This document shows, piece after piece, positions 1 to 64,000 of a stretch of DNA of 64,000 nucleotides. Within the stretch, counting starts at the first letter, position 1. Each line of letters begins with the position of its first letter. Position numbers and translations under genes: made by a program. The stretch is from Brevibacillus panacihumi W25 (lineage in GTDB: Bacteria; Bacillota; Bacilli; Brevibacillales; Brevibacillaceae). The DNA is taken from NCBI RefSeq assembly GCF_000503775.1, contig NZ_KI629785.1:1239501-1303500 (forward strand). The letters run 5' to 3'. Under the pieces are notes generated by a model, which saw only the letters and a list, made by a program, of their open reading frames with translations, was not told where the DNA came from and did not search any database.

Positions 1-481
1 TGTCGATCAATCCTCCGGCAATGATCGGCAGAGGTGTCAGGTTCGTCATCTCCTGGATGACACGGGGCATCACGCCTGGCATGACCTCGACCGCATCCGG
101 CAAGGATTGTTCAATCACCTTGATCCCTTTGACCACAGCATTGCGATCGATGAGAAAAATCCGTTGGATGGCCATCAGATTCATCTCTTTCGCTACGCGG
201 ATCAGATTGCTGCGAGTCGAAATGATCCCCGTCGGTTCAATGTTCTTGGCGACGTAGGCGACCCCGCTTTTATCCGCTGCAATGCCTTCAATAAACTCCA
301 TGTGCAAGAATACATGCTTTCCGGCTGCCTTGACGCGATCCACCAATTCCTTGATGTTGAAAATCGAGCCAGTGAGCAGAAAGATGATATTCACTTCACT
401 TTCGAGTGCAGGCTCCAGAAGCTGCTCTTCTTGCACTGCAGCAATAGTCTGGCATTCCACCAGGTCGACGATCGGGTACAT
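1..481 (-). CDS. glpP: GlpP glycerol-3-phosphate-responsive antiterminator (3' end outside window)
   Basis: I translated this frame by hand: it opens MYPIVDLVECQTIAAVQEE and runs off the left edge after 160 codons, so the last part of a family of roughly 190 residues is missing. Segments such as NIIFLLTGSI, GKHVFLHMEFIEG, GIISTRS and LIRVAKEMNLMAIQRIFLID, followed by EVMPGVMPRVI and LPIIAGGLI, are typical of GlpP. In Bacillus, GlpP with glycerol-3-phosphate binds leader mRNA and prevents termination. The start at 481 has a GGAGG ribosome binding site. It is the last visible gene of the operon that begins at 5264, whose leader carries an intrinsic terminator, so autoregulation is likely (inference). 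Confidence 0.9.
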   Translation of the reverse strand, partial: MYPIVDLVECQTIAAVQEEQLLEPALESEVNIIFLLTGSIFNIKELVDRVKAAGKHVFLHMEFIEGIAADKSGVAYVAKNIEPTGIISTRSNLIRVAKEMNLMAIQRIFLIDRNAVVKGIKVIEQSLPDAVEVMPGVMPRVIQEMTNLTPLPIIAGGLID

Positions 482-531
482 TCCCTAACCTCCGTTGCTT
501 TGAGTTCCCGATACCATTATAGCACGATTGG

Positions 532-1302
532 TTAGAGGTTCACGATTTCTTTAATGCTATTCAGCACATAGCGTGGACGATGTTCGCTTGTTTCCGCCAT
601 CTCGGCAGTGCTGATACCCGTCAGGACCAGTACAGAATTCATCCCGGTATCATTGCCCATCTTGATGTCCGTCTCCAAGCGATCTCCGACCATATAGCAA
701 GCGGAGTAATCCAGCCCGAGATGCTCTACAGCCGCCTCGGCAGCGATAGGAGAAGGCTTGCCAACCACCAGATCGATCGGTTGTCCTGTCGCTCCCTCCA
801 AAGCACCGATCAGAGCGCCTGTGTCAGGAATCTGCCCATCCTCGAGCGGGCAAGTGCGATCCGGATTGGAGGCAATGACAACCGCTCCGCGAATCGCTGC
901 CTGATAGAGATCATTGAGACGGTCATACGTAAAGTTGCGGTCCCAGGAAAGCACGACATACTGCACATCCAGCGGATTCTCGCTCATCGTGATGCCGTGT
1001 TCGCGCAGTTCATCGCGGATCGGCTCTTCCCCGATGACCAGCACCTTGTCTGTTGGCTTGCATACTTTTTGCAAATAACGGGCGACGATCAGAGATGAAT
1101 TGAGCACGTCATCCAGACTGGTCGGAATCCCCATCTTTGTCAATTTGTGTGCGTACGATTGCCGGGTCGCAATCGGCTTGTTGGACAGAAAGACTACCTT
1201 GTCCCCTCTGTCGCGCAAGGCTTGGATCGCCTCAACTGCTCCATCGATCAGCTTGTCGCCGAGGTAAACCGTGCCATCCAGATCAAAAATAAATCCCTTC
1301 AT
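532..1302 (-). CDS. HAD-IIA (NagD/AraL-like) sugar- or glycerol-phosphate phosphatase
   Basis: This 256-residue protein is a HAD-superfamily phosphatase of the IIA (NagD/AraL/YutF) class. Motif I is FIFDLDGTVY with nucleophile Asp7 and acid/base Asp9. Motif II is the Ser of VVFLSNKP, the motif III Lys lies in VVGKPSP and motif IV is MVGDRLETDI. A C2-type cap lies between motifs II and III. Enzymes of this class dephosphorylate small phosphometabolites, including glycerol-3-phosphate and sugar phosphates. It lies 37 bp after the ABC permease gene and just before glpP, so it could release phosphate from an imported organophosphate or detoxify excess glycerol-3-phosphate (inference). The exact substrate cannot be read from the sequence. 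Confidence 0.85.
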   Translation of the reverse strand: MKGFIFDLDGTVYLGDKLIDGAVEAIQALRDRGDKVVFLSNKPIATRQSYAHKLTKMGIPTSLDDVLNSSLIVARYLQKVCKPTDKVLVIGEEPIRDELREHGITMSENPLDVQYVVLSWDRNFTYDRLNDLYQAAIRGAVVIASNPDRTCPLEDGQIPDTGALIGALEGATGQPIDLVVGKPSPIAAEAAVEHLGLDYSACYMVGDRLETDIKMGNDTGMNSVLVLTGISTAEMAETSEHRPRYVLNSIKEIVNL

Positions 1303-1339
1303 GCTGACTCACTCCTGTCCTATCCAATCCGTCATCCTA

Positions 1340-3049
1340 TTAATAAAGCTGATCCTTCGTGATTTTCTTGGCGATAGCCTGAAGAATGATCACAATCACG
1401 ATAATCAAGATCGCCATCGCACACGCCGTATAATATTCACCGCGCAGCAGGTTTTGGAAGACCGCCAAGCTCATCGGCGCCCAGTCCGTAGGAGCCAAAA
1501 GAATGGAAATACTCGTCTCTTTAATAACGGTGACGAAGACCAGAATCGCACCGGCCGCAATCCCTGGCACCATCAACGGCCCAATGACCGTAAGCGCAGC
1601 AATGAGGTTGGATGCGCCCAGGCTGATAGCCGCTTCTTCGATATCCTTGCGTATCGCCATCATCGAGCTCATCGTCGAACGGATCATATACGGCATCCGG
1701 CGAATCGTATACGCGATGATCAGCAAAATCGCCGTCCCGGTCAGGTGGATCGGAGCTGTGTTAAATGTTTGAATCAGCGCGATCCCCAAGGCAATCCCGG
1801 GAACGATCAGCGGAATCGAGGAAACAAAGTCAAGTCCCCCGGAACCACGACGCACGACAAAGTAAGACACAAAGGTAGAGATGATCACGCTCAGCACCAG
1901 CGTACCTCCGGCCAGCACCATACTGTTCCAGATGTTTTTGCCGGAGATGCTGAAGATCGTTTTGTAGTGATCCAGCGTATACCCGTCCGGCAGCGCATGG
2001 TGTCCCCAGGTCGTGGCGATGGACGAGAGAAATACCGAACCCATTGCCAGAATCGGAACAAATGTGATCAGGAATGTGTAGATTGTCAAACCTACCAGCG
2101 TCCCTTTGTGGTCGTTCAGCTTTTGCTTGGTCGGCTTTCCGGAGATGGTTCCGTACTCTCTGCCTTTGATTACCAGACGCTGCAGCCAGAAGAAGAACGC
2201 TGCGACGAGCAACATGATCACCGTCAGGACTGCAGAGCCCGCCCAGTTAAAGAATCCGGCAATCTCGCGGTAGGATTCTACTACGATCAGGTTCAAGTCT
2301 TTGGGTGCCAGAATGATCGGCGTACCGAAGTCGGAGAAGCTGACCGTAAAGATCAAGAGCATGCTGGAGACAATGCCCGGTACTGCGAGCGGCAGTGTTA
2401 CGCGCAAAAACGTGTACCAGCTTTTCGCCCCGAGGTTTTGCGAAGCTTCTTCCAACGTGACATCGCTAATTTTGAATGCAGCTACCATTGGCCACAGTGC
2501 ATAAGGGAAGAAGAAAAAGACCTGTACCAACACAATGCCCAGCATGGACTGCACATCAAACAAGACACCTTCTCCACCGAAGCTATGGTAGAGCTGCGTC
2601 ACCCAGCCCGTTTTCCCGAACATTAGGACGAAGGCGTGGGACGAGATAAAAGTCGGCATAATCAATGGAATGGTGCACAATGCCGCAAAGAAAGGCTTAA
2701 ACGGCATTTTCGTGCGGGCAAACGCATACGCGATCGGCAGCACAACCAGTGTGACGATAATAGCTACCCCAGTCCCCAGCTCCAAGCTGTTGATCAATGC
2801 CGCAAAATAGCTGTTCCCCTCGCTGAAAATCGAGGTATAGGCCTCCGCCGAGATGTTGGACAGCTTTTCTATTGTCGAATTGAAGATCTTTTGGCTGGTA
2901 AAGCTGCCAAAGATATTGATGGGCTGCCCTGTGAAACTGACGAGCAGAATCGAAAAGAGCGGAACCAGCAAAAAGACAAAGAAGAAAAGATAAATCAGCC
3001 ATTTGAGAACCGACAATCCATTTAATTGAGCGAGGAAACGTTTCATCAT
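1340..3049 (-). CDS. ABC transporter fused permease (FbpB/AfuB type)
   Basis: A 569-residue membrane protein with two tandem binding-protein-dependent permease domains of about 270 residues each, the fused layout of the iron(III)/2-aminoethylphosphonate/AfuB importers. Each half has an EAA-type loop for the ATPase: EEASQNLGAKSWYTFLRVTLPLAVPG in the first half (about residue 200) and EEAAISLGASNLIAALTVIGPLMVPG in the second (about 480), quoted here by position and key residues only. About 12 hydrophobic segments are visible. Its start overlaps the end of the upstream ATPase gene by 4 bp, which indicates coupled translation. Afu-type transporters were once assigned to iron but some carry hexose phosphates. 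Together with the HAD phosphatase and GlpP this favours an organophosphate substrate (inference). Confidence 0.85.
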   Translation of the reverse strand: MMKRFLAQLNGLSVLKWLIYLFFFVFLLVPLFSILLVSFTGQPINIFGSFTSQKIFNSTIEKLSNISAEAYTSIFSEGNSYFAALINSLELGTGVAIIVTLVVLPIAYAFARTKMPFKPFFAALCTIPLIMPTFISSHAFVLMFGKTGWVTQLYHSFGGEGVLFDVQSMLGIVLVQVFFFFPYALWPMVAAFKISDVTLEEASQNLGAKSWYTFLRVTLPLAVPGIVSSMLLIFTVSFSDFGTPIILAPKDLNLIVVESYREIAGFFNWAGSAVLTVIMLLVAAFFFWLQRLVIKGREYGTISGKPTKQKLNDHKGTLVGLTIYTFLITFVPILAMGSVFLSSIATTWGHHALPDGYTLDHYKTIFSISGKNIWNSMVLAGGTLVLSVIISTFVSYFVVRRGSGGLDFVSSIPLIVPGIALGIALIQTFNTAPIHLTGTAILLIIAYTIRRMPYMIRSTMSSMMAIRKDIEEAAISLGASNLIAALTVIGPLMVPGIAAGAILVFVTVIKETSISILLAPTDWAPMSLAVFQNLLRGEYYTACAMAILIIVIVIILQAIAKKITKDQLY

Positions 3050-4176
3050 AACGCCACCACGCGATTCGGATCAATTTGCAGTTTCACCGCTGTTCCTGAT
3101 GGCAAGATTGGACTGCCCGCTTCAAACACCGTGTCTACCTCAAAGCGCAATTCGCCAACCTTGACATCGTAGCGGATCGTCGGGCCCAGGTAAGTGGATA
3201 GTTCAATCGTTCCATCCAAGATGTTCTCCTCGTTGGCTGCTGCCTCCCCTGCAAACAGTCGGATGCTTTCAGGACGAATAATGATTTCAACGTCCTTTTT
3301 GCTTGTCGGGTACGTGGAGCGAAGCTGTTGATTTTGTCCGACCTGAATCACGGTCTCCCCGGCCTCATTCGTGCCTTTGACCGTGCCGTTGAAGATGTTG
3401 GACGAGCCTACGAAGTCCGCAACAAACTTGGTAGCAGGGTTGCTGTACAGCGCTGTCGGTGTATCGACTTGCACCAGACGTCCGCCATGCATGACGGCAA
3501 CACGGTCTGCCATGCTCATTGCTTCTTCCTGGTCGTGCGTGACGAAAATGGTAGTGATGCCTACCTTCTGCTGAATCTGACGAATGGTGACGCGCATGAC
3601 GTTGCGCAGCTTTTTATCCAGGTTGGAGAGCGGTTCGTCCATCAGCAGAACGGCAGGCTCCATAACCAGGGCGCGCGCCAATGCCACACGCTGCTGTTGA
3701 CCGCCGGACAATTGACCCGGCAAGCGATCAGCCAGATGTCCCAATTCGACAAAATCGAGGGCATCGCGTACCTTTTGCTCAGTGACGCGGTCTACCTTCC
3801 CCAGTTTTCTGTTCAGCATATGCGCCAAAGTGGAGATTTTTGCTCCGAACCCGCCTTCGTAAAAGCGGCGAATATTCAGACTGTACGCGACATTCTCAAA
3901 CACGTTGAGATGTGGAAAGAGCGCGTAGCTTTGAAAGACCATCCCGCAGTTGCGCTGGTTGGCCGGAATCAGGTTCACGTTACGATCCCCGATGTAGATA
4001 TTGCCGGAAGTAGGTGTCTCAAATCCCGCAACACATCTCATCGTTGTCGTTTTCCCGCAGCCGGAAGGACCCAAGAGGGCGAAGAACTCGCCCTCCCGAA
4101 TCTCCAGGTTGACATCTTCCAAAGCGGTGTTTCCGTTATATTGTTTATTCAAGTGCTCAATCTTCACCGATCCCAT
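3046..4176 (-). CDS. ABC transporter ATP-binding protein (FbpC/PotA type)
   Basis: A 376-residue ATPase with Walker A GPSGCGKTT, Q-loop, signature LSGGQQQRVALARALV, Walker B LLMDEPLSNLD and the switch His in TTIFVTHDQEEAMSMADR. The C-terminal 110 or so residues form the OB-fold (TOBE) regulatory domain usual for iron, polyamine and sugar importers. I place the start at the internal ATG 4176 because it has a GAGGGGG site at the right distance. The longer frame from 4212 would overlap the upstream binding-protein gene and has no good site. It energises the fused permease downstream. Confidence 0.87.
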   Translation of the reverse strand: MGSVKIEHLNKQYNGNTALEDVNLEIREGEFFALLGPSGCGKTTTMRCVAGFETPTSGNIYIGDRNVNLIPANQRNCGMVFQSYALFPHLNVFENVAYSLNIRRFYEGGFGAKISTLAHMLNRKLGKVDRVTEQKVRDALDFVELGHLADRLPGQLSGGQQQRVALARALVMEPAVLLMDEPLSNLDKKLRNVMRVTIRQIQQKVGITTIFVTHDQEEAMSMADRVAVMHGGRLVQVDTPTALYSNPATKFVADFVGSSNIFNGTVKGTNEAGETVIQVGQNQQLRSTYPTSKKDVEIIIRPESIRLFAGEAAANEENILDGTIELSTYLGPTIRYDVKVGELRFEVDTVFEAGSPILPSGTAVKLQIDPNRVVAL

Positions 4177-4190
4177 GGAAGATCCCCCTC

Positions 4191-5264
4191 TTATTGGAAT
4201 TTTTGACGCCATTCGTTACGTACGCGGTCATAGTTTTGTACAACCCAATCTACATCCAGCTCTTGCGCGTGAGGAATTACTTTTTCCAGCGTCAGCGGAG
4301 TTTTGGATTCTACGTCTTTGGAGATTGGGATATGGTACCAGTCAGCCAGTGTTTGTTGTCCTTCTTTGGAGAGCAGGTAATCGATCAGTGCTTTACCGCC
4401 ATCTGGGTTTGGACCACCCTCAACCAGCGACACAGGGTTTACGATAATAGGTGTTTTCTCAGGCACGATGAAGTCAACCTTCTCGCCTTTTGCCTTGTTT
4501 TCATAAGCCATGAAGTCAAAGCCGATACCGATCAGAGCTTCCCCTTTTGCTACGGCTTTTGTAGGTGCAGAACCGGAGTCAGGGATTGCGCTCATTTGGT
4601 CTACCAGTTTTTCGAAGTACTTCCAACCTTCTTCGTCGCCTTTTTCCATCAACTGGCTAAGTACGAGGAGTGTAGCTGTACCCGATGCTGCCGGGTTTGG
4701 CATTTGAATTTTGCCTTTCCATTTTGGATCGAGGAGATCATCCCATGTTTTCGGCAAATCTTCCGGCTTCACCAGCTCCGTATTGTAGACGAAGCCGAGT
4801 ACGAATACTTCAGCGCCGATCCATTTCCAATCCTTGTCGCGAACCTTGATGCCGTCAACTACTTCCGGCCAATCCTTGATTGCTTCTGGTGTATAAGATG
4901 TAATGATGCCTTTGTCCTTCGCAGACTCGAAAGGAAGGAATCCGCCGCCGCCGTACCAGATGTCAGCCATTGGGTTGTCTTTTTCCGCAATCATCCGGTT
5001 AACCAGTACATTGGTACCTGCATATTGCACGTTAACCGAAGAACCTGGGTTCAGCTTTTCAAAGGCTTGTCCCATCTGTTTGGTCATATCAGGTGTTTCT
5101 GGAGAGTAAAAAGCAATTGCGCCCAGTTCTTTCTTCGCGTCGCCACCCTCGCTGCCGCCTGTATTGGAAGGCGCAGAACCCTCGGAGGAAGAGCAACCAG
5201 ACAAGACAACAGATGTCAGGAGAGCTGCTGTCGCCAAACCATGAAACCACTTTCTTTTTTGCAT
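4191..5264 (-). CDS. ABC transporter substrate-binding lipoprotein (extracellular family 1, iron/phosphonate/AfuA type)
   Basis: A 357-residue precursor with a lipoprotein signal: a basic N-terminus, a hydrophobic core of about 15 residues and the lipobox LSGC with lipidated Cys near residue 24, followed by a Ser/Gly-rich linker. The mature part has the fold features of family-1 periplasmic binding proteins (AIAFYSPETPDMTKQMGQAF, then DIWYGGGGFLPFE and NPAASGTATL). It opens the operon and would capture the substrate outside the membrane. Similar proteins are annotated as Fe3+ or 2-aminoethylphosphonate binders. I see no Tyr-pair iron signature that I trust, and the operon context points to a phosphorylated organic compound. 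Confidence 0.85.
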   Translation of the reverse strand: MQKRKWFHGLATAALLTSVVLSGCSSSEGSAPSNTGGSEGGDAKKELGAIAFYSPETPDMTKQMGQAFEKLNPGSSVNVQYAGTNVLVNRMIAEKDNPMADIWYGGGGFLPFESAKDKGIITSYTPEAIKDWPEVVDGIKVRDKDWKWIGAEVFVLGFVYNTELVKPEDLPKTWDDLLDPKWKGKIQMPNPAASGTATLLVLSQLMEKGDEEGWKYFEKLVDQMSAIPDSGSAPTKAVAKGEALIGIGFDFMAYENKAKGEKVDFIVPEKTPIIVNPVSLVEGGPNPDGGKALIDYLLSKEGQQTLADWYHIPISKDVESKTPLTLEKVIPHAQELDVDWVVQNYDRVRNEWRQKFQ

Positions 5265-5346
5265 TTTTTGGACCCCTCTCTATTTTTTGTTCTTTTTCGC
5301 CAATCGACAATATTCTGGCAAAGCGCTCGATTCAGACAGAAAAAGG

Positions 5347-5412
5347 AAAAAACCCCTACACAAACATAAACACACTTCTCCCCTAGGGAATGTGTTTACG
5401 GGTAAGGGTTTT
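5347..5412 (-). terminator. Leader terminator/antiterminator element, putative GlpP target
   Basis: On the minus strand a long hairpin lies in the untranslated leader of the ABC operon. The outer stem AAAACCCTTAC (5412-5402) pairs with GTAGGGGTTTT (5359-5349) with one mismatch. The inner stem AAACACA (5397-5391) pairs with TGTGTTT (5374-5368). A TTTTTTCC run follows at once, so this has the form of an intrinsic terminator 60-130 nt after the predicted start of transcription and 80 nt before the first gene. Because the operon encodes GlpP, this is the expected position for a GlpP-relieved terminator. Confidence 0.75.
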
Positions 5413-5477
5413 CTCCATGTTCTCCGCCTAACCGTATGTGAAGCACTTTTTGTCGATTAACAGGTTATCTATAGCGA

Positions 5478-5506
5478 ATTATAGGGATTCTTCACATTAT
5501 TGTCAA
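5478..5506 (-). promoter_or_regulatory. Consensus sigma-A promoter of the ABC-HAD-glpP operon
   Basis: Minus-strand TTGACA at 5506-5501 and TATAAT at 5483-5478 with a spacer of exactly 17 bp, a perfect match to the vegetative consensus. The start of transcription should fall near 5471, giving a leader of about 200 nt. Confidence 0.85.
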
Positions 5507-5520
5507 TGAAAACACTTACA
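5507..5520. promoter_or_regulatory. Candidate cre site for CcpA
   Basis: TGAAAACACTTACA differs from the cre consensus (TGWAARCGYTWNCW) only at the central G. It touches the -35 hexamer of the adjacent consensus promoter. Catabolite control is common for glycerol and organophosphate genes, which fits the operon. One mismatch keeps this tentative. Confidence 0.5.
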
Positions 5521-5525
5521 TTTTT

Positions 5526-6065
5526 TTAAATAATTCGCCCTTTGGTGTGATTTCGTTCCAAATTCTCGCTGATCTCCCGGTAGGTTTCGGGCGTTTGCTG
5601 CTTGAAAAATTGCGAGACTCCCCAAGGAAAAATCTGGTGCAGCCACATCTGATAACGATTCGTGTAGGTGAACATCGATTTCGTTACCCGGGCAAATTCC
5701 TCTTTGCTTTCCATGTCTTCAATCAGCTCATGATAGCGACTTAGATACCGCCCGTATCTGGCAAGTCCAAAATAGCTGATCACCCCAACGTCGATTTTCA
5801 GCATCCGTTTTGCCATGGTCTGCAAATGCTTCAGATCAAACTCCGGGTCTTGGCTAAACGCTATCAAATCCGCAAAGATATGAATGCCCAACGCCCTCAT
5901 CTCTCCCCCGAGCATCACCAGTACGGAATAATATTGCCCGTATATGCCCGCTCCTGAAGGAAGATATCCTTTCTTCAGGGCATAAATATCCTCAGGTTCG
6001 TTCACCCAAATCTCCTCGATCTCTTTTTCCAGTTCAGTAAGGAAATCTTCTATCTTACGGTTCAC
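5526..6065 (-). CDS. Helical protein resembling the C-terminal domain of cucumopine synthase
   Basis: A 179-residue, mostly helical soluble protein with no signal peptide. Its GTG start (6065) overlaps the TGA of the preceding gene in a GTGA junction, so the two are translationally coupled. The order of a DUF3830/cyclophilin-like protein followed by a helical-bundle protein is that of the two domains of agrobacterial cucumopine synthase, here on separate polypeptides. Recognisable stretches are GAGIYGQYYSVL and HIFADLIAFSQD. The family assignment is from recall of domain architecture and size, not from a search. An alternative is an unrelated partner of the upstream protein. Confidence 0.5.
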   Translation of the reverse strand: MNRKIEDFLTELEKEIEEIWVNEPEDIYALKKGYLPSGAGIYGQYYSVLVMLGGEMRALGIHIFADLIAFSQDPEFDLKHLQTMAKRMLKIDVGVISYFGLARYGRYLSRYHELIEDMESKEEFARVTKSMFTYTNRYQMWLHQIFPWGVSQFFKQQTPETYREISENLERNHTKGRII

Positions 6066-6493
6066 TGTTCATCACCGCCTGCCAATCGGACGTGGACAGA
6101 CAAGTAGTGATCATCAAACAACAGATTATGCCAGACCTTCTCGCCAATGACTTGGATCTTTTCCAGATCCTCATCTGCAATTTGAGCCAGAGGCACAGCT
6201 GGCACGGGCTCGGTCATCGGACCGTAATTCATCGCCAGATATTGAAAGTCCAATTCGATATTTATTCTGCCGATCGGTTGTTTGTCCATCGGTTCCTCCT
6301 GATACGCGACCTCGCTGACCAGCCGATAGGGGAAATACATCTGTTTGCCGGCAACAACCGCATGACTTTGTATGCTTGTAAACGGCAGTGTTTTCTTGAA
6401 CTCCTCGCATAACTCCGGATTCATCTCCGACAGAAGTGTTGCTCTGACTGTACAATCAAAGTCAGGCCAACAAATTTCAATTCGTATACTCAT
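6062..6493 (-). CDS. DUF3830 / cyclophilin-like protein (cucumopine synthase N-domain-like)
   Basis: A 143-residue protein that I recognise as DUF3830-like. Hallmarks are IRIEICWPDFDCTV at the start, NPELCEEFKKTLPFTSIQSHAVVAG in the middle (about residues 25-48) and the later YGPMTEP and IGEKVW segments. DUF3830 has a cyclophilin-like beta-barrel and forms the N-terminal domain of cucumopine synthase, which condenses histidine with 2-oxoglutarate. What the free-standing bacterial versions do is not known to me. The start at 6493 has a GGAGG site. It lies between a sodium:solute symporter gene and the helical partner gene, so it may act on the compound that the symporter imports (inference). 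Confidence 0.65.
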   Translation of the reverse strand: MSIRIEICWPDFDCTVRATLLSEMNPELCEEFKKTLPFTSIQSHAVVAGKQMYFPYRLVSEVAYQEEPMDKQPIGRINIELDFQYLAMNYGPMTEPVPAVPLAQIADEDLEKIQVIGEKVWHNLLFDDHYLSVHVRLAGGDEQ

Positions 6494-6535
6494 CGAATTC
6501 CTCCATTCCTCGAGATCCCTATTTCTTGACTGACG

Positions 6536-8038
6536 CTAGGACGACTGTTTCAACAGCAGCTTGGCTTCATCCGAATCCAGGAACCCGTGGAACTTGCGAA
6601 TGACTTCAGCCGGCTGCGGCCGGGTGCACAAGCTGACGACGACGAAGACGACAGCGTTGAAGAGCAATGCCCATAAGCCAGGCATCATATCGAGCAAGTC
6701 GATTTTGCCAAGGGTAAACCAGACCATCACCACTGTGCCCACAACAAAGCCTGATAGTGCCCCTGCTTTCGTGGCTCTCGGCCAGAACAATGCCCCGAAC
6801 AGCATCGGAAAGATTTGCGCCATACCCCCCGTAGCCAAAGCAATCAGCATCGCCAGGAGCGGCGGTTTTTCGATCGAAGCATAGAAGGAGAAGAGAAAAA
6901 TCACGACAATCGCAATGCGACCCACGGAAATCAAACGTTTATCGCTGGCGTCCTTTTTGATCGTCTGATAGACATCTCTCGTAATCAAGGCACTCGCTGC
7001 ATGCAATTGCGAATTCGCCGTAGACAGGACAGCCGCCAATCCCCCGGCGCAGACAATCGCCGCAAAGACTAAAGGCGTGTATTCATACAGGAATCTCGGC
7101 AGGATTTCGTCAGGGAATTCGATCCCCGGAAATACGGCCTTCGTTCCCAGACCAAACCAAATGTAGGAAATATAGATCCAGATCAGATACAGGGGAGAAA
7201 GAACCGCTACCCACTTCAGCACTTTAATCGAGCCTGCGGAGAACATCCTCATGATGACATGGGGAGCAGCCACGCTGAGTCCGATCGTGATGATCACGGT
7301 CCAGGAAAACGCCATCGGCAAAGAGAAATACCCGGCATCCCCCGGCAAGAGCAATTGGTTCGGCGTCTTTTCCGCAACAGTCAGCCATGTCTGTGTCGGA
7401 CCGCCATAAAGGACATCCGTCAAGTACCAGCAACCGGCAACCATGGCGACAAACATGAAGATCCCCATGAATATATCCGTCCAAGCAACGGAGCGCATCC
7501 CGCCCAAATAGACAAAAATGAGTACGACAATCCCTGAGATCAATGCACCCCAGACATACGGAACAGCTCCCAGCGTAGCGAATTCCGTGATCCAGCCTGC
7601 GCCTGCCAATTGAAGCTGGATATAGGGAATGACAAAGGCCGCCAGCACGATGCCTGTCAACACCTTCAGAAACTTGCTTTGATAAAAGGCATCCAGCAAA
7701 TCACCAGGGGTCATGAAGTCGTATTTCTTGCCCAAAAGCCATACTCTGCTTCCTACCAGATAAAGCAAGATTCCGCCCAAGGTTTGCGTATAGGGGCCAA
7801 TCGCCCAGTAGCTCATCCCGTGAGCATACAAAAAGCCGCCCGTGCCTAAAAATGCGGATGCGCTATGGTAGGTCGCCGTGTACGTAAAAAACAGGGCGGC
7901 AAAACCAAGGGTCCTGCTGGCGACAAAGAAATCGCTGGCGTTGTTGTCCAGCTTCTTGGCCCAGCCGAAAAGGCCGATCGCCAATACAATAAAGGTAAAC
8001 AAGGCCAAGATAATGGTTGATGTAATGGCTGGAGACAT
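6536..8038 (-). CDS. Sodium:solute symporter (SSS family)
   Basis: A 500-residue integral membrane protein with about 13 hydrophobic segments and SSS features: SDFFVASRTLGF near residue 35, the unwound first core helix TYTATYHSASAFLGTGG (about 53-70) and GGMRSVAWTDIFMG (about 184-198), which corresponds to the Na+-site region. It should import a small organic solute with Na+. It follows a DUF3311-like gene by 18 bp and precedes the DUF3830 pair in what looks like one operon. The paired small membrane protein plus SSS symporter is a recurrent arrangement. The substrate is unknown. Confidence 0.85.
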   Translation of the reverse strand: MSPAITSTIILALFTFIVLAIGLFGWAKKLDNNASDFFVASRTLGFAALFFTYTATYHSASAFLGTGGFLYAHGMSYWAIGPYTQTLGGILLYLVGSRVWLLGKKYDFMTPGDLLDAFYQSKFLKVLTGIVLAAFVIPYIQLQLAGAGWITEFATLGAVPYVWGALISGIVVLIFVYLGGMRSVAWTDIFMGIFMFVAMVAGCWYLTDVLYGGPTQTWLTVAEKTPNQLLLPGDAGYFSLPMAFSWTVIITIGLSVAAPHVIMRMFSAGSIKVLKWVAVLSPLYLIWIYISYIWFGLGTKAVFPGIEFPDEILPRFLYEYTPLVFAAIVCAGGLAAVLSTANSQLHAASALITRDVYQTIKKDASDKRLISVGRIAIVVIFLFSFYASIEKPPLLAMLIALATGGMAQIFPMLFGALFWPRATKAGALSGFVVGTVVMVWFTLGKIDLLDMMPGLWALLFNAVVFVVVSLCTRPQPAEVIRKFHGFLDSDEAKLLLKQSS

Positions 8039-8056
8039 GCGCGTTTTCCCCCTTTA

Positions 8057-8335
8057 TTAAACCCATAGCTTTCGGGCTGCATAGATCCCGGCAACTAGCA
8101 TCACGTGAACCCAAAAGGTTAACCATACATAGGTAAAGGGCATCCCGAACAGAAACGGATAAGCCGTATTCGCCCAGATCAATCCCGGATAAACCATGAG
8201 AAATGAGATGATGACAATAACCGTCAACGTCCAGCCCAGCTTCGTTCTCGGCAAAAGGTATGTATGCTTTTTGATTAACCTCATCGCCTCTTCCTGATCG
8301 TCAACAGCTGTTTTTACAGAAGTTTCCAACTCCAT
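8057..8335 (-). CDS. Small membrane protein, DUF3311-like, partner of the symporter
   Basis: A 92-residue protein with a charged N-terminal third and two hydrophobic segments (about residues 34-52 and 65-85). The FLFGMPFTYVWLTFWV stretch resembles DUF3311 proteins, which are usually encoded directly before an SSS symporter, as here. The start at 8335 has an AAAGGAGG site. It may be an accessory subunit of the transporter (inference from pairing). Confidence 0.6.
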   Translation of the reverse strand: MELETSVKTAVDDQEEAMRLIKKHTYLLPRTKLGWTLTVIVIISFLMVYPGLIWANTAYPFLFGMPFTYVWLTFWVHVMLVAGIYAARKLWV

Positions 8336-8392
8336 TCTCTTCCCTCCTTTTGAAATCAGACAAGCTCTGGCCCACCCTAACTTGAAAATGGA

Positions 8393-8761
8393 TCATTCCT
8401 CCAACAGGAAGAATTTGCGCCCGATGATCGCTTCTAAACGAAAGTACCTGTCCAATTCACTGTCCCGAATCGCATGAGTCATCGCGGATACGGTGTCAAA
8501 GTCAGGTACATCGAAGAGAAAACACGCATGCCAGCCTAATGTAGAAGCTCTGCCAGCACTGAAAACATCGGCATCCAGTGTACCGAGAAGGGTAGAACCA
8601 TTCGCTTTCCAGCTTTCCAAGATGACATTCAGCTTGGGGATAATGGCTTCATGCTTCTCCTGTTTTGTCGTTTGGTACCACCCGCTGGTAGCTTCAAACA
8701 GAAACACCACTCGCAATGGCTTGGTTATTTTCGGGACCAAAACATCTACTTGATCGCTCAT
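8393..8761 (-). CDS. Small dimeric alpha/beta-barrel-like protein (darcynin/IacB-like)
   Basis: A 122-residue protein starting MSDQVDVLVP. The pattern of a 35-residue helical stretch, then DADVFSAGRASTLGWHACFLFDVPDF and a terminal DSELDRYFRLEAIIGRKFF resembles the darcynin/IacB group of small ferredoxin-like-fold proteins (for example IacB of indoleacetate catabolism). This is by visual similarity only. I prefer ATG 8761 over the GTG six bases upstream because AAGGGG then lies 8 nt away. It is the first gene of the symporter operon and is divergent from the Crp-type regulator. Confidence 0.45.
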   Translation of the reverse strand: MSDQVDVLVPKITKPLRVVFLFEATSGWYQTTKQEKHEAIIPKLNVILESWKANGSTLLGTLDADVFSAGRASTLGWHACFLFDVPDFDTVSAMTHAIRDSELDRYFRLEAIIGRKFFLLEE

Positions 8762-8781
8762 CTGCACATCCCCTTACTTTT

Positions 8782-8860
8782 TGAATATTCAGATAAAAAT
8801 GAACGCCGTATCGTTGTATGCGCACCTCTTTATCTGTGTGTTATAATTAATAATATTCAA
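8782..8860. promoter_or_regulatory. Divergent control region with palindromic TGAATATTCA and repeated half-site
   Basis: The perfect 10-bp palindrome TGAATATTCA lies at 8782-8791, and the half-site AATATTCAA recurs at 8852-8860 as the reverse complement of TTGAATATT. A TATAAT at 8842-8847 faces the Crp-type gene without a good -35, which suggests activator dependence. These may be operators for the divergently encoded Crp-type regulator. Confidence 0.35.
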
Positions 8861-8931
8861 ATCATTCACTCACTTCAGTTAAAAGTGCTACAAACATGAC
8901 TCCTTTAATGAAAATAGTAGAGGTGACATAC

Positions 8932-9642
8932 ATGAGGGATTCCAGGCATACTTCGTCTTCTACCAACTCCTTTAATCATTCGCCTTGGCAGCTCAATCAG
9001 ATGGATGTCTGGGAAGCCTTGTTTGAAGACGCCCCAGTCAAAACACTTCGCAAAAATACCGTTGTCTTTCATCAGGGAGATCCTTTGCAATCGATCTATT
9101 TTGTGAGACGGGGCAGAGTCCGGTCTTCCGTCTTCGATGAAGATGGCCAGGAGATGACGATTTTAATTTTTTCTGAAGGCAGCATTTTCGGTGAGGTATC
9201 AGCGATTGAACAAAGTCCTTATCAAGTGACGACCACTACGAATACAGCCTGTACATTGGCCTATCTGCCCGTTGCGGTGTTTCTGGAAAAAGTCGAGCAA
9301 AGTCCTTCCCTCACTCGCCAGCTGAATCGAAGTTTAACCCAAAAAATAATAAGGCTAGCCTCTCATATCAAGGACATAGCCTTATTAAACTCCGATGAAA
9401 GAGTGGTTGCCTATTTGTTAAAATTAGCAGATACCTTCGGAGTAGAAACAGAACTGGGTTTAAAAATCGCCATTCCCTTTACTCATCAGGAAATGGCGGA
9501 TCTTATCGCCACTTCGCGTGTAACGGTCTCGAAAGTAATGAGTCTGCTCGATAAAGAAGGCATCTTGCAAAGAATAGAGGGTTATCTCTATATCAAAGAC
9601 AAGGAGGCATTGCTCCAGTGGTGTGCTTCTCAGGGACGTTGA
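8932..9642 (+). CDS. Crp/Fnr-family transcriptional regulator
   Basis: A 236-residue regulator. The N-terminal half is a cyclic-nucleotide-binding-type beta-roll (KNTVVFHQGDPLQSIYFVRRGRVR, then EGSIFGEVSAIE). A dimerisation helix follows, then a C-terminal helix-turn-helix HQEMADLIATSRVTVSKVMSLL near residues 185-206. The Cys cluster of FNR is absent, so an Fe-S oxygen sensor is unlikely. I start at ATG 8932, which has an AGAGGTGA site. It is divergent from the symporter/DUF3830 operon and probably controls it (inference). Its 3' end overlaps the convergent oxidoreductase gene by 13 bp. Confidence 0.85.
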   Translation: MRDSRHTSSSTNSFNHSPWQLNQMDVWEALFEDAPVKTLRKNTVVFHQGDPLQSIYFVRRGRVRSSVFDEDGQEMTILIFSEGSIFGEVSAIEQSPYQVTTTTNTACTLAYLPVAVFLEKVEQSPSLTRQLNRSLTQKIIRLASHIKDIALLNSDERVVAYLLKLADTFGVETELGLKIAIPFTHQEMADLIATSRVTVSKVMSLLDKEGILQRIEGYLYIKDKEALLQWCASQGR

Positions 9643-10523
9643 TTGCGTTCATACCACTTGATCAGGGCCTGTGTACCGCTGTTTTCCTCTCCCTCAGCTG
9701 CCATCTCGTCATAGAGAGATTTCGCCAGTTCCAATCCGGGAGTCAGAAGCCCCATCTCTTTGGCTGATTCCAGCGCAATGCTCATATCCTTGATCATATG
9801 CTTGATATAAAAGCCAGGAGCGTAATTGCCGGCGATCATGCGCGGAGCCAGATTGTTCAAGGACCAGCTGCCGGCAGCCCCGGCACCGATGCTGTCCAGC
9901 ACGCGTGTCGGATCAAGCCCGGCTTTTTTCGCATAGGAGATCGCTTCACACACCCCGATCATATTGCTTGCAATCGTAATCTGGTTGCACATTTTCGTGT
10001 GTTGGCCTGCACCAGGACCGCCTTGCAAAATGACATTGGTCCCCATGATGCCAAGCAGCGGAGCCATCGCATCGAAGGCTTCCTGATCCCCGCCGACCAT
10101 GATCGTGAGTTTCGCATCGCGCGCTCCAATATCACCGCCGGATACAGGGGCATCGAGCGAATGCAGCGCATGCTTTTTCGCTTCCTCGTAGATGCGCTGC
10201 GCCAAGGACGGCTTCGAGGTCGTCATATCGATGAGATACGTCCCGGGTTTGGCGTGCGCGATGACTCCCTGCTCGCCCAGGTAGACCTCCTCTACATCAT
10301 GCGGATAGCCAACCATCGTGATGATCACGTTCGCTTCGCCGGCGAGATCTGCTACCCGCTCCTTCCACACGGCTCCCTGCGCCAGAATCTCTTCAGCCTT
10401 CTCCTTGCTGCGTGTGTACACCAGCACCGGATAACCCGCTTTTATAAAATGGGAGGCCATGCTTTTTCCCATCACGCCTGTCCCGACGAATCCAATTACG
10501 CTTTTTTCTGTATGTGCTTCCAT
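9630..10523 (-). CDS. NAD(P)-dependent beta-hydroxyacid dehydrogenase (HIBADH/tartronate-semialdehyde reductase family)
   Basis: A 297-residue enzyme with the Rossmann motif GFVGTGVMGKSMA at the N-terminus, the substrate-binding signature DAPVSGGDIGARDAKL near residue 115, the catalytic Lys in GAGQHTKMCNQ (about 165) and the KHMIKDM cofactor-contact segment later. Family members oxidise 3-hydroxyisobutyrate, reduce tartronate semialdehyde or act on related beta-hydroxyacids; the residues do not decide between these. I start at ATG 10523 because AAGGAG precedes it, rather than at the upstream GTG at 10550. It converges on the Crp-type gene. Confidence 0.85.
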   Translation of the reverse strand: MEAHTEKSVIGFVGTGVMGKSMASHFIKAGYPVLVYTRSKEKAEEILAQGAVWKERVADLAGEANVIITMVGYPHDVEEVYLGEQGVIAHAKPGTYLIDMTTSKPSLAQRIYEEAKKHALHSLDAPVSGGDIGARDAKLTIMVGGDQEAFDAMAPLLGIMGTNVILQGGPGAGQHTKMCNQITIASNMIGVCEAISYAKKAGLDPTRVLDSIGAGAAGSWSLNNLAPRMIAGNYAPGFYIKHMIKDMSIALESAKEMGLLTPGLELAKSLYDEMAAEGEENSGTQALIKWYERNQRP

Positions 10524-10603
10524 GATTGCCCACTCCTTCGCCGTTTTCACTATGCTTTCTTTAGACTAGTTACTTCTGTAAACAGAGAGGAAAGTCCTTT
10601 CCA

Positions 10604-11296
10604 TCACGCACTTTTGGAAGCAGAAAACTTCTTCCTGTAATAGACGGAGAACCCGATGATGACAGGTACGAGAATGATGGAAGGCATGAACCACACCACG
10701 ATGGATACGGAATCAACCCCAAGCAGTCGCGGAGCGCCGAATACGGTAAAGGCGGTTACGGTGGCGATGCAGCATCCGAGCATCCCGCCCAAATGCTCAA
10801 ACCACCAGTGCATGCGACGGTTGGGCGGCCGCAGCCAATACGCCAGTTGAGTCGCCCCCAGGAATATCCCAATGAAAGGAAAATAACTCAACAGCGGAAA
10901 ATCAATCAGAAAACCGTAGGCCGAAATCGCTACCCCCGAGATGAGCAGCAGGGCGGAGACGAACAGATCGGCTAATTGGCGATGAGCGGCTACGCGCTTT
11001 TTGAACCGCAGCACACGGATGCCATGCCAGGCGGAAGCAGAGCTTAACAAGGAGATAAAGATGAGAAACCAGGCGAACGCCGTGCTGTCGGCAGTGCGAT
11101 CCGGATCAAAGCCGATTCGCCAAACTCCCATGTACAAAGCGGATAGCGCCACCACCCCCATCGATACCACATACACCCAGCCTATGCGGTTATGCGTTTT
11201 GCCCCCTTTTTTGGTCACCACAGGAATCCAAAAGACAAGTAACGCGGCAAAACCAGCAATGATGTGCACAATCTTAAAAAAGGAAAATAAGAACAT
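10604..11296 (-). CDS. Multispanning membrane protein, DUF2306-like
   Basis: A 230-residue protein with seven hydrophobic segments and conserved-looking His residues near membrane edges (KIVHIIAG, KTHNRIGWVY, AAHRQLAD, RMHWWFEHLG). This resembles the DUF2306-type predicted membrane proteins. No enzymatic motif is visible. ATG 11296 has an AAGGAA site; an upstream GTG at 11314 would add six residues without a better site. A second protein of this general type is at 34928. Confidence 0.55.
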   Translation of the reverse strand: MFLFSFFKIVHIIAGFAALLVFWIPVVTKKGGKTHNRIGWVYVVSMGVVALSALYMGVWRIGFDPDRTADSTAFAWFLIFISLLSSASAWHGIRVLRFKKRVAAHRQLADLFVSALLLISGVAISAYGFLIDFPLLSYFPFIGIFLGATQLAYWLRPPNRRMHWWFEHLGGMLGCCIATVTAFTVFGAPRLLGVDSVSIVVWFMPSIILVPVIIGFSVYYRKKFSASKSA

Positions 11297-11384
11297 GACC
11301 AGCTTCCTTTCCACCCATGTTGGCCGTTGCAGCTGCAGCCGACAACGCCACTAAAGGGATTATACAGAAAAATCCAATCCCTCC

Positions 11385-11427
11385 CAAGAAAAATAAAACA
11401 GCAAAGGAGCCACCCTTCGATGGCTCC
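11385..11427 (-). terminator. Intrinsic terminator after bpsA
   Basis: Minus strand GGAGCCA (11427-11421), loop, TGGCTCC (11412-11406), then TTTGCTGTTTTATTTTT. It lies 26 bp after the bpsA stop. Confidence 0.75.
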
Positions 11428-11452
11428 ACAGCGTTACAGTGAGGCAGAAGAT

Positions 11453-12636
11453 TTACTTGGGGGACAAATGCCGTTTCTCCACCATAAGAAACGTATCGTT
11501 CTTGCAGCCGGGGCAGCCCTGATTTTTCAACTCCTCAATCGTCGCCACCTCTCCTTGCAAACCCACGAACACTCCCTGGCCGCATTGCATGCAGCGATAG
11601 GTCCGCAACGTGCGTTTTACTTCCCCTGTATAGAGCGCGTCAGAAAAGGCATCCTTGACCTGGGCGTCCGTTACCGCGGTCGTCTCCAGGACGATCATTT
11701 GACTGCGGTTCGCAATCATTTCCGCTCCTTCGTACTGATTGAAATGCTGGTGGGCCGCATGGACGGTAAGCCCCATACGGACAAATTCCCGGTTCATCGC
11801 CAGCATGAAGTCAGGTGATTTATGGGCAAAGGACAGGAAGACCGGGAGCCCTTTCTTTTGCTTTAAGGCCGTGATCCCCCGTGAGACAAACAGGCTCATT
11901 CCTTGCAGCGTGTACGGCGGATCGGTGAAAAAGCAATCGTATTGCGCATGCCATTCGCTCGGAAGCGGATTTCGCAAATCCCAGGGAAAGCACCGGATGG
12001 GCAGTTGGGCGCGGTCTGCGATTTCATGGATGTGGCGTATAAATCGTTCATCGAGCTCCACCACATCGATCTGGGCTTGCGGCACCTCTATGCCGGGAAA
12101 GAGCTGCTGAAGGAGCATCCCCAATGAGACGCTGACCAAGTCATCATCCCCTACGCACAAGATCTTTTTGCCGACCAGGCTGTGGTGCTTCAAGCACAGG
12201 ATTGCTCTTCGCAGGCTGGTTTCCGTCGTGCATTTCGACTGGTCCAGCTGGACATTCACCTGCGGCCGACGCGCGAACTCTTCTTCCAATCTCTCCAGAA
12301 TCACCTTCATCTCAGGAAGGTGAACCGCCTCATTCATGTCCGCTTCCATGAGTTTCAGGTACAGCGCCCTGTTAATGCCTCGATAGCCACATCTTCGTTC
12401 TACCCATCGATTGGCCTCTTTCGTGCAATGGACGCCATTTTTTTGTTCGAGCGCGCCCTCGCGGATCAATTCTTTTTTGATCGCGGCCGCTACAGGGATG
12501 GGCAAAAAGGTTCTGCGGGCCAACTCCTTTGTGGAAATGCCCGGATGAAAATAGCAGGCGAGCACAGCTTTTCGATCACCTGGATTCCCTCATCTACCTT
12601 CACACGTGCTCCTACTTCTTCTACGTAATGTTTCAT
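11453..12636 (-). CDS. bpsA: N4-bis(aminopropyl)spermidine synthase-like protein, frameshifted near the N-terminus
   Basis: The long frame (11453-12565, 370 residues from a GTG) has BpsA hallmarks: a winged-helix-like N-terminal region (STKELARRTFLPIPVAAAI), GDDDLVSVSLGM for decarboxylated-SAM binding, the FTDPPYTLQG active-site loop and a C-terminal CxxC...CxxC zinc-ribbon-like segment. BpsA transfers aminopropyl groups to spermidine to make branched polyamines. The long frame has no ribosome binding site. The matching start is ATG 12636 with GAAGGAG (the site overlaps the mutS2-like stop), encoding MKHYVEEVGARVKVDEGIQVIE in another frame. The frames join only if one A is added in the AAAA run at 12569-12572, which restores VIEKAVLACYFHPG. 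A real mutation, a sequencing error or -1 slippage are all possible. Confidence 0.75.
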
Positions 12637-12640
12637 TGCG

Positions 12641-14527
12641 TCACTCCTTCAGGTTTTGTGAGATATGCTTGCGCTGCAGCTTGACTTTCTGATTTTGGAT
12701 CAGGACCACGATGTTGCCTTTCGCGTCCTCCTTCTCGTACACAACGCCGCTTTTTCCCAGATAGGAGACGAAGACCTCATCGCCCGGCTCCAGGGTTTTG
12801 TCTGTGTCTGGTTGTGGTTGTCGCACAGCCTCTGTCGCAGCCTCTTGCTTTGTCTCTGTTTTTGGTGTTTGCGGTTCGTCAGACTGATCTGGCTGCCACG
12901 CGGGCAAAAGTACCAGGGATGGCTCTGCATGCACGCTGTTTGCCGCTTGACCCGTGACATCCACCTCCGCAGCGAATTCACCCAGTCGTCCGGTTCGTGT
13001 GATCCCGTTTGCCGTGATCTCCCTTGAGCGCTCAATGATTTCGTTTGGCAGGCCGATTTTTAATGCGATGGAAAAGGCGTAGCTCTGTCCGGCTTCCCCG
13101 ATCCGCAAGCGATACAGCGGTTGAAGGGTCTGGGTATCGAACTCCATCCGGGCGTTTTCAAAGCCGGGTGTTGCCGCTGCGAAATTTTTGATTTCATTAA
13201 AATGCGTCGTCGCCACAATCGTCGCCCCTCGTTTGTGCAATTCCTCCAGGATGGCGATGGACAAGCCGACGCCTTCGCCCGGGTCAGTACCGGAGGCCAT
13301 TTCATCGATCAGGACGAGGGTCGAGGAATCTGTCATTCTCAGAATGTCGATCACATTATGAATGTGGGCGGAAAACGTGCTCAGAGCATGCTCAAGGCTT
13401 TGCCCATCGCCGATTTCTACTGCGATATGGCGAAAGATCGAAAACAAACTTCCCTCTTGAACCGGAACCAATAAGCCCGACTGGACCATGAGGGTGAGCA
13501 GGCCCACTGTTTTGAGCGTCAACGTCTTGCCGCCCGTATTGGGACCCGTAATAATCAGGGATTTATAGCGAAAGCCCGTCTCGAAGTTCAAGGGAACCAT
13601 CTCCCGGCCGAGCAAGGGATGGCGTGCTTCACGCAGCCGCATAAACCCTTGTTCATTGATTTGCACATTGGAGCCCCCGATCGCCAGCGCGTACTTCGCT
13701 TTGGCGAAGAGAAAATCGTAGATGCCTACTGTCTCTACGTTTACGTGAAGCTCGCGGCTGTACTCATCTGCGAGAGCGGATAGCGCCATCAGCACTTTCG
13801 TGACCTCACGCTCCTCCTCTCCCCTAAGTGCTTCAAGCTCAAATTGGAGTTGGCTGATATCACTCGGCTCTACATACACGGTTTGACCACTGGCAGACTC
13901 ATCCAGGACACTCCCTGTCACCTGCTTGCGGTATTCTTTCTTGATCGGAATGACGTAGCGTCCATTTCGCGTGCTGATAACATGCTCCTGAAGAATCGAT
14001 CGGTACCTGCCCATCAAGGCAGCCAGCTTGCTTTTCAGACGTTCTTCACACACGACGATCCGCTTTCGCACCTTCGCCAGATCCTTGCTGGCTGTATCCA
14101 TGACCTGCCCACGCCAGATGCTGTTCTCGATTTCTCCTTTCAGCCTAGTAAGCGGGGACATCGCGGTAGCAAAACTCGTCACATGCGGGGCTGCGTTTGC
14201 TTTTGCAGCCATGTACTTGATCAGTTGCGCGCAACTCGTCAGGAATTGGTGGATATGCCCTAAATCCTTCACGTTGAAGACATGATCCTTGCCCAATAAG
14301 TCCAAGATGCGCTCGATTCCTTCCAGCGAAGGAATCGGCACACTGGCCCCATGTTCCAGCAAAGCTTTGGCCTCCGCTACCTCATCCAGCTTTTTCCGCA
14401 ATTCCTTTACACCTGTCATAGGAACCATCTCCTCGACATGCCTTTGCCCGATATAAGAGAGGGCATATCCCTTGAGCTTTTCCTTGATTTTGTCGTACTC
14501 CAGTCTCTGCAAGGTTTGTTGATTCAT
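12641..14527 (-). CDS. MutS2-like ATPase lacking the Smr nuclease domain
   Basis: A 628-residue MutS-family protein. The core and lever region carries the MutS2-type segment GSVLDESASGQTVYVEP near residue 210, Walker A GPNTGGKT at 328-335 and a Walker B/D-loop LVLIDEMASGTDPGEG near 408. An Ala/Gln/Pro-rich linker then leads to a short KOW-like end (about 580-628, LEPGDEVFVSYLGKSGVVYEK). Standard MutS2 proteins are near 785 residues and end with an Smr endonuclease, which is absent here; the coiled coil is also short. In Bacillus subtilis MutS2 recognises collided ribosomes and splits them, so a ribosome role rather than mismatch repair is plausible (inference). The gene overlaps the bpsA ribosome binding site and has an unusual attenuator-like leader. 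Confidence 0.85.
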   Translation of the reverse strand: MNQQTLQRLEYDKIKEKLKGYALSYIGQRHVEEMVPMTGVKELRKKLDEVAEAKALLEHGASVPIPSLEGIERILDLLGKDHVFNVKDLGHIHQFLTSCAQLIKYMAAKANAAPHVTSFATAMSPLTRLKGEIENSIWRGQVMDTASKDLAKVRKRIVVCEERLKSKLAALMGRYRSILQEHVISTRNGRYVIPIKKEYRKQVTGSVLDESASGQTVYVEPSDISQLQFELEALRGEEEREVTKVLMALSALADEYSRELHVNVETVGIYDFLFAKAKYALAIGGSNVQINEQGFMRLREARHPLLGREMVPLNFETGFRYKSLIITGPNTGGKTLTLKTVGLLTLMVQSGLLVPVQEGSLFSIFRHIAVEIGDGQSLEHALSTFSAHIHNVIDILRMTDSSTLVLIDEMASGTDPGEGVGLSIAILEELHKRGATIVATTHFNEIKNFAAATPGFENARMEFDTQTLQPLYRLRIGEAGQSYAFSIALKIGLPNEIIERSREITANGITRTGRLGEFAAEVDVTGQAANSVHAEPSLVLLPAWQPDQSDEPQTPKTETKQEAATEAVRQPQPDTDKTLEPGDEVFVSYLGKSGVVYEKEDAKGNIVVLIQNQKVKLQRKHISQNLKE

Positions 14528-14548
14528 CTTCCTTCGCTCCTTTTCATG

Positions 14549-14593
14549 AAAAATAAAAAGGACGAAGAATGAACGAGTGTCATTCTCCGCCCT
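14549..14593 (-). terminator. Second leader terminator, just before the mutS2-like gene
   Basis: Minus-strand GGGCGGAGAATGA pairs with TCATTCTTCGTCC over 13 bp (two G-U wobbles) and is followed by TTTTTATTTTT, ending about 20 nt before the start codon. No promoter is visible between it and the gene, so transcription must read through it. Confidence 0.8.
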
Positions 14594-14620
14594 TTATGGC
14601 TCCCTATAAAAGTGCCCGCC

Positions 14621-14650
14621 AAAAAGAAAACCGTGCTGAAGACAGCACGG
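14621..14650 (-). terminator. First leader terminator
   Basis: Minus-strand CCGTGCTG-TCTT-CAGCACGG, a perfect 8-bp stem, followed by TTTTCTTTTT. It lies about 210 nt after the predicted start of transcription and 94 nt before the mutS2-like start codon. Confidence 0.85.
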
Positions 14651-14660
14651 ATTGTGGGCG

Positions 14661-14820
14661 CAATGTATAGGTCATATACCTAAGGCATTGTATGATATCC
14701 GCTGTTCTTAACTAAATCCCAAGGCCACTCATAAGCCATGACAAAATAAACCTTGCAAAAGCTGCAAAATTTTCATGGACTTACTACGAACCTCTGTATG
14801 GAATTTGATTAGTTAAGAAC
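14661..14820 (-). ncRNA. Structured leader RNA upstream of the mutS2-like gene
   Basis: A 12-bp perfect stem joins 14820-14809 (GTTCTTAACTAA) to 14715-14704 (TTAGTTAAGAAC) and encloses about 93 nt with smaller hairpins: TAAG-CCATGA with TCATGG-CTTA, and TTGCA-GCTTT-TGCAA. A further hairpin, CAATG...TAGGT-ATATG-ACCTA...CATTG, lies at 14690-14661, directly before the first terminator. The 5' arm of the long stem is also the end of the short ORF at 14832. It could be the regulatory leader of the mutS2-like gene or a separate small RNA ending at 14621. I could not match it to a known RNA class. Confidence 0.6.
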
Positions 14821-14832
14821 GACCACCGACAT
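14809..14832 (-). CDS. Seven-codon leader peptide ORF (MSVVVLN)
   Basis: ATG at 14832 is preceded by AAGGAG with an ideal 8-nt gap and is followed by six codons and TAA. The last codons (GTT CTT AAC TAA) form the 5' strand of the long leader stem, so a ribosome paused on this ORF would stop that stem from forming. Position, ribosome binding site and overlap with RNA structure are those of leader peptides of drug-inducible resistance genes (established for erm, cat and ABC-F genes). Its translation here is inferred. Confidence 0.55.
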   Translation of the reverse strand: MSVVVLN

Positions 14833-14862
14833 CAAAATCTCTCCTTAGACGAGGATACCCTC

Positions 14863-14892
14863 ACTATACCGCGTGTGATCCGGTCCAGTCAA
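14863..14892 (-). promoter_or_regulatory. Sigma-A promoter of the mutS2-like leader
   Basis: Minus-strand TTGACT (14892-14887), 18-bp spacer, TATAGT (14868-14863). Predicted start near 14857, giving a leader of about 330 nt. Confidence 0.7.
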
Positions 14893-14958
14893 GAATAACG
14901 CAAGGAATTTTGTGTTACCCTATCCAAATAATAGAAAATAATAAGCAGGGTGTTCACC

Positions 14959-16533
14959 ATGAAACGGACCTTCAGGCTCAAGAACCGAAACAATCAAATG
15001 GTGGAGATGGAAAGCGATCCATCATCCGAGGAAACTCCGATCCAGCTCGATCCATCGAATCCTGACATCGAGACTCGCATGGACTTCCTCCAGCAGAAGC
15101 TGGCTGATTGTTCGGATGTCGTCACCCATACCTTCTTGGCTGGACCCCAACGGAAGTGCGCCTTGATCTATCTGCATGGCATGGTAGATGTGAAGATGCT
15201 GCAGAAGGACATTCTACAGTCCATTTTAGCGATACGTGCCAGAAATGCCTCTGCGTTTACCCATGCTATTTTTGTCAACAAGCAACTTCCTGTCAGCGAT
15301 TATCGGGTAATTCCCACTACGGAAGGCATCTCCTCGATCCTCGAAGGCAATGTACTGCTACTCATCGATGGAGAAAGCCAAGCACTCGAGTTCCCTATAT
15401 CTTCAGTAAAAAAGCGTCAAATCAGCGAGCCTCCCAATGAATTGACGGTTAGGGGACCACGCGAAGCCTTTATCGAGAGTGCGGACGACAATCTGACCCT
15501 GCTGCGCAAGCGGTTAAAAACCTCTGACTTCAAGACGGAAACCATGCGCATCGGGACCAAAACGCAAACGAAGGTATTGATACTCTACATCAAGGGAGTC
15601 TGCAAGGAGGAGCTGGTACAGGATATTAAAGGCGTCCTGGAAAAGATCGAAATCGACAGCGTTCTCGGGAGCAGTTATTTGGAGGAATTTTTGGACAGCG
15701 CTCCTTTTTCCCCATTTCCCCAGGTGCAATATACAGAACGCCCGGATGTCATGAGCGCTGGACTTTTGGAGGGAAGAGTCGGCATCATCGTCGATGGTTC
15801 ACCTATTACGCTGATCGTCCCGGTGACGCTGCCGATGCTGCTCCAATCCGCAGAGGATTACTTTCAACGCCATGTGGCGAGCACCTGGATTCGCTGGATT
15901 CGTTATCTCTTCGCCTTCAGTTCCCTGGTCCTGCCATCCTTTTATATCGCCATCACGACGTTTCACCCGGAAATGATTCCGCAAAAGCTGTTGATCACGA
16001 TTGCTGGTTCCCGCGAAGTAGTTCCGTTTCCCGCTCTCATCGAAGCCATGATCATGGAGATTTCCTTCGAGGCTTTGCGCGAAGCAGCCATTCGCATCCC
16101 CAAACCGATCGGTCAGGCAGTTTCCATTATCGGCGCATTGGTCATTGGAACTGCCGCTGTTCAAGCGGGAATTGTTTCGGCTGCGATGGTGATCATCGTC
16201 TCGTTTACCGGAATCGCCTCGTTCATTATCCCTCACTTCGACCTGGGACTGGCATTTCGCTTGCTGCGTTTTCCAATCATGATCTTCGCGGGTTTGTTTG
16301 GCCTTTTCGGGATCATTTGCACGATGATCTTTCTCTATATCCACCTGATCAATTTGCGTCCTTTTGGCGTCCCGTACCTGACGCCCATGACACCTTTTGT
16401 ATGGAGTGACTTTAAAGACACACTGATCCGGGCACCCTGGTGGCTCATGCTCAAAAGGCCGGTCCAGTTTGGTCCCAATCGTGTCAGACAGCAATACTAC
16501 CGGGCACGGATTCCAAAGGAGGATGGAGATTGA
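14959..16533 (+). CDS. Spore germination receptor A subunit (GerA/GerKA family)
   Basis: A 524-residue protein with a large hydrophilic N-terminal domain (to about residue 310) and then four to six membrane segments, the usual GerAA/GerKA layout. Family features include DSVLGSSYLEEFLDSAPFSPFPQVQYTERPD in the N-domain (near 235-265), GREVVPFPALIEAMIMEISFEALREAAIRIPKPIGQAVSIIGALVIG across the first membrane segments, and the PFVWSDFKDTLIRAPWW tail, all noted by position. It forms a nutrient receptor in the spore inner membrane together with the B and C subunits. ATG 14959 fits the AGGGTG site better than the GTG at 14950. A forespore promoter is expected but I could not assign one with confidence. 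Confidence 0.9.
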   Translation: MKRTFRLKNRNNQMVEMESDPSSEETPIQLDPSNPDIETRMDFLQQKLADCSDVVTHTFLAGPQRKCALIYLHGMVDVKMLQKDILQSILAIRARNASAFTHAIFVNKQLPVSDYRVIPTTEGISSILEGNVLLLIDGESQALEFPISSVKKRQISEPPNELTVRGPREAFIESADDNLTLLRKRLKTSDFKTETMRIGTKTQTKVLILYIKGVCKEELVQDIKGVLEKIEIDSVLGSSYLEEFLDSAPFSPFPQVQYTERPDVMSAGLLEGRVGIIVDGSPITLIVPVTLPMLLQSAEDYFQRHVASTWIRWIRYLFAFSSLVLPSFYIAITTFHPEMIPQKLLITIAGSREVVPFPALIEAMIMEISFEALREAAIRIPKPIGQAVSIIGALVIGTAAVQAGIVSAAMVIIVSFTGIASFIIPHFDLGLAFRLLRFPIMIFAGLFGLFGIICTMIFLYIHLINLRPFGVPYLTPMTPFVWSDFKDTLIRAPWWLMLKRPVQFGPNRVRQQYYRARIPKEDGD

Positions 16534-17715
16534 ACAAATCCAGTTTGGCCTTCCTGGTCGTTCTTCCTCTGCTGTTCCTCGGAGGGTGCTGGTCTTCGGT
16601 TGAAATCAACGATCGAGCATTTGTCCGCATGATGGTCCTGGACAAGTCGGAAGAGGGCATCGAGCTTACTCTCTCACTCCCTCTTCCCAGTCGCTTGATA
16701 CCCGGACAATCAGGTGGTACTGGGAATCAAAACGGAAAACCATACACCTTTGTAATATAGGACGGGGCGTACAATTGGTGAAGCTTTTCGCTTGATCCAA
16801 TCCGACCTTTCCAGAAAAATTACTTTCGGTCAGACTAGCGCGGTTGTTATTGGCAGCAACCTGGCCAAGGAAGGAATACTGCCGATCCTCGAATTTATTG
16901 CCCGAGAACCGCGATTCCATATCAACTCGAACCTTTTTGTCATACAAGGAAAGGCTATTGATATAACACAGGCGCCTACCATACTGGAACGCTTCCCTAC
17001 TGAAATCCTTCTAAACTACATGAAAGAAGCGGTCATCGTCAAAACCAACACCAATGATGCTCTGATGGCCACTCACTACGGGGGAGACATGATCCTGCCC
17101 CTCCTCAAAATGGAGAGGAAGTCGATACCAAGTGAAAAAGGGCAAAATCTCTGGCTGCAAACGGCGGGAGGCGCGTTTTTTAAGCAGGGAAGGTTGGCAG
17201 GCTTGCTGGACATTCATCAAATGCGCGGTGCACTGTGGATTTTGGGCCAATTGGATACCTCCGTCATTACCGTGAAATCTGAAAAAGCCAACAGATATGT
17301 AAACTACATGGTCAAACGCTCGAACACTCGAATTAAACCGGTCTTCCATGGCGATCAGATTACAGTCGTCATTCGCACCAAAGCTACTGCCTCTCTCATT
17401 TCCAGTGATGCTGATGTGGATCCCCTAGATCCCCACGAACAGAAGCGAATGGAAAAAAAGTTGAACGCCAAAGTAAATGAGAGCATTATCCAGGCAATCG
17501 AACTGGCAAGAAAGGCTGACTCGGACGCCTACCAAATCAGCTCCCATCTGGATTGGACGCATCCGAAACTATGGAAAGAGAAAGCTCCGCAATGGAGAGA
17601 AATCTATCGCAATCAAATCAAATTTCTCCCCCAAGCTGAAATTTCGATAAAACGGGTAGGTTCCATCAAGCAGCCCGTGAGAATTCATTCTGTGGAAACG
17701 GAGGGAGACAAATGA
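16530..17715 (+). pseudogene. Spore germination lipoprotein GerC-type, interrupted by a frameshift
   Basis: TTG 16530 overlaps the gerA stop and has an AGGAGG site. The product starts with a lipoprotein signal (LAFLVVLPLLFLGGC) and GerC-like WSSVEINDRAFVRMMVLD. The frame hits TAG at 16758 after KPYTFVI. The rest of the protein continues in another frame (GRTIGEAFRLIQSDLSRKI, then to 17715, Ger(x)C C-terminal domain). Removing one base of TATAG at 16756-16760 joins the parts as TFVIRTGRTIGEAF, so a one-base insertion is the simplest explanation. If genuine, this receptor lacks its C subunit; a sequencing error is equally possible. Confidence 0.8.
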
Positions 17716-17936
17716 TCATGATTGCTCTTTTATACGGCATTATAGTGGGAGTCGAGTTCCGGTATTTGCGGCTCCATCAACGAAAACGGCGCACTTTCTA
17801 TTTTGTGATTGGAACCGCCGCAATCACATTTTTGTATTTTGAAGCCTTGTATGTGTTTCGTGATCAATATTCGATTGGGCTTTCGCTTGAAGCGATTTTC
17901 TCGCCGATAGATCAATTGATTGTGTGGAGAAGGTAA
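17712..17936 (+). CDS. Small membrane protein of the germination operon
   Basis: A 74-residue protein with two hydrophobic segments (about residues 2-18 and 29-47) separated by a basic loop (RLHQRKRR). Its ATG overlaps the gerC stop (ATGA), and a GAGGGAG site precedes it. Small D-type proteins of this kind occur in some ger operons and may modulate the receptor. I do not recognise a specific family. Confidence 0.6.
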   Translation: MIMIALLYGIIVGVEFRYLRLHQRKRRTFYFVIGTAAITFLYFEALYVFRDQYSIGLSLEAIFSPIDQLIVWRR

Positions 17937-17940
17937 AATC

Positions 17941-19062
17941 ATGGGCAATCGGACAATTAAAATTACTCAGCTGCAGATCTACATGCTGTTCACCTTGTAT
18001 CTTTTTACTACCATACTTGGATTTCGAATGAGTACATTGGTAGCAGAGGCGCGATTTTCAGCCTGGGTATCCTTGCTTTGTGGCTCCCTGATCGGATTGA
18101 TCATCACCTACTTTTGTTTTCGTCTGGCAGTGAAGCGTCCACAAGAGTTTTTTGGCTTTTACGGAAAAAGGATAGTGGGCAGCTGGCTGCACTATCCTCT
18201 CGTTCTCATCATCATTTTTTCGACCCTCTTTTCTGCTTCCTACATCCTGCGGGAAATTCAAGATTTCATCGTAGAAGTCTACCTGCCGGAAACACCTGAC
18301 TGGGCCGTTGCCCTCATATTTGGCATCTGCATCGCCTATGCAGTCCGCTCGGGCGTTCAGACGATATTCCGCTGCGCCCAAGGCATCTTTTTTTTCAGCA
18401 TTCTCAGCATGATCATCGTTCCTCTATTTGTAGCCAGTGAAATGAAGTGGGGCATGTTCCCTGCCCTGTTCAACCATTTTGACGCACCTGGGATCTGGAA
18501 TGGAACGTATCTTACGACTGCTCTCTACGGAGAAATGGGGTTTATCATTTTTCTTTTTCCGTACTTTGCAAATGGACAACGAACGATGAGAAGCATCAGT
18601 TGGGCCACCATCACCTCACTGATCATTATTTTCTCCAGCCTGATCCCTGTTCTGTTCATTTTCGGCCCGTACGTAAGCGGCAATCTCAACTACCCCGAGC
18701 TGGAGCTTATTCGCTTTATCCGTGCCGGAGCTTTCCTGGAGAACCTGGATCCTGTGTTATTGGCGGTCTGGCTGACCAGCGTTTTTATTAAAATCAGCAT
18801 GCTTACCTATATAGCGGTCATCTTGCTCGTGAACACCTTTTCATTGACAGATCATAAACCCTTTTCCTTTTCTGTAACGGCCGTTATGATTGGTCAGGCG
18901 TTGTATATGGTCAGATCACACACGGAGCTTTCCTATATTTTGTTGCACGGCGGCTCCTCTTTTCTGCTATTTGCCCAGGCAATTCCGATCTTCTATTTAT
19001 TGGTAGACGCGTTCCGAACGAGATGGGGAACGAGGTACGAGAAACTTTCCCAGAAGAATTGA
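17941..19062 (+). CDS. Spore germination receptor B subunit (GerB/GerKB, spore permease family)
   Basis: A 373-residue protein with about ten membrane segments, of the amino-acid-permease-like spore permease family: KITQLQIYMLFTLYLFTTILGF at the N-terminus, then FIVEVYLPETPDWAV and GEMGFIIFLFPYF. In characterised receptors the B subunit binds the germinant. ATG 17941 has an AGAAGG site and lies 4 bp after the small membrane gene. The order A-C-small-B is one operon. The nutrient recognised cannot be inferred. Confidence 0.88.
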   Translation: MGNRTIKITQLQIYMLFTLYLFTTILGFRMSTLVAEARFSAWVSLLCGSLIGLIITYFCFRLAVKRPQEFFGFYGKRIVGSWLHYPLVLIIIFSTLFSASYILREIQDFIVEVYLPETPDWAVALIFGICIAYAVRSGVQTIFRCAQGIFFFSILSMIIVPLFVASEMKWGMFPALFNHFDAPGIWNGTYLTTALYGEMGFIIFLFPYFANGQRTMRSISWATITSLIIIFSSLIPVLFIFGPYVSGNLNYPELELIRFIRAGAFLENLDPVLLAVWLTSVFIKISMLTYIAVILLVNTFSLTDHKPFSFSVTAVMIGQALYMVRSHTELSYILLHGGSSFLLFAQAIPIFYLLVDAFRTRWGTRYEKLSQKN

Positions 19063-19068
19063 CAAGGC

Positions 19069-19101
19069 ATTGTCGACAATTGCCGCTATTCTTTCTATAA
19101 T
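19069..19101 (+). promoter_or_regulatory. Sigma-A promoter with palindrome over the -35, upstream of the tagO-like gene
   Basis: TCGACA (19073-19078), 17-bp spacer, TATAAT (19096-19101). The perfect 12-bp palindrome ATTGTCGACAAT (19069-19080) covers the -35 and could be an operator. Confidence 0.55.
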
Positions 19102-19139
19102 GGTGGGGATTGAGAAAAACCGTTCTCAGGTTGTAGGAG

Positions 19140-20108
19140 ATGATTCCGATTTCGTACGCACTTTCCTTTTTGTTATCGTTTAGTATCGTGATGATCCTGA
19201 TCCCTCCCTTGCGCAAATTGGCTTTCAAGCTTGATTTTGTGGACAAGCCCAGAAAGGACGTCGAACGTAAAATACACCGCGAGCCGATACCGCTGACTGC
19301 CAGCTATGCGATTTTCGTCGGCTTCGCTGCTTCTTTCCTGCTGTTTTCCAAAGAGTCCGCCATTCAGACGATTGCCGTCCTTTGCGGCTCGGTGCTGCTT
19401 TTGGTTATCGGCACCATCGACGACTGGTACAAGACACAGGGGAAGGACTTTTCCGCCCTTCCGAAGCTGATTGTACAGGTGTCTGCCGCAGTCATCGTCT
19501 ATCTTTCGGGGATCACCTTTTCCGGCTTTTACAATCCGTTGAGCGGCGAGTACATTCTGCTCCCTGTCTGGCTGCAATTCATCCTGACAATCCTCTGGAT
19601 TTTCGGGGTGACGACCGTAATCAACTTTTCGGACGGGATGGACGGGCTGGCTGGCGGGTTGACGGCGATTTCTGCCGGAACGCTGTTTGTCGTCGCCCTG
19701 GCAAAAGGGCAAAGCACGTCAGCTGTAATGGCGATCAGCCTGATCGGCGTGTCTATTGCCTATCTGCGCTACAACAAGCCGCCGGCGAAAATTTTCATGG
19801 GCGATGCAGGGGCGACATTTCTTGGCTTTATCCTGGCCGTGATAGCGCTGGATGGGGCCTTCAAGCAAGCGACTGTCCTCTCTCTGTTCATTCCGATTCT
19901 GGCTCTCGGCGTCCCGATTTTTGACAATCTGTTCGTCGTGACCAAGCGACTGCTGCAAGGAAAGCCGATCTACCAGGCGGATGCCACACAGGTTCATTAC
20001 CGCTTGCTGAAGTCCGGGTTAAATCCCAAGCAGGTCGTCGCCTTTCTTTGTTTGATCAGCGTCTGTTTCAGCTTGACTTCGATTATTTTGCTCCTCTTGG
20101 GAGTATGA
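19140..20108 (+). CDS. tagO: Undecaprenyl-phosphate sugar-1-phosphate transferase (TagO/WecA/MraY family)
   Basis: A 322-residue membrane enzyme with about ten hydrophobic segments and family motifs: the N-terminal DFVDKPRKDVERKIHREPIP, the GTIDDWYKTQG Mg2+ loop, NFSDGMDGLAGG, and KIFMGDAGATFLGF. Members transfer GlcNAc-1-phosphate (TagO/WecA) or another sugar phosphate to undecaprenyl phosphate to start teichoic acid or other glycopolymers. The gene stands alone, so the polymer is not known; the symbol is by family resemblance. The ATG directly abuts GGAG, so the start may be imperfectly placed. Confidence 0.8.
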   Translation: MIPISYALSFLLSFSIVMILIPPLRKLAFKLDFVDKPRKDVERKIHREPIPLTASYAIFVGFAASFLLFSKESAIQTIAVLCGSVLLLVIGTIDDWYKTQGKDFSALPKLIVQVSAAVIVYLSGITFSGFYNPLSGEYILLPVWLQFILTILWIFGVTTVINFSDGMDGLAGGLTAISAGTLFVVALAKGQSTSAVMAISLIGVSIAYLRYNKPPAKIFMGDAGATFLGFILAVIALDGAFKQATVLSLFIPILALGVPIFDNLFVVTKRLLQGKPIYQADATQVHYRLLKSGLNPKQVVAFLCLISVCFSLTSIILLLLGV

Positions 20109-20112
20109 CGAG

Positions 20113-20160
20113 CACAAAAAAATGCCGCATGGGACCATCTCCCAGCGGCATTTTTTCATT
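20113..20160. terminator. Bidirectional terminator
   Basis: AAAAAATGCCGC and GCGGCATTTTTT flank an inner GGGA/TCCC stem. It serves the tagO-like gene and the convergent exonuclease gene. Confidence 0.9.
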
Positions 20161-20169
20161 TCCGACAGA

Positions 20170-20895
20170 TTACGACTGCTCGATCAGGGCAGCCGCTTCG
20201 GCAGCAGCCTGCTCCACTTTTTTGCGATGCTGCAAGCAAGAGATGCACTTTTTGCTCTTGCGTCCGAATGCCGTGTAGTATTTGGACTTTTTGCAGGAGC
20301 GGCAGGTCATGTACAGCGAGCTGGACATCGCGTAATTTTCTTCCGGCGTATTCTTCACCAGAGGAATGATCTTGTTGTATTTGACGAGCAGATGGGCCGT
20401 GTGGATCGAGTCCACCAGTGCCGAATGAAGCCTTCCTTCCTGCACGATCCCCGCTTGGTCGATGGCGTCTTTTAAGCCCATTTGCTTGCGTTGGGCAAGC
20501 TGCATGCTGATGGGGGGCTGGATGTCATTGTAATTTTTCAACCAGGAGAAAGGCAGTCCGAATCGCGCGCAATGTTCGATCATCAAGCGTTTATCGTCTT
20601 TTCCCCAGGTACATAGATAGTAGTCCTCATCATGCCCAATCCACGCGAGAAAGTCGGCAAAGGCTTTGGGAAACGGGATAAAATCGGGCAGATTATCCTT
20701 GTCCAATCCGATGAAATCACAAGTCCGCTCGGATATGCGGCGTTCGATGGCAGGAAAGGTGTAGCGTTGAAAGGTGTCTACTTCGACTCCGTCCTTGCCC
20801 GGTACGACCTTGGCGGCACCGATCTCGATGATTTCGGGGATTTTATTTTTCTGAAAGGTTAAGGTCGTTTCCAGATCAAATACGATGATTTGCAT
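20170..20895 (-). CDS. DnaQ-fold 3'-5' exonuclease, KapD-like, with C-terminal zinc ribbon
   Basis: A 241-residue protein. The DEDD-type exonuclease domain has VFDLETTL (Asp6, Glu8), the central ICEDYYLCTWGKDD-like region around the second Asp, and HSALVDSIHTA with the final His and Asp. This resembles KapD, described as an inhibitor of the KinA route to sporulation. After about residue 195 a CRSCKK...CISCLQ four-Cys ribbon and an Ala/Glu-rich tail are added; typical KapD is near 205 residues and I do not recall a ribbon in it. The ribbon suggests nucleic acid or protein binding. Nuclease substrate unknown. Confidence 0.8.
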   Translation of the reverse strand: MQIIVFDLETTLTFQKNKIPEIIEIGAAKVVPGKDGVEVDTFQRYTFPAIERRISERTCDFIGLDKDNLPDFIPFPKAFADFLAWIGHDEDYYLCTWGKDDKRLMIEHCARFGLPFSWLKNYNDIQPPISMQLAQRKQMGLKDAIDQAGIVQEGRLHSALVDSIHTAHLLVKYNKIIPLVKNTPEENYAMSSSLYMTCRSCKKSKYYTAFGRKSKKCISCLQHRKKVEQAAAEAAALIEQS

Positions 20896-20972
20896 GGGGA
20901 ATCACATCCTGAGCGTAATACTTCTATTATGACGGCAGACGGGGATAAAAATCAAAAAATGTTCTACATTCT

Positions 20973-21806
20973 TTATTTGCTATTGCGGTCTTGGCTCGGG
21001 CTGACCCCCAGTTGTTTTTTAAATGCGCGCTCAAACGTACCCAAGCTGCCATACCCCGTCTCGAAGGCAATTTGTGTGATGTCCAAGTCCGTCTTCTGAA
21101 GCAGATGAAGCGCTTTTTGTATCCGAATCTGTGCTAGATACTGGGCTGGTGTTTGGCCTACCTGGTCACGGAAAAGACGGATCAAGTGATACTTGCTGAG
21201 TTCAGCCGTTTGTGCCAGCAAATCCAGGTGAATATCCTCGGACGAGTGTTCCTGGAGATATTCCATGACCCTGCGAAGGGCTGGATGTCGTACCAGCGCA
21301 GTCTTTTCATGCAGCGGATGGGCATGTGACCCATTCTGGAGGGAAAGAAGAAGAAGGGCAAGCTCCTGCTCCGTCTCTTGCATGTCCAACTGATTCCATG
21401 ATTGTGACATGGTTTGCAAAACTGCATATTCGGCCAAACGGCGAAAGTGACTTGTCGCGCCATGGGCCCAGGGAGCAAACTCAATGGAGGAAACGGGCTT
21501 CCCCAACCGGTCTGCCTGCACATTTCGCAAAAAGGATTCCTTGAAAAAGATTAGCATCATACGGGCGGGATCATCCCCGGCGTAGTGCCGATGCTGATAT
21601 CCAGGTGAAAGCACTAAACGCTCATTTACGGTGAGCTCTCGGATTTCCCCGTTACATTCCATCCGGGTAGACCCATGTATCGGAATGCTCATCTGGTAAT
21701 ACCCTTGATGTTCATGCAAATCATCCGCTGAGCGGGCCGCCACTTGATAAATTGTGATGGCACACTGTTCTCCTTCAACCGTAAGCATTTTGGAAATATT
21801 ACCCAT
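20973..21806 (-). CDS. AraC-family transcriptional regulator
   Basis: A 277-residue regulator: an N-terminal cupin-type sensor domain (DDLHEHQGYYQMSIPIHGSTRM) and two C-terminal helix-turn-helix motifs, DLLAQTAELSKYHLIRLFRDQVGQTPAQYL and DITQIAFETGYGSLGTFERAFKKQLG, between about residues 190 and 270. ATG 21806 has AAAGGAG at the right spacing, against the longer frame from 21830. It is divergent from an MFS exporter gene and an 11-bp direct repeat lies between them, so control of the exporter is likely. Confidence 0.85.
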   Translation of the reverse strand: MGNISKMLTVEGEQCAITIYQVAARSADDLHEHQGYYQMSIPIHGSTRMECNGEIRELTVNERLVLSPGYQHRHYAGDDPARMMLIFFKESFLRNVQADRLGKPVSSIEFAPWAHGATSHFRRLAEYAVLQTMSQSWNQLDMQETEQELALLLLSLQNGSHAHPLHEKTALVRHPALRRVMEYLQEHSSEDIHLDLLAQTAELSKYHLIRLFRDQVGQTPAQYLAQIRIQKALHLLQKTDLDITQIAFETGYGSLGTFERAFKKQLGVSPSQDRNSK

Positions 21807-21836
21807 TTTCAACTCCTTTCTTCGGTGCACGCTCGA

Positions 21837-21870
21837 ACCGCAATTATTGCCTCACTACCACCGCAATTAT
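21837..21870. repeat. Direct repeat ACCGCAATTAT x2 between the AraC-type and MFS genes
   Basis: The 11-mer ACCGCAATTAT occurs at 21837-21847 and 21860-21870, 23 bp start to start, about two helical turns. Tandem half-sites with this spacing are typical of AraC-family operators. Confidence 0.55.
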
Positions 21871-21937
21871 CGGCAAGACTTTGCCGTCTTTGGCCGCGAT
21901 AATAGGATCATCTTCTTATGCAGGAGTGCATCAGTCT

Positions 21938-23218
21938 ATGAAATGGTCCTTGCTTCGCAACCGCAATTTCGTCCTGTTTTTGGTGCGTGAATCCTTTTCT
22001 CTGTCCGGCACGATTTTTCTCAACATTTCCCTTGCCTTATACTCCCTCGCCTTAACAGGTTCTGCCACATTGTTTGCATCAATCCTGTCCTTGGGCATCA
22101 TTCCGCATCTGGTCCTCGGACCGCTGGCAGGCGTAGTCGTCGATCGGATGAATAAACGGACATTGATCCTCTTGCTGGAGTCGGGCAAAGGGATATGCTT
22201 GTTTTCATTTTTTTTATTTTCCCAGATGGCTCCCGTCGAATCGGGATGGATTTACTTCTGCGTATTGTTTTTTGCAACCTGCGATGTATTTGCCTCTCCC
22301 GCGTATGTGACCATACTGCCTACCATTGTCAATGCAGACGAACTAAGCGATGCCAACGCTCTCGATACGACCGTCGTGGAGACGGTCCGCGTGCTCGCTC
22401 CATTCCTGGGAACCGTTGTCTACAGCTATTATGGACTTAGCACAGTCTTTCTCGTGCATGCTGTACTCTGTACGGTCTCTGCCCTCGTCACATCCCGCAT
22501 GGCGATCGCTATTCCCCCTAAAACCGGGGTGTCTTCCACTATCCTACAGGATATGAAAATGGGCTTCCAGTTCTTCACAAAGGATAGGCGCATCCTGTCG
22601 CTTGTCGCCAACGGAGTGTTGACCCATCTTTTTCTCTTTCCGTTTGTCCTATTGGGGTTCCCGTTCTTGATCAAACAAGTCTTCAACGGCAGCGATCTTG
22701 ATTTTGGCATGGTAGAGAGCCTGCAGACGGCGGGCTCCCTGTGCTCTATTGCAGGCGTTGTTTTTCTACAGAAACGGTATCGGCTTTCTATCAATATCGG
22801 AATCGGCATCATCGGCATGCTGGTATTTGTTTTCCCGTTGCTGCTATTGGCGGACTCCGGCTTTTCTTCCTTCCTCATGCAACATCCGACTCTGATGGTT
22901 CTGTATTTCGGTACCGTAAGCTTTCTACTGTTTTTTGCCTTTGGCACATACGGTGTCTTTTTTCGAACCTTCTATCAACAGACGATCGGGGTGGCCATGC
23001 TTGGACGCTTTGTCTCTGTCATGGGCATGCTGTTTGCGATGGGTCGTTTTGCCGGATTCCACTTATATGGCAGAATCTTCGATGCCTCCCCGCTTCTGCA
23101 CGCCATTCTGCTTTTAGGAATGGGCATGATTCTGAAGCTGCTCATGCACATCCCCTTTCTGGTTGATGAAAAAAAGCGGAGGCAATGCGACAAAGCAGAA
23201 AACAGCCGCTCCCTCTGA
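21938..23218 (+). CDS. MFS exporter (DHA3-like)
   Basis: A 426-residue protein with 12 hydrophobic segments of the major facilitator superfamily. The start MKWSLLRNRNFVLFLVRESFSLSG and the loop GPLAGVVVDRMNKRTLILLLESGKG after the second segment match drug:H+ antiporters of the DHA3/EntS type. I prefer ATG 21938 over 21881: the shorter form starts just before the first membrane segment, and GCAGGAG lies upstream. Regulation by the divergent AraC-type protein is likely. The exported compound is unknown. Confidence 0.75.
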   Translation: MKWSLLRNRNFVLFLVRESFSLSGTIFLNISLALYSLALTGSATLFASILSLGIIPHLVLGPLAGVVVDRMNKRTLILLLESGKGICLFSFFLFSQMAPVESGWIYFCVLFFATCDVFASPAYVTILPTIVNADELSDANALDTTVVETVRVLAPFLGTVVYSYYGLSTVFLVHAVLCTVSALVTSRMAIAIPPKTGVSSTILQDMKMGFQFFTKDRRILSLVANGVLTHLFLFPFVLLGFPFLIKQVFNGSDLDFGMVESLQTAGSLCSIAGVVFLQKRYRLSINIGIGIIGMLVFVFPLLLLADSGFSSFLMQHPTLMVLYFGTVSFLLFFAFGTYGVFFRTFYQQTIGVAMLGRFVSVMGMLFAMGRFAGFHLYGRIFDASPLLHAILLLGMGMILKLLMHIPFLVDEKKRRQCDKAENSRSL

Positions 23219-23249
23219 GCATGGGCGCGGCTGTTAGAAGCTGCATCAG

Positions 23250-24659
23250 TCATTCGGCTTTGGTCAATTGGCGCAAGGAATAGCTCATTCGTTCTACTTT
23301 TCCTTCTGCTGAACGGAAGAAATCGATCCAGACGGTGGATCGGCCGCGCCGGAAGACAAAGCTGTCAGCTCCGACCGGGATCAGCGGATAGGCCTGACCG
23401 TCCGCTTCCAGGTACAGCTCATTTTCTTTGCTCACAATCTCGGCCTTCATCCATTCTTGCGATTTGTACAGGCCGACATACTCCCTTAGTCTCTCACCTG
23501 GCAATTCTATTTTCTCAATCGGGTAGATGAGAGCATCTGCAGATCTGTTCGAGATCGTGTTCAAGATGCCCAGCACCAGATCGCGTACAGGTACACCGTC
23601 CACATTGCACAGCACGACGCCGCTTAGACCCGTCTGCGGCTGGACAAACACATGCGAACTGATTCCTTTCAGCGAGCCGCCATGCTCGATCAATGCTCCT
23701 CCGGGAAAAGCGGGCGAGACCATCAGTCCGTAACCATAGGAGCGGTATCCGTCACATCTGGCATGGGGTGTCGTCATCTGATGAATGCTTTCACGGGACA
23801 ACACACCGGATGCTGGAGCCTCGCCGCCCGTACGGAACAATTCCAGATAGGTCAGGAGATCTCGTGCCGTAGACTTCAGAAAGCCACATGCGCGCATCGC
23901 CGGAGCATCATGCCAGAGCGGAGCCGCGATCACCTGTTCATTGCCATCTATTTTCTTTCGGGTATACAAGGTGGCGACATCCTCGGAATCTGCCAAATCC
24001 TCCACCGCAAATACCGTTCTCGTCATGCCCAGCGGCCCCAGAATATGCTCCGACAGGTACTGCTCGTAGCTCATATTGCTGACACGCTCGATAATGGCTC
24101 CGAGCAGACCGTAGCCATCGTTGTTGTAGCTAAAAGCTGTGCCGGGCGCTCCCAAAGCCGTACCCTTCCACTTGGCGATTGCTTCCAACACCTCTGCGTA
24201 TGTATCGAGGTAGGGAACTGTCTTGAGCTCCTCTTCTGCCTCTGTCCCCAAAATCGCCGGATCTTGCTCCAGACTGCGCTTCATCGCGCCGTCCAGATAG
24301 GGCAAGGGAGGCATGCCCGGCGTATGCGCCATGAACTGCTCAATTGTAATGGCGTTTGTCATCTCGTCATCCAAAAAGCGAAACTCTGGCAAGTAGCGTA
24401 TCACCGGATCGGTGACGGACAGCTTGCCTGCCTCTTGCAGCTGCATGATCGCTGCACAGGTGAAAGATTTGGTCACCGAAGCTATTCCGAAAACGGTATC
24501 CATCGAAAGCGGCAGTTGCTGCTCCTGATCGCGGACGCCGAAGCTTTCCTGGTAGATCCATTCCCCATCGCGGGCTACTGCGATGACCGCACCGGGAACC
24601 TCGGATTCTTCCAGCAGTTTTTTGGCAAAATCCTCAAATGCTTCTGTCCATTGCTGCAT
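23250..24659 (-). CDS. Serine hydrolase of the beta-lactamase/PBP4* class C family, leaderless
   Basis: A 469-residue enzyme with the class C/esterase motifs: nucleophile Ser61 and Lys64 in SVTKSF, the FSYNNDGYGLLG Tyr motif near residue 175, and the third motif HGG (LIEHGGSLKG) near 335. A C-terminal domain of about 100 residues follows, as in PBP4*-type peptidases and EstB-like esterases. There is no signal peptide, so it should be cytoplasmic, which argues against cell-wall work and antibiotic hydrolysis. It begins 2 bp after the stop of the class A-type gene and is probably cotranscribed with it. D-amino-acid peptide or ester hydrolysis is plausible. Confidence 0.8.
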   Translation of the reverse strand: MQQWTEAFEDFAKKLLEESEVPGAVIAVARDGEWIYQESFGVRDQEQQLPLSMDTVFGIASVTKSFTCAAIMQLQEAGKLSVTDPVIRYLPEFRFLDDEMTNAITIEQFMAHTPGMPPLPYLDGAMKRSLEQDPAILGTEAEEELKTVPYLDTYAEVLEAIAKWKGTALGAPGTAFSYNNDGYGLLGAIIERVSNMSYEQYLSEHILGPLGMTRTVFAVEDLADSEDVATLYTRKKIDGNEQVIAAPLWHDAPAMRACGFLKSTARDLLTYLELFRTGGEAPASGVLSRESIHQMTTPHARCDGYRSYGYGLMVSPAFPGGALIEHGGSLKGISSHVFVQPQTGLSGVVLCNVDGVPVRDLVLGILNTISNRSADALIYPIEKIELPGERLREYVGLYKSQEWMKAEIVSKENELYLEADGQAYPLIPVGADSFVFRRGRSTVWIDFFRSAEGKVERMSYSLRQLTKAE

Positions 24660-24661
24660 GA

Positions 24662-25552
24662 TTACACCCCTCCCATGGCCAATTCATAGACGGCTCTCGC
24701 CACCTTTGCTATCGTACGCTCTGCCTCCTGCTTTTCTTCCACTTTTCGCGACAGGACCGAAATGGCTATCTGGCCTTTTCCCTCTGGCAGATAGATGATT
24801 CCTGCGTCATTCACAACCCCATTCACGGTGCCTGTCTTATGCGCGACCCTGGTTCCCGGAGGGAGGAGAAGCGGCAGGCGGCTATTGTATTGCTGCCGGC
24901 GCAGGATGTCCAGGATCAGATCGCAGGAGGCTGCGCTCAAAATCTCTTTTTTTGCCACCATCGACAGCAGACGGTTCAAATCGGCTGGGGTCGCGACGTT
25001 GTTTTCTGTCGTCGGTGCCCCGACATCGAACAGCAGTTGATAATCTCCCGTCTCTTCACGCCGCTCATATTCCGCGAAGCCGGCAGGCGAAGGCGACGGA
25101 TCCTCCATCCCCACACAGCGATTCAACAGCTGCCAGCAGGTTTGCGGAAGATAGATGCTTTCCAGCCCCAATTCGCGCATATGCTTCTCGATGTTCCCGA
25201 GTCCGACAAGGTTGATCACCATATCCGTCGCGTAGTTATCGCTGACGATGGTCATCAGCATCGCCAGGTCCTTTACGGTCAGCTCTGCGCCGGAATCCAG
25301 CTCCTGCAAAACACCGGAACCCGGCACCCGCTCTTCGTATCGCAAGGGAATGCGCTGATCCAGCCTGATTTTCCCCGCTTCCACATCACGCATCAATGTC
25401 ACAATTATCGGAATCTTAAAGACGCTGGCCATCTGAAATAGCTGATCAGCCTGGTGTCCCACTGTCATCCCGCTCTCCAGGTGGGTAACGGCCACCCCGA
25501 ACTCTCCTTTTGCTTCCTGCAAAACCTCATCAATTGCCTGCTGCCAACTCAT
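24662..25552 (-). CDS. Class A beta-lactamase-fold serine hydrolase, leaderless, lacking the usual omega-loop Glu motif
   Basis: A 296-residue protein with Ser43/Lys46 in MASVFKIPI, SDN at 104-106 (IVSDNYATD) and KTG in AHKTGTVNGVVNDAG near 240, so a class A beta-lactamase fold. The usual ExxLN omega-loop motif that carries the deacylation Glu is not visible where expected; MEDPSPSPAGF stands there. There is no export signal. Both points argue against a functional beta-lactamase and for an intracellular esterase or peptidase. GGAGG precedes ATG 25552. It is the first gene of a two-gene unit with the class C-type hydrolase. Confidence 0.75.
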   Translation of the reverse strand: MSWQQAIDEVLQEAKGEFGVAVTHLESGMTVGHQADQLFQMASVFKIPIIVTLMRDVEAGKIRLDQRIPLRYEERVPGSGVLQELDSGAELTVKDLAMLMTIVSDNYATDMVINLVGLGNIEKHMRELGLESIYLPQTCWQLLNRCVGMEDPSPSPAGFAEYERREETGDYQLLFDVGAPTTENNVATPADLNRLLSMVAKKEILSAASCDLILDILRRQQYNSRLPLLLPPGTRVAHKTGTVNGVVNDAGIIYLPEGKGQIAISVLSRKVEEKQEAERTIAKVARAVYELAMGGV

Positions 25553-25687
25553 GACTATGCCTCCATTCGTCTGCTTGCCTATTCTCGTGTTTCCAGGTAT
25601 TTCGACATGGGGGGGTTTATTTCCTTGAAACGGGTGGTACTCCGTCTTTAGTGGTGGAAAGGAAAAAGAGGAGAACGCTCAGGCGGG
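25553..25687. other. Start of a 510-bp gene-free interval
   Basis: Between the hydrolase start and the VOC gene at 26063 I see no convincing gene. Short frames there lack ribosome binding sites. The main content is the palindromic element listed next; the rest (25860-26062) is AT-rich and probably holds the VOC promoter, which I could not assign. Confidence 0.4.
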
Positions 25688-25834
25688 TTGGGATCTTTGC
25701 TGGGAGTCATTCCTGGTCGGCTCCATTCCAAAGGCGGAACCGCGGCCAAAAGCAGCCACTTCAATGAAGTGATTCAAGGTTGTCCGCTGAAATCGTGTTC
25801 CGCCTTTTCCATTGCGCCTGGGTCAAGATCCCAA
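25688..25834. repeat. 147-bp imperfect palindromic element
   Basis: Nested inverted repeats share one centre. The outer arms TTGGGATCTT (25688-25697) and AAGATCCCAA (25825-25834) are perfect. The middle arms AAAGGCGGAAC (25730-25740) and GTTCCGCCTTT (25797-25807) are perfect, and a central hairpin CACTTCA-A-TGAAGTG lies at 25757-25771. Such a structure could be a MITE-like element, a structured RNA or a very large terminator. I see no target-site duplication or transposase. Confidence 0.65.
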
Positions 25835-26062
25835 AAGCCTTCGCTTTTCTCCCCTTTTTCCTCGGCCAGCTTATGCCTGTCCTACTGCTGTTATTCAAAA
25901 TAAAGGATTAGACTGAAAAAATATAGTTAACGGGCAGTAATGCGGGATAACAACTTATCTTGTGTCCACACCCAGTGTCTGATGAATGTATGATTTTTTT
26001 TGATTGGAGCCAGATTGTTAGAAGAGCACCAACGTCGCAAGTATCAAAGGAGGCAAAAACGT

Positions 26063-26446
26063 ATGAAAATCGTTGTTACTAGTATATTCGTACAAGATCA
26101 AGACAAGGCTCTGGAGTTTTATACAGAAAAGCTGGGGTTTGTTAAAAAGGAGGACGTTCCAGTCGGAGAATTTAGGTGGATAACCCTTGTTTCTCCCGAA
26201 GAGCAAAACGGTACAGAGCTTGTACTCGAGCCGAATAATCATCCTGCCGCCAAAGAGTATCAAAAGAAGATATTTGCTGATGGCATCCCAGCAACGATGT
26301 TTGGCGTTGCAGATATTAACAAAGAGTATAAACGATTGTTGGAAAACGGCGTGAGGTTTACTATGGAGCCGACAAAAATGGGCGAACTCACATTAGCTGT
26401 CTTCGACGATACATGCGGCAACCTTATACAGATTGTCCAGAAGTAA
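26063..26446 (+). CDS. VOC-superfamily (glyoxalase/bleomycin-resistance-like) protein
   Basis: A 127-residue single-module VOC protein: VTSIFVQDQDKALEFYTEKLGFVKKEDVPVGEFRWITLV at the start, and DDTCGNLIQIVQK at the end. Metal-ligand positions are weak: the usual His in the first strand is replaced by Ser and Glu is absent at the end (LIQI), so it may bind a ligand rather than catalyse. AAAGGAGG precedes ATG 26063. A decayed relative lies 220 bp downstream. Confidence 0.75.
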   Translation: MKIVVTSIFVQDQDKALEFYTEKLGFVKKEDVPVGEFRWITLVSPEEQNGTELVLEPNNHPAAKEYQKKIFADGIPATMFGVADINKEYKRLLENGVRFTMEPTKMGELTLAVFDDTCGNLIQIVQK

Positions 26447-26492
26447 CTTCTACAATGGAAATATACATTGTGAATAAGTACATGTAAGAATA

Positions 26493-26532
26493 CGCTAAAA
26501 CGGCAGCCGACATAAGGGCTGTCGTTTTAGCG
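26493..26532. terminator. Strong hairpin after the VOC gene
   Basis: CGCTAAAACGGCAGCC pairs with GGCTGTCGTTTTAGCG (one mismatch). The stem is long but no T-run follows, so it is a terminator or an mRNA-stabilising hairpin. Confidence 0.5.
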
Positions 26533-26665
26533 CCTAATGGGCAGTAATATACAAATTAGCAATCCATAAGAAACACAAAAAGTACTTTAAGCTTATCATT
26601 GAAAAAACTAAACTTGAAAGCTAATGGGGCGAAATTATCAACCAGCCGCTTACCATGTATGAAAC

Positions 26666-26764
26666 TTTAATGTCGACAATATTGAACTAGCTGTCGCCGA
26701 CCTAAGGCATATGGCCGTCTTTAAGGATCCGGCTGGTAACATGCTGGCGGTTCTAGAAGAGTAA
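26666..26764 (+). pseudogene. 3' remnant of a second VOC-family gene
   Basis: Read from 26666, the frame gives FNVDNIELAVADLRHMAVFKDPAGNMLAVLEE and stop: the end of a VOC protein including the DPAGN turn and the terminal LAVLE strand. Stops interrupt it upstream and there is no start. The rest of the gene is gone or unrecognisable within the 26447-26801 interval. Confidence 0.6.
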
Positions 26765-26801
26765 AGTTTACGCAGGTTCGAGAAATTTAAAAGGAGGTAA
26801 C

Positions 26802-27581
26802 ATGAAAACAACCCAATCAAAAGACGGCACAACCCTAGCATACGATGTGTACGGTAGTGGGCCAGCACTCATCTACATTACGGGTGCTATCTGCTATCGC
26901 TCATTTAAGCCGGTAGTACAAGATGCCAAGGTATTCGCTACTGAATTCACGGTTTATAGCTATGACCGTCGTGGACGCGGTGATAGTGGCAACACACTTC
27001 CTTATTCTATCGAACGTGAAATTGAAGATATCGAAGCCATGATTGACGCAGCCGGCGGCATGGCTTATTTGTATGGCCATTCTTCTGGTGCTGTTTTAGC
27101 ACTTGAGGCTGCATTGCGACTTGGCAGCAAAGTACAAAAGGTAGTTATGTATGATGCGTCATACGTGCACGATGAAATAGAAAAGGCTGAATATAAACAG
27201 TTGAGCCAAACCATACACAAACTTCTCGATGATGGCAAAAACGCAAAAGCAATGGTCACCTTTTTGAAGGGTATTGGTATGCCAAAAGTATTTGTTTTGT
27301 TGTTGCCGCTATTTCCTGGCTGGCGAACTATGAAAGCACTCTCTCCAACACTTGCTTATGATATTGCTCTGACTCAGGACATGCCACCCCTCGAACGAGC
27401 CACTCGGGTTTCCGTACCAACGCAAATCATCGTTGGACAAAAAAGTCCCGCCGCAATACATGATGTCGGCCGCCAACTAGCAAAGGCAATTCCAAGCGCA
27501 ACGTTCGCACAGCTTCCAGGACAAGACCACATGGTTAATGCGAAAAGTCTGCTGCCACTTCTATCGGGCTTTCTCAAGTAA
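26802..27581 (+). CDS. Alpha/beta hydrolase
   Basis: A 259-residue alpha/beta-hydrolase with YDRRGRGDSG after the second strand, the nucleophile elbow GHSSGA (Ser near residue 92), an acid region around VGQKSPAAIHDVG and the catalytic His in GQDHMVN near residue 244. It has no signal peptide. AAAAGGAGG precedes ATG 26802. Proteins of this group are esterases, lactonases or haloperoxidase-like hydrolases; the substrate cannot be inferred. It stands in an AT-rich stretch with decayed genes and may have been acquired. Confidence 0.8.
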   Translation: MKTTQSKDGTTLAYDVYGSGPALIYITGAICYRSFKPVVQDAKVFATEFTVYSYDRRGRGDSGNTLPYSIEREIEDIEAMIDAAGGMAYLYGHSSGAVLALEAALRLGSKVQKVVMYDASYVHDEIEKAEYKQLSQTIHKLLDDGKNAKAMVTFLKGIGMPKVFVLLLPLFPGWRTMKALSPTLAYDIALTQDMPPLERATRVSVPTQIIVGQKSPAAIHDVGRQLAKAIPSATFAQLPGQDHMVNAKSLLPLLSGFLK

Positions 27582-27603
27582 TTTTCTATAGCGTTATTCG
27601 ATC

Positions 27604-27750
27604 ATGGATATTGAACGGAACGAAAGACGAAAGCTCAATCATGACATGACGGCAGCCGGCCAGACGCTCGGTTGCCTTTTCATTAAGCTACGGCAGGATA
27701 CCGACAGTAAGGAAGCGAAATCGATTGAGGCACAATTTTCATCATTTTAG
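27604..27750 (+). other. Possible 49-codon ORF fragment
   Basis: ATG 27604 opens MDIERNERRKLNHDM and runs to TAG 27750 without a clear ribosome binding site. I do not recognise it. It could be the tail of a lost gene in this decayed segment. Confidence 0.2.
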
Positions 27751-27770
27751 TTCTTGAAAGGAGAAGAGAA

Positions 27771-28263
27771 ATGGCAGAGATTCTTTTGTTTCGACGGTCA
27801 TTTGTTTACCACGATCGAGGATGGCATGGCCTATGTCAATGAGATCGGCTTCGAAGAGATAACAGAGCGAGGTATACGTGTAGCCAGTGAGTTTCCGCGT
27901 GAGATCATCTACGCGGGGTTTTCGCTCGGTGTTGTTGCGGCTCAGAAGCTCGCTCAGACTCGTGAAGGCGCTCGTGGCGCATTGTTGTTTTACTCTTGCG
28001 TTCCGACATCGATGTTCGGATCTCCCTGGCCGGCGGAACTGCCGGTGCAGATTCACGGCATGGACGCTGATCCCTACTTCGTTGATGGGGGCGACATTGA
28101 GGCGGCACGCGAGCTCGTGGCTACAGCCGATCATGCCGAACTCTTTTTGTACCCAGGAAATCAGCACTTCTTCGCAGATAGCAGTTTGCCGTCATATGAC
28201 GCCAACGCAACGACGCTGCTGTTGCAGCGTGTACTCGAATTCCTCCAGCATTTGGATAACTGA
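27771..28263 (+). pseudogene. Dienelactone-hydrolase-family gene with an internal deletion
   Basis: ATG 27771 has a GAAAGGAG site and starts MAEILLF, the standard opening of this family, but the frame then ends within 25 codons. Another frame continues FDGHLFTTIEDGMAYVNEIGF to LEFLQHLDN at 28263, including the nucleophile elbow GFSLG and the late GNQHFF His. About 30 residues between the first strand and FDGH are missing, and the junction is out of frame, so the gene looks broken. The remaining frame can be opened only from a weak upstream start near 27754. Confidence 0.7.
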
Positions 28264-28309
28264 GCGTTTGCTACGGGCAGATTACGTTAATGATCTTCAT
28301 TTTATTTAG

Positions 28310-28340
28310 TTGCATGCAAAAACCATGTATGTAGTATGAT
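28310..28340. promoter_or_regulatory. Palindrome TTGCATGCAA with possible promoter
   Basis: The perfect 10-bp palindrome TTGCATGCAA (28310-28319) resembles MarR-family operators. A TATGAT at 28335-28340 could be the -10 of the gene at 28412. No MarR gene lies nearby in the window. Confidence 0.3.
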
Positions 28341-28411
28341 CGATGTGTTAGTTATTGTATGATGGGTAATATACTGACTGCCTGAATAGGTATTTAACAT
28401 AGGAGGATTGA

Positions 28412-28981
28412 ATGTCCTGGAGCAAATTGAAGCAAAATCTGGAGAGTTTTCTCTGTCCTGCGTTACATGGAAGGGTTGAATACCGTGCAACCGGCTATCG
28501 CTATTTACCGGATAAAGCAGGCCTTTGTTATATTGCGGTAGATAAAAAGAATGTATTCAATATGAGTGATAAAACTACTTTAATCAAATGGTATCAGACG
28601 GAGCTGGAAATTAAGAATGATCCAGATATCCAAATTCCTATCAGCAATGAAGAAATTGAAGCTGTCAGAAAAGATACCAAGGGAACAGTTCCGGAGGATC
28701 GTCTAAAAGTAATTGCAAGAAATAGAAAGATTTCAGAATATGCAAAGGAGCTTTTGTTAGCACAAGTATCATTAAGTAAATCAAATTTTAGTAGTGTAGC
28801 TAATCAATTTTTATCCCTTTCTATAGAAGAAAGCATGGAGAGCAATGATATACTATTGAATATTCTAGCTTTGGTGGACAGACGAGTTGGAAAAAAGCGA
28901 ATTTTAAACATGGCTGAGAAAATGAAGGTAAAGCATCCAATCGTGCAGTATTTTTATGAACTACGTCTTAGTACCTTATGA
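28412..28981 (+). CDS. Uncharacterised protein (SF0329-like)
   Basis: A 189-residue soluble protein. The N-terminus WSKLKQNLESFLCPALHGRVEYRATGYRY and the late ILALVDRRVGKKRIL segment match my memory of small uncharacterised Bacillales proteins sometimes named SF0329 family. No catalytic motif is visible and the function is unknown. AGGAGG precedes ATG 28412. The gene is markedly more AT-rich than its neighbours, which suggests recent acquisition. Confidence 0.55.
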   Translation: MSWSKLKQNLESFLCPALHGRVEYRATGYRYLPDKAGLCYIAVDKKNVFNMSDKTTLIKWYQTELEIKNDPDIQIPISNEEIEAVRKDTKGTVPEDRLKVIARNRKISEYAKELLLAQVSLSKSNFSSVANQFLSLSIEESMESNDILLNILALVDRRVGKKRILNMAEKMKVKHPIVQYFYELRLSTL

Positions 28982-29078
28982 AAACAAATAACAAGAAAAT
29001 GTAGCTGAGCAACCACTGAAGCCCACTCAAAATCTCACGAGGAATGTGATGAGGATATGGTTAAGGCAGTGGATCAAG

Positions 29079-29114
29079 CCTCCTAAAACGATGAATCACG
29101 ATCATTTTAGGAGG
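29079..29114 (+). promoter_or_regulatory. RBS-sequestering hairpin (attenuator) of the cat gene
   Basis: CCTCCTAAAA (29079-29088) and TTTTAGGAGG (29105-29114) form a perfect 10-bp stem that buries the AGGAGG site of cat. A translated leader starts upstream (ATG 29049, GAGG site) and runs through the 5' arm. This is the drug-inducible translational attenuator design established for cat genes. Confidence 0.8.
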
Positions 29115-29123
29115 GAACCAAAC

Positions 29124-29786
29124 ATGATTTTCCATCCCATTGACATGGATACCTGGAGCAGAAAGCCTTATTTCGACCATTACCTGAACAACGCCAGATG
29201 CACCTTTAGCATGACGGCCAACATCGACATTACCCGGCTGCTTCCCGAGCTGAAAAGAAACGGATATAAGCTGTATCCGGCGCTGATTTACATGCTTACG
29301 ACGGTCATGAACCGTCACACCGAGTTTAGGATGGGCTATGATACGGATGGCTACGTAGGTTATTGGGAAAGCATGTTTCCCAGCTACACCATTTTCCATG
29401 AAGACGATAAGACTTTCAGCAGCATCTGGACAGCACACCACGAAGATTTTCATGTCTTCCACGAGCGCTACCTTGCCGATCTCGCTGTGTTTGGAGAGAT
29501 CAAGCAATTCACTCCCAAGTCCAATGAACCGCCATACACGTTTCCCATCTCGTGCGTGCCGTGGGTGAGCTTCACTGGCTTCAACCTGAACATTTACAAC
29601 GAGGGGACCTACCTCTCGCCTGTCTTTACGATCGGAAAATACTTCAGGCAGGCTGACAGCATCTTACTGCCGTTAGCGGTGCAAATGCACCACGCCGTGT
29701 GCGACGGGTATCATGCCAGTCTGCTTGTGCAAGAAATGCAAGCTCTAGCTGACGCTGTCGCCACGTGGCTGCCGTGCAGTAAATAA
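29124..29786 (+). CDS. cat: Chloramphenicol acetyltransferase (CatA family)
   Basis: A 220-residue enzyme, the normal length, starting MIFHPIDMDTWSRKPYFDHY. It has the catalytic motif HHAVCDGYH near residues 189-197, with the active His second in the pair, and the structural PWVSFTGFNLN region. It acetylates chloramphenicol with acetyl-CoA as a cytoplasmic trimer. ATG 29124 has AGGAGG 9 nt upstream, inside the attenuator stem. The leader ORF from 29049 is in frame with cat and has no stop, so an N-terminally extended form (25 extra residues) is also possible. Confidence 0.9.
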   Translation: MIFHPIDMDTWSRKPYFDHYLNNARCTFSMTANIDITRLLPELKRNGYKLYPALIYMLTTVMNRHTEFRMGYDTDGYVGYWESMFPSYTIFHEDDKTFSSIWTAHHEDFHVFHERYLADLAVFGEIKQFTPKSNEPPYTFPISCVPWVSFTGFNLNIYNEGTYLSPVFTIGKYFRQADSILLPLAVQMHHAVCDGYHASLLVQEMQALADAVATWLPCSK

Positions 29787-29803
29787 ACGAATACAATGTA
29801 CAA

Positions 29804-29855
29804 AAGCGACAGCCCCGGACATGGCGATCCATGCACCGAGCTGTCGCTTCGTTTC
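29804..29855. terminator. Terminator between cat and the acyl-CoA synthetase gene
   Basis: AAGCGACAGC (29804-29813) pairs with GCTGTCGCTT (29840-29849) with an inner CATGG/CCATG stem. A T-rich tail follows on the plus strand. Confidence 0.75.
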
Positions 29856-29940
29856 TTTCCTTTGCATACGATCGATCTAACGCATCCGGAGCAGTTTGAC
29901 CCTGCGGTGTCTGCTCCCTCGGAACATCTGGCTCTCCCTG

Positions 29941-31533
29941 TTACTCCTTGCCTTCGGGAGCTGCGTTGGCCAATTCCTGTTCGCGCAGCGTTCTGCGCAG
30001 GATTTTGCCTACTGCTGTCTTTGGCAGAGCGTCCCGGAATTCCACGATGCGCGGCACCTTGTAGGCAGCCATGTTTTCACGGCAATAGGCGATCAGATCC
30101 TCTGTCGTCAGACTGGCATCTGGCTTGAGAACCACGACAGCCTTCACGCTCTCACCCAGGTATGCGTCAGGAACACCAATCACCACCGCTTCCATGACAG
30201 CCGGATGCTGGTACAGCACTTCTTCCACTTCGCGCGGATAAATATTGAAGCCGCCAGCGATGATCATATCTTTTTTGCGATCGACGATGTAATAGTAATC
30301 CTCCTCGTCGCGGTAGGCGATGTCACCGGTGTACAGCCATCCATCCCGGAGGACCTGTTCCGTCTCTGCCGGCATATTCCAATACCCGCTCATCACCTGC
30401 GGACCGCGAATTACCAGCTCTCCGGCTTCTCCTGGCGGAAGCTCTCGCATTCCGTCCTGCAAATCCACGATTTTGGCTTCCGTGTTCAAAATGGCCTTGC
30501 CCACAGAGCCCGCCTTTTGTTTGTCAATTGGATTAAAATGCGTCACAGGCGAGGCTTCCGACAATCCGTAGCCCTCCATGATGGTAGCTCCTGTCTTCGC
30601 TGTAAATTCCTTGAGGATCTCTACCGGCAGGGGCGCAGACCCGCTCAGGCAGTAACGGATCGAGGAAAGCCCGTAATCCGCAGCTTGGGGATGAGCGTTC
30701 ACGGCTACATACATCGTCGGGACTCCCGGGAAGAGTGTCGGTTTGGTATCCCGGATCGTCTCCAGCACCTCATCCCGATCAAAACGAGGGAGCAGAATAA
30801 GCTGGGAACCGTCCAGCACCCCCATGTTCATACACACGGTCATGCCATACACGTGAAAGAGTGGAATCACTGTCAGAATGCGGTCCTGGTCTTCTTCGTC
30901 GCTTTTATCTTTGGCGCCTTTGAGGATTCCTGAGATCTGGAAGGCGTTGTAGACGAGATTTCTGTGGGTGAGCATGGCGCCCTTGGAGCGGCCCGTCGTC
31001 CCTCCGGTGTACTGCAGCACGGCAATGTCATCCGCAGTCAAGGGAACGCTCGGCAACAATTCTCCTGATCCGAACAACGCTTCAAACAGGATGGTGTTTC
31101 CGCTGTAGACGTCTCCTCTTGGAGGCAGCTCCACGATGATTTTCTTCAGATTGGCTGCCAGGGACACTTTTTCCACCGCAGGGAGCAACGGCGCGAATAC
31201 CACGATGGCTTTCGCTCCAGAGTCTCCGAGATAATGCTCCAGCTCGGCGGGGACTGCCATCGGGGTGATCTGGACGACGATCCCTCCGGCCTGCAAGATC
31301 CCGTAGTACGCAATCGGAAATTGCGGGCAATTGGGGAGCATCAACCCGACGCGATCCCCTTTTTCAATTCCCAAATCCCGCAATCCGGCTGCAAAGCGGC
31401 GCACACGTTCTGTCAGCGTCCGATAATCCATCTGCATTCCTTTGAAATATACAGCACTTCTTTCCGGGTAGCGCTCGCAGGTGGAGGCCAGCAATTCTGG
31501 CAAGGTTGCCTGCGTCATGTCTAGTTGTGACAT
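29941..31533 (-). CDS. Long-chain fatty-acid-CoA ligase (AMP-forming)
   Basis: A 530-residue adenylate-forming enzyme with the P-loop YTGGTTGRSKGAMLTHRN near 165-182, the A5 motif GYGLSEASP, the hinge YTGDIAYRDEEDYYYIVDRKKDMIIAGGFNIYP region near 400-430, and the C-terminal Lys in PKTAVGKILRRTL near 510. It activates a carboxylic acid (probably medium or long chain) to its CoA thioester. ATG 31533 has an AAGGGAG site. It is monocistronic, so the physiological substrate is open. Confidence 0.87.
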   Translation of the reverse strand: MSQLDMTQATLPELLASTCERYPERSAVYFKGMQMDYRTLTERVRRFAAGLRDLGIEKGDRVGLMLPNCPQFPIAYYGILQAGGIVVQITPMAVPAELEHYLGDSGAKAIVVFAPLLPAVEKVSLAANLKKIIVELPPRGDVYSGNTILFEALFGSGELLPSVPLTADDIAVLQYTGGTTGRSKGAMLTHRNLVYNAFQISGILKGAKDKSDEEDQDRILTVIPLFHVYGMTVCMNMGVLDGSQLILLPRFDRDEVLETIRDTKPTLFPGVPTMYVAVNAHPQAADYGLSSIRYCLSGSAPLPVEILKEFTAKTGATIMEGYGLSEASPVTHFNPIDKQKAGSVGKAILNTEAKIVDLQDGMRELPPGEAGELVIRGPQVMSGYWNMPAETEQVLRDGWLYTGDIAYRDEEDYYYIVDRKKDMIIAGGFNIYPREVEEVLYQHPAVMEAVVIGVPDAYLGESVKAVVVLKPDASLTTEDLIAYCRENMAAYKVPRIVEFRDALPKTAVGKILRRTLREQELANAAPEGKE

Positions 31534-31665
31534 CAACAACACTCCCTTTCACGTGAATAGGCTGATTCTGTATATATAATTCAAAGATAATGGGTCGAAT
31601 TCCTCTCTCTTTTGTCCTCCATCATGAAAAAACAGGGAAGACGACCGACGCTCGGGATCCATCCT

Positions 31666-32997
31666 TTAGTCCGGATCAGTTACAGGTATCCAGCCCGTCA
31701 GCAATGCCCCACCCTCCGCATGATTGCCTGCGGCCAGATCCCCTCCGTGCCGCCTCATAATTCTCTGCGAAATGGTCAGCCCTAGTCCGCTGCCCCCCGT
31801 AGAACGGTTTCTGGACGCATCGCCACGATAAAGAGGATCAAAAACCCGTTGCAGCTCTTCCGACGAGAAGCCCGGCCCAGTATCACGTATCGTAAACATC
31901 ACTTTCTTCTCTTCTTTCTGGCATTGAACAACAATATCACCATGGGCGGGTGTATGTCTGACGGCATTTTCCAGCAGATTGTTCACGGCTCGCTCCAATA
32001 AGTGCGTGTCACCGATGATGGTGCAAGGTTCTGCAAAATGGCTCGTGATCGAGATGTGCTTTTGCTGAGCACGCGGGTTCAAGCTGTCAATCGACTTCTG
32101 GAGTATGAGAGCAAGATCAACAGACTTGCTGCTCAATTCCGTCTCCAGATACTCCATCTTGGTAAAGGTGAAAAGGTCCTCTACCAGCAGGCCCAGCTGC
32201 TCCGCTTTTTCCTTGCAAACCGCCACATATTTCGATCGTTTTTCCGGTGTTTGGGCAATGCCTTGTTCCAGACCATCCAAATAACCGCGCAAGGCGAACA
32301 ACGGTGTTCGTAAATCATGCGCGACAGCCGCGATCATGAAGCGGCGTTCTTCCTCCAGTGCCACTTGTTTCTGATGCGACTTTTGCAGTCCTTTGACCAT
32401 CACCTCAAATCCATCGCGGACTTCGGCTATTTCGGTGATCCTGGACATGGGCAGCTGCACATCCCAATCTCCTGCGGCAATTTGTCTAGCCGCCACGCTC
32501 ATCTGCTCGAGAGGCTTTAGAAGGAGCCTTCTCATCACCACTGCGACAATAAAAAAGGCCAGTAAAAGTCCAGCAACCGCCGCAATGATTTGGACCGTAT
32601 TTGATTTCGGCACGTACATGACAACCTTCCCAAGTACACGACCGTCCTCTATGATGGTGAACCGCTCCGTTGACTGCGAGGCATGATCGTGTTCTGGATT
32701 GGAGCGATAGATTTCTTGATCTGACGCAGAGAAAAGCGTCACTTCCAGCTTTGCTTCCTGAAGCAGGCTATCCAGTTGGTTTTGCCAATTCGGATCCATC
32801 CATTTGTCCGAGTTGGTTTGGATCAGGTTCATCGTTTCGGTCTGCTGTCTTTGAAAAACCTCATGTTGCGGCTGATTTGTTGCAAAGCTCAGCGTGCCTG
32901 TTTCCATGAAATGAGCTGTCAAAAAGAACCACCACGGCATGTTGAGGATGAAAAATAGGCAAAGCATGGAAACCGTACGAATGCGAAGTGTTCTCAT
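31666..32997 (-). CDS. Membrane sensor histidine kinase
   Basis: A 443-residue kinase with a first membrane segment near residues 8-30, an extracellular loop of about 100 residues, a second segment near 135-158, a HAMP linker, the phospho-acceptor AVAHDLRTPLFALRG (His near 230), N-box NNLLENAVRHTP and G-boxes DTGPGFS and GGSGLGLTIS. It follows the response regulator gene by one base. The extracellular loop has no domain I recognise. It probably signals to the regulator that faces the DJ-1/PfpI gene. Confidence 0.87.
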   Translation of the reverse strand: MRTLRIRTVSMLCLFFILNMPWWFFLTAHFMETGTLSFATNQPQHEVFQRQQTETMNLIQTNSDKWMDPNWQNQLDSLLQEAKLEVTLFSASDQEIYRSNPEHDHASQSTERFTIIEDGRVLGKVVMYVPKSNTVQIIAAVAGLLLAFFIVAVVMRRLLLKPLEQMSVAARQIAAGDWDVQLPMSRITEIAEVRDGFEVMVKGLQKSHQKQVALEEERRFMIAAVAHDLRTPLFALRGYLDGLEQGIAQTPEKRSKYVAVCKEKAEQLGLLVEDLFTFTKMEYLETELSSKSVDLALILQKSIDSLNPRAQQKHISITSHFAEPCTIIGDTHLLERAVNNLLENAVRHTPAHGDIVVQCQKEEKKVMFTIRDTGPGFSSEELQRVFDPLYRGDASRNRSTGGSGLGLTISQRIMRRHGGDLAAGNHAEGGALLTGWIPVTDPD

Positions 32998-32998
32998 G

Positions 32999-33685
32999 TT
33001 AACCTCCCTCGAAGCGATACCCTACTCCCCATACATTGACCAGGTATTGCGGATGATTCGGATCGGATTCGATTTTCTCGCGAAGCCGACTGATATGAAC
33101 CCGGATCGTATGCTTGTCGCCTACTCCATCCCAAAATTTCTCAAGTAATTGTTCATAGGAAAAAACATGTCTCGGGTGTTCCACAAATAATCGAAACAGC
33201 TCGTATTCCCTCGGTGTAAGCACGATGCTGTTCCCGTCCACGAATATTTCTCTTGTGGACAGGTTTACTTTGAGACGCCCATATTCTACGATCCTTCCAT
33301 TCGATTGCTGCTGGGTAGTGGAGCGGCGCAATACTGCTTTTACTCTGGCAATAATCTCCCCCGGTGAAGCCGTCTTGACGATATAATCGTCGCCGCCGAG
33401 AGTCAGCCCGCGAATCTTGTCCACATCATCGCTGCGAGCGCTTAGGAAAAGGATCGGAACATTGCTCTGCGCACGAACCCGACGGCATAACTCAAAGCCA
33501 TTTTGACCCGGCATCATGATGTCAAGGATGATGCAATGAATGGCGCTCTGCTGAAACGCTGCCCATGCTTGTTCGGTATCACAAGCAGTAATGACGTGAA
33601 AATGTTCATTCTCCAAAAAGTCTCGCAATAGTTCAACAATACTAGGGTCATCATCTACAACCAGTATCGTGTTGAGAGCATTCAT
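32999..33685 (-). CDS. OmpR-family response regulator
   Basis: A 228-residue regulator: receiver domain with ILVVDDDPS (acidic pocket), the phospho-acceptor Asp in CIILDIMMPG near residue 53 and the conserved Lys in GGDDYIVKTASPGEI (KT rather than the usual KP), then a winged-helix DNA-binding domain (LTPREYELFRLFVEHPRHVFSYEQLLEKFW onwards). ATG 33685 has an AAAGGTGG site. The longer frame from 33790 would run through the divergent control region. A 9-bp direct repeat upstream is a candidate binding site. Confidence 0.87.
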   Translation of the reverse strand: MNALNTILVVDDDPSIVELLRDFLENEHFHVITACDTEQAWAAFQQSAIHCIILDIMMPGQNGFELCRRVRAQSNVPILFLSARSDDVDKIRGLTLGGDDYIVKTASPGEIIARVKAVLRRSTTQQQSNGRIVEYGRLKVNLSTREIFVDGNSIVLTPREYELFRLFVEHPRHVFSYEQLLEKFWDGVGDKHTIRVHISRLREKIESDPNHPQYLVNVWGVGYRFEGG

Positions 33686-33748
33686 GAATATCCCACCTTT
33701 GCTTTTCCAGTCTATCATTTTTTCTGCAAGAACTATCGGAACCACGCA

Positions 33749-33779
33749 TTTTGTGATGGTTTGTTTACTATTTTGTGAT
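33749..33779. repeat. Direct repeat TTTTGTGAT x2 in the divergent control region
   Basis: TTTTGTGAT at 33749-33757 and 33771-33779, 22 bp start to start. Two direct half-sites about two turns apart are typical for OmpR-family dimers. Confidence 0.5.
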
Positions 33780-33850
33780 TCTCTTGCCACATCCTTTGAG
33801 ATATTCCATTGCTATCATTCGAGGCGAGCACAGAAAAGGAGGATGTCTGA

Positions 33851-34873
33851 ATGCTTACTGTTCAAATCGTACTATTCGATGGTTTCGACCTTTTGGATGC
33901 CATGGCGCCTTACGAGGTTTTTTGCGCTGCTTCCACAATCGCGGAACAAGAATTACAAGTAGAATTCGTCACCGCCGAAGGGCCGAGGCTCGTGACGAGC
34001 GGGATCAATGGTTTACAAATAGAAGCGACCGGAGGACTGAATCCAGAACGCGCGGATATTATTCTCGTGCCCGGTGCAGCCGGTGATGTCGAGGGAGATG
34101 GTCCTGATTCGATCCCGGCAATTCTGAATCGGGCAGCGAATACAGAATTGACCCGTTTGATCCAACAGGCACTCGGGAAAGGAGACGTCGTGGTCGCCAC
34201 GGTATGCGGAGGTTCCCTGCTGCTGGCTATGAAAGGGCTGCTGGAAGGCAGACCGGCGGTAACCCATCATCTCGGGATGGATGTACTTGGAGCCGCCGGG
34301 GCCATTCCCGTCTCGGCACGTGTAGTAGATGACGGCAACCTGGTTTCCGGCGGCGGCGTGACCTCGGGACTCGATGTGGCTCTGTATCTGCTGGAACGCG
34401 AGCTTGGTCCGCGCATCGCCCACGCGGTAGAGCAATTGTTTGAATATGAGCGAAGGGGAACGGTTTGGCGAGAGAAAGGAATTGCGCCTAGCTCTCAGAA
34501 GAGGTGGCAGGACGAAGAGCCGAACATCGCGAAGATGACTTCCGGCACTGAGCATCACAATATCGCTCAGGCATCTGTCTTTGACGGTGAGTGGGATACA
34601 ATAATCGTGACACCTGTAGGAAGCCTTCCAGTCCGGCTGTCCATAACAACCAAGAATGGGGCAATCCAAGGCACTGCGCTCCAAGGAGATGAGGCGGTCA
34701 CATTTATGAATCCGGTTCTGCAGGACAACAAGCTTGCCTGGTCGCTGCGAATCACGAAACCAATGCGTCTCAATCTGAAATTCGAAGTTGCCGCCGAGGG
34801 AGATCACATGACAGGAATCGCTAAAGCTGGTGTCCTTCCTGCCTCCAGATTAACGGGCATACGGATTTCCTAA
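33851..34873 (+). CDS. DJ-1/PfpI-family protein with C-terminal beta-rich domain
   Basis: A 340-residue protein. Residues 1-200 are a class I glutamine-amidotransferase-like DJ-1/PfpI domain (LTVQIVLFDGFDLLDAMAPYEVF, and the nucleophile Cys in VATVCGGSLLLA near residue 119). This resembles isocyanide hydratases and AraC-type amidotransferase domains without the DNA-binding part. From about 240 to 340 an extra domain (FDGEWDTIIVTPVGSLPVRLSITTKNG, then later KLAWSLRIT) is predicted to be all beta, lipocalin-like. The AAAAGGAGG site fits ATG 33851. Divergent from the two-component genes, so probably regulated by them (inference). Reaction unknown. Confidence 0.75.
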   Translation: MLTVQIVLFDGFDLLDAMAPYEVFCAASTIAEQELQVEFVTAEGPRLVTSGINGLQIEATGGLNPERADIILVPGAAGDVEGDGPDSIPAILNRAANTELTRLIQQALGKGDVVVATVCGGSLLLAMKGLLEGRPAVTHHLGMDVLGAAGAIPVSARVVDDGNLVSGGGVTSGLDVALYLLERELGPRIAHAVEQLFEYERRGTVWREKGIAPSSQKRWQDEEPNIAKMTSGTEHHNIAQASVFDGEWDTIIVTPVGSLPVRLSITTKNGAIQGTALQGDEAVTFMNPVLQDNKLAWSLRITKPMRLNLKFEVAAEGDHMTGIAKAGVLPASRLTGIRIS

Positions 34874-34927
34874 CCTGGAAGCTATGAAAAATATGATAAA
34901 GATGGAGCCAGGAGGTTTTTGGAGCTC

Positions 34928-35575
34928 ATGAAGAATCGCAAAGCATTATACGGCATTCTAGCCTGTATCAGTATTGGATTTATCCTTTATGCCCTGGTAT
35001 ACAATTTTATCATCGATCCCAGAGCCGAGGAATTTTTAAGCCATAAAACGGGACTGAAGCGCGAACTCAACCTGCCCGTCTGGTTAAACGTGATGTACGT
35101 TCATGTTGCTTCCGCCTGCATTGCCATGGCGGCCGGGTTGCTCAACTTTTCGCAACGTATTTTAGAAACATACCGTAAGCTTCATCGCATCAACGGCTAC
35201 GTGTATGTATTGTCCGTACTTATTGTCGTGCTGACCTCCGGGTATATGGCACCTTACGCCACAGGCGGAAAAATAAGCAGCATGGGGTTTAATGCGCTAA
35301 ATATCCTATGGCTGCTCCTCACCATCGTGGCGCTTGTCCACATCAAACGAAAACGGATCAACCAGCACCGGAACTGGATGATCCGCAGCTACGCCTTTTG
35401 TTTTACGAACATGCTGATTCATCTGATCACCTCCCTTTTTCATCAGGGATTTGGGTTCGTGTACGCTACCAGCTACACGATTGGCCTGTACAGCTCCATT
35501 GCGCTGCTGCTGCTTATTCCTCAACTTATCATCAGAAATCTCGGCCAATCTAGAGACGCTTGCCATCAGTTGTAA
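34928..35575 (+). CDS. DUF2306-like membrane protein
   Basis: A 215-residue protein with six to seven hydrophobic segments and His-containing motifs YVHVASACIAM, KLHRINGYVYV and QHRNWMIRSYAFCFTN, which match the DUF2306 group. Function unknown. ATG 34928 is preceded by GGAG at a short distance and AGGAGG at a long one, so the start is uncertain; TTG 34919 is the alternative. It is 55 bp after the DJ-1/PfpI gene and probably cotranscribed. Confidence 0.6.
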   Translation: MKNRKALYGILACISIGFILYALVYNFIIDPRAEEFLSHKTGLKRELNLPVWLNVMYVHVASACIAMAAGLLNFSQRILETYRKLHRINGYVYVLSVLIVVLTSGYMAPYATGGKISSMGFNALNILWLLLTIVALVHIKRKRINQHRNWMIRSYAFCFTNMLIHLITSLFHQGFGFVYATSYTIGLYSSIALLLLIPQLIIRNLGQSRDACHQL

Positions 35576-35583
35576 AACAAAGA

Positions 35584-35614
35584 GAGCATTCCCACGGCGG
35601 GAATGCTCCTTTTG
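35584..35614 (+). terminator. Intrinsic terminator
   Basis: GAGCATTCCC-ACGGC-GGGAATGCTC followed by CTTTT, directly after the DUF2306-like gene. Confidence 0.85.
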
Positions 35615-35647
35615 ATTCTGCTTTTTCTTATGTATACGAGGCTATGT

Positions 35648-35935
35648 TCAACTGATCGCAGGTTCGTACATGGACAAGGATAAGGCCTCACATGACCTGC
35701 GGCAAAAGACGATCGGGACCTGTCTTTGCTTCGCCAGCTTCTTGATATTTTTGCTCAGATTGTGGTTGACGAAGTTGATAAAGACGACGATCAGCTCCGT
35801 GTCCGCCGGGATCATCGCCTTCACCTCCGATTTCTTTCTTCCGGAGACGTGATACACATGGCGAAATCCCTTCTCCTGCAGCATGGTCTCGATTGCCCCT
35901 ACCTTATCCCCGCCAACGACAAGGACGCCAGCCAT
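35648..35935 (-). CDS. DUF2325 protein
   Basis: A 95-residue protein with the DUF2325 pattern: [20 protein letters not shown] at the start, an [17 protein letters not shown] helix and the terminal FCRRSCEAL. The two Cys near the end could bind metal or be redox-active. Function is not established. It is divergent from the catalase gene. Confidence 0.8.
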
Positions 35936-35999
35936 ACCCGATTCCTCCCATCGCTAGGCTTGAGTTTTAATTTATATTATTCCGAGTTGTTTAGTGTGT

Positions 36000-36028
36000 A
36001 TTATAGCATGCGAGATGGGATTTGCCAA
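36000..36028 (-). promoter_or_regulatory. Sigma-A promoter of the DUF2325 gene
   Basis: Minus-strand TTGGCA (36028-36023), 17-bp spacer, TATAAT (36005-36000). The facing katA promoter and any PerR box could not be assigned with confidence in the same AT-rich patch. Confidence 0.6.
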
Positions 36029-36121
36029 ACTTTTTTCGAACCCTGGCAGCTGCTGCCATTCATGCATATTTGCTTGGGTAATGGACATTCTTATCCATAT
36101 AAACGCACAGGAGGAAAAGTT

Positions 36122-37696
36122 ATGAAAGAAAATGATCACACATTAGAAAGTGAAATGACATTAACGAACCGCCAAGGTCATCCCATTTCCGATAACCAAA
36201 ACATTCGCACAGTCGGAAACAGAGGGCCATCCACATTAGAAAACTACCATTTTATTGAGAAAATTTCACATTTTGATCGTGAGAAAATTCCGGAACGCAT
36301 TGTTCACGCACGCGGAGCTGGCGCACATGGCTATTTTGAAGCGTATGGAAAAGTGGGAGATGAGCCGATCTCGAAATATACCAGAGCCAAATTATTTCAA
36401 GAGGCGGGGAAGAGAACCCCTGTCTTCGTACGCTTTTCCACGGTAGCTGGCGGCGGCCACTCTCCTGAAACGCTGCGTGATCCACGCGGGTTTGCCGTGA
36501 AGTTCTATACCGAAGACGGGAACTGGGATTTGGTAGGAAACAACCTGAAAATCTTCTTCATTCGTGATGCGATGAAGTTCCCGGATATGATCCACGCGTT
36601 TAAGCATGACCCTGTAAACAATCTACCCGATCCGGAAAGAATGTTTGATTTTGTTTCCCAAACACCGGAAGCGACGCATATGATCACCTTTTTATTTTCT
36701 CCGTGGGGGATTCCGGCCAATTATCGTCAAATGCAGGGCTCTGGAGTCAACACGTACAAATGGGTGAATCAGGAAGGTGAAGCGGTCCTTGTCAAATATC
36801 ATTGGGAGCCCAAACAAGGAATTCGCAATCTGACCCAAAAGGAAGCCGAGCAAATTCAAGGGAAAAACTTTAATCACGCGACACAGGATCTATATGAAGC
36901 GATTGAGCGGGGGGATTATCCTGAATGGGAGCTGTTCGTCCAAATCATGAGCGATGACGAGCATCCCGAATTGGATTTTGACCCTCTGGATGATACGAAG
37001 CTGTGGCCGAACGATCAGTTCCCATGGCTGCCAGTCGGAAAAATGGTCTTGAATAAAAATCCGGAAGATTACTTTATGGAAGTGGAACAAGCTGCATTCG
37101 GCACAGGCGTCCTGGTGGATGGACTCGATTTCTCGGATGACAAAATGCTTCAGGGGCGGACCTTTTCCTATTCGGATACGCAGCGTTATCGCGTAGGCGC
37201 GAACTACCTGCAACTGCCGATCAACGCTCCGAAAAAACGGGTGGCGACGAATCAAGGCGGCGGACAAATGCAGTTTAAGCTGGATCGCGCTCCCGGCCAA
37301 AACCTCCATGTCAACTATGAGCCATCCGTGCTGGGCGGCTTGCAGGAATCACCGAAGAATGGAAAGGATCATGAACCACATTACGATGCAAATGTGGTTC
37401 GCCAAAAAATTGACCGCACCAATGATTTCAAGCAAGCCGGCGAAACGTATCGCGCCTTCGACGATGCAGAGCGCGAGGAATTGATCTCCAATTTGGTGGA
37501 TGCCCTTAAAATATGCAATCCCAAAATTCAAGAGAAAATGATCGAGTACTTCACGAAAGCGGACCCGGACTACGGGAAACGTGTTTCGGAAGGGCTGGCA
37601 AAGGCGAAGGCAAGCCTCGAGCACAACAGTTCTGCCGCAGCAGACAAAGCTGTTAAGGACGCTGAAAATATGGGTCACAAGACAGACGGCTATTAG
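36122..37696 (+). CDS. katA: Haem catalase
   Basis: A 524-residue monofunctional haem catalase: active-site His in [16 protein letters not shown] near residue 60, [26 protein letters not shown] with the distal Asn region beyond it (NWDLVGNN), and the proximal haem Tyr in [14 protein letters not shown] near 345. The last 40 residues form an Ala/Lys/Glu-rich extension ([16 protein letters not shown]). Small-subunit catalases are usually about 480-500 residues. It disproportionates H2O2 in the cytoplasm. AGGAGG precedes ATG 36122; longer frames upstream are not needed. Confidence 0.92.
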
Positions 37697-37713
37697 GCTG
37701 CTGAATGGACGCT

Positions 37714-37751
37714 CCCCCACTCAGGACAACAATTTGAAGTGGGGGATTCTT
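37714..37751 (+). terminator. Intrinsic terminator of katA
   Basis: CCCCCACT pairs with AGTGGGGG, followed by ATTCTTTT. Confidence 0.8.
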
Positions 37752-37821
37752 TTGCATCATAAAAAAAGACCGCTGAGCACTCTCGTGACAACGGCCTCTT
37801 CCCTCTATGAACGAATGCTAT

Positions 37822-38598
37822 TTACCTGGCATATCCGGACAGAGCTTTCGCCGTTTCGCAAATCACGGGAACTACCTGTGATTCCAGCATGTCCGGATTC
37901 AGTACGCTAGTCGGCGCTGCTACGTTGATCGCGGCCAGAATTCCGCCATCGCGATCAAAGATCGGAACTGCTACCGAGCAAATGCCAATCTCGAATTCTT
38001 CCTTGCTGATGGCATAACCCTTTTTCCGAATCTCCTCCAGCTCCTTTTTCAGATCAAGCAGCATGGTCTTCGTCTGGGTGGTGAAGGATGGCAGATTCGT
38101 ATTCTCGCTTAAAGCCTGCAATTTCTCCTCCGATAAAAAAGCGAGCAGAACTTTTCCCATCGAGGTGGCATGGGCAGGCAAGCGGGAGCCGATCATCACA
38201 TTCAGCGTAGAAAAGCTGGTGCTGGTAGCCGCACGCGCGACGTAGACCACTTCATTTCCATCGAGAATGCCCATATGCGCCGAAGCCCCCGTCTGGTCGC
38301 GCAGCTTCTCCAGGTAAGGGCGCGCAAGATCGGGGAGCTGCATCGTATTCAGATAGGCAAAGCCCAGATCCATCACCTTCGGAGTCAGCTGATAACGCTT
38401 GGTGACTTCATCCTGGTAGAGGTACCCCAAATACTGCAGCGTATAAAGAAAGCGGAACGGAACCGTCCGGCTTACGCCCATCTTGGCGGCGATTTCGACC
38501 AGGCTCAATGTCGGTGTCGAGGCATCGAACATTCGTAATATTTCCAATCCTCTGATCAGGGAATTGGAGAGATAGCGGTCTTTTTCTGGTTTCGACAT
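37822..38598 (-). CDS. IclR-family transcriptional regulator (first of two)
   Basis: A 258-residue regulator with an N-terminal winged helix (RGLEILRMFDASTPTLSLVEIAAKMGVSRTVPFRFLYTL) and a C-terminal effector domain with SRLPAHATSMGKVLLAF and the YAISKEEFEIGICSVAVPIFD core. It is closely similar along its whole length to the IclR protein at 45600, so the two are paralogues. IclR proteins often control aromatic catabolism. It lies behind the cupin/hydrolase/AspDH-like unit with its own promoter, and a 7-bp inverted repeat over the -10 could be an autoregulatory site. Confidence 0.88.
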   Translation of the reverse strand: MSKPEKDRYLSNSLIRGLEILRMFDASTPTLSLVEIAAKMGVSRTVPFRFLYTLQYLGYLYQDEVTKRYQLTPKVMDLGFAYLNTMQLPDLARPYLEKLRDQTGASAHMGILDGNEVVYVARAATSTSFSTLNVMIGSRLPAHATSMGKVLLAFLSEEKLQALSENTNLPSFTTQTKTMLLDLKKELEEIRKKGYAISKEEFEIGICSVAVPIFDRDGGILAAINVAAPTSVLNPDMLESQVVPVICETAKALSGYAR

Positions 38599-38631
38599 AA
38601 GCGCTTGTTACTCCTTTCACTAGCAAACTTG

Positions 38632-38680
38632 CAATAGGCGGTCTCTCCTATTGTAGTCTTTCTTGTGGTCACGTAACAAG
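38632..38680 (-). promoter_or_regulatory. Promoter of the first iclR gene with overlapping inverted repeat
   Basis: Minus-strand TTGTTA (38680-38675), 18-bp spacer, TACAAT (38656-38651). The inverted repeat CAATAGG/CCTATTG (38632-38654) overlaps the -10. It does not match the GTTTT-N6-AAAC sites of the structural units. Confidence 0.5.
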
Positions 38681-38704
38681 TGCGAACTGGAAACTTTTAG
38701 GCTT

Positions 38705-38742
38705 AGACGGCTTCGCCCTGCTTTCGGGCGAAGCCGTCTTTC
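38705..38742 (-). terminator. Strong hairpin after the AspDH-like gene
   Basis: AGACGGCTTCGCCC pairs perfectly with GGGCGAAGCCGTCT (14 bp) one base after the stop codon. There is no T-run on the minus strand, so termination efficiency is uncertain. Confidence 0.6.
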
Positions 38743-38743
38743 C

Positions 38744-39526
38744 TTATCCGATCGAAATGTATTCCGTTTTCTTCTTCAGGGAAGAGAGCACACTCAGAGC
38801 TGCGAGATAGCTTGTTTTCGGATTGCTTGGCATCGGATCATTCTCCAATTGGATGCTCATCCGGCCAAAAGCGCCAGTCGCCTCGATACAATGCGTGTTT
38901 TTCGTCGCCTGCGGATCTGCGACAATTTTGACGGTTGTTTTGTCACTGCCAAGGCCAGCCAACGACAATACAATCGCAACGTTGATATTTTTCGGGAACT
39001 TGCTGATTGCTTCCGTCGCCGTTCCTTCAAAGACTACTTCCTCTGTCTCCACCTCTCGTCCAATCAGGGAAAGCGGCGGCTTGCGGGTGGTCAGGGAGAC
39101 AGACTCCAGCTGACCAGAGGCATAAGCCGAATGAATGACATCCAGGCCGCCAATCGCACCGGATGGCAGCGTGATGCGCGTTCCGTTCTGACGGCATGCC
39201 TCACGGAGATTTTGATACAGCGTCTGATCGACCAGTGCGCCTACGCTGATAATAACCAGATCTTTTCGCTTCGCGATGACCTTCTCTGCATACTCATGCA
39301 CAGCTTGGACCGTCGCAGCTTCTACGACAATGTCAATGCCCGAGTCCAAAAACGCGTTCAAGTCCTGGTAACCGTCGATTCCATAGCGGCTCTCCCACTC
39401 TTCGGCTACTTCGGGACGCCGGAGCAAAACAGACTTGACCGTGCTGTTGGGCAGTGTCCGTTCGACATTGATGCTTTGCAGGAGGAAGGTCGCGATGCTT
39501 CCTCCGCCGATGATTCCGATTTTCAT
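38744..39526 (-). CDS. Aspartate-dehydrogenase-like NAD(P)-dependent oxidoreductase
   Basis: A 260-residue protein of the L-aspartate dehydrogenase family: Rossmann motif IGIIGGGSIATFLL at the start, EAATVQAVHEYAEKVI, the GAIGGLDVIHSA loop near residue 140 and FPKNINVAIVLSLAGLGSDKTTVKIVADP in the catalytic domain, where the family has its active-site His region. Known members deaminate aspartate to oxaloacetate or iminoaspartate. In this catabolic unit, translated directly after an alpha/beta hydrolase (1-bp overlap), it may act on another compound such as an imine or semialdehyde (inference). Confidence 0.75.
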   Translation of the reverse strand: MKIGIIGGGSIATFLLQSINVERTLPNSTVKSVLLRRPEVAEEWESRYGIDGYQDLNAFLDSGIDIVVEAATVQAVHEYAEKVIAKRKDLVIISVGALVDQTLYQNLREACRQNGTRITLPSGAIGGLDVIHSAYASGQLESVSLTTRKPPLSLIGREVETEEVVFEGTATEAISKFPKNINVAIVLSLAGLGSDKTTVKIVADPQATKNTHCIEATGAFGRMSIQLENDPMPSNPKTSYLAALSVLSSLKKKTEYISIG

Positions 39527-40341
39527 CAGGCTTCCCCCTTCTGTGCTGCCTGTTCGCGCTCCCGAATGAACGAGCGAACGAGCGAGTTGAATGTCTCAGG
39601 CTGTTCCATATAGACCAGATGCCCAGCCCGTGGGACCAGCTCCAGGGTAGAGCCGGCGATGCCTTGGTGCACGACTTGGGATTCCGGCACGGGCGTCACC
39701 TTGTCATCCTCGCCGCAGATCAATAGGGTAGGCATTTGAATCGATGCGAGCAACGGCGTTTGATCCGCGTTGAACAGCGAATACGCCACCGAGCGATAAC
39801 CAGCCAGACGTACCTGAGACATGATCCGTTTGCCCTCTGCGACCAGCTCTGGCGCGGCGTGAGGCGAAAACATCGCGGGCGTGCGCAGTTCGGCCAGCTC
39901 TTCTGGCGGCAGGTTCTCGATATTATGGAGACGATTCTTCAGTTTTTGCTCGTTGGTATCCGGATTGACGCGACCGCCGCGGGTGCTTGCAGCCAGGATC
40001 AAGGCTTTCAGATATTGCGGATATTTGGAAGCGAACTCCATTGCCAATGTGCTGCCCATGGAGTGACCCAGCAAGTATACCTGCTCCAAGCCGAGCGAAT
40101 CCAGAAAACCTTTGAGAATTTCGGCCAGCTCGCCAAAGGTGCGGAATTCCGGATCGGGATCGGAGCTTTGGCCATAGCCGGGAGTATCCCAGCCGATCAC
40201 GCGAAAATCATCTTGCAGTCCAGCGTACTGTCTCGCCCAGGACTGCGAGTTATTGCCCAAGCCATGCAGAAGGACGAGAGGAATGCCCTCTCCTGCTGAC
40301 CGATAGTGGATGCTGAGCGACCCTACTTGCGTCACGGACAT
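39526..40341 (-). CDS. Alpha/beta hydrolase (meta-cleavage-product or lactone hydrolase type)
   Basis: A 271-residue hydrolase: oxyanion segment LLHGLGNN, nucleophile Ser94 in GHSMGS, acid Asp in CGEDDKVTP (212/213) and His241 in RAGHLVYME. Size and motifs match MhpC/BphD-type C-C hydrolases and 3-oxoadipate enol-lactonases, which cannot be told apart by eye. In an operon with a cupin gene, and in the same regulon as an extradiol dioxygenase, hydrolysis of a ring-cleavage product is plausible. ATG 40341 has GAGGTGA upstream. Confidence 0.8.
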   Translation of the reverse strand: MSVTQVGSLSIHYRSAGEGIPLVLLHGLGNNSQSWARQYAGLQDDFRVIGWDTPGYGQSSDPDPEFRTFGELAEILKGFLDSLGLEQVYLLGHSMGSTLAMEFASKYPQYLKALILAASTRGGRVNPDTNEQKLKNRLHNIENLPPEELAELRTPAMFSPHAAPELVAEGKRIMSQVRLAGYRSVAYSLFNADQTPLLASIQMPTLLICGEDDKVTPVPESQVVHQGIAGSTLELVPRAGHLVYMEQPETFNSLVRSFIREREQAAQKGEA

Positions 40342-40434
40342 TGCGATCACCTCATCTTGGTCTTTTGGTGCGTGAAATGAAAAGACCCGGCGGATGCCGG
40401 TCGTCTTTTCATACTGATAGGCAAGAGCCCGTCA

Positions 40435-40974
40435 TTATTTTTGTTGTTCAGCAGCAGCCGCAGCAGCTTTGGCTTTTGCACGCTCAATGCGAAGATTTTC
40501 GAGTGCGCTGCCTGGCTCGTATGTTGGAATTTGCGGTTTTGCCGCACCCAGCATAACTGCCATGATCGCTTCTTCATCGCTGTCGTTGCGAACACCGCGG
40601 TAGTAGCCTGGAGGAGTCCAGATGCAATCGCGCTCGCCCAATTTGAGCTCATGGATGGTGTCGCCGATTTGTACGCGGGCAGTCACGCTGCCTTTGATCA
40701 CGAAGAATACTTCTTCTACGTCTTCATGCAAGTGCATTGGGCCTTCGCAGCCTGCAGGCAGGTACATGTTGCTCAAAGTGAAGTGTTCAGCTTGGATCAC
40801 GTTGCTATCTACGGCAGCTACCGCGCCAGTACCGATATAACGGCATTGGGCACGACGGTAGTGAGGGCTGATTTGCTCTTGGAAAGAAAGTGCGTTATAG
40901 TCCAATTTTCTTGTTTCCAGACGGGCTACATACTTTTTCTCAAACTCTTCAATGGAGATGTTTTGTTCACTCAT
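40435..40974 (-). CDS. Cupin-domain protein
   Basis: A 179-residue single-cupin protein. Motif 1 is GCEGPMHLHEDVEEVFFVIKG with His81, His83 and Glu87/88 as likely metal ligands. Motif 2 is degenerate (GERDCIWTPPGYYRGVRND), with Tyr/Arg where the last His is usual. The Ala/Lys-rich tail ends the chain. Small cupins in catabolic loci can be ring-cleaving or C-C-cleaving dioxygenases, isomerases or decarboxylases. It is the first gene of a three-gene unit with a consensus promoter and two IclR-type sites. AGGAGG precedes ATG 40974. Confidence 0.75.
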   Translation of the reverse strand: MSEQNISIEEFEKKYVARLETRKLDYNALSFQEQISPHYRRAQCRYIGTGAVAAVDSNVIQAEHFTLSNMYLPAGCEGPMHLHEDVEEVFFVIKGSVTARVQIGDTIHELKLGERDCIWTPPGYYRGVRNDSDEEAIMAVMLGAAKPQIPTYEPGSALENLRIERAKAKAAAAAAEQQK

Positions 40975-40996
40975 GATTCATGCCTCCTCAAGTGTT

Positions 40997-41033
40997 TGTG
41001 TTTTAAATGAGAAACATTGTTTTGTATTTAAAA
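40997..41033. promoter_or_regulatory. Tandem IclR-type operators upstream of the cupin unit
   Basis: Two sites of the form GTTTT-N6-(G/A)AAA lie 19 bp apart: GTTTTAAATGAGAAAC (from 40998) and GTTTTGTATTTAAAAT (from about 41019). They lie just downstream of the -10. The segment TGTGTTTTAAATnnnAAAC also occurs upstream of the extradiol dioxygenase gene. Confidence 0.65.
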
Positions 41034-41035
41034 TT

Positions 41036-41064
41036 ATTATATGCTCATTTTCCCTGAATGTCAA
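41036..41064 (-). promoter_or_regulatory. Consensus sigma-A promoter of the cupin unit
   Basis: Minus-strand TTGACA (41064-41059), 17-bp spacer, TATAAT (41041-41036). Confidence 0.85.
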
Positions 41065-41115
41065 TATTCGAAATGGTAAGAAAACATCATTTGTATGCGT
41101 TTCCAAACCGCCCTG

Positions 41116-41865
41116 TTACTGCCAGAAAACGTACTTGCGCTGAATCTTCTGGATCAACAGGTTCAACAGATAGCCCACGAGCGTAATCAGGACGACACAT
41201 GCCAGTACCTTTTCCTGCATCAGGGAGGCGGACATGTAGGTCAGCAGATAGCCCATGCCTGCGGTCGCGCCGATCATCTCTGTCAAAATCGCAATGATAA
41301 AGGCCATCGGCAGCGCGATCTTCAACCCGGTAAAGATAGAAGGCATCGTCGCAGGCAGCAGCACGCGCCAAAATACCTGGCTGCGATTGGCCCCCATGTT
41401 TTGCGCGGCCCACAGGTACAGCTTGCCTACGCGGGTCGAGCCGTAATAGGTATTCAGCACGATCGGGAACAGACATTCCAGGAAAATCATCGTGATCTTG
41501 GATGCGGAACCCAGCCCCAGAATGAACACCAGAATCGGATAGAGCGCCACACGCGGGATCGGAAATCCAAGCGAGAAGATCGGCTGCACCAGATCATTCA
41601 ATAGCTTCGAGCGGCTCATCAACAGCCCGAGCGGAACGCCGACGACAGCAGCCAAGGCGAACCCTGCAAAAACGCGGAACAAGGTGATGGGCAGATTCTC
41701 CAACAGCATCCCGGTGGTGATCAGTTCAAAGGCAACGACAAGCACTTTGGACAAGGAAGGGAACAACCGCTCAGGCATGATTTGCAAAAAGACCACCAGC
41801 TCCCATGCCACCACGATCCAGATGAGCGATTGATATTCAATAAGAAATTTCCATCCTTTTTTCAT
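41116..41865 (-). CDS. ABC transporter permease (SsuC/TauC family), second subunit
   Basis: A 249-residue permease with six hydrophobic segments and the EAA loop RVGKLYLWAAQNMGANRSQVFWRVLLPATMPSIFTGLKIALPMAF (about residues 145-185), as in nitrate/sulfonate/taurine importers. It is the last gene of the importer unit, 7 bp after the other permease, and the pair presumably forms a heterodimer. Confidence 0.87.
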   Translation of the reverse strand: MKKGWKFLIEYQSLIWIVVAWELVVFLQIMPERLFPSLSKVLVVAFELITTGMLLENLPITLFRVFAGFALAAVVGVPLGLLMSRSKLLNDLVQPIFSLGFPIPRVALYPILVFILGLGSASKITMIFLECLFPIVLNTYYGSTRVGKLYLWAAQNMGANRSQVFWRVLLPATMPSIFTGLKIALPMAFIIAILTEMIGATAGMGYLLTYMSASLMQEKVLACVVLITLVGYLLNLLIQKIQRKYVFWQ

Positions 41866-41871
41866 GATGAT

Positions 41872-42633
41872 CTACCCCCTGTTCTCCGACCACCAGAGCA
41901 ATCGCGCACGGACAGCCAGCAAAATTCGATCGAATAAAAAGCCAAGCAGGGCAATGAAGAAAACGGAGACAAACATCAGGTCGGTACGCCCGGCCATGTC
42001 AGCCAAGAGGATCATGAAGCCCAGCCCAAGGCCATTGGACGATCCAATCATTTCCGAGGAGAACATCATGACGAAGGTCAGGCCCAGCGATACGCGCAGC
42101 CCGTCGAAGATCTTCGGAAGGGAAGCAGGCAGGATGACCTTCCACAGGATCTGAAACTTGCTGGCCCCCATATTCTCGGCTGCCCAGACAAATACTTGCT
42201 TGACGCCATGCACTCCGTCCTTGGTCGCAATGAAGCAAGGAAAGAAGGCGGTTAAAAAAATCAGCAGGATTCGCGTCGTATCTGAAATCCCGAACCAGAC
42301 CATCAAGATCGGCAAAAGCGCAATTTTCGGAACGGGATTGAGCACGTCGACGATGGGCTGGAAAAAGATCCCGACCGGTTTGAAAAATCCGGCCGCAATC
42401 CCGAGGACAATCCCCAGCACCATGACGAGCAAAAAGCTGACCAGCGAGCGGTACAAGCTGGACGCTGCATTGGTAAACAGCTCGCCGCTGACGATCAAGG
42501 CCCACATCTCGCTGCCCACCACATACGGGCTGGAGAGATACGCGGGTATCCATTCCAGACTGGCAAGAGCCTGCCAAATGGCCAGGAGAACCACGATCTC
42601 GATCGCGGCAATCTTTTGCAGGCGTTTATCCAT
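41872..42633 (-). CDS. ABC transporter permease (SsuC/TauC family), first subunit
   Basis: A 253-residue permease with six hydrophobic segments and the EAA loop KQVFVWAAENMGASKFQILWKVILPASLPKIFDGLRVSLGL near residues 150-190. The ATG at 42633 overlaps the TGA of the ATPase gene and is preceded by GAGGAGGG; the longer frame from 42684 is unlikely. It pairs with the permease gene downstream. Confidence 0.87.
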   Translation of the reverse strand: MDKRLQKIAAIEIVVLLAIWQALASLEWIPAYLSSPYVVGSEMWALIVSGELFTNAASSLYRSLVSFLLVMVLGIVLGIAAGFFKPVGIFFQPIVDVLNPVPKIALLPILMVWFGISDTTRILLIFLTAFFPCFIATKDGVHGVKQVFVWAAENMGASKFQILWKVILPASLPKIFDGLRVSLGLTFVMMFSSEMIGSSNGLGLGFMILLADMAGRTDLMFVSVFFIALLGFLFDRILLAVRARLLWWSENRG

Positions 42634-43430
42634 CACATTCCCTCCTCGTCCGATGTACCCTGTTCCTGATGAAGCAAGTCCCAAATATGATTGCGGATAT
42701 CCATGAACTCCTGGGTCTTATGCACGTCGAGCGTGCGAGGACGCTGGAAGTCGATCTCGATAATCTCTTTTACCACTGCCGGACGGCCGCTGAAGACAAC
42801 CACGATGTCACTCAGGAATACGGCCTCGTCGATATCATGCGTGACAAACATCACGCTCTTGTTGGATTCCTGCCAAATGCGCTGCAATTCGACCTGCATC
42901 TTCTCGCGGGTCTGGGCATCCAATGCGCCAAAAGGCTCATCCATCAACAGCACATCGGGATTAAAAGCCAGGACGCGCGCCAGGGAAATACGCTGTTTCA
43001 TTCCGCCAGACAGCTCGGAAGGAAGGTTTTTGCGGAAGTCCCAGAGATTCACCAGTTTGAGATAATGCTCGACGACTTCATCGCGTTTGGACTTCTCCAT
43101 CCCCTGGATTTCCAATCCCCATGCTACGTTGTCAAACACGTTTTTCCATGGGAAGAGCGCAGATTCCTGAAACATCATGCCGCGGTCGGGACCTGGCTTG
43201 TCCACTTCCTTCCCACGAATCCGAACCTTGCCGCTAGACTTGGGAATGAAACCGCCTACAATATGCAAAAAGGTACTTTTTCCGCATCCGCTCGGACCTA
43301 CGATGCTGACAAACTTCCCCTCCGGAATCTTCAGGCTGATCTCCTGGATAGCAGTGACTTCCTCTTTCCCTCTGGTGTAGACCTTGCCCAATTTCTCGAT
43401 CTCGATGGCCGGTGTCTTGTTTTCCATCAC
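42633..43430 (-). CDS. ABC transporter ATPase (SsuB/TauB family)
   Basis: A 265-residue ATPase: Walker A GPSGCGKST, signature LSGGMKQRISLARVL, Walker B VLLMDEPFGALD and switch His in VMFVTHDIDEAVFLSD. It energises import by the two permeases; the adjacent lipoprotein supplies the substrate. Families of this type carry sulfonates, nitrate, pyrimidine precursors and aromatic acids such as phthalate. The catabolic context favours an aromatic acid. Confidence 0.9.
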   Translation of the reverse strand: MMENKTPAIEIEKLGKVYTRGKEEVTAIQEISLKIPEGKFVSIVGPSGCGKSTFLHIVGGFIPKSSGKVRIRGKEVDKPGPDRGMMFQESALFPWKNVFDNVAWGLEIQGMEKSKRDEVVEHYLKLVNLWDFRKNLPSELSGGMKQRISLARVLAFNPDVLLMDEPFGALDAQTREKMQVELQRIWQESNKSVMFVTHDIDEAVFLSDIVVVFSGRPAVVKEIIEIDFQRPRTLDVHKTQEFMDIRNHIWDLLHQEQGTSDEEGM

Positions 43431-43512
43431 TGATTCTCCTTCGCTAGGTAATAGACAGGTGAACGGCCCCTATTATGAGGGAATAGGGGCCGCAATGTTT
43501 TGCGAGTATGGC

Positions 43513-44556
43513 TTACTTAGGCAGATAAGACATGTCGATGATGGTATTCGGATCGACTGGCTTGTCCAACCATTTTTCTGCTACCAGCATTTCCTGGATT
43601 TTGCCCCATGCTTCGATGTTTACGGTTCCGTCTACGGAGCGATTGTTATCCGTCATTTTCACGTACAGCGCTGGGTCTGCTTGTACTTTTTTCGCATCGA
43701 TCAATTTTTGGCGAGCTGCTTCGCCGTTTTCCTCGTAGTACTTGACGGTGTTTGTATAGTCACTCAAGAAATCTTTGATTGCTTGTTCGTTTTTCGTTAC
43801 AAAGTCAGGGTTTGCCATCATGACCAGGAAGTCTTCCTCGACGTTCACACCTGTTTTGGAATTGAACACCTCGACGAACTCGCCACTCGCATTCGCTGTT
43901 TCAAAGAATGGCTGTGGGAATACTCCGACATCGATTTTTTTCGATTTTACCGCTTCGCCCATGGAAGGAATCGGAATGACTGCGTATTTCACATCTGTAT
44001 CCGGGTCCAGGCCTGCGGAGCGAACCGCTGCACGCGCCCAAAGGTCAGTCGGTGCCTTGAAGTCAGGGATCCCGATTACTTTTCCTTTCAAATCAGCCAT
44101 GCTCTTGATGCCGGAATCCTTCAGCGCCATGAACTTGGTGTTGAAGCCCTTGCCAGGCGAATCCTTGACCACGGAACCGATGACTTTCAACTGGATTCCC
44201 TGGGAAGCCGCCAGCATGGTCGCCCCTTGGCCGATGGAAGCTATGTCGATCTGGTTGGCTTGATAGGCGTTCAGTCGGTCTGCATTGGCGCGGAATTGCG
44301 TAATGTTCAGGGTGTAGCTTTTTCCTTGATTAGGTGTTAAGGAAGGATCTACCTGCATAAGCCAGAAAGGTTCCTCTGAGGCAAAACCGCCGCCCAATCT
44401 AATCTCTACGGGTTGGTTTCCAGCTGATGCCGTCTGTTCAGCAGGTTTTTGCTCTCCTGCTGGTTGTGCTGGCTGGTTGGTCTGGCCCGATCCACAGGCT
44501 GCTAAACCGACTGCCAGGCTCAAGATGAACGCGATTTTACCCAAACCTTTTTTCAC
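43513..44556 (-). CDS. ABC transporter substrate-binding lipoprotein (SsuA/NMT1-like)
   Basis: A 347-residue precursor with a GTG start (44556, AAGGGGG site), the signal KKGLGKIAFILSLAVGLAAC with lipid-modified Cys near residue 20, and a Gln/Pro/Glu-rich linker. The mature protein has the NMT1/SsuA pattern (FASEEPFWLMQ, DIASIGQGATMLAASQG, KGKVIGIPDFKAPTDLWARA). It is the first gene of the importer unit and should set its specificity, probably an aromatic acid or sulfonate (inference). Confidence 0.87.
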   Translation of the reverse strand: MKKGLGKIAFILSLAVGLAACGSGQTNQPAQPAGEQKPAEQTASAGNQPVEIRLGGGFASEEPFWLMQVDPSLTPNQGKSYTLNITQFRANADRLNAYQANQIDIASIGQGATMLAASQGIQLKVIGSVVKDSPGKGFNTKFMALKDSGIKSMADLKGKVIGIPDFKAPTDLWARAAVRSAGLDPDTDVKYAVIPIPSMGEAVKSKKIDVGVFPQPFFETANASGEFVEVFNSKTGVNVEEDFLVMMANPDFVTKNEQAIKDFLSDYTNTVKYYEENGEAARQKLIDAKKVQADPALYVKMTDNNRSVDGTVNIEAWGKIQEMLVAEKWLDKPVDPNTIIDMSYLPK

Positions 44557-44584
44557 GATGATGCCCCCTTGTAACAATCAAAGT

Positions 44585-44624
44585 ATTGTTTCGCATGAAA
44601 AACACCGTTTTTCATATAAACAAT
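44585..44624. promoter_or_regulatory. Palindromic IclR-type operator of the importer unit
   Basis: A 40-bp region with outer arms ATTGTTT/AAACAAT and the inner perfect palindrome ATGAAAAAC-ACC-GTTTTTCAT. Read on the minus strand it contains two GTTT(T)-N6-(A/G)AAAC sites 18-19 bp apart, the same layout as upstream of the cupin unit. It starts directly after the -10. Confidence 0.7.
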
Positions 44625-44654
44625 ATGTTACAAGCTTATTCACATCCTTGTCAA
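44625..44654 (-). promoter_or_regulatory. Sigma-A promoter of the importer unit
   Basis: Minus-strand TTGACA (44654-44649), 18-bp spacer, TAACAT (44630-44625). Confidence 0.75.
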
Positions 44655-44714
44655 TATTGAAAACGATTAAAATAGTAAAAATATTCTTTGTAAATCAATC
44701 ATTCACGCAAAAAG

Positions 44715-44768
44715 AAAAACCACCCCATATATATTGTAGAAAACTTGAAAAATGGGTGGTTTTTTCTT
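44715..44768 (-). terminator. Terminator of the 11-gene catabolic operon
   Basis: AAACCACCC and GGGGTGGTTTTTC arms with T-runs on both sides, about 10-60 bp after the dienelactone-hydrolase stop. It separates that operon from the importer promoter. Confidence 0.8.
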
Positions 44769-44776
44769 CCGTTTTT

Positions 44777-45598
44777 TTACTGTAAAACTTTATGAAAAAA
44801 GTTAATTGTCTCTTTCCAGGAATCACGGGATGCGTCCGCATGATAGCCGCCGCGTGTATCGTTCAAGAATCCGTGATGCGCTCCCTCATACACCTTGTAG
44901 GTGAAGATTTTGTTTGCCTGCTTCATGGCATCTTCAAATGCGGGCACCAGCGAAGTGATTTTCGGATCCAGCTCTCCGAAAAATCCCTGGATCGGGCATT
45001 GGATGGCTTCTACCTGCTCCTGGGTCACCGGCATGCGGCCGTAGTAATTCACTGCTCCCGCAAGCTTGGGCTCGGCTGCGGCCAGCATGATGGACAATGC
45101 TCCGCCCATGCAAAAGCCGATCGAGGCGACTTTCTCGCCCTTGCTCCACTCATAGTCAGCCAGGAATCCTGGCACGGCTTTGAGGCTTTCCAGCAATTCC
45201 GGCAATTTGTTCAAGTAGGCAAACAGATCGGTAAAAGTAGCGCGCAGCATCTCACGCAGTTCTTCGGGCTGTTTTTCCAGTGCCGCTTCGCGCGCGACCG
45301 GGTCATGCCAGGACGGAGGTGCCAACGTATCCAGAAAAGTCTTGATCTGCTCGATGCGCTCCTCTGTCAAGCTCTCGGGGCGTTTTCCCTCTACAGCGTA
45401 CAGATCGGGAGCCACTGCGAGATACCCCGCCTTGGCAAAACGCTCTGTCAAATCGAGGATATGCGCATCCGTCCCCCACAGCTCCTGGATCACCAGGATG
45501 ACGGGCAAGGGAGCTTTGGCCCGCTCGGGACGAGCTGTATAGAGCCGATGCGTCGTTCCATTTTGCGAAAACGTGATCCATTCTGTCTTCAGTGACAT
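44777..45598 (-). CDS. Dienelactone-hydrolase-family protein
   Basis: A 273-residue alpha/beta hydrolase with the dienelactone-hydrolase pattern: nucleophile Cys163 in GFCMGGALS, Asp in GELDPKIT near 218 and His in AHHGFLND near 247. The family hydrolyses dienelactone to maleylacetate but includes many other lactone and ester hydrolases. The insertion of about 40 residues around 75-140 makes it longer than the classical ClcD type (about 236). ATG 45598 lies one base after the iclR stop with a GGAGGGG site, so the two are coupled. It is the last gene of the 11-gene operon. Confidence 0.82.
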   Translation of the reverse strand: MSLKTEWITFSQNGTTHRLYTARPERAKAPLPVILVIQELWGTDAHILDLTERFAKAGYLAVAPDLYAVEGKRPESLTEERIEQIKTFLDTLAPPSWHDPVAREAALEKQPEELREMLRATFTDLFAYLNKLPELLESLKAVPGFLADYEWSKGEKVASIGFCMGGALSIMLAAAEPKLAGAVNYYGRMPVTQEQVEAIQCPIQGFFGELDPKITSLVPAFEDAMKQANKIFTYKVYEGAHHGFLNDTRGGYHADASRDSWKETINFFHKVLQ

Positions 45599-45599
45599 C

Positions 45600-46397
45600 C
45601 TATCCCCTCCTTTTGACTGGCGTGTATCCATAAAAAGCGGAAAGTTCGTCTGCTGCCTCCAATATAGCGGGCAGGACGAAGCTGGTCACATAGTCGAGCG
45701 GCAGGATGGATTCGGGAGCAGCCACACTGATCGCAGCGACGAGTTCGCCGCTTTCATGAAAGATGGGAGCTGCCACGGAGCGAACCCCCGCCTCAAACTC
45801 TCCGCTGCTGATGGAGTAGCCTTGCGCGCGGACCGCTTCCAGCTCTTTCAGCAAAGAGGCAATCATCGTTTTCGTGTCTTTTGTATACGAATGCAGATCC
45901 GAGATGAGCAGCAGCTCCTGCCATTGCTCCTTGGGCTGGAAGGCCAGCAGGGTTTTTCCGATGGCGGTCGCATGTGCAGGCAAACGAGAGCCGACTGCAA
46001 CAGCGAATCGGGTTATGCCCCTGGCCGTTTCACAAGCGACGTACACGACAGACGTCTCATCGAGAATCCCGATATGCGCGGAACCGCCTGTCTCGTTGCG
46101 CAGGCGCTCCAGATAGGGCCGGGCTACCTCTGTGATCTGCAAGGTGTTCAGATAGGAGAAACCAAGTTCCAGAACTTTCGGTGTCAATTCATAGCGCTTG
46201 GTGCTTTCATTTTGTCTGATGTACCCCATATGCTGCAGGGTAAACAACAGACGAAACGGGGTGGTTCTGCTCACACCCAGTTGATTGGCGATTTCGACTA
46301 AGGAAAGAGTAGGCTGTTCGGGTCGGAACAGCCTCAGGATTTCCAGTCCCCTCATCAGGGAACTGGAACTGTATCGTTCTTTTTCTTCTTTTGCCAC
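45600..46397 (-). CDS. IclR-family transcriptional regulator (second of two)
   Basis: A 265-residue regulator with winged helix RGLEILRLFRPEQPTLSLVEIANQLGVSRTTPFRLLFTL and the effector domain marks SRLPAHATAIGKTLLAF and SISSGEFEAGVRSVAAPIF. It aligns along its whole length with the IclR protein at 37822. I choose GTG 46397, with a GAGGG site, because the N-terminus then matches the paralogue; the frame from 46481 would overlap the upstream VOC gene. Encoded inside the operon that it probably controls through the GTTTT-N6-AAAC sites. Confidence 0.87.
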   Translation of the reverse strand: MAKEEKERYSSSSLMRGLEILRLFRPEQPTLSLVEIANQLGVSRTTPFRLLFTLQHMGYIRQNESTKRYELTPKVLELGFSYLNTLQITEVARPYLERLRNETGGSAHIGILDETSVVYVACETARGITRFAVAVGSRLPAHATAIGKTLLAFQPKEQWQELLLISDLHSYTKDTKTMIASLLKELEAVRAQGYSISSGEFEAGVRSVAAPIFHESGELVAAISVAAPESILPLDYVTSFVLPAILEAADELSAFYGYTPVKRRG

Positions 46398-46452
46398 CGC
46401 TTTGCCCTCTCTCTCATGGAATGGGGGGGAGCATGCCGGTATAACGCATTTC

Positions 46453-47412
46453 TTATCCTTCAAAACGCTCCAAAAGTTCAATAATCACGTGATAGTCCGA
46501 TACGGTATCCATGTACGCGTATTTGCCATTGCCTGTGAAGAAGTAGCCTTTTTGGATCAGCGGATACCCCATTGCTTCCAGCTCTGCTACCTTTTCATCC
46601 AGATTTTTTACCAGAAATGCGATATGATGGACGCCCTCTCCCTTGGTGTCGAGATGCTCTCTCCACGTGCTCGGCGAATCGCCTGGTTCGATCAGCTCGA
46701 TCTCGATCAACGGCGTTTTGATGAACAGGAAACGGCATTTTGCTTCTGTCGGCTGACCGCGATAGACGACGCGTGTCACTTCCGGCTTGCCTTCTTTCAG
46801 CACGTTCGGCTTCTCAACGCCAAGCAAAGAGCAGTATGCGTCTGCTGCGGCATCCAGATCGTGGACGACTATCGCAATTTGCACGACTGTATCACTGCCT
46901 AGCAGAGGTTTGATGTCTTCTGCCTTGGCCTTCACCGGCGGGATCGCCTGCGGCTCGTCACGCTCCAGCAGCTCGACCATGGTTTTGCATTTCGGGACGG
47001 TGTCCACGTAGGCATAGCGTCCCTTGCTGGAGGTGAATTCACCTGTCTGCACGGTTCCGTATCCGGCTTCGTTCAGGATCGCCAATTGCTTTTTCATATC
47101 TTCTGTATCGACCGCCATATGGTGAATGCCCTCGCCTTTTGTGTCGAGGAATTCGCGCATGGTGCTTGGCTCTAGATCGGGCTCGATCAGCTCGATCTGG
47201 ACAGAAGGCGTATCCATGAAGATCAGCTTGTTTCTTGCTTCTGTAGGCTGGCCGTTGAAGACGATTTTGGAGATGGAGCTGTCTCCGGTCAAAAACCAGT
47301 TCGGCTTGGGTACGCCCAACAGCTTTCCGAAGGACTCAGCCGCTTTCTCAATATCATGAACGACAAAACAGATCTGGTTCAGCTTGCTCGTTCCCAAAAG
47401 TGCGTTACTCAA
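46453..47412 (-). CDS. Tandem-duplicated VOC protein (methylmalonyl-CoA-epimerase-like halves)
   Basis: A 319-residue protein made of two homologous halves (about 10-152 and 175-316), each resembling a full methylmalonyl-CoA epimerase: QICFVVHD/QIAIVVHD, IELIEPDLEPST/IELIEPGDSPST, then FLDTKGEGIHHMA/HLDTKGEGVHHIA and finally MVELLE/IIELLE. Candidate metal ligands are His98 and Glu147, and His263 and Glu312. The first-strand His of the epimerase is Gln in both halves (13 and 178). A single polypeptide with two such units would form an intramolecular pair. It follows the SDR gene in the operon. Epimerase, isomerase or lyase activity is possible; the reaction is unknown. Confidence 0.75.
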   Translation of the reverse strand: MSNALLGTSKLNQICFVVHDIEKAAESFGKLLGVPKPNWFLTGDSSISKIVFNGQPTEARNKLIFMDTPSVQIELIEPDLEPSTMREFLDTKGEGIHHMAVDTEDMKKQLAILNEAGYGTVQTGEFTSSKGRYAYVDTVPKCKTMVELLERDEPQAIPPVKAKAEDIKPLLGSDTVVQIAIVVHDLDAAADAYCSLLGVEKPNVLKEGKPEVTRVVYRGQPTEAKCRFLFIKTPLIEIELIEPGDSPSTWREHLDTKGEGVHHIAFLVKNLDEKVAELEAMGYPLIQKGYFFTGNGKYAYMDTVSDYHVIIELLERFEG

Positions 47413-47426
47413 GGTCCAGTCCTCCT

Positions 47427-48212
47427 CTAGCTCAAGCCGCGAACCACAAGTCCTCCGTCGCTGGAGATGACCTCTCCGGTGATCGCTCGCGCCTTGTCTG
47501 ATGCGAGCAGCAGGTAGGCCCCGACGTGATCCTCCGAGGCCATCACGATCTTCAGCGGGTTGCGCGTCTTAATGCTTTTCGCTTTGGTTTCGTTGTCTAC
47601 TATATTGACGAACGGGCGCAACGGCGCAATGACGGAGAGTGCCGTCAGTGTGCCTCCCGGAGCTACGGCATTGACGCGGACGTCAGGTGCCAGCTCAAAG
47701 GCAAGCTGGCGCAGCAGGCCAAGCTGGGCGTGCTTGCTGGCTGTATACCAGACCCCTCCTCCATCCGGGTAGAAGCTGGCGCCGGACAAGGTGAAAATGA
47801 TGTTTCCCCTCGTCCGTTTCAGTTCTTCCACTGCTGCTTTGGCGGCAAAGAAGCTGCCTTTTACATTGATGGAGAACAAGATGTCATACGCCTCTGACAT
47901 TGCTTCCGGGGTGACATTGACGAACTTGGCAAAAGCATCGAACACCCCTGCATTGGAGATGAGGACATCCAGCTTTCCGAACGCTTCGACTGCCGTCTCT
48001 ACCGCTCGCTGATGATCCTCATAGATCGTCACGTCCCCTGTGATCGTGCGCACTTTTTCACCGAATTGCTGTTCCAGCTCTTTTAATCCTTCTGCCGAAC
48101 GGTCCAATACAGTGACAAAAGCGCCTTCCTTCACAAATTCCTCTACGACCGCTCTACCGATCCCGGAGGCCCCGCCTGTGATATATACGGATTTTCCCGA
48201 TAGCTCTGCCAT
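47427..48212 (-). CDS. Short-chain dehydrogenase, probable cis-dihydrodiol dehydrogenase
   Basis: A 262-residue SDR with the cofactor motif GGASGIGRAV, NAG region ISNAGVFDAF, catalytic Ser in FTLSGASFYP and the Tyr/Lys pair in WYTASKHAQLG. Similarity of VYITGGASGIGRAVVEEF and GVWYTASKHAQLGLLRQLAFELAP to BphB/CmtB-type dihydrodiol dehydrogenases, and its place after the Rieske oxygenase genes, point to oxidation of the cis-dihydrodiol to a catechol. ATG 48212 has a GGGAGGG site. Confidence 0.8.
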   Translation of the reverse strand: MAELSGKSVYITGGASGIGRAVVEEFVKEGAFVTVLDRSAEGLKELEQQFGEKVRTITGDVTIYEDHQRAVETAVEAFGKLDVLISNAGVFDAFAKFVNVTPEAMSEAYDILFSINVKGSFFAAKAAVEELKRTRGNIIFTLSGASFYPDGGGVWYTASKHAQLGLLRQLAFELAPDVRVNAVAPGGTLTALSVIAPLRPFVNIVDNETKAKSIKTRNPLKIVMASEDHVGAYLLLASDKARAITGEVISSDGGLVVRGLS

Positions 48213-48232
48213 TTTTGTACCCTCCCTAACCG

Positions 48233-48742
48233 CTATACAAAGATAGCCAGGTTGCGTGTGTTGATGGTCGTCTGGTCGATCAGGAAGAATCGCTTGGACA
48301 GCTTCCACTCGCCGTCTACATAGGTGAATTCATCCGTTCTTTCCCCCGAAACAATGTCGTGGAAAATATCGGTGGAGCGGCTGCGGTACAGCATCAAATA
48401 GCTTTTTACCACCGCTTTTTCATTGGCTTTGAATTCCATCACGCGCACATTGTTTACGTTGCGGCGGGTACGCGAAGGCGGCATTTCCGCCCAGGCGTAT
48501 TCGGTTTTCAGACGCTCTACACGCAGCTTCAGCAGCTCGTAATCGTCGTTGAAGGCAAACATGTCGGTCGCATAGTCAGGGCGTTCCATCCCTTCCTTGT
48601 TTACGCGCACCGGCATGACGTACTTGAGATCCTTGTGCATCAGGGCAAACCAGCCGTCGAAGTCGATCTCGTCCAAGAGACTCGCCTCGCGGTACAGCCA
48701 TTGCTGAAATTCATGTGTTGCCAGCATCATTTCCATGCTCAT
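48233..48742 (-). CDS. Aromatic-ring-hydroxylating dioxygenase, small (beta) subunit
   Basis: A 169-residue NTF2-like protein with the beta-subunit pattern: EFQQWLYREASLLDEIDFDGWFALM, then SRTRRNVNNVRV and FHDIVSGERTDEFTYVDGEWKLSKRFFLIDQTTINTRNLAIFV. It is structural in the alpha3beta3 oxygenase. ATG 48742 has GGAGGAGG. It starts 22 bp after the alpha-subunit stop. Confidence 0.88.
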   Translation of the reverse strand: MSMEMMLATHEFQQWLYREASLLDEIDFDGWFALMHKDLKYVMPVRVNKEGMERPDYATDMFAFNDDYELLKLRVERLKTEYAWAEMPPSRTRRNVNNVRVMEFKANEKAVVKSYLMLYRSRSTDIFHDIVSGERTDEFTYVDGEWKLSKRFFLIDQTTINTRNLAIFV

Positions 48743-48764
48743 CGTGTCCATCCTCCTCCACAAA

Positions 48765-50069
48765 TTACGAGTTCATCAGGTCGAGCCAGTACCGGTAGAA
48801 GTTGCGGGAGCCAGCTTCGGAGAATTTGTCCGGATAAGCTACACCTGGACCCGGGAAGTCTTTCACGGGCTCGCGATGCATGCCCATCGTGTAGTTGTAG
48901 GTCAGTTGCTTGGTGTATGGCATTGTGCCGCTGGCAGCAGCTGTAATATCGGTAAATACCTCTGTGTCATCCTGTTCAAAGATCCCCGATGGACTGAATG
49001 TCAGGATGTACGCTTCACGAGAACGCTCTTTCCAGTCCTCTGTCGCGCCTTTTTCTACCAGGAACCAGGTCATGACTTCCATCTTGTCCGGTCCGACTGG
49101 CTTCCACAGGCGCATCGTGGTATTGGAGATCAATTGGTCTTTGATTTTGGTATGGGAAACCAGGATCGACAGGTTCGGGAAAACGGTACCAATCAGATTT
49201 TTCAGATTGGACATCATCTCGAATTGAGCGGCCGACAGATTCGCCTTGTACTCGTCGATCAGGTTTTCCGGGAACGCGAAGTCCGGGTTCGGCATTCCGA
49301 TGTTGCAGCCATGGCCGTTGTTGGTATGAACCTGATAGCCGCGCTTGGAATAGGTTGCGCTTGGCACCATGCCCAATGCTGCGATCGATCCATGCGTCAC
49401 CATGGTGTGGTAGGAGTCGCTGACGAAGTTGTCAGAACCGATTTTCCAGTTCGAGTGAACGATAAATTTCTGCGGAGGTCCTACGACTTCCATTTCGGTG
49501 CGGCCGAACACCATGTCCAGATACCATTTGTAGTCGCCAAGGAAGTCTTCCAGCGGCTGCGGATTGTCGTTCCAGGTACCGAAGATCAAGCCTTTGTAGG
49601 TGGCGATGGTGACCTTGTTCAGGCTCATTTTGGATTTGTCCATTTTGTCGCCGTAGATGTCGTTTTGCAGCGGCACCCCGATCAGTTCGCCGGTATTTTT
49701 GAAGTTGAAGCCATGGTACGGACAGGTGAAGTTGGCCTTGTTCCCTTTGTCCGCACGGCAGAGCTTCATTCCACGGTGTGTGCACATGTTGTAGAAAGCG
49801 CGGAGTTCTCCGTCCGAAGAGCGAGTGATAATGACGGAATAGCCCGCCAGATCACGAGTCAGATAGTCGTTTTTCTGGGAAAGCTCGGACTCATGGCCCA
49901 AGAGAATCCAGGTTTTCATAAAGATTTTTTCATGCTCCAATTTATAAATGGTAGGGTCCGCCAGGATATAGGCAGGAATGACGCCTTCCTCCGGCCGTAC
50001 CGTTTCATTCAGGTATTGAAGGGTCTCTTCACGGGTCATTTCGTCAAGAAGCACTTCTGGCTTACTCAT
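48765..50069 (-). CDS. Aromatic-ring-hydroxylating dioxygenase, Rieske large (alpha) subunit
   Basis: A 434-residue oxygenase subunit. The Rieske [2Fe-2S] ligands are Cys96-x-His98 (MCTHRG) and Cys116-x2-His119 (FTCPYHGF). The catalytic domain has Asp218 as electron bridge and His221/His226 with Asp366 or 367 (FEQDDTEV) as the mononuclear iron ligands. It adds O2 across an aromatic ring to give a cis-dihydrodiol, or performs a mono-oxygenation. No ferredoxin or reductase gene lies in the locus, so electrons must come from elsewhere. The substrate may be an aromatic acid, given the ABC and MFS importers. Confidence 0.9.
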   Translation of the reverse strand: MSKPEVLLDEMTREETLQYLNETVRPEEGVIPAYILADPTIYKLEHEKIFMKTWILLGHESELSQKNDYLTRDLAGYSVIITRSSDGELRAFYNMCTHRGMKLCRADKGNKANFTCPYHGFNFKNTGELIGVPLQNDIYGDKMDKSKMSLNKVTIATYKGLIFGTWNDNPQPLEDFLGDYKWYLDMVFGRTEMEVVGPPQKFIVHSNWKIGSDNFVSDSYHTMVTHGSIAALGMVPSATYSKRGYQVHTNNGHGCNIGMPNPDFAFPENLIDEYKANLSAAQFEMMSNLKNLIGTVFPNLSILVSHTKIKDQLISNTTMRLWKPVGPDKMEVMTWFLVEKGATEDWKERSREAYILTFSPSGIFEQDDTEVFTDITAAASGTMPYTKQLTYNYTMGMHREPVKDFPGPGVAYPDKFSEAGSRNFYRYWLDLMNS

Positions 50070-50116
50070 TCGTGATCACTCCGTTTCTAGCATTTTGATC
50101 TTTCTGTATCTTCCAT

Positions 50117-51385
50117 TTACAGTGATGCTTTCTTATACAGGAGCACTTCTGCCCCTTCTTTCTTCAGGGTGGTGATATACGCCAGGAAACCGATGATCGC
50201 GACTACGATCAGCATGATGATGGATGTGCCGAAGTCGCCGCCTGCCGCATCACGCAGCCAGCCCATGATGTAGCTGGAAAAACCGCCGAGAATATTCGTG
50301 AAGCCCATCAAGCCTGCTGCGCGGCCTGCTGTCTCAGGAGTGGAGAATTTGACGATAAACAGATTGCTCAATTGGAACACGCCGCCCTGCGTCCCCATCG
50401 CCAGCCCCAGACATACACCCGCCAGAACCGGGTTCGATGCATTGGAGGCAATGGTCAGGAAGATCGCACAAAGCGCGAACAAGATAGTGGCCAGCAGAGA
50501 AGGTCGCTGTGTTTTGTCCGCCAGATAACCGCAAATCAGAACGAAGATCAAGGCGAACAGCCAGGACAAGGAAGTGATTCCAGCCATCTCTTCGATCGCG
50601 AATCCTTTCCCTTGTGTCAGGTAGGTCGGCAGCCAGATACTGATCCCGAAGAACAGGAAGGAGGATGCGAGCATTCCGATCCAAACCATCCAGTAGCGGA
50701 AGTCTTGCGCAAAGTTTTGACGGTCTTCCGCTTTGCTCACGACGTCTTCCTGACGGATGAAAGCCAATTCTTCCTTGCTCATTTTCGGATGTTCTTCCGG
50801 TGTTTCACGAGTCAAATACAGGAACATCGGGATGTTGATCAGCAGGTTGAACGCTGCCAGCAAGAAAAAGGCGCTATGCCAGGTAAAGTTGGCAATAATG
50901 GCAGTCAAGGCAAGTGCCCCGATCGCTGGTCCCAGATAGTTGCCTGAAATCCAGGAGGATTGGGCACGGCCAATCTCCTTGCGATTAAACCAGTTCGCAA
51001 TAAATTTGCCGGATACCGGGATCATGATCCCTTCGCCGATCCCCAGAATAATCCGGGAGACTAAAAACGTTTCATAAGAGGTTGCCAAGCCCGCCATAAT
51101 CATCGTAATTCCCCAGATGACCAAGCCGAGGATCGCTGTCTTGCGGGCGCCGAGCTTATCGATGACGATGCCCCAAAACAGGTTGGACAATGCATACGCG
51201 ACTGTGAAGATAAAGGTCAGAAAGCCAATCTTTGCGTTCTTGTCATCGCCAGTCAGGCCCATGTCTGCCAAAAATGCTGGATCCGTCTGGATAACAGAGA
51301 TGCCAAGCTTGTCAATTTGCCCAAAGAACCAGAAGAAGAAAATTGGGATTGAAATATAAACCCATCGCATGTTTTTGCTTAGCAT
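50117..51385 (-). CDS. MFS transporter (anion:cation symporter-like)
   Basis: A 422-residue permease with 12 hydrophobic segments: FFFWFFGQIDKLGISVIQTDPAFLADMGL at the start, GIVIDKLGARKTAILGLVIWG after segment 2, and RIILGIGEGIMIPVSGKFIANWF, which resembles ACS-family carriers of aromatic acids, phthalate and sugar acids. It is the fifth gene of the 11-gene operon and gives the pathway a second, proton-coupled uptake route besides the ABC importer (inference). Confidence 0.85.
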   Translation of the reverse strand: MLSKNMRWVYISIPIFFFWFFGQIDKLGISVIQTDPAFLADMGLTGDDKNAKIGFLTFIFTVAYALSNLFWGIVIDKLGARKTAILGLVIWGITMIMAGLATSYETFLVSRIILGIGEGIMIPVSGKFIANWFNRKEIGRAQSSWISGNYLGPAIGALALTAIIANFTWHSAFFLLAAFNLLINIPMFLYLTRETPEEHPKMSKEELAFIRQEDVVSKAEDRQNFAQDFRYWMVWIGMLASSFLFFGISIWLPTYLTQGKGFAIEEMAGITSLSWLFALIFVLICGYLADKTQRPSLLATILFALCAIFLTIASNASNPVLAGVCLGLAMGTQGGVFQLSNLFIVKFSTPETAGRAAGLMGFTNILGGFSSYIMGWLRDAAGGDFGTSIIMLIVVAIIGFLAYITTLKKEGAEVLLYKKASL

Positions 51386-51437
51386 AATCTGCGCCTCCTG
51401 ATGTAAGATGCACTAGTTGAGTGTGGGCGTAAAGCTG

Positions 51438-52883
51438 TTAATTGGCAAATCCGTATTTGTCTGCAAACAAATCAATGCTGCACCATTCGGTTTCGCGGCT
51501 CAGTCCACTCTCTTTCAGGCCTGGGAAGTCATAATGCAAGTCTTGGAAAATCGTATGGTTGTTAAAGAACACAGCTCCCGCTTCCAGGCGGTCGGCAATT
51601 CCTTCAGCCTTTTCCTGATCGGCTGTCCAGACGGAAGCGCGCAATCCGAATTCGGTGTCATTCGCCATCGCAATGGCTTCATCCAGATCGGAGAATTTCA
51701 ATACAGGAATGATCGGCCCGAACTGTTCTGCGCGAACCAGCTCGCTGTCTTGTGTTACACCAGTGGCAATCGAAGGGAGCATGAAGTAGCCTTTGTCCCA
51801 GGATTCTTCATCCAGCTTGATTCCAAGTGTTTCGACATGAGCGCCTTCACTCTTGGTGCGCTCGATCAAGCCTTTTACATAATCGTACTGGGCTTTGTTG
51901 TTGATCGGACCCATCATGGCATCCGGCTGAATGCCGTTGCCGACGATCATGCGTTGGAATTCCTTGGTCAGCTTCTCGAGGAACTCGTCATAGCGGGATT
52001 CATGCACGTACACGCGCTTGATCGCGGAGCATACCTGACCGGCTGCTCGGAGGATTCCCATGCGAATGCGCTGCATCGCTGTTTCGTCCAGCACGGCATC
52101 TTCGAGTATGAGCGCCGGGTCATTTCCGCCCAGCTCCATGTACAGCTTTTTCACAGTACCCGAAGACATTTTCATGATTTGTTTACCGGTCTCAGTGCTG
52201 CCTGTAAAAGCAATCGTGCGGACGCGTGGATCATGACAGAGCACGTCTCCCACCAAAGCACCCGAGCCTGTGACGATATTGATGACGCCTGGAGGCAACT
52301 GTGCGGCTACTACCTTGAGCGTCTCGAGGACAGTCAAAGGGCAATCGGTCGCCGGTTTGACTACGACGCTGTTTCCTGCCAGTACAGCTGGAATGACGCG
52401 TTTGTAGGTCAGAATCATCGGCGAGTTCCAAGGAGAGATGACGGCTGTCACACCGCGCGGACGGCGACGGATTTGCACCATTTGTCCGCCTGGCAGCGTT
52501 TCTGTTTTCCAAAATTTAACAAGCGCGTCTGCGCCTTTGCTCATGATTTCCACACAGCGCATGATGTCTTTTTTGGCTTCGACTAGCGGTTTTCCGTTTT
52601 CACGGACGAAGAGCGGCACCGTGGACTCGATGATTTCCGCCAACTTTTCGGAAGCTGCTTTGACCAGCTCCGCTCTTTTCTCTACCGGTGTGCTCGCCCA
52701 TGCCGGAAATGCCCGCTCAGCCGCATCGACCGCTTGATTTACCTCTTCTCTTGTACAAAGAGCCACCTGTCCAACCACTTCTGAAATGTTGGCGGGGGTG
52801 GTCACATCTGTGACCTTCCCCCCCTTGATCCACTCGCCATTGATCAGAAATTGGCCGGAAATGCTTGGATATGAGTTCGTCAT
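51438..52883 (-). CDS. NAD(P)-dependent aldehyde dehydrogenase
   Basis: A 481-residue ALDH with the general base Glu250 in MELGGNDPAL, the nucleophile Cys285 in AAGQVCSA, the cofactor loop GSTETGKQIM and the PWNSPM segment near 151. Enzymes of this group oxidise benzaldehydes, succinate semialdehyde and hydroxymuconic semialdehyde. It lies 15 bp after the TPP-lyase gene, which suggests oxidation of the aldehyde that the lyase releases (inference). Confidence 0.87.
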   Translation of the reverse strand: MTNSYPSISGQFLINGEWIKGGKVTDVTTPANISEVVGQVALCTREEVNQAVDAAERAFPAWASTPVEKRAELVKAASEKLAEIIESTVPLFVRENGKPLVEAKKDIMRCVEIMSKGADALVKFWKTETLPGGQMVQIRRRPRGVTAVISPWNSPMILTYKRVIPAVLAGNSVVVKPATDCPLTVLETLKVVAAQLPPGVINIVTGSGALVGDVLCHDPRVRTIAFTGSTETGKQIMKMSSGTVKKLYMELGGNDPALILEDAVLDETAMQRIRMGILRAAGQVCSAIKRVYVHESRYDEFLEKLTKEFQRMIVGNGIQPDAMMGPINNKAQYDYVKGLIERTKSEGAHVETLGIKLDEESWDKGYFMLPSIATGVTQDSELVRAEQFGPIIPVLKFSDLDEAIAMANDTEFGLRASVWTADQEKAEGIADRLEAGAVFFNNHTIFQDLHYDFPGLKESGLSRETEWCSIDLFADKYGFAN

Positions 52884-52898
52884 GTTTGTTCGGCCTCC

Positions 52899-54584
52899 TT
52901 ACAGTTTTTTCGGCTTAAAGGCGTCTGCCGCTCCTGGAGGGCCGCCAAACGGTTTGGCCATCGGACCTACGGCATTCATATCGACTACGATCATGGTTGG
53001 TTTTCTGCGCGCTACGGCTGCTTCCAGCTCATTGACCAGTTCTTCGGGAGAACCGACGCGGTTGGATTCGTACCCCATCGATTTTGCCAGCATGACGAAG
53101 TCCGGGCTGACCAGATCGACAGCTACCTGACGTCCGTAAGCTGCATCCTGAATGTTGCGCAGTACACCGTAGCCTGCATCGTCAAACAAGAGAACGATCA
53201 GCGGCAGATTTTCCTGTACCGCTACAGGCATTTCACCCACGTTCAGCATGTACCCGCCGTCTCCTGCCATCAGGACGACTACGCGGTCCTGTTGTCCCAT
53301 CTGGGCACCGAGAGCAGTCGGCAAGCCTTGTCCGATACCGCCGCCGGAAGCGTGGATGGAAGTGCGAGGTTCATAGATTTCAAACAAGCGGCTGCCCCAC
53401 ACGTTGGCAGGAACCGTCACGTCACGCACGAGGATGGCGTCTTTTGGCAGCACTCTGCGCATGCCGTCGACGATCGCTTCGTATGGTCCCAGCGTTTCGC
53501 GCAGGATCGCGCGCACTTTTTCACGAACGGATTTCACTTCTTCTACATAAGCCGCCTCAGGAGCAACGCTTTTTGCCTGGAGTGCTTCGTTCAAAGCAGC
53601 CAGGATCGGCTTCGCTTCGCCCAAGAGGCCATGTGTCACTTCATAGTTGCGGTTGAACGCACTCAGGTCAGCGTCGATGCTGATGTGCGCCTCTGGTGCA
53701 GTCACTTTCCAGTTGACCGTCTCATTGCCGCGGAAACGAACCCCGACACTTACCAGCAGATCCGCATTTTTCAACAGCTCTTTTACAGCTTCATAAGCCG
53801 CGAAGTGACCGATGCATTGCGGATGATCCTCTGGAATCGAGCCTTTGCCGGACTGGCTGGTAATCACGGCGGCGCCGGTCAACTCAGCCAGCTTGGTCAG
53901 CTCTTTGGAAGCGCCTGCAGAAATGACGCCTCCGCCCGCCCAGATCACCGGACGACGGGAGTTTGCCAGCTGATCGACAACCTCTGCCGGAATCACAGGT
54001 GCTGCTTGTGTCGCACAGGCGACTTGCACCGATTCGATCTTGCTTTGCGGGATGATCGCGGATTGGAAATCAATCGGGATTTCCAGCGATACGGGACCTG
54101 CTGGAGCCGTCGTCGCTGTGACGATCGCTTGACGGACCACGGAAGCAGCTTGCTCTGGCTTGCGCAGGCGGTACGCTTCCTTACAGCAGCCCTTCATCAT
54201 GGAGAGCTGGTCTTTGCATTCGTGAATGTAGCCACGGCCTGTTCCCAGGTATTTCGAGCCGACTTCACCTGTCAGGTGCAAGACAGGGGTTCCTGCTGCC
54301 CAGGCTTCGACCAGTGAACCGGCTGCATTCGCAGCGCCGCTTCCTGTACTGGTAATGACGACCCCCAGCTTGCCTGTCGATCTCGCGTAACCATCCGCCA
54401 TATTGGCTGCACCGCTCTCGCCACGGGAGCAGACGATGCGGATGCTCCCCTCGCGAAGCAATGCGTCGTAAATCGGCATATTGTGAATGCTGACGACACC
54501 AAAAACGACTTCGACCCCGGCGCGTACAAGCTCGGCTACAACCGCGTCCGCTGTTGTGTATTCCATTTGTCCATTCGTAGTCAT
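52899..54584 (-). CDS. Thiamine-diphosphate-dependent lyase/decarboxylase (acetolactate-synthase fold)
   Basis: A 561-residue enzyme with three domains: the N-terminal PYR domain with the activating Glu56 (CSRGESGAANMADGYAR), a central domain (IWAGGGVISAGASKEL) and the C-terminal PP domain with GDGGYMLNVGEM ending in the Mg2+-binding LLFDDAGYGVLRN. Relatives include acetolactate synthase, benzoylformate decarboxylase and 2-hydroxyacyl-CoA lyase. An acetolactate role is unlikely because no small subunit or branched-chain gene is near. In an aromatic operon it could decarboxylate or cleave a 2-oxoacid produced from ring cleavage. Confidence 0.85.
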   Translation of the reverse strand: MTTNGQMEYTTADAVVAELVRAGVEVVFGVVSIHNMPIYDALLREGSIRIVCSRGESGAANMADGYARSTGKLGVVITSTGSGAANAAGSLVEAWAAGTPVLHLTGEVGSKYLGTGRGYIHECKDQLSMMKGCCKEAYRLRKPEQAASVVRQAIVTATTAPAGPVSLEIPIDFQSAIIPQSKIESVQVACATQAAPVIPAEVVDQLANSRRPVIWAGGGVISAGASKELTKLAELTGAAVITSQSGKGSIPEDHPQCIGHFAAYEAVKELLKNADLLVSVGVRFRGNETVNWKVTAPEAHISIDADLSAFNRNYEVTHGLLGEAKPILAALNEALQAKSVAPEAAYVEEVKSVREKVRAILRETLGPYEAIVDGMRRVLPKDAILVRDVTVPANVWGSRLFEIYEPRTSIHASGGGIGQGLPTALGAQMGQQDRVVVLMAGDGGYMLNVGEMPVAVQENLPLIVLLFDDAGYGVLRNIQDAAYGRQVAVDLVSPDFVMLAKSMGYESNRVGSPEELVNELEAAVARRKPTMIVVDMNAVGPMAKPFGGPPGAADAFKPKKL

Positions 54585-54612
54585 GATGTACCCCTTTCAG
54601 ACTTTTTCGTTA

Positions 54613-55404
54613 TTAAAGCGCTTTCCCCAAAGCTCCGGCTACTTCAATCGTAGATCCCGATACGTAGCTGGCTTGTGCAGAAGCCAGGAAAAGGATCGCA
54701 CTCGCCACTTCTTCGGGTTGGCCGACTCTGCCCATGGGGATATTGCGTTTTTTCGCCAAGTCGTTGTAATACTCTGCCGGATCCATCTCAGGCGCATTCT
54801 TCAAACGTCTGCGCTCCCATTGATCGGTCGCGATCAAGCCGAGACTTACAGAGTTTACCGTGATGTTGTGGGGAGCCAGCTCCTGGGAAAGAGTCTTGCT
54901 CAGGTTCAGCAGCCCTGCACGAGTCGCAGCAGTCGCGACCATATGCCGCTCCGGTTCTTTCGCCAGCGTCGCATTGATATTGATGATGCGGCCGCCGCCC
55001 TGCTTGAGCAGATGCGGATAAGCGGCGCGTACTGCGTGAATGATCGCGAAGTACTTCAGATCAATTTGCTGTCTCCATTGCTCATCCGTGATGTCAAAGA
55101 AATAGCCCATCACGCTTTGGCCCGCTGCGTTGACCAGAATATCGACAGCGCCGAAGTGTTCAGCAGTGCCGTCGATAAAGCTGTGCACGTCTTCTTTGCT
55201 AGTCACATCACAGGTTTTCGCAAAAACCTGATCGGCAGAAGCGAACTGCTCCAGATGCTTGCAAGCGTTTTCCATTCTCTGTTGATCGCGCCCGCAAATC
55301 GCGACGCGGGCGCCTTCCTGCAGGAACATCTCTGCCGTTTTCAAACCGACGCCGGAGGTTCCGCCCATGACAATCGCCACTTTATTTTTCAGACCCAAGT
55401 CCAT
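54613..55404 (-). CDS. Short-chain dehydrogenase/reductase-like protein with altered catalytic residues
   Basis: A 263-residue SDR fold: cofactor motif GGTSGVGLKTAE, Asp-x-Asn region ILVNAAGQSVMG and NAT/NAL beta-5 segment. Where active SDRs have Tyr-x3-Lys, this protein has HMVATAATRAGLLNLSK, so the aligned positions are Thr and Arg. The NAD(P) site looks intact. It may bind cofactor without classical catalysis, use other residues, or have a structural role. I recall related proteins with the same loss, so it is probably an old subfamily rather than a fresh mutation. It sits between the extradiol dioxygenase and TPP-lyase genes. Confidence 0.8.
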   Translation of the reverse strand: MDLGLKNKVAIVMGGTSGVGLKTAEMFLQEGARVAICGRDQQRMENACKHLEQFASADQVFAKTCDVTSKEDVHSFIDGTAEHFGAVDILVNAAGQSVMGYFFDITDEQWRQQIDLKYFAIIHAVRAAYPHLLKQGGGRIININATLAKEPERHMVATAATRAGLLNLSKTLSQELAPHNITVNSVSLGLIATDQWERRRLKNAPEMDPAEYYNDLAKKRNIPMGRVGQPEEVASAILFLASAQASYVSGSTIEVAGALGKAL

Positions 55405-55450
55405 CTTTTTTCAACACTCCTTCTTCAGCGCTGGCTGGTTGTCGTCGATG

Positions 55451-56368
55451 CTAGTCTTTTTTCACCAGTTTGGTCGCCCAGCCTTCGTCCGGATCGCCTT
55501 TCATGGATGCACGGGCTCCTGGCGGCGGCGGACCTGCAATACCCCATTGGTCCATCAAATGCGGCACGCGTTTCCAAACCAATGCTTGCCACTTGTCATC
55601 GTCCTCTACCGTAGTCAGGTAGCAGGTGTACTCCATGACGTATCCTGCTGGATCGCGGAAGTAGCAGAAAATGTTGTTGCCTGGGCCGTGACGTCCTGGT
55701 CCCCACATCGGTTCGACATCTGCTTTGCGGACATTGGCGATTCCGCGCATCACTTCGTCGACGCTCTCTACCTCATAGGCGATGTGATTCACAGATGCAT
55801 GTTCGTCCTGGTTAAATGCAAGCGAATGGTGGTTCTTGTTGCAGCGCAGGAAGACCATTTGATGCTCGCTCCAGTCCGTAACCTTGAAGCCCAGTACTTT
55901 TGTATAAAAATCCGTAATCATGTCGATGTCTTTGGTATTCATGACGACATGGTTCAATTTGATCGGATCGACGTTTTTCTTGCTCCAGTCCTTGGTGTGA
56001 ATCTCTACCCAACAACTCAGCTCGATGCATCTGCCTTCCGGATCGAGAAAGCGAAGCCCGTATCCTGCTCCCGCTTCGTCCAGATAGCCTGGTTCTTGAA
56101 TGACGGGAATGCCCAATTCCTTCAGTTTTTCCGCAGCCGAATCGACAGCATGCTTGTCGACGACACCGAACGCGATATGGTGCAAGCCTCTTTTTTCCCC
56201 TCTTTGCAGATGCAAAATGTGGTTCTCTGAGCCAGCGCCACGGAAGTACACATTATTCTCGTCCTCTTGGAGCTTATCGAGTCCCCATATTTTTTCGTAA
56301 AAATCTGCCTGTTCTTGCAACACCGGCGTAAATAAGCTGATGTGGCGCAGATGGGTAATGCCCAACAT
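55451..56368 (-). CDS. Extradiol ring-cleavage dioxygenase, type I (VOC)
   Basis: A 305-residue two-module VOC dioxygenase. The C-terminal module carries the expected 2-His-1-carboxylate set: His140 (LNHVVMN), His195 (VNHIAYE) and Glu246 (YVMEYTC), and the GPGRHG loop near 223-228 recalls homoprotocatechuate 2,3-dioxygenase. The N-terminal module also shows His9, His64 and Glu116 (RCIELS) at the equivalent places, which are usually lost in this class. The tail has a PPPPG stretch. It should open a catechol-type ring next to a hydroxyl with Fe(II) or Mn(II). First gene of the 11-gene operon. Confidence 0.88.
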   Translation of the reverse strand: MLGITHLRHISLFTPVLQEQADFYEKIWGLDKLQEDENNVYFRGAGSENHILHLQRGEKRGLHHIAFGVVDKHAVDSAAEKLKELGIPVIQEPGYLDEAGAGYGLRFLDPEGRCIELSCWVEIHTKDWSKKNVDPIKLNHVVMNTKDIDMITDFYTKVLGFKVTDWSEHQMVFLRCNKNHHSLAFNQDEHASVNHIAYEVESVDEVMRGIANVRKADVEPMWGPGRHGPGNNIFCYFRDPAGYVMEYTCYLTTVEDDDKWQALVWKRVPHLMDQWGIAGPPPPGARASMKGDPDEGWATKLVKKD

Positions 56369-56414
56369 AGGAAATCACCTCTTGTGGAATAGTGTTTGGA
56401 GCAAGAAAAACGTA

Positions 56415-56440
56415 TGTGTTTTAAATATAAAACGATGTTT
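56415..56440. promoter_or_regulatory. IclR-type operator in the leader of the 11-gene operon (proximal)
   Basis: TGTGTTTTAAATATAAAAC plus GATGTTT. The first 12 bases and the following AAAC are identical to the element at 40997 upstream of the cupin unit, in the same orientation relative to the gene. Confidence 0.65.
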
Positions 56441-56529
56441 CCGAATATGACTAAAAAAAAGAGGCTCTTACAACCTGTTGCTATGCCTAAGATGCTTTGC
56501 CCTTCCTTCTCTCTCCCATAAACACGCGC

Positions 56530-56552
56530 ATCGTTTCATATACAAAACAAAG
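56530..56552. promoter_or_regulatory. IclR-type operator at the start of transcription of the 11-gene operon
   Basis: Minus-strand GTTTTGTATATGAAAC within a 23-bp site, centred about 20 bp downstream of the predicted transcription start. This is a repression position, like the sites at the two other units. Confidence 0.65.
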
Positions 56553-56569
56553 TTTATTTTTATGTCTTT

Positions 56570-56599
56570 ATTTTAGTTTTTTCGCGACTATGGTGTCAA
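56570..56599 (-). promoter_or_regulatory. Sigma-A promoter of the 11-gene catabolic operon
   Basis: Minus-strand TTGACA (56599-56594), 18-bp spacer, TAAAAT (56575-56570). The leader to the first start codon is about 195 nt and contains both operators. Confidence 0.75.
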
Positions 56600-56635
56600 T
56601 ACTAAAGATTTAGATAATTTCACACTTATATGCAA

Positions 56636-56662
56636 CCCCCTATGCCTGATAGACATAGGGGG
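56636..56662. terminator. Hairpin after the aspartokinase gene
   Basis: CCCCCTATG and CATAGGGGG, 9 bp perfect with a 9-nt loop, 9 bp after the stop of ask. No T-run follows on the minus strand, so it is a weak terminator at best. Confidence 0.55.
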
Positions 56663-56670
56663 CGCTTTTG

Positions 56671-57675
56671 CTAAGGAGTTACCGCTTTTGTTTGGATTAT
56701 TTTTTCATCCAGACCGAGCGCTGTATGTACCACACGCAGTACATTTTTCAACGCAGATGGATGGACGTGAGTGTAAAGACAGCCTTCTTCATTCTTTTTC
56801 CAAGAATTGGCGTGAGGCAGCCGTCTTAACACAGGCAACAGCTCCCAGGTCGAAAGCGGTGACTCACCCGCGATGGCAACCCGGTATCCGCCCAGTTCTT
56901 CCCTGTGCGCCAGGGCAAGGCGCGGCCGATCAGACCCTGTCGAAGGCTCACCTCCCACCCTGGTTCCTTCCTCGGTGGAAAAGCTGGAGCGAACGACCAA
57001 AGGCACTTGATGCTTCCTGGCATGTTCCACGCAGCGCGCATGCAGGACGGCTGCTCCCATGCGGGATAGCAACAACATCTGCTCGGCGGAAATCCAGGAG
57101 AACTTCTGTGCAGCTGGGACCAATCGCGGGTCTGCTGTATAGACGCCATCCACATCCGTCAAAATCTCGCAAAGCTCTGCTTGCAGGGCAGCCGCCAACG
57201 CCACAGCACTGGTATCGGAGCCTCCCCGTCCCAACGTGGTAATCTCTCCTTGCTCCGATATCCCTTGGTAACCCGCCACGATCACGACCTTCCCTGCATC
57301 CAGATGCTTGTGGATCGGCGAGGGATCGACCGATTGAATCCGTGCATCCGTATGTTTGGCCTGTGTCGTGATTCCTGCCTGCCAGCCTGTCAGCGACACC
57401 GCCTCGCAGCCTTTTTGACGCAGGGCCATCGCCAAAAGGGCAATCGATACCTGCTCTCCCGTGCTTGCGAGCATATCCCATTCCCGGTCAGCGGGCTTCT
57501 CGGCGATTTGTTCTGCCAGTTCCTTCAATTTATTTGTTGTATTTCCCATTGCGGACAAGACGACCACCAAGCGCTGATGCGTCTGCCTGGCGAGAATGAT
57601 CCGATCGGCCACCTTGCGTATCCGGTCTACAGATGCAACAGACGTGCCTCCATATTTCTGTACAACAAGCGCCAT
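56671..57675 (-). CDS. ask: Aspartate kinase of the ectoine operon, short form
   Basis: A 334-residue aspartokinase with VVQKYGGTSVA at the start, STGEQVSIALLAMAL, the GRGGSDTSAVALAAAL phosphate loop and LTDVDGVYTADPR. The kinase domain fills residues 1-230. Only about 100 residues follow, with one poorly conserved ACT-like stretch (YRVAIAGESPLSTWELLPVLRRL), whereas common aspartokinases are 400-460 residues with two ACT domains. It makes aspartyl phosphate for ectoine precursors. The reduced regulatory part suggests weak feedback inhibition (inference). Last gene of the ehu-ect operon, 12 bp after ectD. Confidence 0.87.
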   Translation of the reverse strand: MALVVQKYGGTSVASVDRIRKVADRIILARQTHQRLVVVLSAMGNTTNKLKELAEQIAEKPADREWDMLASTGEQVSIALLAMALRQKGCEAVSLTGWQAGITTQAKHTDARIQSVDPSPIHKHLDAGKVVIVAGYQGISEQGEITTLGRGGSDTSAVALAAALQAELCEILTDVDGVYTADPRLVPAAQKFSWISAEQMLLLSRMGAAVLHARCVEHARKHQVPLVVRSSFSTEEGTRVGGEPSTGSDRPRLALAHREELGGYRVAIAGESPLSTWELLPVLRRLPHANSWKKNEEGCLYTHVHPSALKNVLRVVHTALGLDEKIIQTKAVTP

Positions 57676-57687
57676 GCGTCTCCTCCC

Positions 57688-58575
57688 TTATTCTCTCGTC
57701 GCAATATAGTCAGGTCGAGGCTGCTGCCCCGAAAACGGAGCCACCAGCTTGTTTTCCACGCTGTTGTAAACCATGAACACATTGCTGCGCGGCAGTGGGG
57801 AGATGTTGCTGTTGGAGCCGTGCATAATATTGCAATCGAAAAGAACGACACTCCCCGCTGGTCCCGTCATCGTGTCAATTCCATGCTTCTCCACGAGCTT
57901 CGCCAGATTCTCCTGATCAGGAACACCGTATTCTTGTCTTCGCAGCGACTGCTCATAGTGATCTTCCGGCGTCTCTCCCACGCAGGTGATGAACGATTGA
58001 TGGGAGCCGGGCACGAGGAGCAGCGGGCCATTATAATGGAAATTTTCTTCCAGTGTAATCGAACAACTCAAGGCCCGCATCCGTGGCATGCCATCCTCTA
58101 CATGCCAGGTCTCAAAGTCGGAGTGCCAGTAAAATTCCTTGCCGGTAAAGCCTTTTTTGTAATTGATCCGCGACTGGTGGAGATAGACCTCGCTGCCCAG
58201 GATTTGCTCGATCATCTGTACCAATCGAGGGTCCTGCGACAGCTGCCGGAACACCTCGTTGTCCCGGTGAACGGCGAAGATGGATCGCACCTCTTGGGAT
58301 TCTGGCTCCCGGATTACTTCCTTGCGATTCGCTTGCGCATTTTTCTCCCATAAGCGATCCATTTCGCTGCGAAGTTCCTGGACTTCTTCCGATGCAAAAA
58401 AGCCGGTCAAGTTCAAATAGCCATTCTGTTCGTAAAAGGAAAGCTGCTCGGTTGTGAGCGGGCCGCTGTTTGTCCGTTCGTTGCGATAGACGACCGGATC
58501 CACACGCGGCAGAATCCTTGCCTTTGGGCTGACACGAGATGGATACACGTCATGTACGATGGATTGGTTTGTCAT
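57688..58575 (-). CDS. ectD: Ectoine 5-hydroxylase
   Basis: A 295-residue Fe(II)/2-oxoglutarate dioxygenase of the PhyH family with the EctD signature [20 protein letters not shown] (iron ligands His and Asp of HSD) and the distal His in [11 protein letters not shown] near residue 245. It converts ectoine to 5-hydroxyectoine. Length and motifs are normal. It overlaps the end of ectC by 4 bp. Confidence 0.95.
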
Positions 58576-58967
58576 GAGCGATTTCCCTCCAGTAGCGGGT
58601 AGACCCCTTCTTCATCATGAACCTCGCGCCCTGTCAACGGCGGATTGAAGACGCAGACCATCCGCATCTGGCTGCGCGCCCGCAAATAATGCTTTTCATG
58701 CCCGGACAAGGCGTACATCATCCCGGGACGGATCTGATAGGTTTCGCCTCCGACGACCTCGATCTCGCCTTCTCCTTCGATGCAATACACGGCTTCCAGA
58801 TGGTTTTTGTACCAGATGTAGGTTTCCGTTCCCGCCTTGATGATCGTATCGTGCAGAGAAAAGCCCATCTGATCATGCTGCAAGAGAAACCTCCTGCTGG
58901 CCCATGTCGGCGTATCGATGTCGTCCTTCGTTCCGATAAGGTCCTCCAAGTGTTTGACGATCATAAT
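58572..58967 (-). CDS. ectC: L-ectoine synthase
   Basis: A 131-residue cupin with the typical start [57 protein letters not shown] and the C-terminal [23 protein letters not shown]. It cyclises N-gamma-acetyl-diaminobutyrate to ectoine. ATG 58967 has AAAGGAG upstream, inside the end of ectB (7-bp overlap of the genes). Confidence 0.95.
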
Positions 58968-60253
58968 CCTCTCTCCTTTCGCTGGCATATCTTTACACTT
59001 TCCTCGAGAATATCCAGTCCTCTATTCAGTGCTTCGTCAGAAATCGTCAGCGGGGGCAAGAGCTTGATCACTTCGCTTCGCGCCCCGGAAGTCTCCATGA
59101 TTAATCCTCGCTCAAACGCGCACGCGCAGATTTTTTCTGCCAGCTCATCCTCCTGTACGGCGAGACCCAGCATCAACCCCTTGCCGCGAACCTCCGCGCC
59201 CAGATATGGATAATCAGCTGCGATCTTCTCCAGTCGGGCACGCGCCATCTGCCCCTTTTTCCCGATGCTTTGGCGAAACGCGTCATCCTTCCAGTAGTTC
59301 AATGCCTCAAGCGCGGCGATAAACGCCAGATTGTTGCCGCGAAATGTCCCGTTGTGCTCACCTGGCTGCCATTTATCGAGGTCCGGCCTGATCAGCGTGA
59401 GGGCAAGGGGCAAACCGTAACCGCCGATGGATTTGGAGAGGCAGACGATGTCCGGCGTAATGCCCGCCTGCTCGAAGCTGAAGAAGGAACCCGTTCGTCC
59501 GCAACCTGCCTGCACATCATCGACGATCAGCAGGATGCCGTGCTTGCGGCAGATCGCCTCGATTCTGCGCAGCCACTCCGAGCTCGCTACATTGATCCCC
59601 CCTTCCCCCTGAACGGTTTCGAGGATCATAGCTGCGGGGAGAGAAAGTCCGCTGCCACCGTCTTCGAGCAGCCGTTCGATATAGGCGGCGGTATCCACAT
59701 CCGCGCCCATGTAGTTGTCATAGGGAAGGGACAAGGCATGGGTCAGGGGCATCCCGGCTCCTTCGCGCTTCATCCGGTTTCCGGTCACGGACAAAGAGCC
59801 GATCGTCATGCCGTGAAACCCGTTGGTAAAGCTCAGGACCGTATGTCGCCCAGTCGTCTTGCGCGCCAGCTTCAAGGCTGCTTCGACGCTGTTGGTTCCC
59901 GTGGGACCGGGGAACATGATTTTGTAGGACATGCCGCGCGGGGCCAAGATCACCTCGTTGAATTTCTTCAGCAACGCCTCTTTGGCTTCGGTCGCCATAT
60001 CCAGGCTGTGCGTAACTCCGTCCTGTCTCAGATACTCGATCAGTTTTTCCTTGATCACCGGGTTGTTGTGCCCATAGTTCAGCGCTCCTGCGCCAGCAAA
60101 AAAGTCTATATAGGCCCTTCCTGCGTTATCCCAGAGTGTATGCCCGCTCGCTTTGGCAAACACGACCGGAAAATTTCGGATGTAGCTCCTTACCTGTGAC
60201 TCGATTTGCGCGAACACCTGCAATGGGTTTTGTACCTCGGTAATGGTTTTCAT
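58961..60253 (-). CDS. ectB: Diaminobutyrate-2-oxoglutarate transaminase
   Basis: A 430-residue class III PLP aminotransferase: [35 protein letters not shown], the acidic [13 protein letters not shown] and the PLP-binding Lys in [18 protein letters not shown] near residue 275. It makes 2,4-diaminobutyrate from aspartate semialdehyde for ectoine. ATG 60253 has GAGGAGG. Confidence 0.95.
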
Positions 60254-60264
60254 GCACAACCTCC

Positions 60265-60783
60265 TCAGTCATGGGCGGGAATGGGACCGATGCGATACGT
60301 CCATTCCGCTTCATGGGCTCCACCTGGAAACAAGTGGGCGGGAAAACATTCTTCGATCCGACAATGGGTCCTGTACGTTTTGCCTACACCTTTGAACAAA
60401 GCACTGGAAGCTTCATTGGCAGGAGAGACAGTCGCTTCCAGATAGCGAATGCTCTGGCTCTCGCCTCTGCGCAAAAGCTCCTGAATCATGCTTTTGGCGA
60501 TGCCCATTCCTCTGTATGCGTCATGGACGCCGATCTGCCAGATAAACAAGGTATCCTCCTGATCTGGTCGGTAGAAGCCGGTCACAAAGCCCACGATTTC
60601 TTCTTCAATCTCGGCGACTACGCAGGTATCCTGAAAAAATCGGGCAAACATCAGGTAGGCATAGGCAGAATTCATCTCCAGCACGCCGGAATCGCGCGCC
60701 AGCCGCCACATCGAAGCGCCGTCGTCTTCTGTCGGCGATCGCAGGCTGATTTGCCCGGAACGAATCTTCTCGCTCGTCTTCAT
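60265..60783 (-). CDS. ectA: Diaminobutyrate acetyltransferase
   Basis: A 172-residue GNAT acetyltransferase: [31 protein letters not shown] at the N-terminus, [25 protein letters not shown] with the acetyl-CoA loop, and [18 protein letters not shown]. It acetylates the gamma amino group of diaminobutyrate. ATG 60783 follows AAGGAGG by 7 nt. Confidence 0.95.
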
Positions 60784-60824
60784 CTGTATCACCTCCTTTC
60801 AAAGCTACGGCTTTGCACCCGGGT

Positions 60825-61613
60825 TCACCCCGCGCGAAAACGGCTCAGGAACGTCTGCAGTCGCGGGCTTTCCGGCTTGTAAAAAATTTGTTCGGGCGTG
60901 CCCTGCTCCACAATCCTGCCTCCGTCGGTGAAAATGATCCGGTCTGCCACATCACGGGCGAAATCCATCTCGTGAGTAATCAAAAGCATCGCCATCTCGC
61001 CCTCTGCCGCGATTTCCCGAATGACCGCCAGCACTTCCCCGACCAGCTCCGGGTCGAGCGCAGAGGTCACCTCGTCAAACAGCATGACCTTCGGACGCAT
61101 GACCAAGGCACGGGCGATGGCGACGCGCTGTTTTTGACCGCCGGACAGCTGCGTCGGATAGTGGTCCAGCTTGTCGGCGAGACCGACCTTTCTCAGCATG
61201 GTGATCGCCCGGTCGATCGCTTCTTCCTTGTCGAGACCCAGCACGTGAATCGGAGCCTCCGTTACATTGCGCAGAATGCTCATGTGCGGAAACAGATTGA
61301 AGTGTTGAAACACCATCCCGATCTTGCCGCGGATACTGTGCAAATGCTTTTCATCTGCACGCACCAGTTTGCCATTCACGTTCTTATGCCAGAGATGCTC
61401 TCCGTCCACCTCAATCGTTCCTGAGCTCGGCTCCTCCAGCGTCATCAGCAGACGGGCCATCGTGGTCTTGCCGGAGCCGCTGGGGCCAATCACGGCGATC
61501 TTTTCGCCGGGTGCGATGTCCAGATCAATTTCCCTTAAAATGGTCAGGTCCCCAAACGACTTGCTCACCTTTCGATAACGGACGACGGGAGCTTCCTTAC
61601 TTGCAAAATTCAT
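60825..61613 (-). CDS. ehuA: Ectoine/hydroxyectoine ABC transporter ATPase
   Basis: A 262-residue polar-amino-acid-type ATPase: Walker A GPSGSGKTT, LSGGQKQRVAIARALV, Walker B VMLFDEVTSALDPE and MLLITHEMDFARDV. The assignment to Ehu rests on its place between the permease genes and ectA. ATG 61613 has an AAAGGAGG site; the frame from 61646 overlaps ehuD. Confidence 0.87.
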   Translation of the reverse strand: MNFASKEAPVVRYRKVSKSFGDLTILREIDLDIAPGEKIAVIGPSGSGKTTMARLLMTLEEPSSGTIEVDGEHLWHKNVNGKLVRADEKHLHSIRGKIGMVFQHFNLFPHMSILRNVTEAPIHVLGLDKEEAIDRAITMLRKVGLADKLDHYPTQLSGGQKQRVAIARALVMRPKVMLFDEVTSALDPELVGEVLAVIREIAAEGEMAMLLITHEMDFARDVADRIIFTDGGRIVEQGTPEQIFYKPESPRLQTFLSRFRAG

Positions 61614-61630
61614 GATTGCTTCCTCCTTTT

Positions 61631-62281
61631 TTACGTGCGGTTCCACTTCAATTCCAGTCTCCTGATCAACAGCGATGAGGCGTAGCTGAGAATCAGGAAA
61701 AGAATCCCTACGAGTGTGAATGCTTCCAGATAGCGGAAGGATTCCGCCCCGATCATCTTGGCTGCCATAAGCATTTCAACCAGCGTAATGGCGGACAAGA
61801 CGGGCGTTTCTTTGAACATGACAATCAAATAATTGCCGAGAACCGGGACTACCGGACGGATCGCCTGGGGAAGAATAATGCGCCGCCACATCGTCCACCT
61901 CGTAAAGTTCAAGGCTTTGGCAGCTTCCCACTGACCTCGCGGCACGGCTTCAATCCCGGAGCGGTACACCTCTGACAGATAGGCGCTGTAGTGGATGCCT
62001 AGCCCCAGCACTCCGGCGGTAAAAGGGCCCAAAGAAATGCCGATCGCCGGCAAGCCGTAGAAAAGGAAGTACAACTGCACCAGGAGCGGCGTGCTGCGGA
62101 CGAATTCGATCACTCCGGTGAAAATCAGCGAGATCAAGCGATTCTTGGAACGGCGCCCCATCGCCAGGAGCAAACCTCCCACCAATGCGATGGCAAAGCC
62201 GACGATTGTCGCTAGGATGGTCATTTTCATCGCGTCTAGAATGTACGGCAGGGTACTCCAGGTAAAACTCCAACTCCACAT
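61631..62281 (-). CDS. ehuD: Ectoine/hydroxyectoine ABC transporter permease
   Basis: A 216-residue HisM-type permease with five hydrophobic segments and the EAA loop AVPRGQWEAAKALNFTRWTMWRRIILPQAIRPVVPVLGN near residues 115-150. It pairs with the other permease, 4 bp upstream. GGGGAGGG precedes ATG 62281. Confidence 0.87.
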   Translation of the reverse strand: MWSWSFTWSTLPYILDAMKMTILATIVGFAIALVGGLLLAMGRRSKNRLISLIFTGVIEFVRSTPLLVQLYFLFYGLPAIGISLGPFTAGVLGLGIHYSAYLSEVYRSGIEAVPRGQWEAAKALNFTRWTMWRRIILPQAIRPVVPVLGNYLIVMFKETPVLSAITLVEMLMAAKMIGAESFRYLEAFTLVGILFLILSYASSLLIRRLELKWNRT

Positions 62282-62284
62282 CGC

Positions 62285-62932
62285 CTACACCCTCCCCGCA
62301 GAAAAACGACGTTCCAGCCAACGCATCATCAATGTCAACGGGTATGCCATGACAAAGTACATCAACAAAATAAGACCAAATATTTCAAATGTTCTGGATG
62401 CATCGAATGTGCGTAAGATCATCCCCTGATATGTCAGATCCGCCATCGTAATCAGGGAGACCAGGGATGTCCCTTTCAGCAGTTCAATGGCTAAATTGCT
62501 GAAGGACGGGAGCATGATGACCATCGCTTGGGGCAAAATCACGCGTCTCATCCGCAGCATGGGGCTCATGTTCAACGCAATCGATGCTTCCGTCTGTCCT
62601 TTGGGGACTGCGAGGATGGCGCTTCGCACTACTTCCGATCCATACGCTCCGTAGTTGAGGCCCAATGCTGCGACCCCGGCTGCCAGCGCAGTCAGCTCGA
62701 TTCCCAGCAGCGGCAGTGCGTAGAACAGCCAGAACAACTGGACGATCAGCGAGGTGCCGCGAAAAACCTCCACGTAGACCGAGCTGACCAGACGAATGCT
62801 TTTTCGGCGGGAAAGTCGGGCGAATCCCGCCAGAAACGAGAGCAGAAACGCAACGCCCATCGACAGTACGGTGACCTTGAGAGTCGTGACGGCTCCCTGA
62901 TAAAGCAGCGGCAATAAATCGACAGACACCAT
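62285..62932 (-). CDS. ehuC: Ectoine/hydroxyectoine ABC transporter permease
   Basis: A 215-residue HisQ-type permease with five hydrophobic segments, VEVFRGTSLIVQLFWLFYALP and the EAA loop AVPKGQTEASIALNMSPMLRMRRVILPQAM. It follows ehuB by 31 bp. Confidence 0.87.
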   Translation of the reverse strand: MVSVDLLPLLYQGAVTTLKVTVLSMGVAFLLSFLAGFARLSRRKSIRLVSSVYVEVFRGTSLIVQLFWLFYALPLLGIELTALAAGVAALGLNYGAYGSEVVRSAILAVPKGQTEASIALNMSPMLRMRRVILPQAMVIMLPSFSNLAIELLKGTSLVSLITMADLTYQGMILRTFDASRTFEIFGLILLMYFVMAYPLTLMMRWLERRFSAGRV

Positions 62933-62963
62933 GATCCTTCATTCCTCTCCATTGCTGATTGCC

Positions 62964-63869
62964 TTATTCTTTGACTAATTCCTCTGCTGTCATCTCACCC
63001 GGCAATTCCTGCTCGGTAAAACCGAACGGCTCCAAAATTTTCAGCAGTTCCCCTGACTCCTTCAGCTTTTGCAGCTCCGCATTGTAGGCGGCGACAAAAT
63101 CTGCATCCTCTTTGCGGAAGGCGGCCGCACCGTAGCCACGGACACTTTTGCCGTCGATCTCAGGCTGAACAAAGTCCATCACTCGCTCCAGGCTGTCGTC
63201 CTTCGCACTATCCAGAACGGCTTGCAGAGAGGGGCCTGTCATCGTGATCGCATCCGCACGTGCGGATTGCAGAGCCGAGACCGCTGATGGCTGGTCGGGA
63301 ACGAGCACCATCTGTTCCTTTTTCACGCCGCTTTTCTCCAGATATTCAATCTCGATCGCTCCGCCCATCACGGCTATTTTGGCAGCAGGATTGGCTGCAA
63401 TGTCTGCGTAGCTTTTCAGGTTCAGCGGGTTCCCCTTCTTCACCGCAATCGCTTCTCCGATGCTGTACTCGGGATTGGCAAAAGCCACTTCCTGTGCTCG
63501 TTTCGGTGTGATGTACATGCCGGCGGTAATGATGTCAAAACGATTTGCCTTCAAGCCGGGAATCAGCGAGCCGAATTCGGTCAGGACACCGTTCATTTCC
63601 GGGATGCCCATGCGCTCCAGAACGACACGCGCTACCTCTACGGCTTCTCCCGTCAGCTTGCCGTCTGGTGTCGCATAGGCGTATGGCACCTCATTGGCGA
63701 AGCCGACTGTGACAAAGCCCTGCTGTTTCGCTTTTTCCAGCGTCGACCCTCCTGACGTCTGCTCTCCTCCCGGCGCTCCTGTCTGCGCTGTGTCCGCAGA
63801 ACAACCCGCAAACAACAGGCTGCTGGACAATATCGCCGTACATACGAATCTCATCATGCTTTTTTTCAT
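62964..63869 (-). CDS. ehuB: Ectoine/hydroxyectoine-binding lipoprotein
   Basis: A 301-residue precursor with signal KKSMMRFVCTAILSSSLLFAGC (lipidated Cys near residue 22), a Gly/Ser-rich linker and a family-3 solute-binding domain (VTVGFANEVPYAYATPDGKLTGEAVEVARVVLERMG). EhuB proteins bind ectoine and hydroxyectoine outside the cell. ATG 63869 follows AAGGGGGAG; the frame from 63953 would read through the leader hairpin. First gene of the operon. Confidence 0.87.
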   Translation of the reverse strand: MKKSMMRFVCTAILSSSLLFAGCSADTAQTGAPGGEQTSGGSTLEKAKQQGFVTVGFANEVPYAYATPDGKLTGEAVEVARVVLERMGIPEMNGVLTEFGSLIPGLKANRFDIITAGMYITPKRAQEVAFANPEYSIGEAIAVKKGNPLNLKSYADIAANPAAKIAVMGGAIEIEYLEKSGVKKEQMVLVPDQPSAVSALQSARADAITMTGPSLQAVLDSAKDDSLERVMDFVQPEIDGKSVRGYGAAAFRKEDADFVAAYNAELQKLKESGELLKILEPFGFTEQELPGEMTAEELVKE

Positions 63870-63915
63870 TTCTTGCTCCCCCTTGTTAATTGGATACGGA
63901 TAAATTGGATACAAC

Positions 63916-63981
63916 AAAAAATCGGCGCATTGCTTCTTCCTGCCGAGGGCCATCCCGGGGGCAAAAGCAAATGCACCGATT
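63916..63981 (-). terminator. Terminator-like hairpin in front of ehuB
   Basis: Minus-strand AATCGGTGCATTTGCTT (from 63981) pairs with AAGCAATGCGCCGATT (63935-63920) with one mismatch and one bulge, and is followed by TTTTTTGTTG. It ends 46 bp before ehuB. It either ends an unseen upstream gene or is a leader attenuator of the ectoine operon. Confidence 0.65.
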
Positions 63982-64000
63982 GTTCTACGTAAAGCAGGCA

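Follow-up and report, generated by a model that had tools for sequence, protein, structure and literature searches.

The minus strand of the window, as we call the whole 64,000-nucleotide stretch of DNA analysed here, carries a leader followed by two genes. The first gene (12641..14527) encodes MutS2p, a protein of 628 aa with the core, clamp and ATPase of MutS2 and a KOW-like region, lacking the Smr domain; the second gene of the operon (11453..12565) encodes a protein that Pfam assigns to the PF01861 (BpsA_C) family. The leader begins with a sigma-A type promoter (14863..14892), TTGACT-18-TATAGT, whose -35 (TTGACT, 14892-14887) and -10 (TATAGT, 14868-14863) give a 10/12 match with an 18-nt spacer. 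In an alignment of 20 leaders TTGAC and TATAGT are near-invariant and the central loop is variable. An SD, AAGGAG (14846-14841), precedes a seven-codon uORF (14832-14809), ATG TCG GTG GTC GTT CTT AAC TAA, which reads MSVVVLN*. Codons 5-7 and the stop codon constitute the 5' arm of a stem, P1 (GTTCTTAACTAA, 14820-14809), which can form 12 Watson-Crick pairs with a 3' arm, TTAGTTAAGAAC, at 14715-14704. In the minimum-energy fold an extension of P1 that spans the uORF start codon, GATGTCGG (14833-14826), adds 8 pairs with CGGATATC (14701-14694), a segment that is also part of the candidate antiterminator; with this extension nearly the whole uORF is sequestered in the predicted structure. Between the arms lies a small hairpin followed by TTTATTTT (14743..14768), a TTNTTT motif and candidate pause site by its likeness to the NusG-dependent vmlR pause. 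Two intrinsic terminators follow, T1 (14650-14631), with 8 bp, a tetraloop and a T tract at 14630-14621, and T2 (14595-14557), with 16 pairs and a T tract that stops about 20 nt ahead of the MutS2p ATG at 14527. The promoter, the SD, the seven-codon uORF, the 12-bp stem made from its last codons and the two terminators, the second about 20 nt from the gene, had all been described in an earlier, sequence-only reading of this DNA and are all located here; the uORF, P1, T1 and T2 support the attenuator-type architecture that it proposed. The predicted fold of the leader (333 nt) has an energy of -117.3 kcal/mol (z = -6.8 with 100 dinucleotide shuffles as reference), and the leader has no match in Rfam at gathering or lax thresholds.

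Comparison across genomes indicates that the leader is real and strongly conserved. The uORF, P1 and the terminators are present in 19/19 MutS2p orthologues of the order. Among 76 upstream regions of MutS2p genes from Bacilli, chosen by protein and blind to the leaders (the genes were found via a profile of the MutS2p tail region), a comparable uORF occurs in about 73, a descriptive count given that the regular expression for the uORF was composed after the peptides were seen. Of these, 69 were found by the rule of an SD-preceded uORF and 4 by eye (L216, L246, L249 and L272); the latter have GTG starts, and one is only 3 codons long. The upstream regions of L275-L277 (3/76) have no uORF, and L275 and L277 lie on the longest branches of the tree. 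Conservation of the short ORF, which the sequence-only reading had set beforehand as a test of its own proposal, thus holds. A pattern search for the VLN-type stem, GTTCTTAACT...GTTAAGAAC at the window's spacing (gap 75-105), finds it in 24/39 genomes of the order and 103/247 Paenibacillaceae, whereas a reversed control pattern has 0 matches in every one of these genomes, so that the leader occurs beyond chance. Scanning GTDB species genomes yields at least 118 leader loci. The leader occurs across numerous Bacilli and in a small number of Clostridia. Among the matches listed, loci that possess an SD and extend far enough downstream have MutS2p or PF01861 as the next gene with few exceptions, most leaders controlling MutS2p; a second sample, for which the stem was the sole selection criterion, has no third gene family behind the leader. 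One leader precedes both genes in the window, in L081 and in L146. On this comparison the leader defines a two-family regulon of MutS2p and PF01861. The earlier proposal that it controls a MutS2-like gene is right as to the target and too narrow as to specificity, since the leader is common to the PF01861 family, whose member is second in the window operon. No proven resistance gene was found behind the leader, only MutS2p and PF01861.

The comparisons further indicate that the uORF contributes one strand to an anti-antiterminator stem and that compensatory changes preserve this stem. P1 reads GTTCTTAAC.../...GTTAAGAAC in the majority of relatives, and other clades keep the stem with unrelated arms (TTTATTAATCTAAA/TTTAGATTAATAAA, CGTTGTTCTTC/GAAGAACAACG, GTTGTTCTGAA/TTCAGAACAAC, GTAGTAGGTAT/ATACCTACTAT). 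Both arms change jointly, and the peptide with them (MNVGLLI*, MSGSVVLR*, MSAKVVLN*, MSVVGIN*, MSGVVSA*, MSLVVSSK*). Compared with dinucleotide shuffles, the best match complementary to the uORF end is stronger than expected, at a combined p = 2.9e-6 (six clades, one locus each); in the MSxVGxK and MSLVVSSK clades the single-locus P1 is not significant (p 0.13-0.52, shuffles). P1 is predicted in 107/108 folds of the free leader. When all leaders were placed in a single alignment, covariation analysis with RNAalifold recovered T1 alone, the alignment being too gappy. A reverse-strand reading, MISVVLN*, at the P1 3' arm is merely the mirror of P1. Leaders of the MSxVGxK and VSSK clades (L241, L242, L246, L251 and L253) repeat the 5' arm, as GTAGGTATCTTCAT, about 50 nt ahead of the gene; this copy is complementary to the region of the P1 3' arm, ATGAAGATACCTAC.

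T1 is found in 108/113 leaders and in 108/108 predicted folds of the free leader, and like P1 it is strongly supported. Support is moderate for an antiterminator, of which the earlier reading had named none. The candidate is the pairing of GAACAGCGGAT (14707-14697) with ATCCGTGCTGTCTTC (14652-14638), which overlaps the T1 5' arm; with the uORF masked and before synthesis of the T1 3' arm, the predicted fold of the window leader contains 10 of its pairs. Seven or more pairs are possible in 77% of leaders, versus 31% with shuffled arms, and relatives have complementary variants (CGGAT/ATCCG, CGGC/GCCG, CGGT/ACCG, CAGC/GCTG, AAGA-CACG/CGTG-TCTT). At equilibrium complete T1 outcompetes this pairing in 104/108 leaders, even under masking of the uORF; the switch would therefore have to act kinetically, being decided during transcription. 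A TTNTTT motif lies between the uORF and the P1 3' arm in 72/113 leaders versus 30.1 expected from shuffling; by analogy, such a motif after a hairpin could give the ribosome time. An antiterminator directed at T2, CATTGCGCCC with GGGCGGAGAATG, is plausible in Brevibacillus and not general (mean z -0.5). T2 has the same core, GGxxGAxxATGRAC..GTTCATxxTCTGCC, whether MutS2p or PF01861 follows, which is more than a plain terminator would require.

What does such a leader do? We consider it probable that it is a ribosome-sensing transcription attenuator for the operon of MutS2p and PF01861, that the arrest signal is most likely an antibiotic and that MutS2p most likely splits stalled ribosomes. 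In the off state the seven-codon uORF would be translated fast and vacated, P1 with its start-codon extension would fold and sequester the 3' arm, T1 would form and transcription would end. In the on state the P1 5' arm would be covered by a ribosome that has stalled on the uORF. The 3' arm (AAGAAC and CGGAT), left unpaired, would bind the T1 5' arm ahead of synthesis of the T1 3' arm, and RNA polymerase would read through into the operon. The model accounts in this way for passage past T1.

Switches of this kind are known. The vmlR leader of B. subtilis combines the uORF MIN, an anti-antiterminator hairpin, a NusG-dependent TTNTTT pause, an antiterminator and an intrinsic terminator (PMC9226507). 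The leader described here shares a short uORF within the anti-antiterminator hairpin, the TTNTTT motif, a candidate antiterminator and the intrinsic terminator; it differs in that the vmlR uORF has 3 codons of other sequence, that the vmlR target is an ABC-F (ARE-ABCF) protein, and that the last hairpin of vmlR hides the main SD whereas the second element here is a terminator. The cplR and msrD leaders likewise have a uORF that controls terminator read-through before a ribosome-protection gene (PMC10201436, PMC10314930), with other uORFs and targets. The analogy is close for vmlR and cplR and closest for hflXr (lmo0762) of Listeria monocytogenes, in which a uORF transcription attenuator makes a paralogue of a ribosome splitter inducible by drugs (PMC6310831). 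The same arrangement is found here: an attenuator stands before a paralogue of a splitting factor whose canonical copy lies elsewhere in the genome, and by the same analogy the paralogue is presumably inducible. The likeness is one of working, as MutS2p is not an HflX homologue: HflX is a GTPase and not an ATPase, the hflXr uORF has 14 aa with RLR, and hflXr has no PF01861 partner. On the model of vmlR and hflXr, the arrest signal would most likely be a ribosome-targeting antibiotic.

The uORF peptides bear on the nature of this signal. Orthologues encode MSVVVLN, MSAVVLN or MSVIVLN, and wider relatives M[SLT]xxVLN*, MSEVVSA*, MSAVGSK*, MSGSVVLR* or MNVGLLI*. Positions 2 and 3 of the peptide are under constraint, with mostly S/L/T and V/G/A, codon 4 is free (15 residue types), and the peptide ends vary by clade (VLN, VSA, GSK, LLI). 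The known arrest motifs RLR, a macrolide one, and IFVI are absent from all 57 distinct uORF peptides; given also the freedom of codon 4, the uORF sequence does not reveal a drug class. A requirement for Ala, Ser or Thr at positions 2-4, the context for phenicols and oxazolidinones, was considered and gave no clear signal (9/29 vs 8/14). The set of uORFs is in effect a natural library for identifying the molecule that stalls MSxxVLN. A free codon 4 and clade-variable ends imply that no single amino acid is monitored, which would suit a general sensor of slow translation, with the uORF reporting ribosome speed only, as in amino-acid shortage, cold or the stringent response. Residues 2 and 3 are, however, more constrained than pure speed sensing needs, and the architecture is nearest to that of drug-responsive leaders, and we regard such a sensor as rather unlikely.

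The proposed function in ribosome splitting rests on the relation of MutS2p to MutS2. MutS2p matches TIGR01069 with 589 bits over residues 2-506, the curated cut-off being 400, and its only Pfam domain is MutS_V, which confirms the MutS2-like ATPase named by the sequence-only reading. The solved structures nearest to it, 7qv3 and 8qpp, show ribosome-bound MutS2 of B. subtilis (E = 2.5e-110 for chain v of 7qv3). There is no Pfam match to Smr, and the TIGR01069 alignment stops at model position 512/790. The KOW region is without the uS10-binding QxxILK motif of B. subtilis, so that MutS2p may be recruited differently from MutS2. MutS2p forms a clade of its own, separated with support 100 from 7 canonical MutS2 proteins, in a tree of 58 sequences. 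A canonical mutS2 is also present in the window's genome (G000:C1:1119237), and the leader is absent from 7/7 canonical mutS2 loci of relatives. MutS2p thus shares core, clamp and ATPase with B. subtilis MutS2 (MutSB) and differs from it in the missing Smr domain, the KOW region, the usual tail, the separate clade and a leader of its own. This tail, LYPxxYDxD..RK, is found at the C-terminus of most MutS2p relatives where Smr would be; it is missing from the window protein and from B. panacihumi (region 12641-12800, minus strand). Activity on collided ribosomes, which the earlier reading had carried over from MutS2, is not simply transferable to an Smr-less protein whose KOW region lacks QxxILK. 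B. subtilis MutS2 splits stalled ribosomes, and cells that lose it become more sensitive to chloramphenicol, tetracycline and erythromycin; an ATPase mutant is likewise sensitive, whereas Smr or KOW mutants show no more than a modest sensitivity to erythromycin (PMC10897456). MutS2 relies on its ATPase far more than on Smr, and an Smr-less copy can therefore be active. By analogy with HflXr, the drug-inducible paralogue of HflX, MutS2p would most likely split stalled ribosomes without Smr.

In the window the PF01861 gene is frameshifted relative to its homologues, with about 25 N-terminal codons in another frame (12565-12641); this could be a sequencing error or decay, and the gene is intact in B. 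panacihumi (L081). On the plus strand, after a GerA homologue, a GerC-type lipoprotein gene at 16440-17715 is also apparently split by a frameshift, into ORFs at 16440-16760 and 16792-17715, a second broken frame within 5 kb. Leader-linked PF01861 proteins resemble BpsA, the N4-bis(aminopropyl)spermidine synthase of this family, in keeping GDDD, the aspartate of DPP and FNxY. BpsA ends in an acidic aminopropyl-carrier cluster (PMC12979288). The leader-linked proteins lack this cluster at the C-terminus and have there a conserved Cys4 motif, CxxC..CxxC; they also read DPPY for DPPE and have no aligned counterpart of Glu259. DPPY is reminiscent of amino-group methyltransferases. Modification of RNA or protein by the PF01861 partner is a lead, not a result. 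The family membership, together with the retained GDDD and DPP aspartate, also raises the thought that the uORF senses a metabolite: a small molecule such as a polyamine would cause arrest on MSxxVLN* and thereby feed back on a relative of the branched-polyamine synthase. DPPY instead of DPPE, the lack of an aligned Glu259 and Cys4 in place of the acidic C-terminus speak against this, as does the fact that most leaders control MutS2p, a relative of a ribosome-rescue factor, and not a polyamine gene; we judge metabolite sensing quite unlikely. P1 and T1 alone resemble a two-state RNA, and the leader could in principle be a riboswitch or protein-binding leader that works independently of translation, the uORF being incidental. 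This is very improbable: clades that differ in stem sequence retain the SD, the start codon and the frame of the uORF, the central loop varies, and Rfam has no match. That two terminators in series act constitutively, the leader yielding a small RNA and a low basal expression of mutS2p, is hardly credible, since the uORF is conserved and the mutually exclusive pairings exceed their controls.

Returning to the ribosome-sensing attenuator, a broader reading is that one shared class of uORF attenuator controls, in Bacilli and some Clostridia, a drug-inducible regulon for ribosome rescue and resistance, in which an Smr-less MutS2 would split drug-stalled ribosomes and a PF01861/Cys4 enzyme would modify the ribosome or another translation component. 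We put this forward tentatively, as a possibility that has somewhat more against it than for it. If it is true, a further inducible ribosome-directed defence, built on a MutS-family ATPase, exists besides ABC-F and HflXr, and the PF01861 proteins of mesophiles have a role in translation stress. The regulon, as distinct from the switch, is new. The literature searched, with subscription papers outside its scope, has no description of a MutS2 leader, of MutS2 attenuation or of a MutS2 paralogue in Paenibacillus, in agreement with the earlier remark that the system is apparently undescribed. No match pointing to a phage origin was found. The tail-region profile detects MutS2p in 103/399 Bacilli genomes, about a quarter of those sampled and many of them from common soil genera, and it is conceivable that the system is a widespread, overlooked form of intrinsic tolerance. 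On the Paenibacillus plasmid pHD01 (L359, NZ_CP013204.1) a MutS2p gene and a stretch of leader lie near an integrase gene, the protein being annotated there only as mismatch repair protein MutS.
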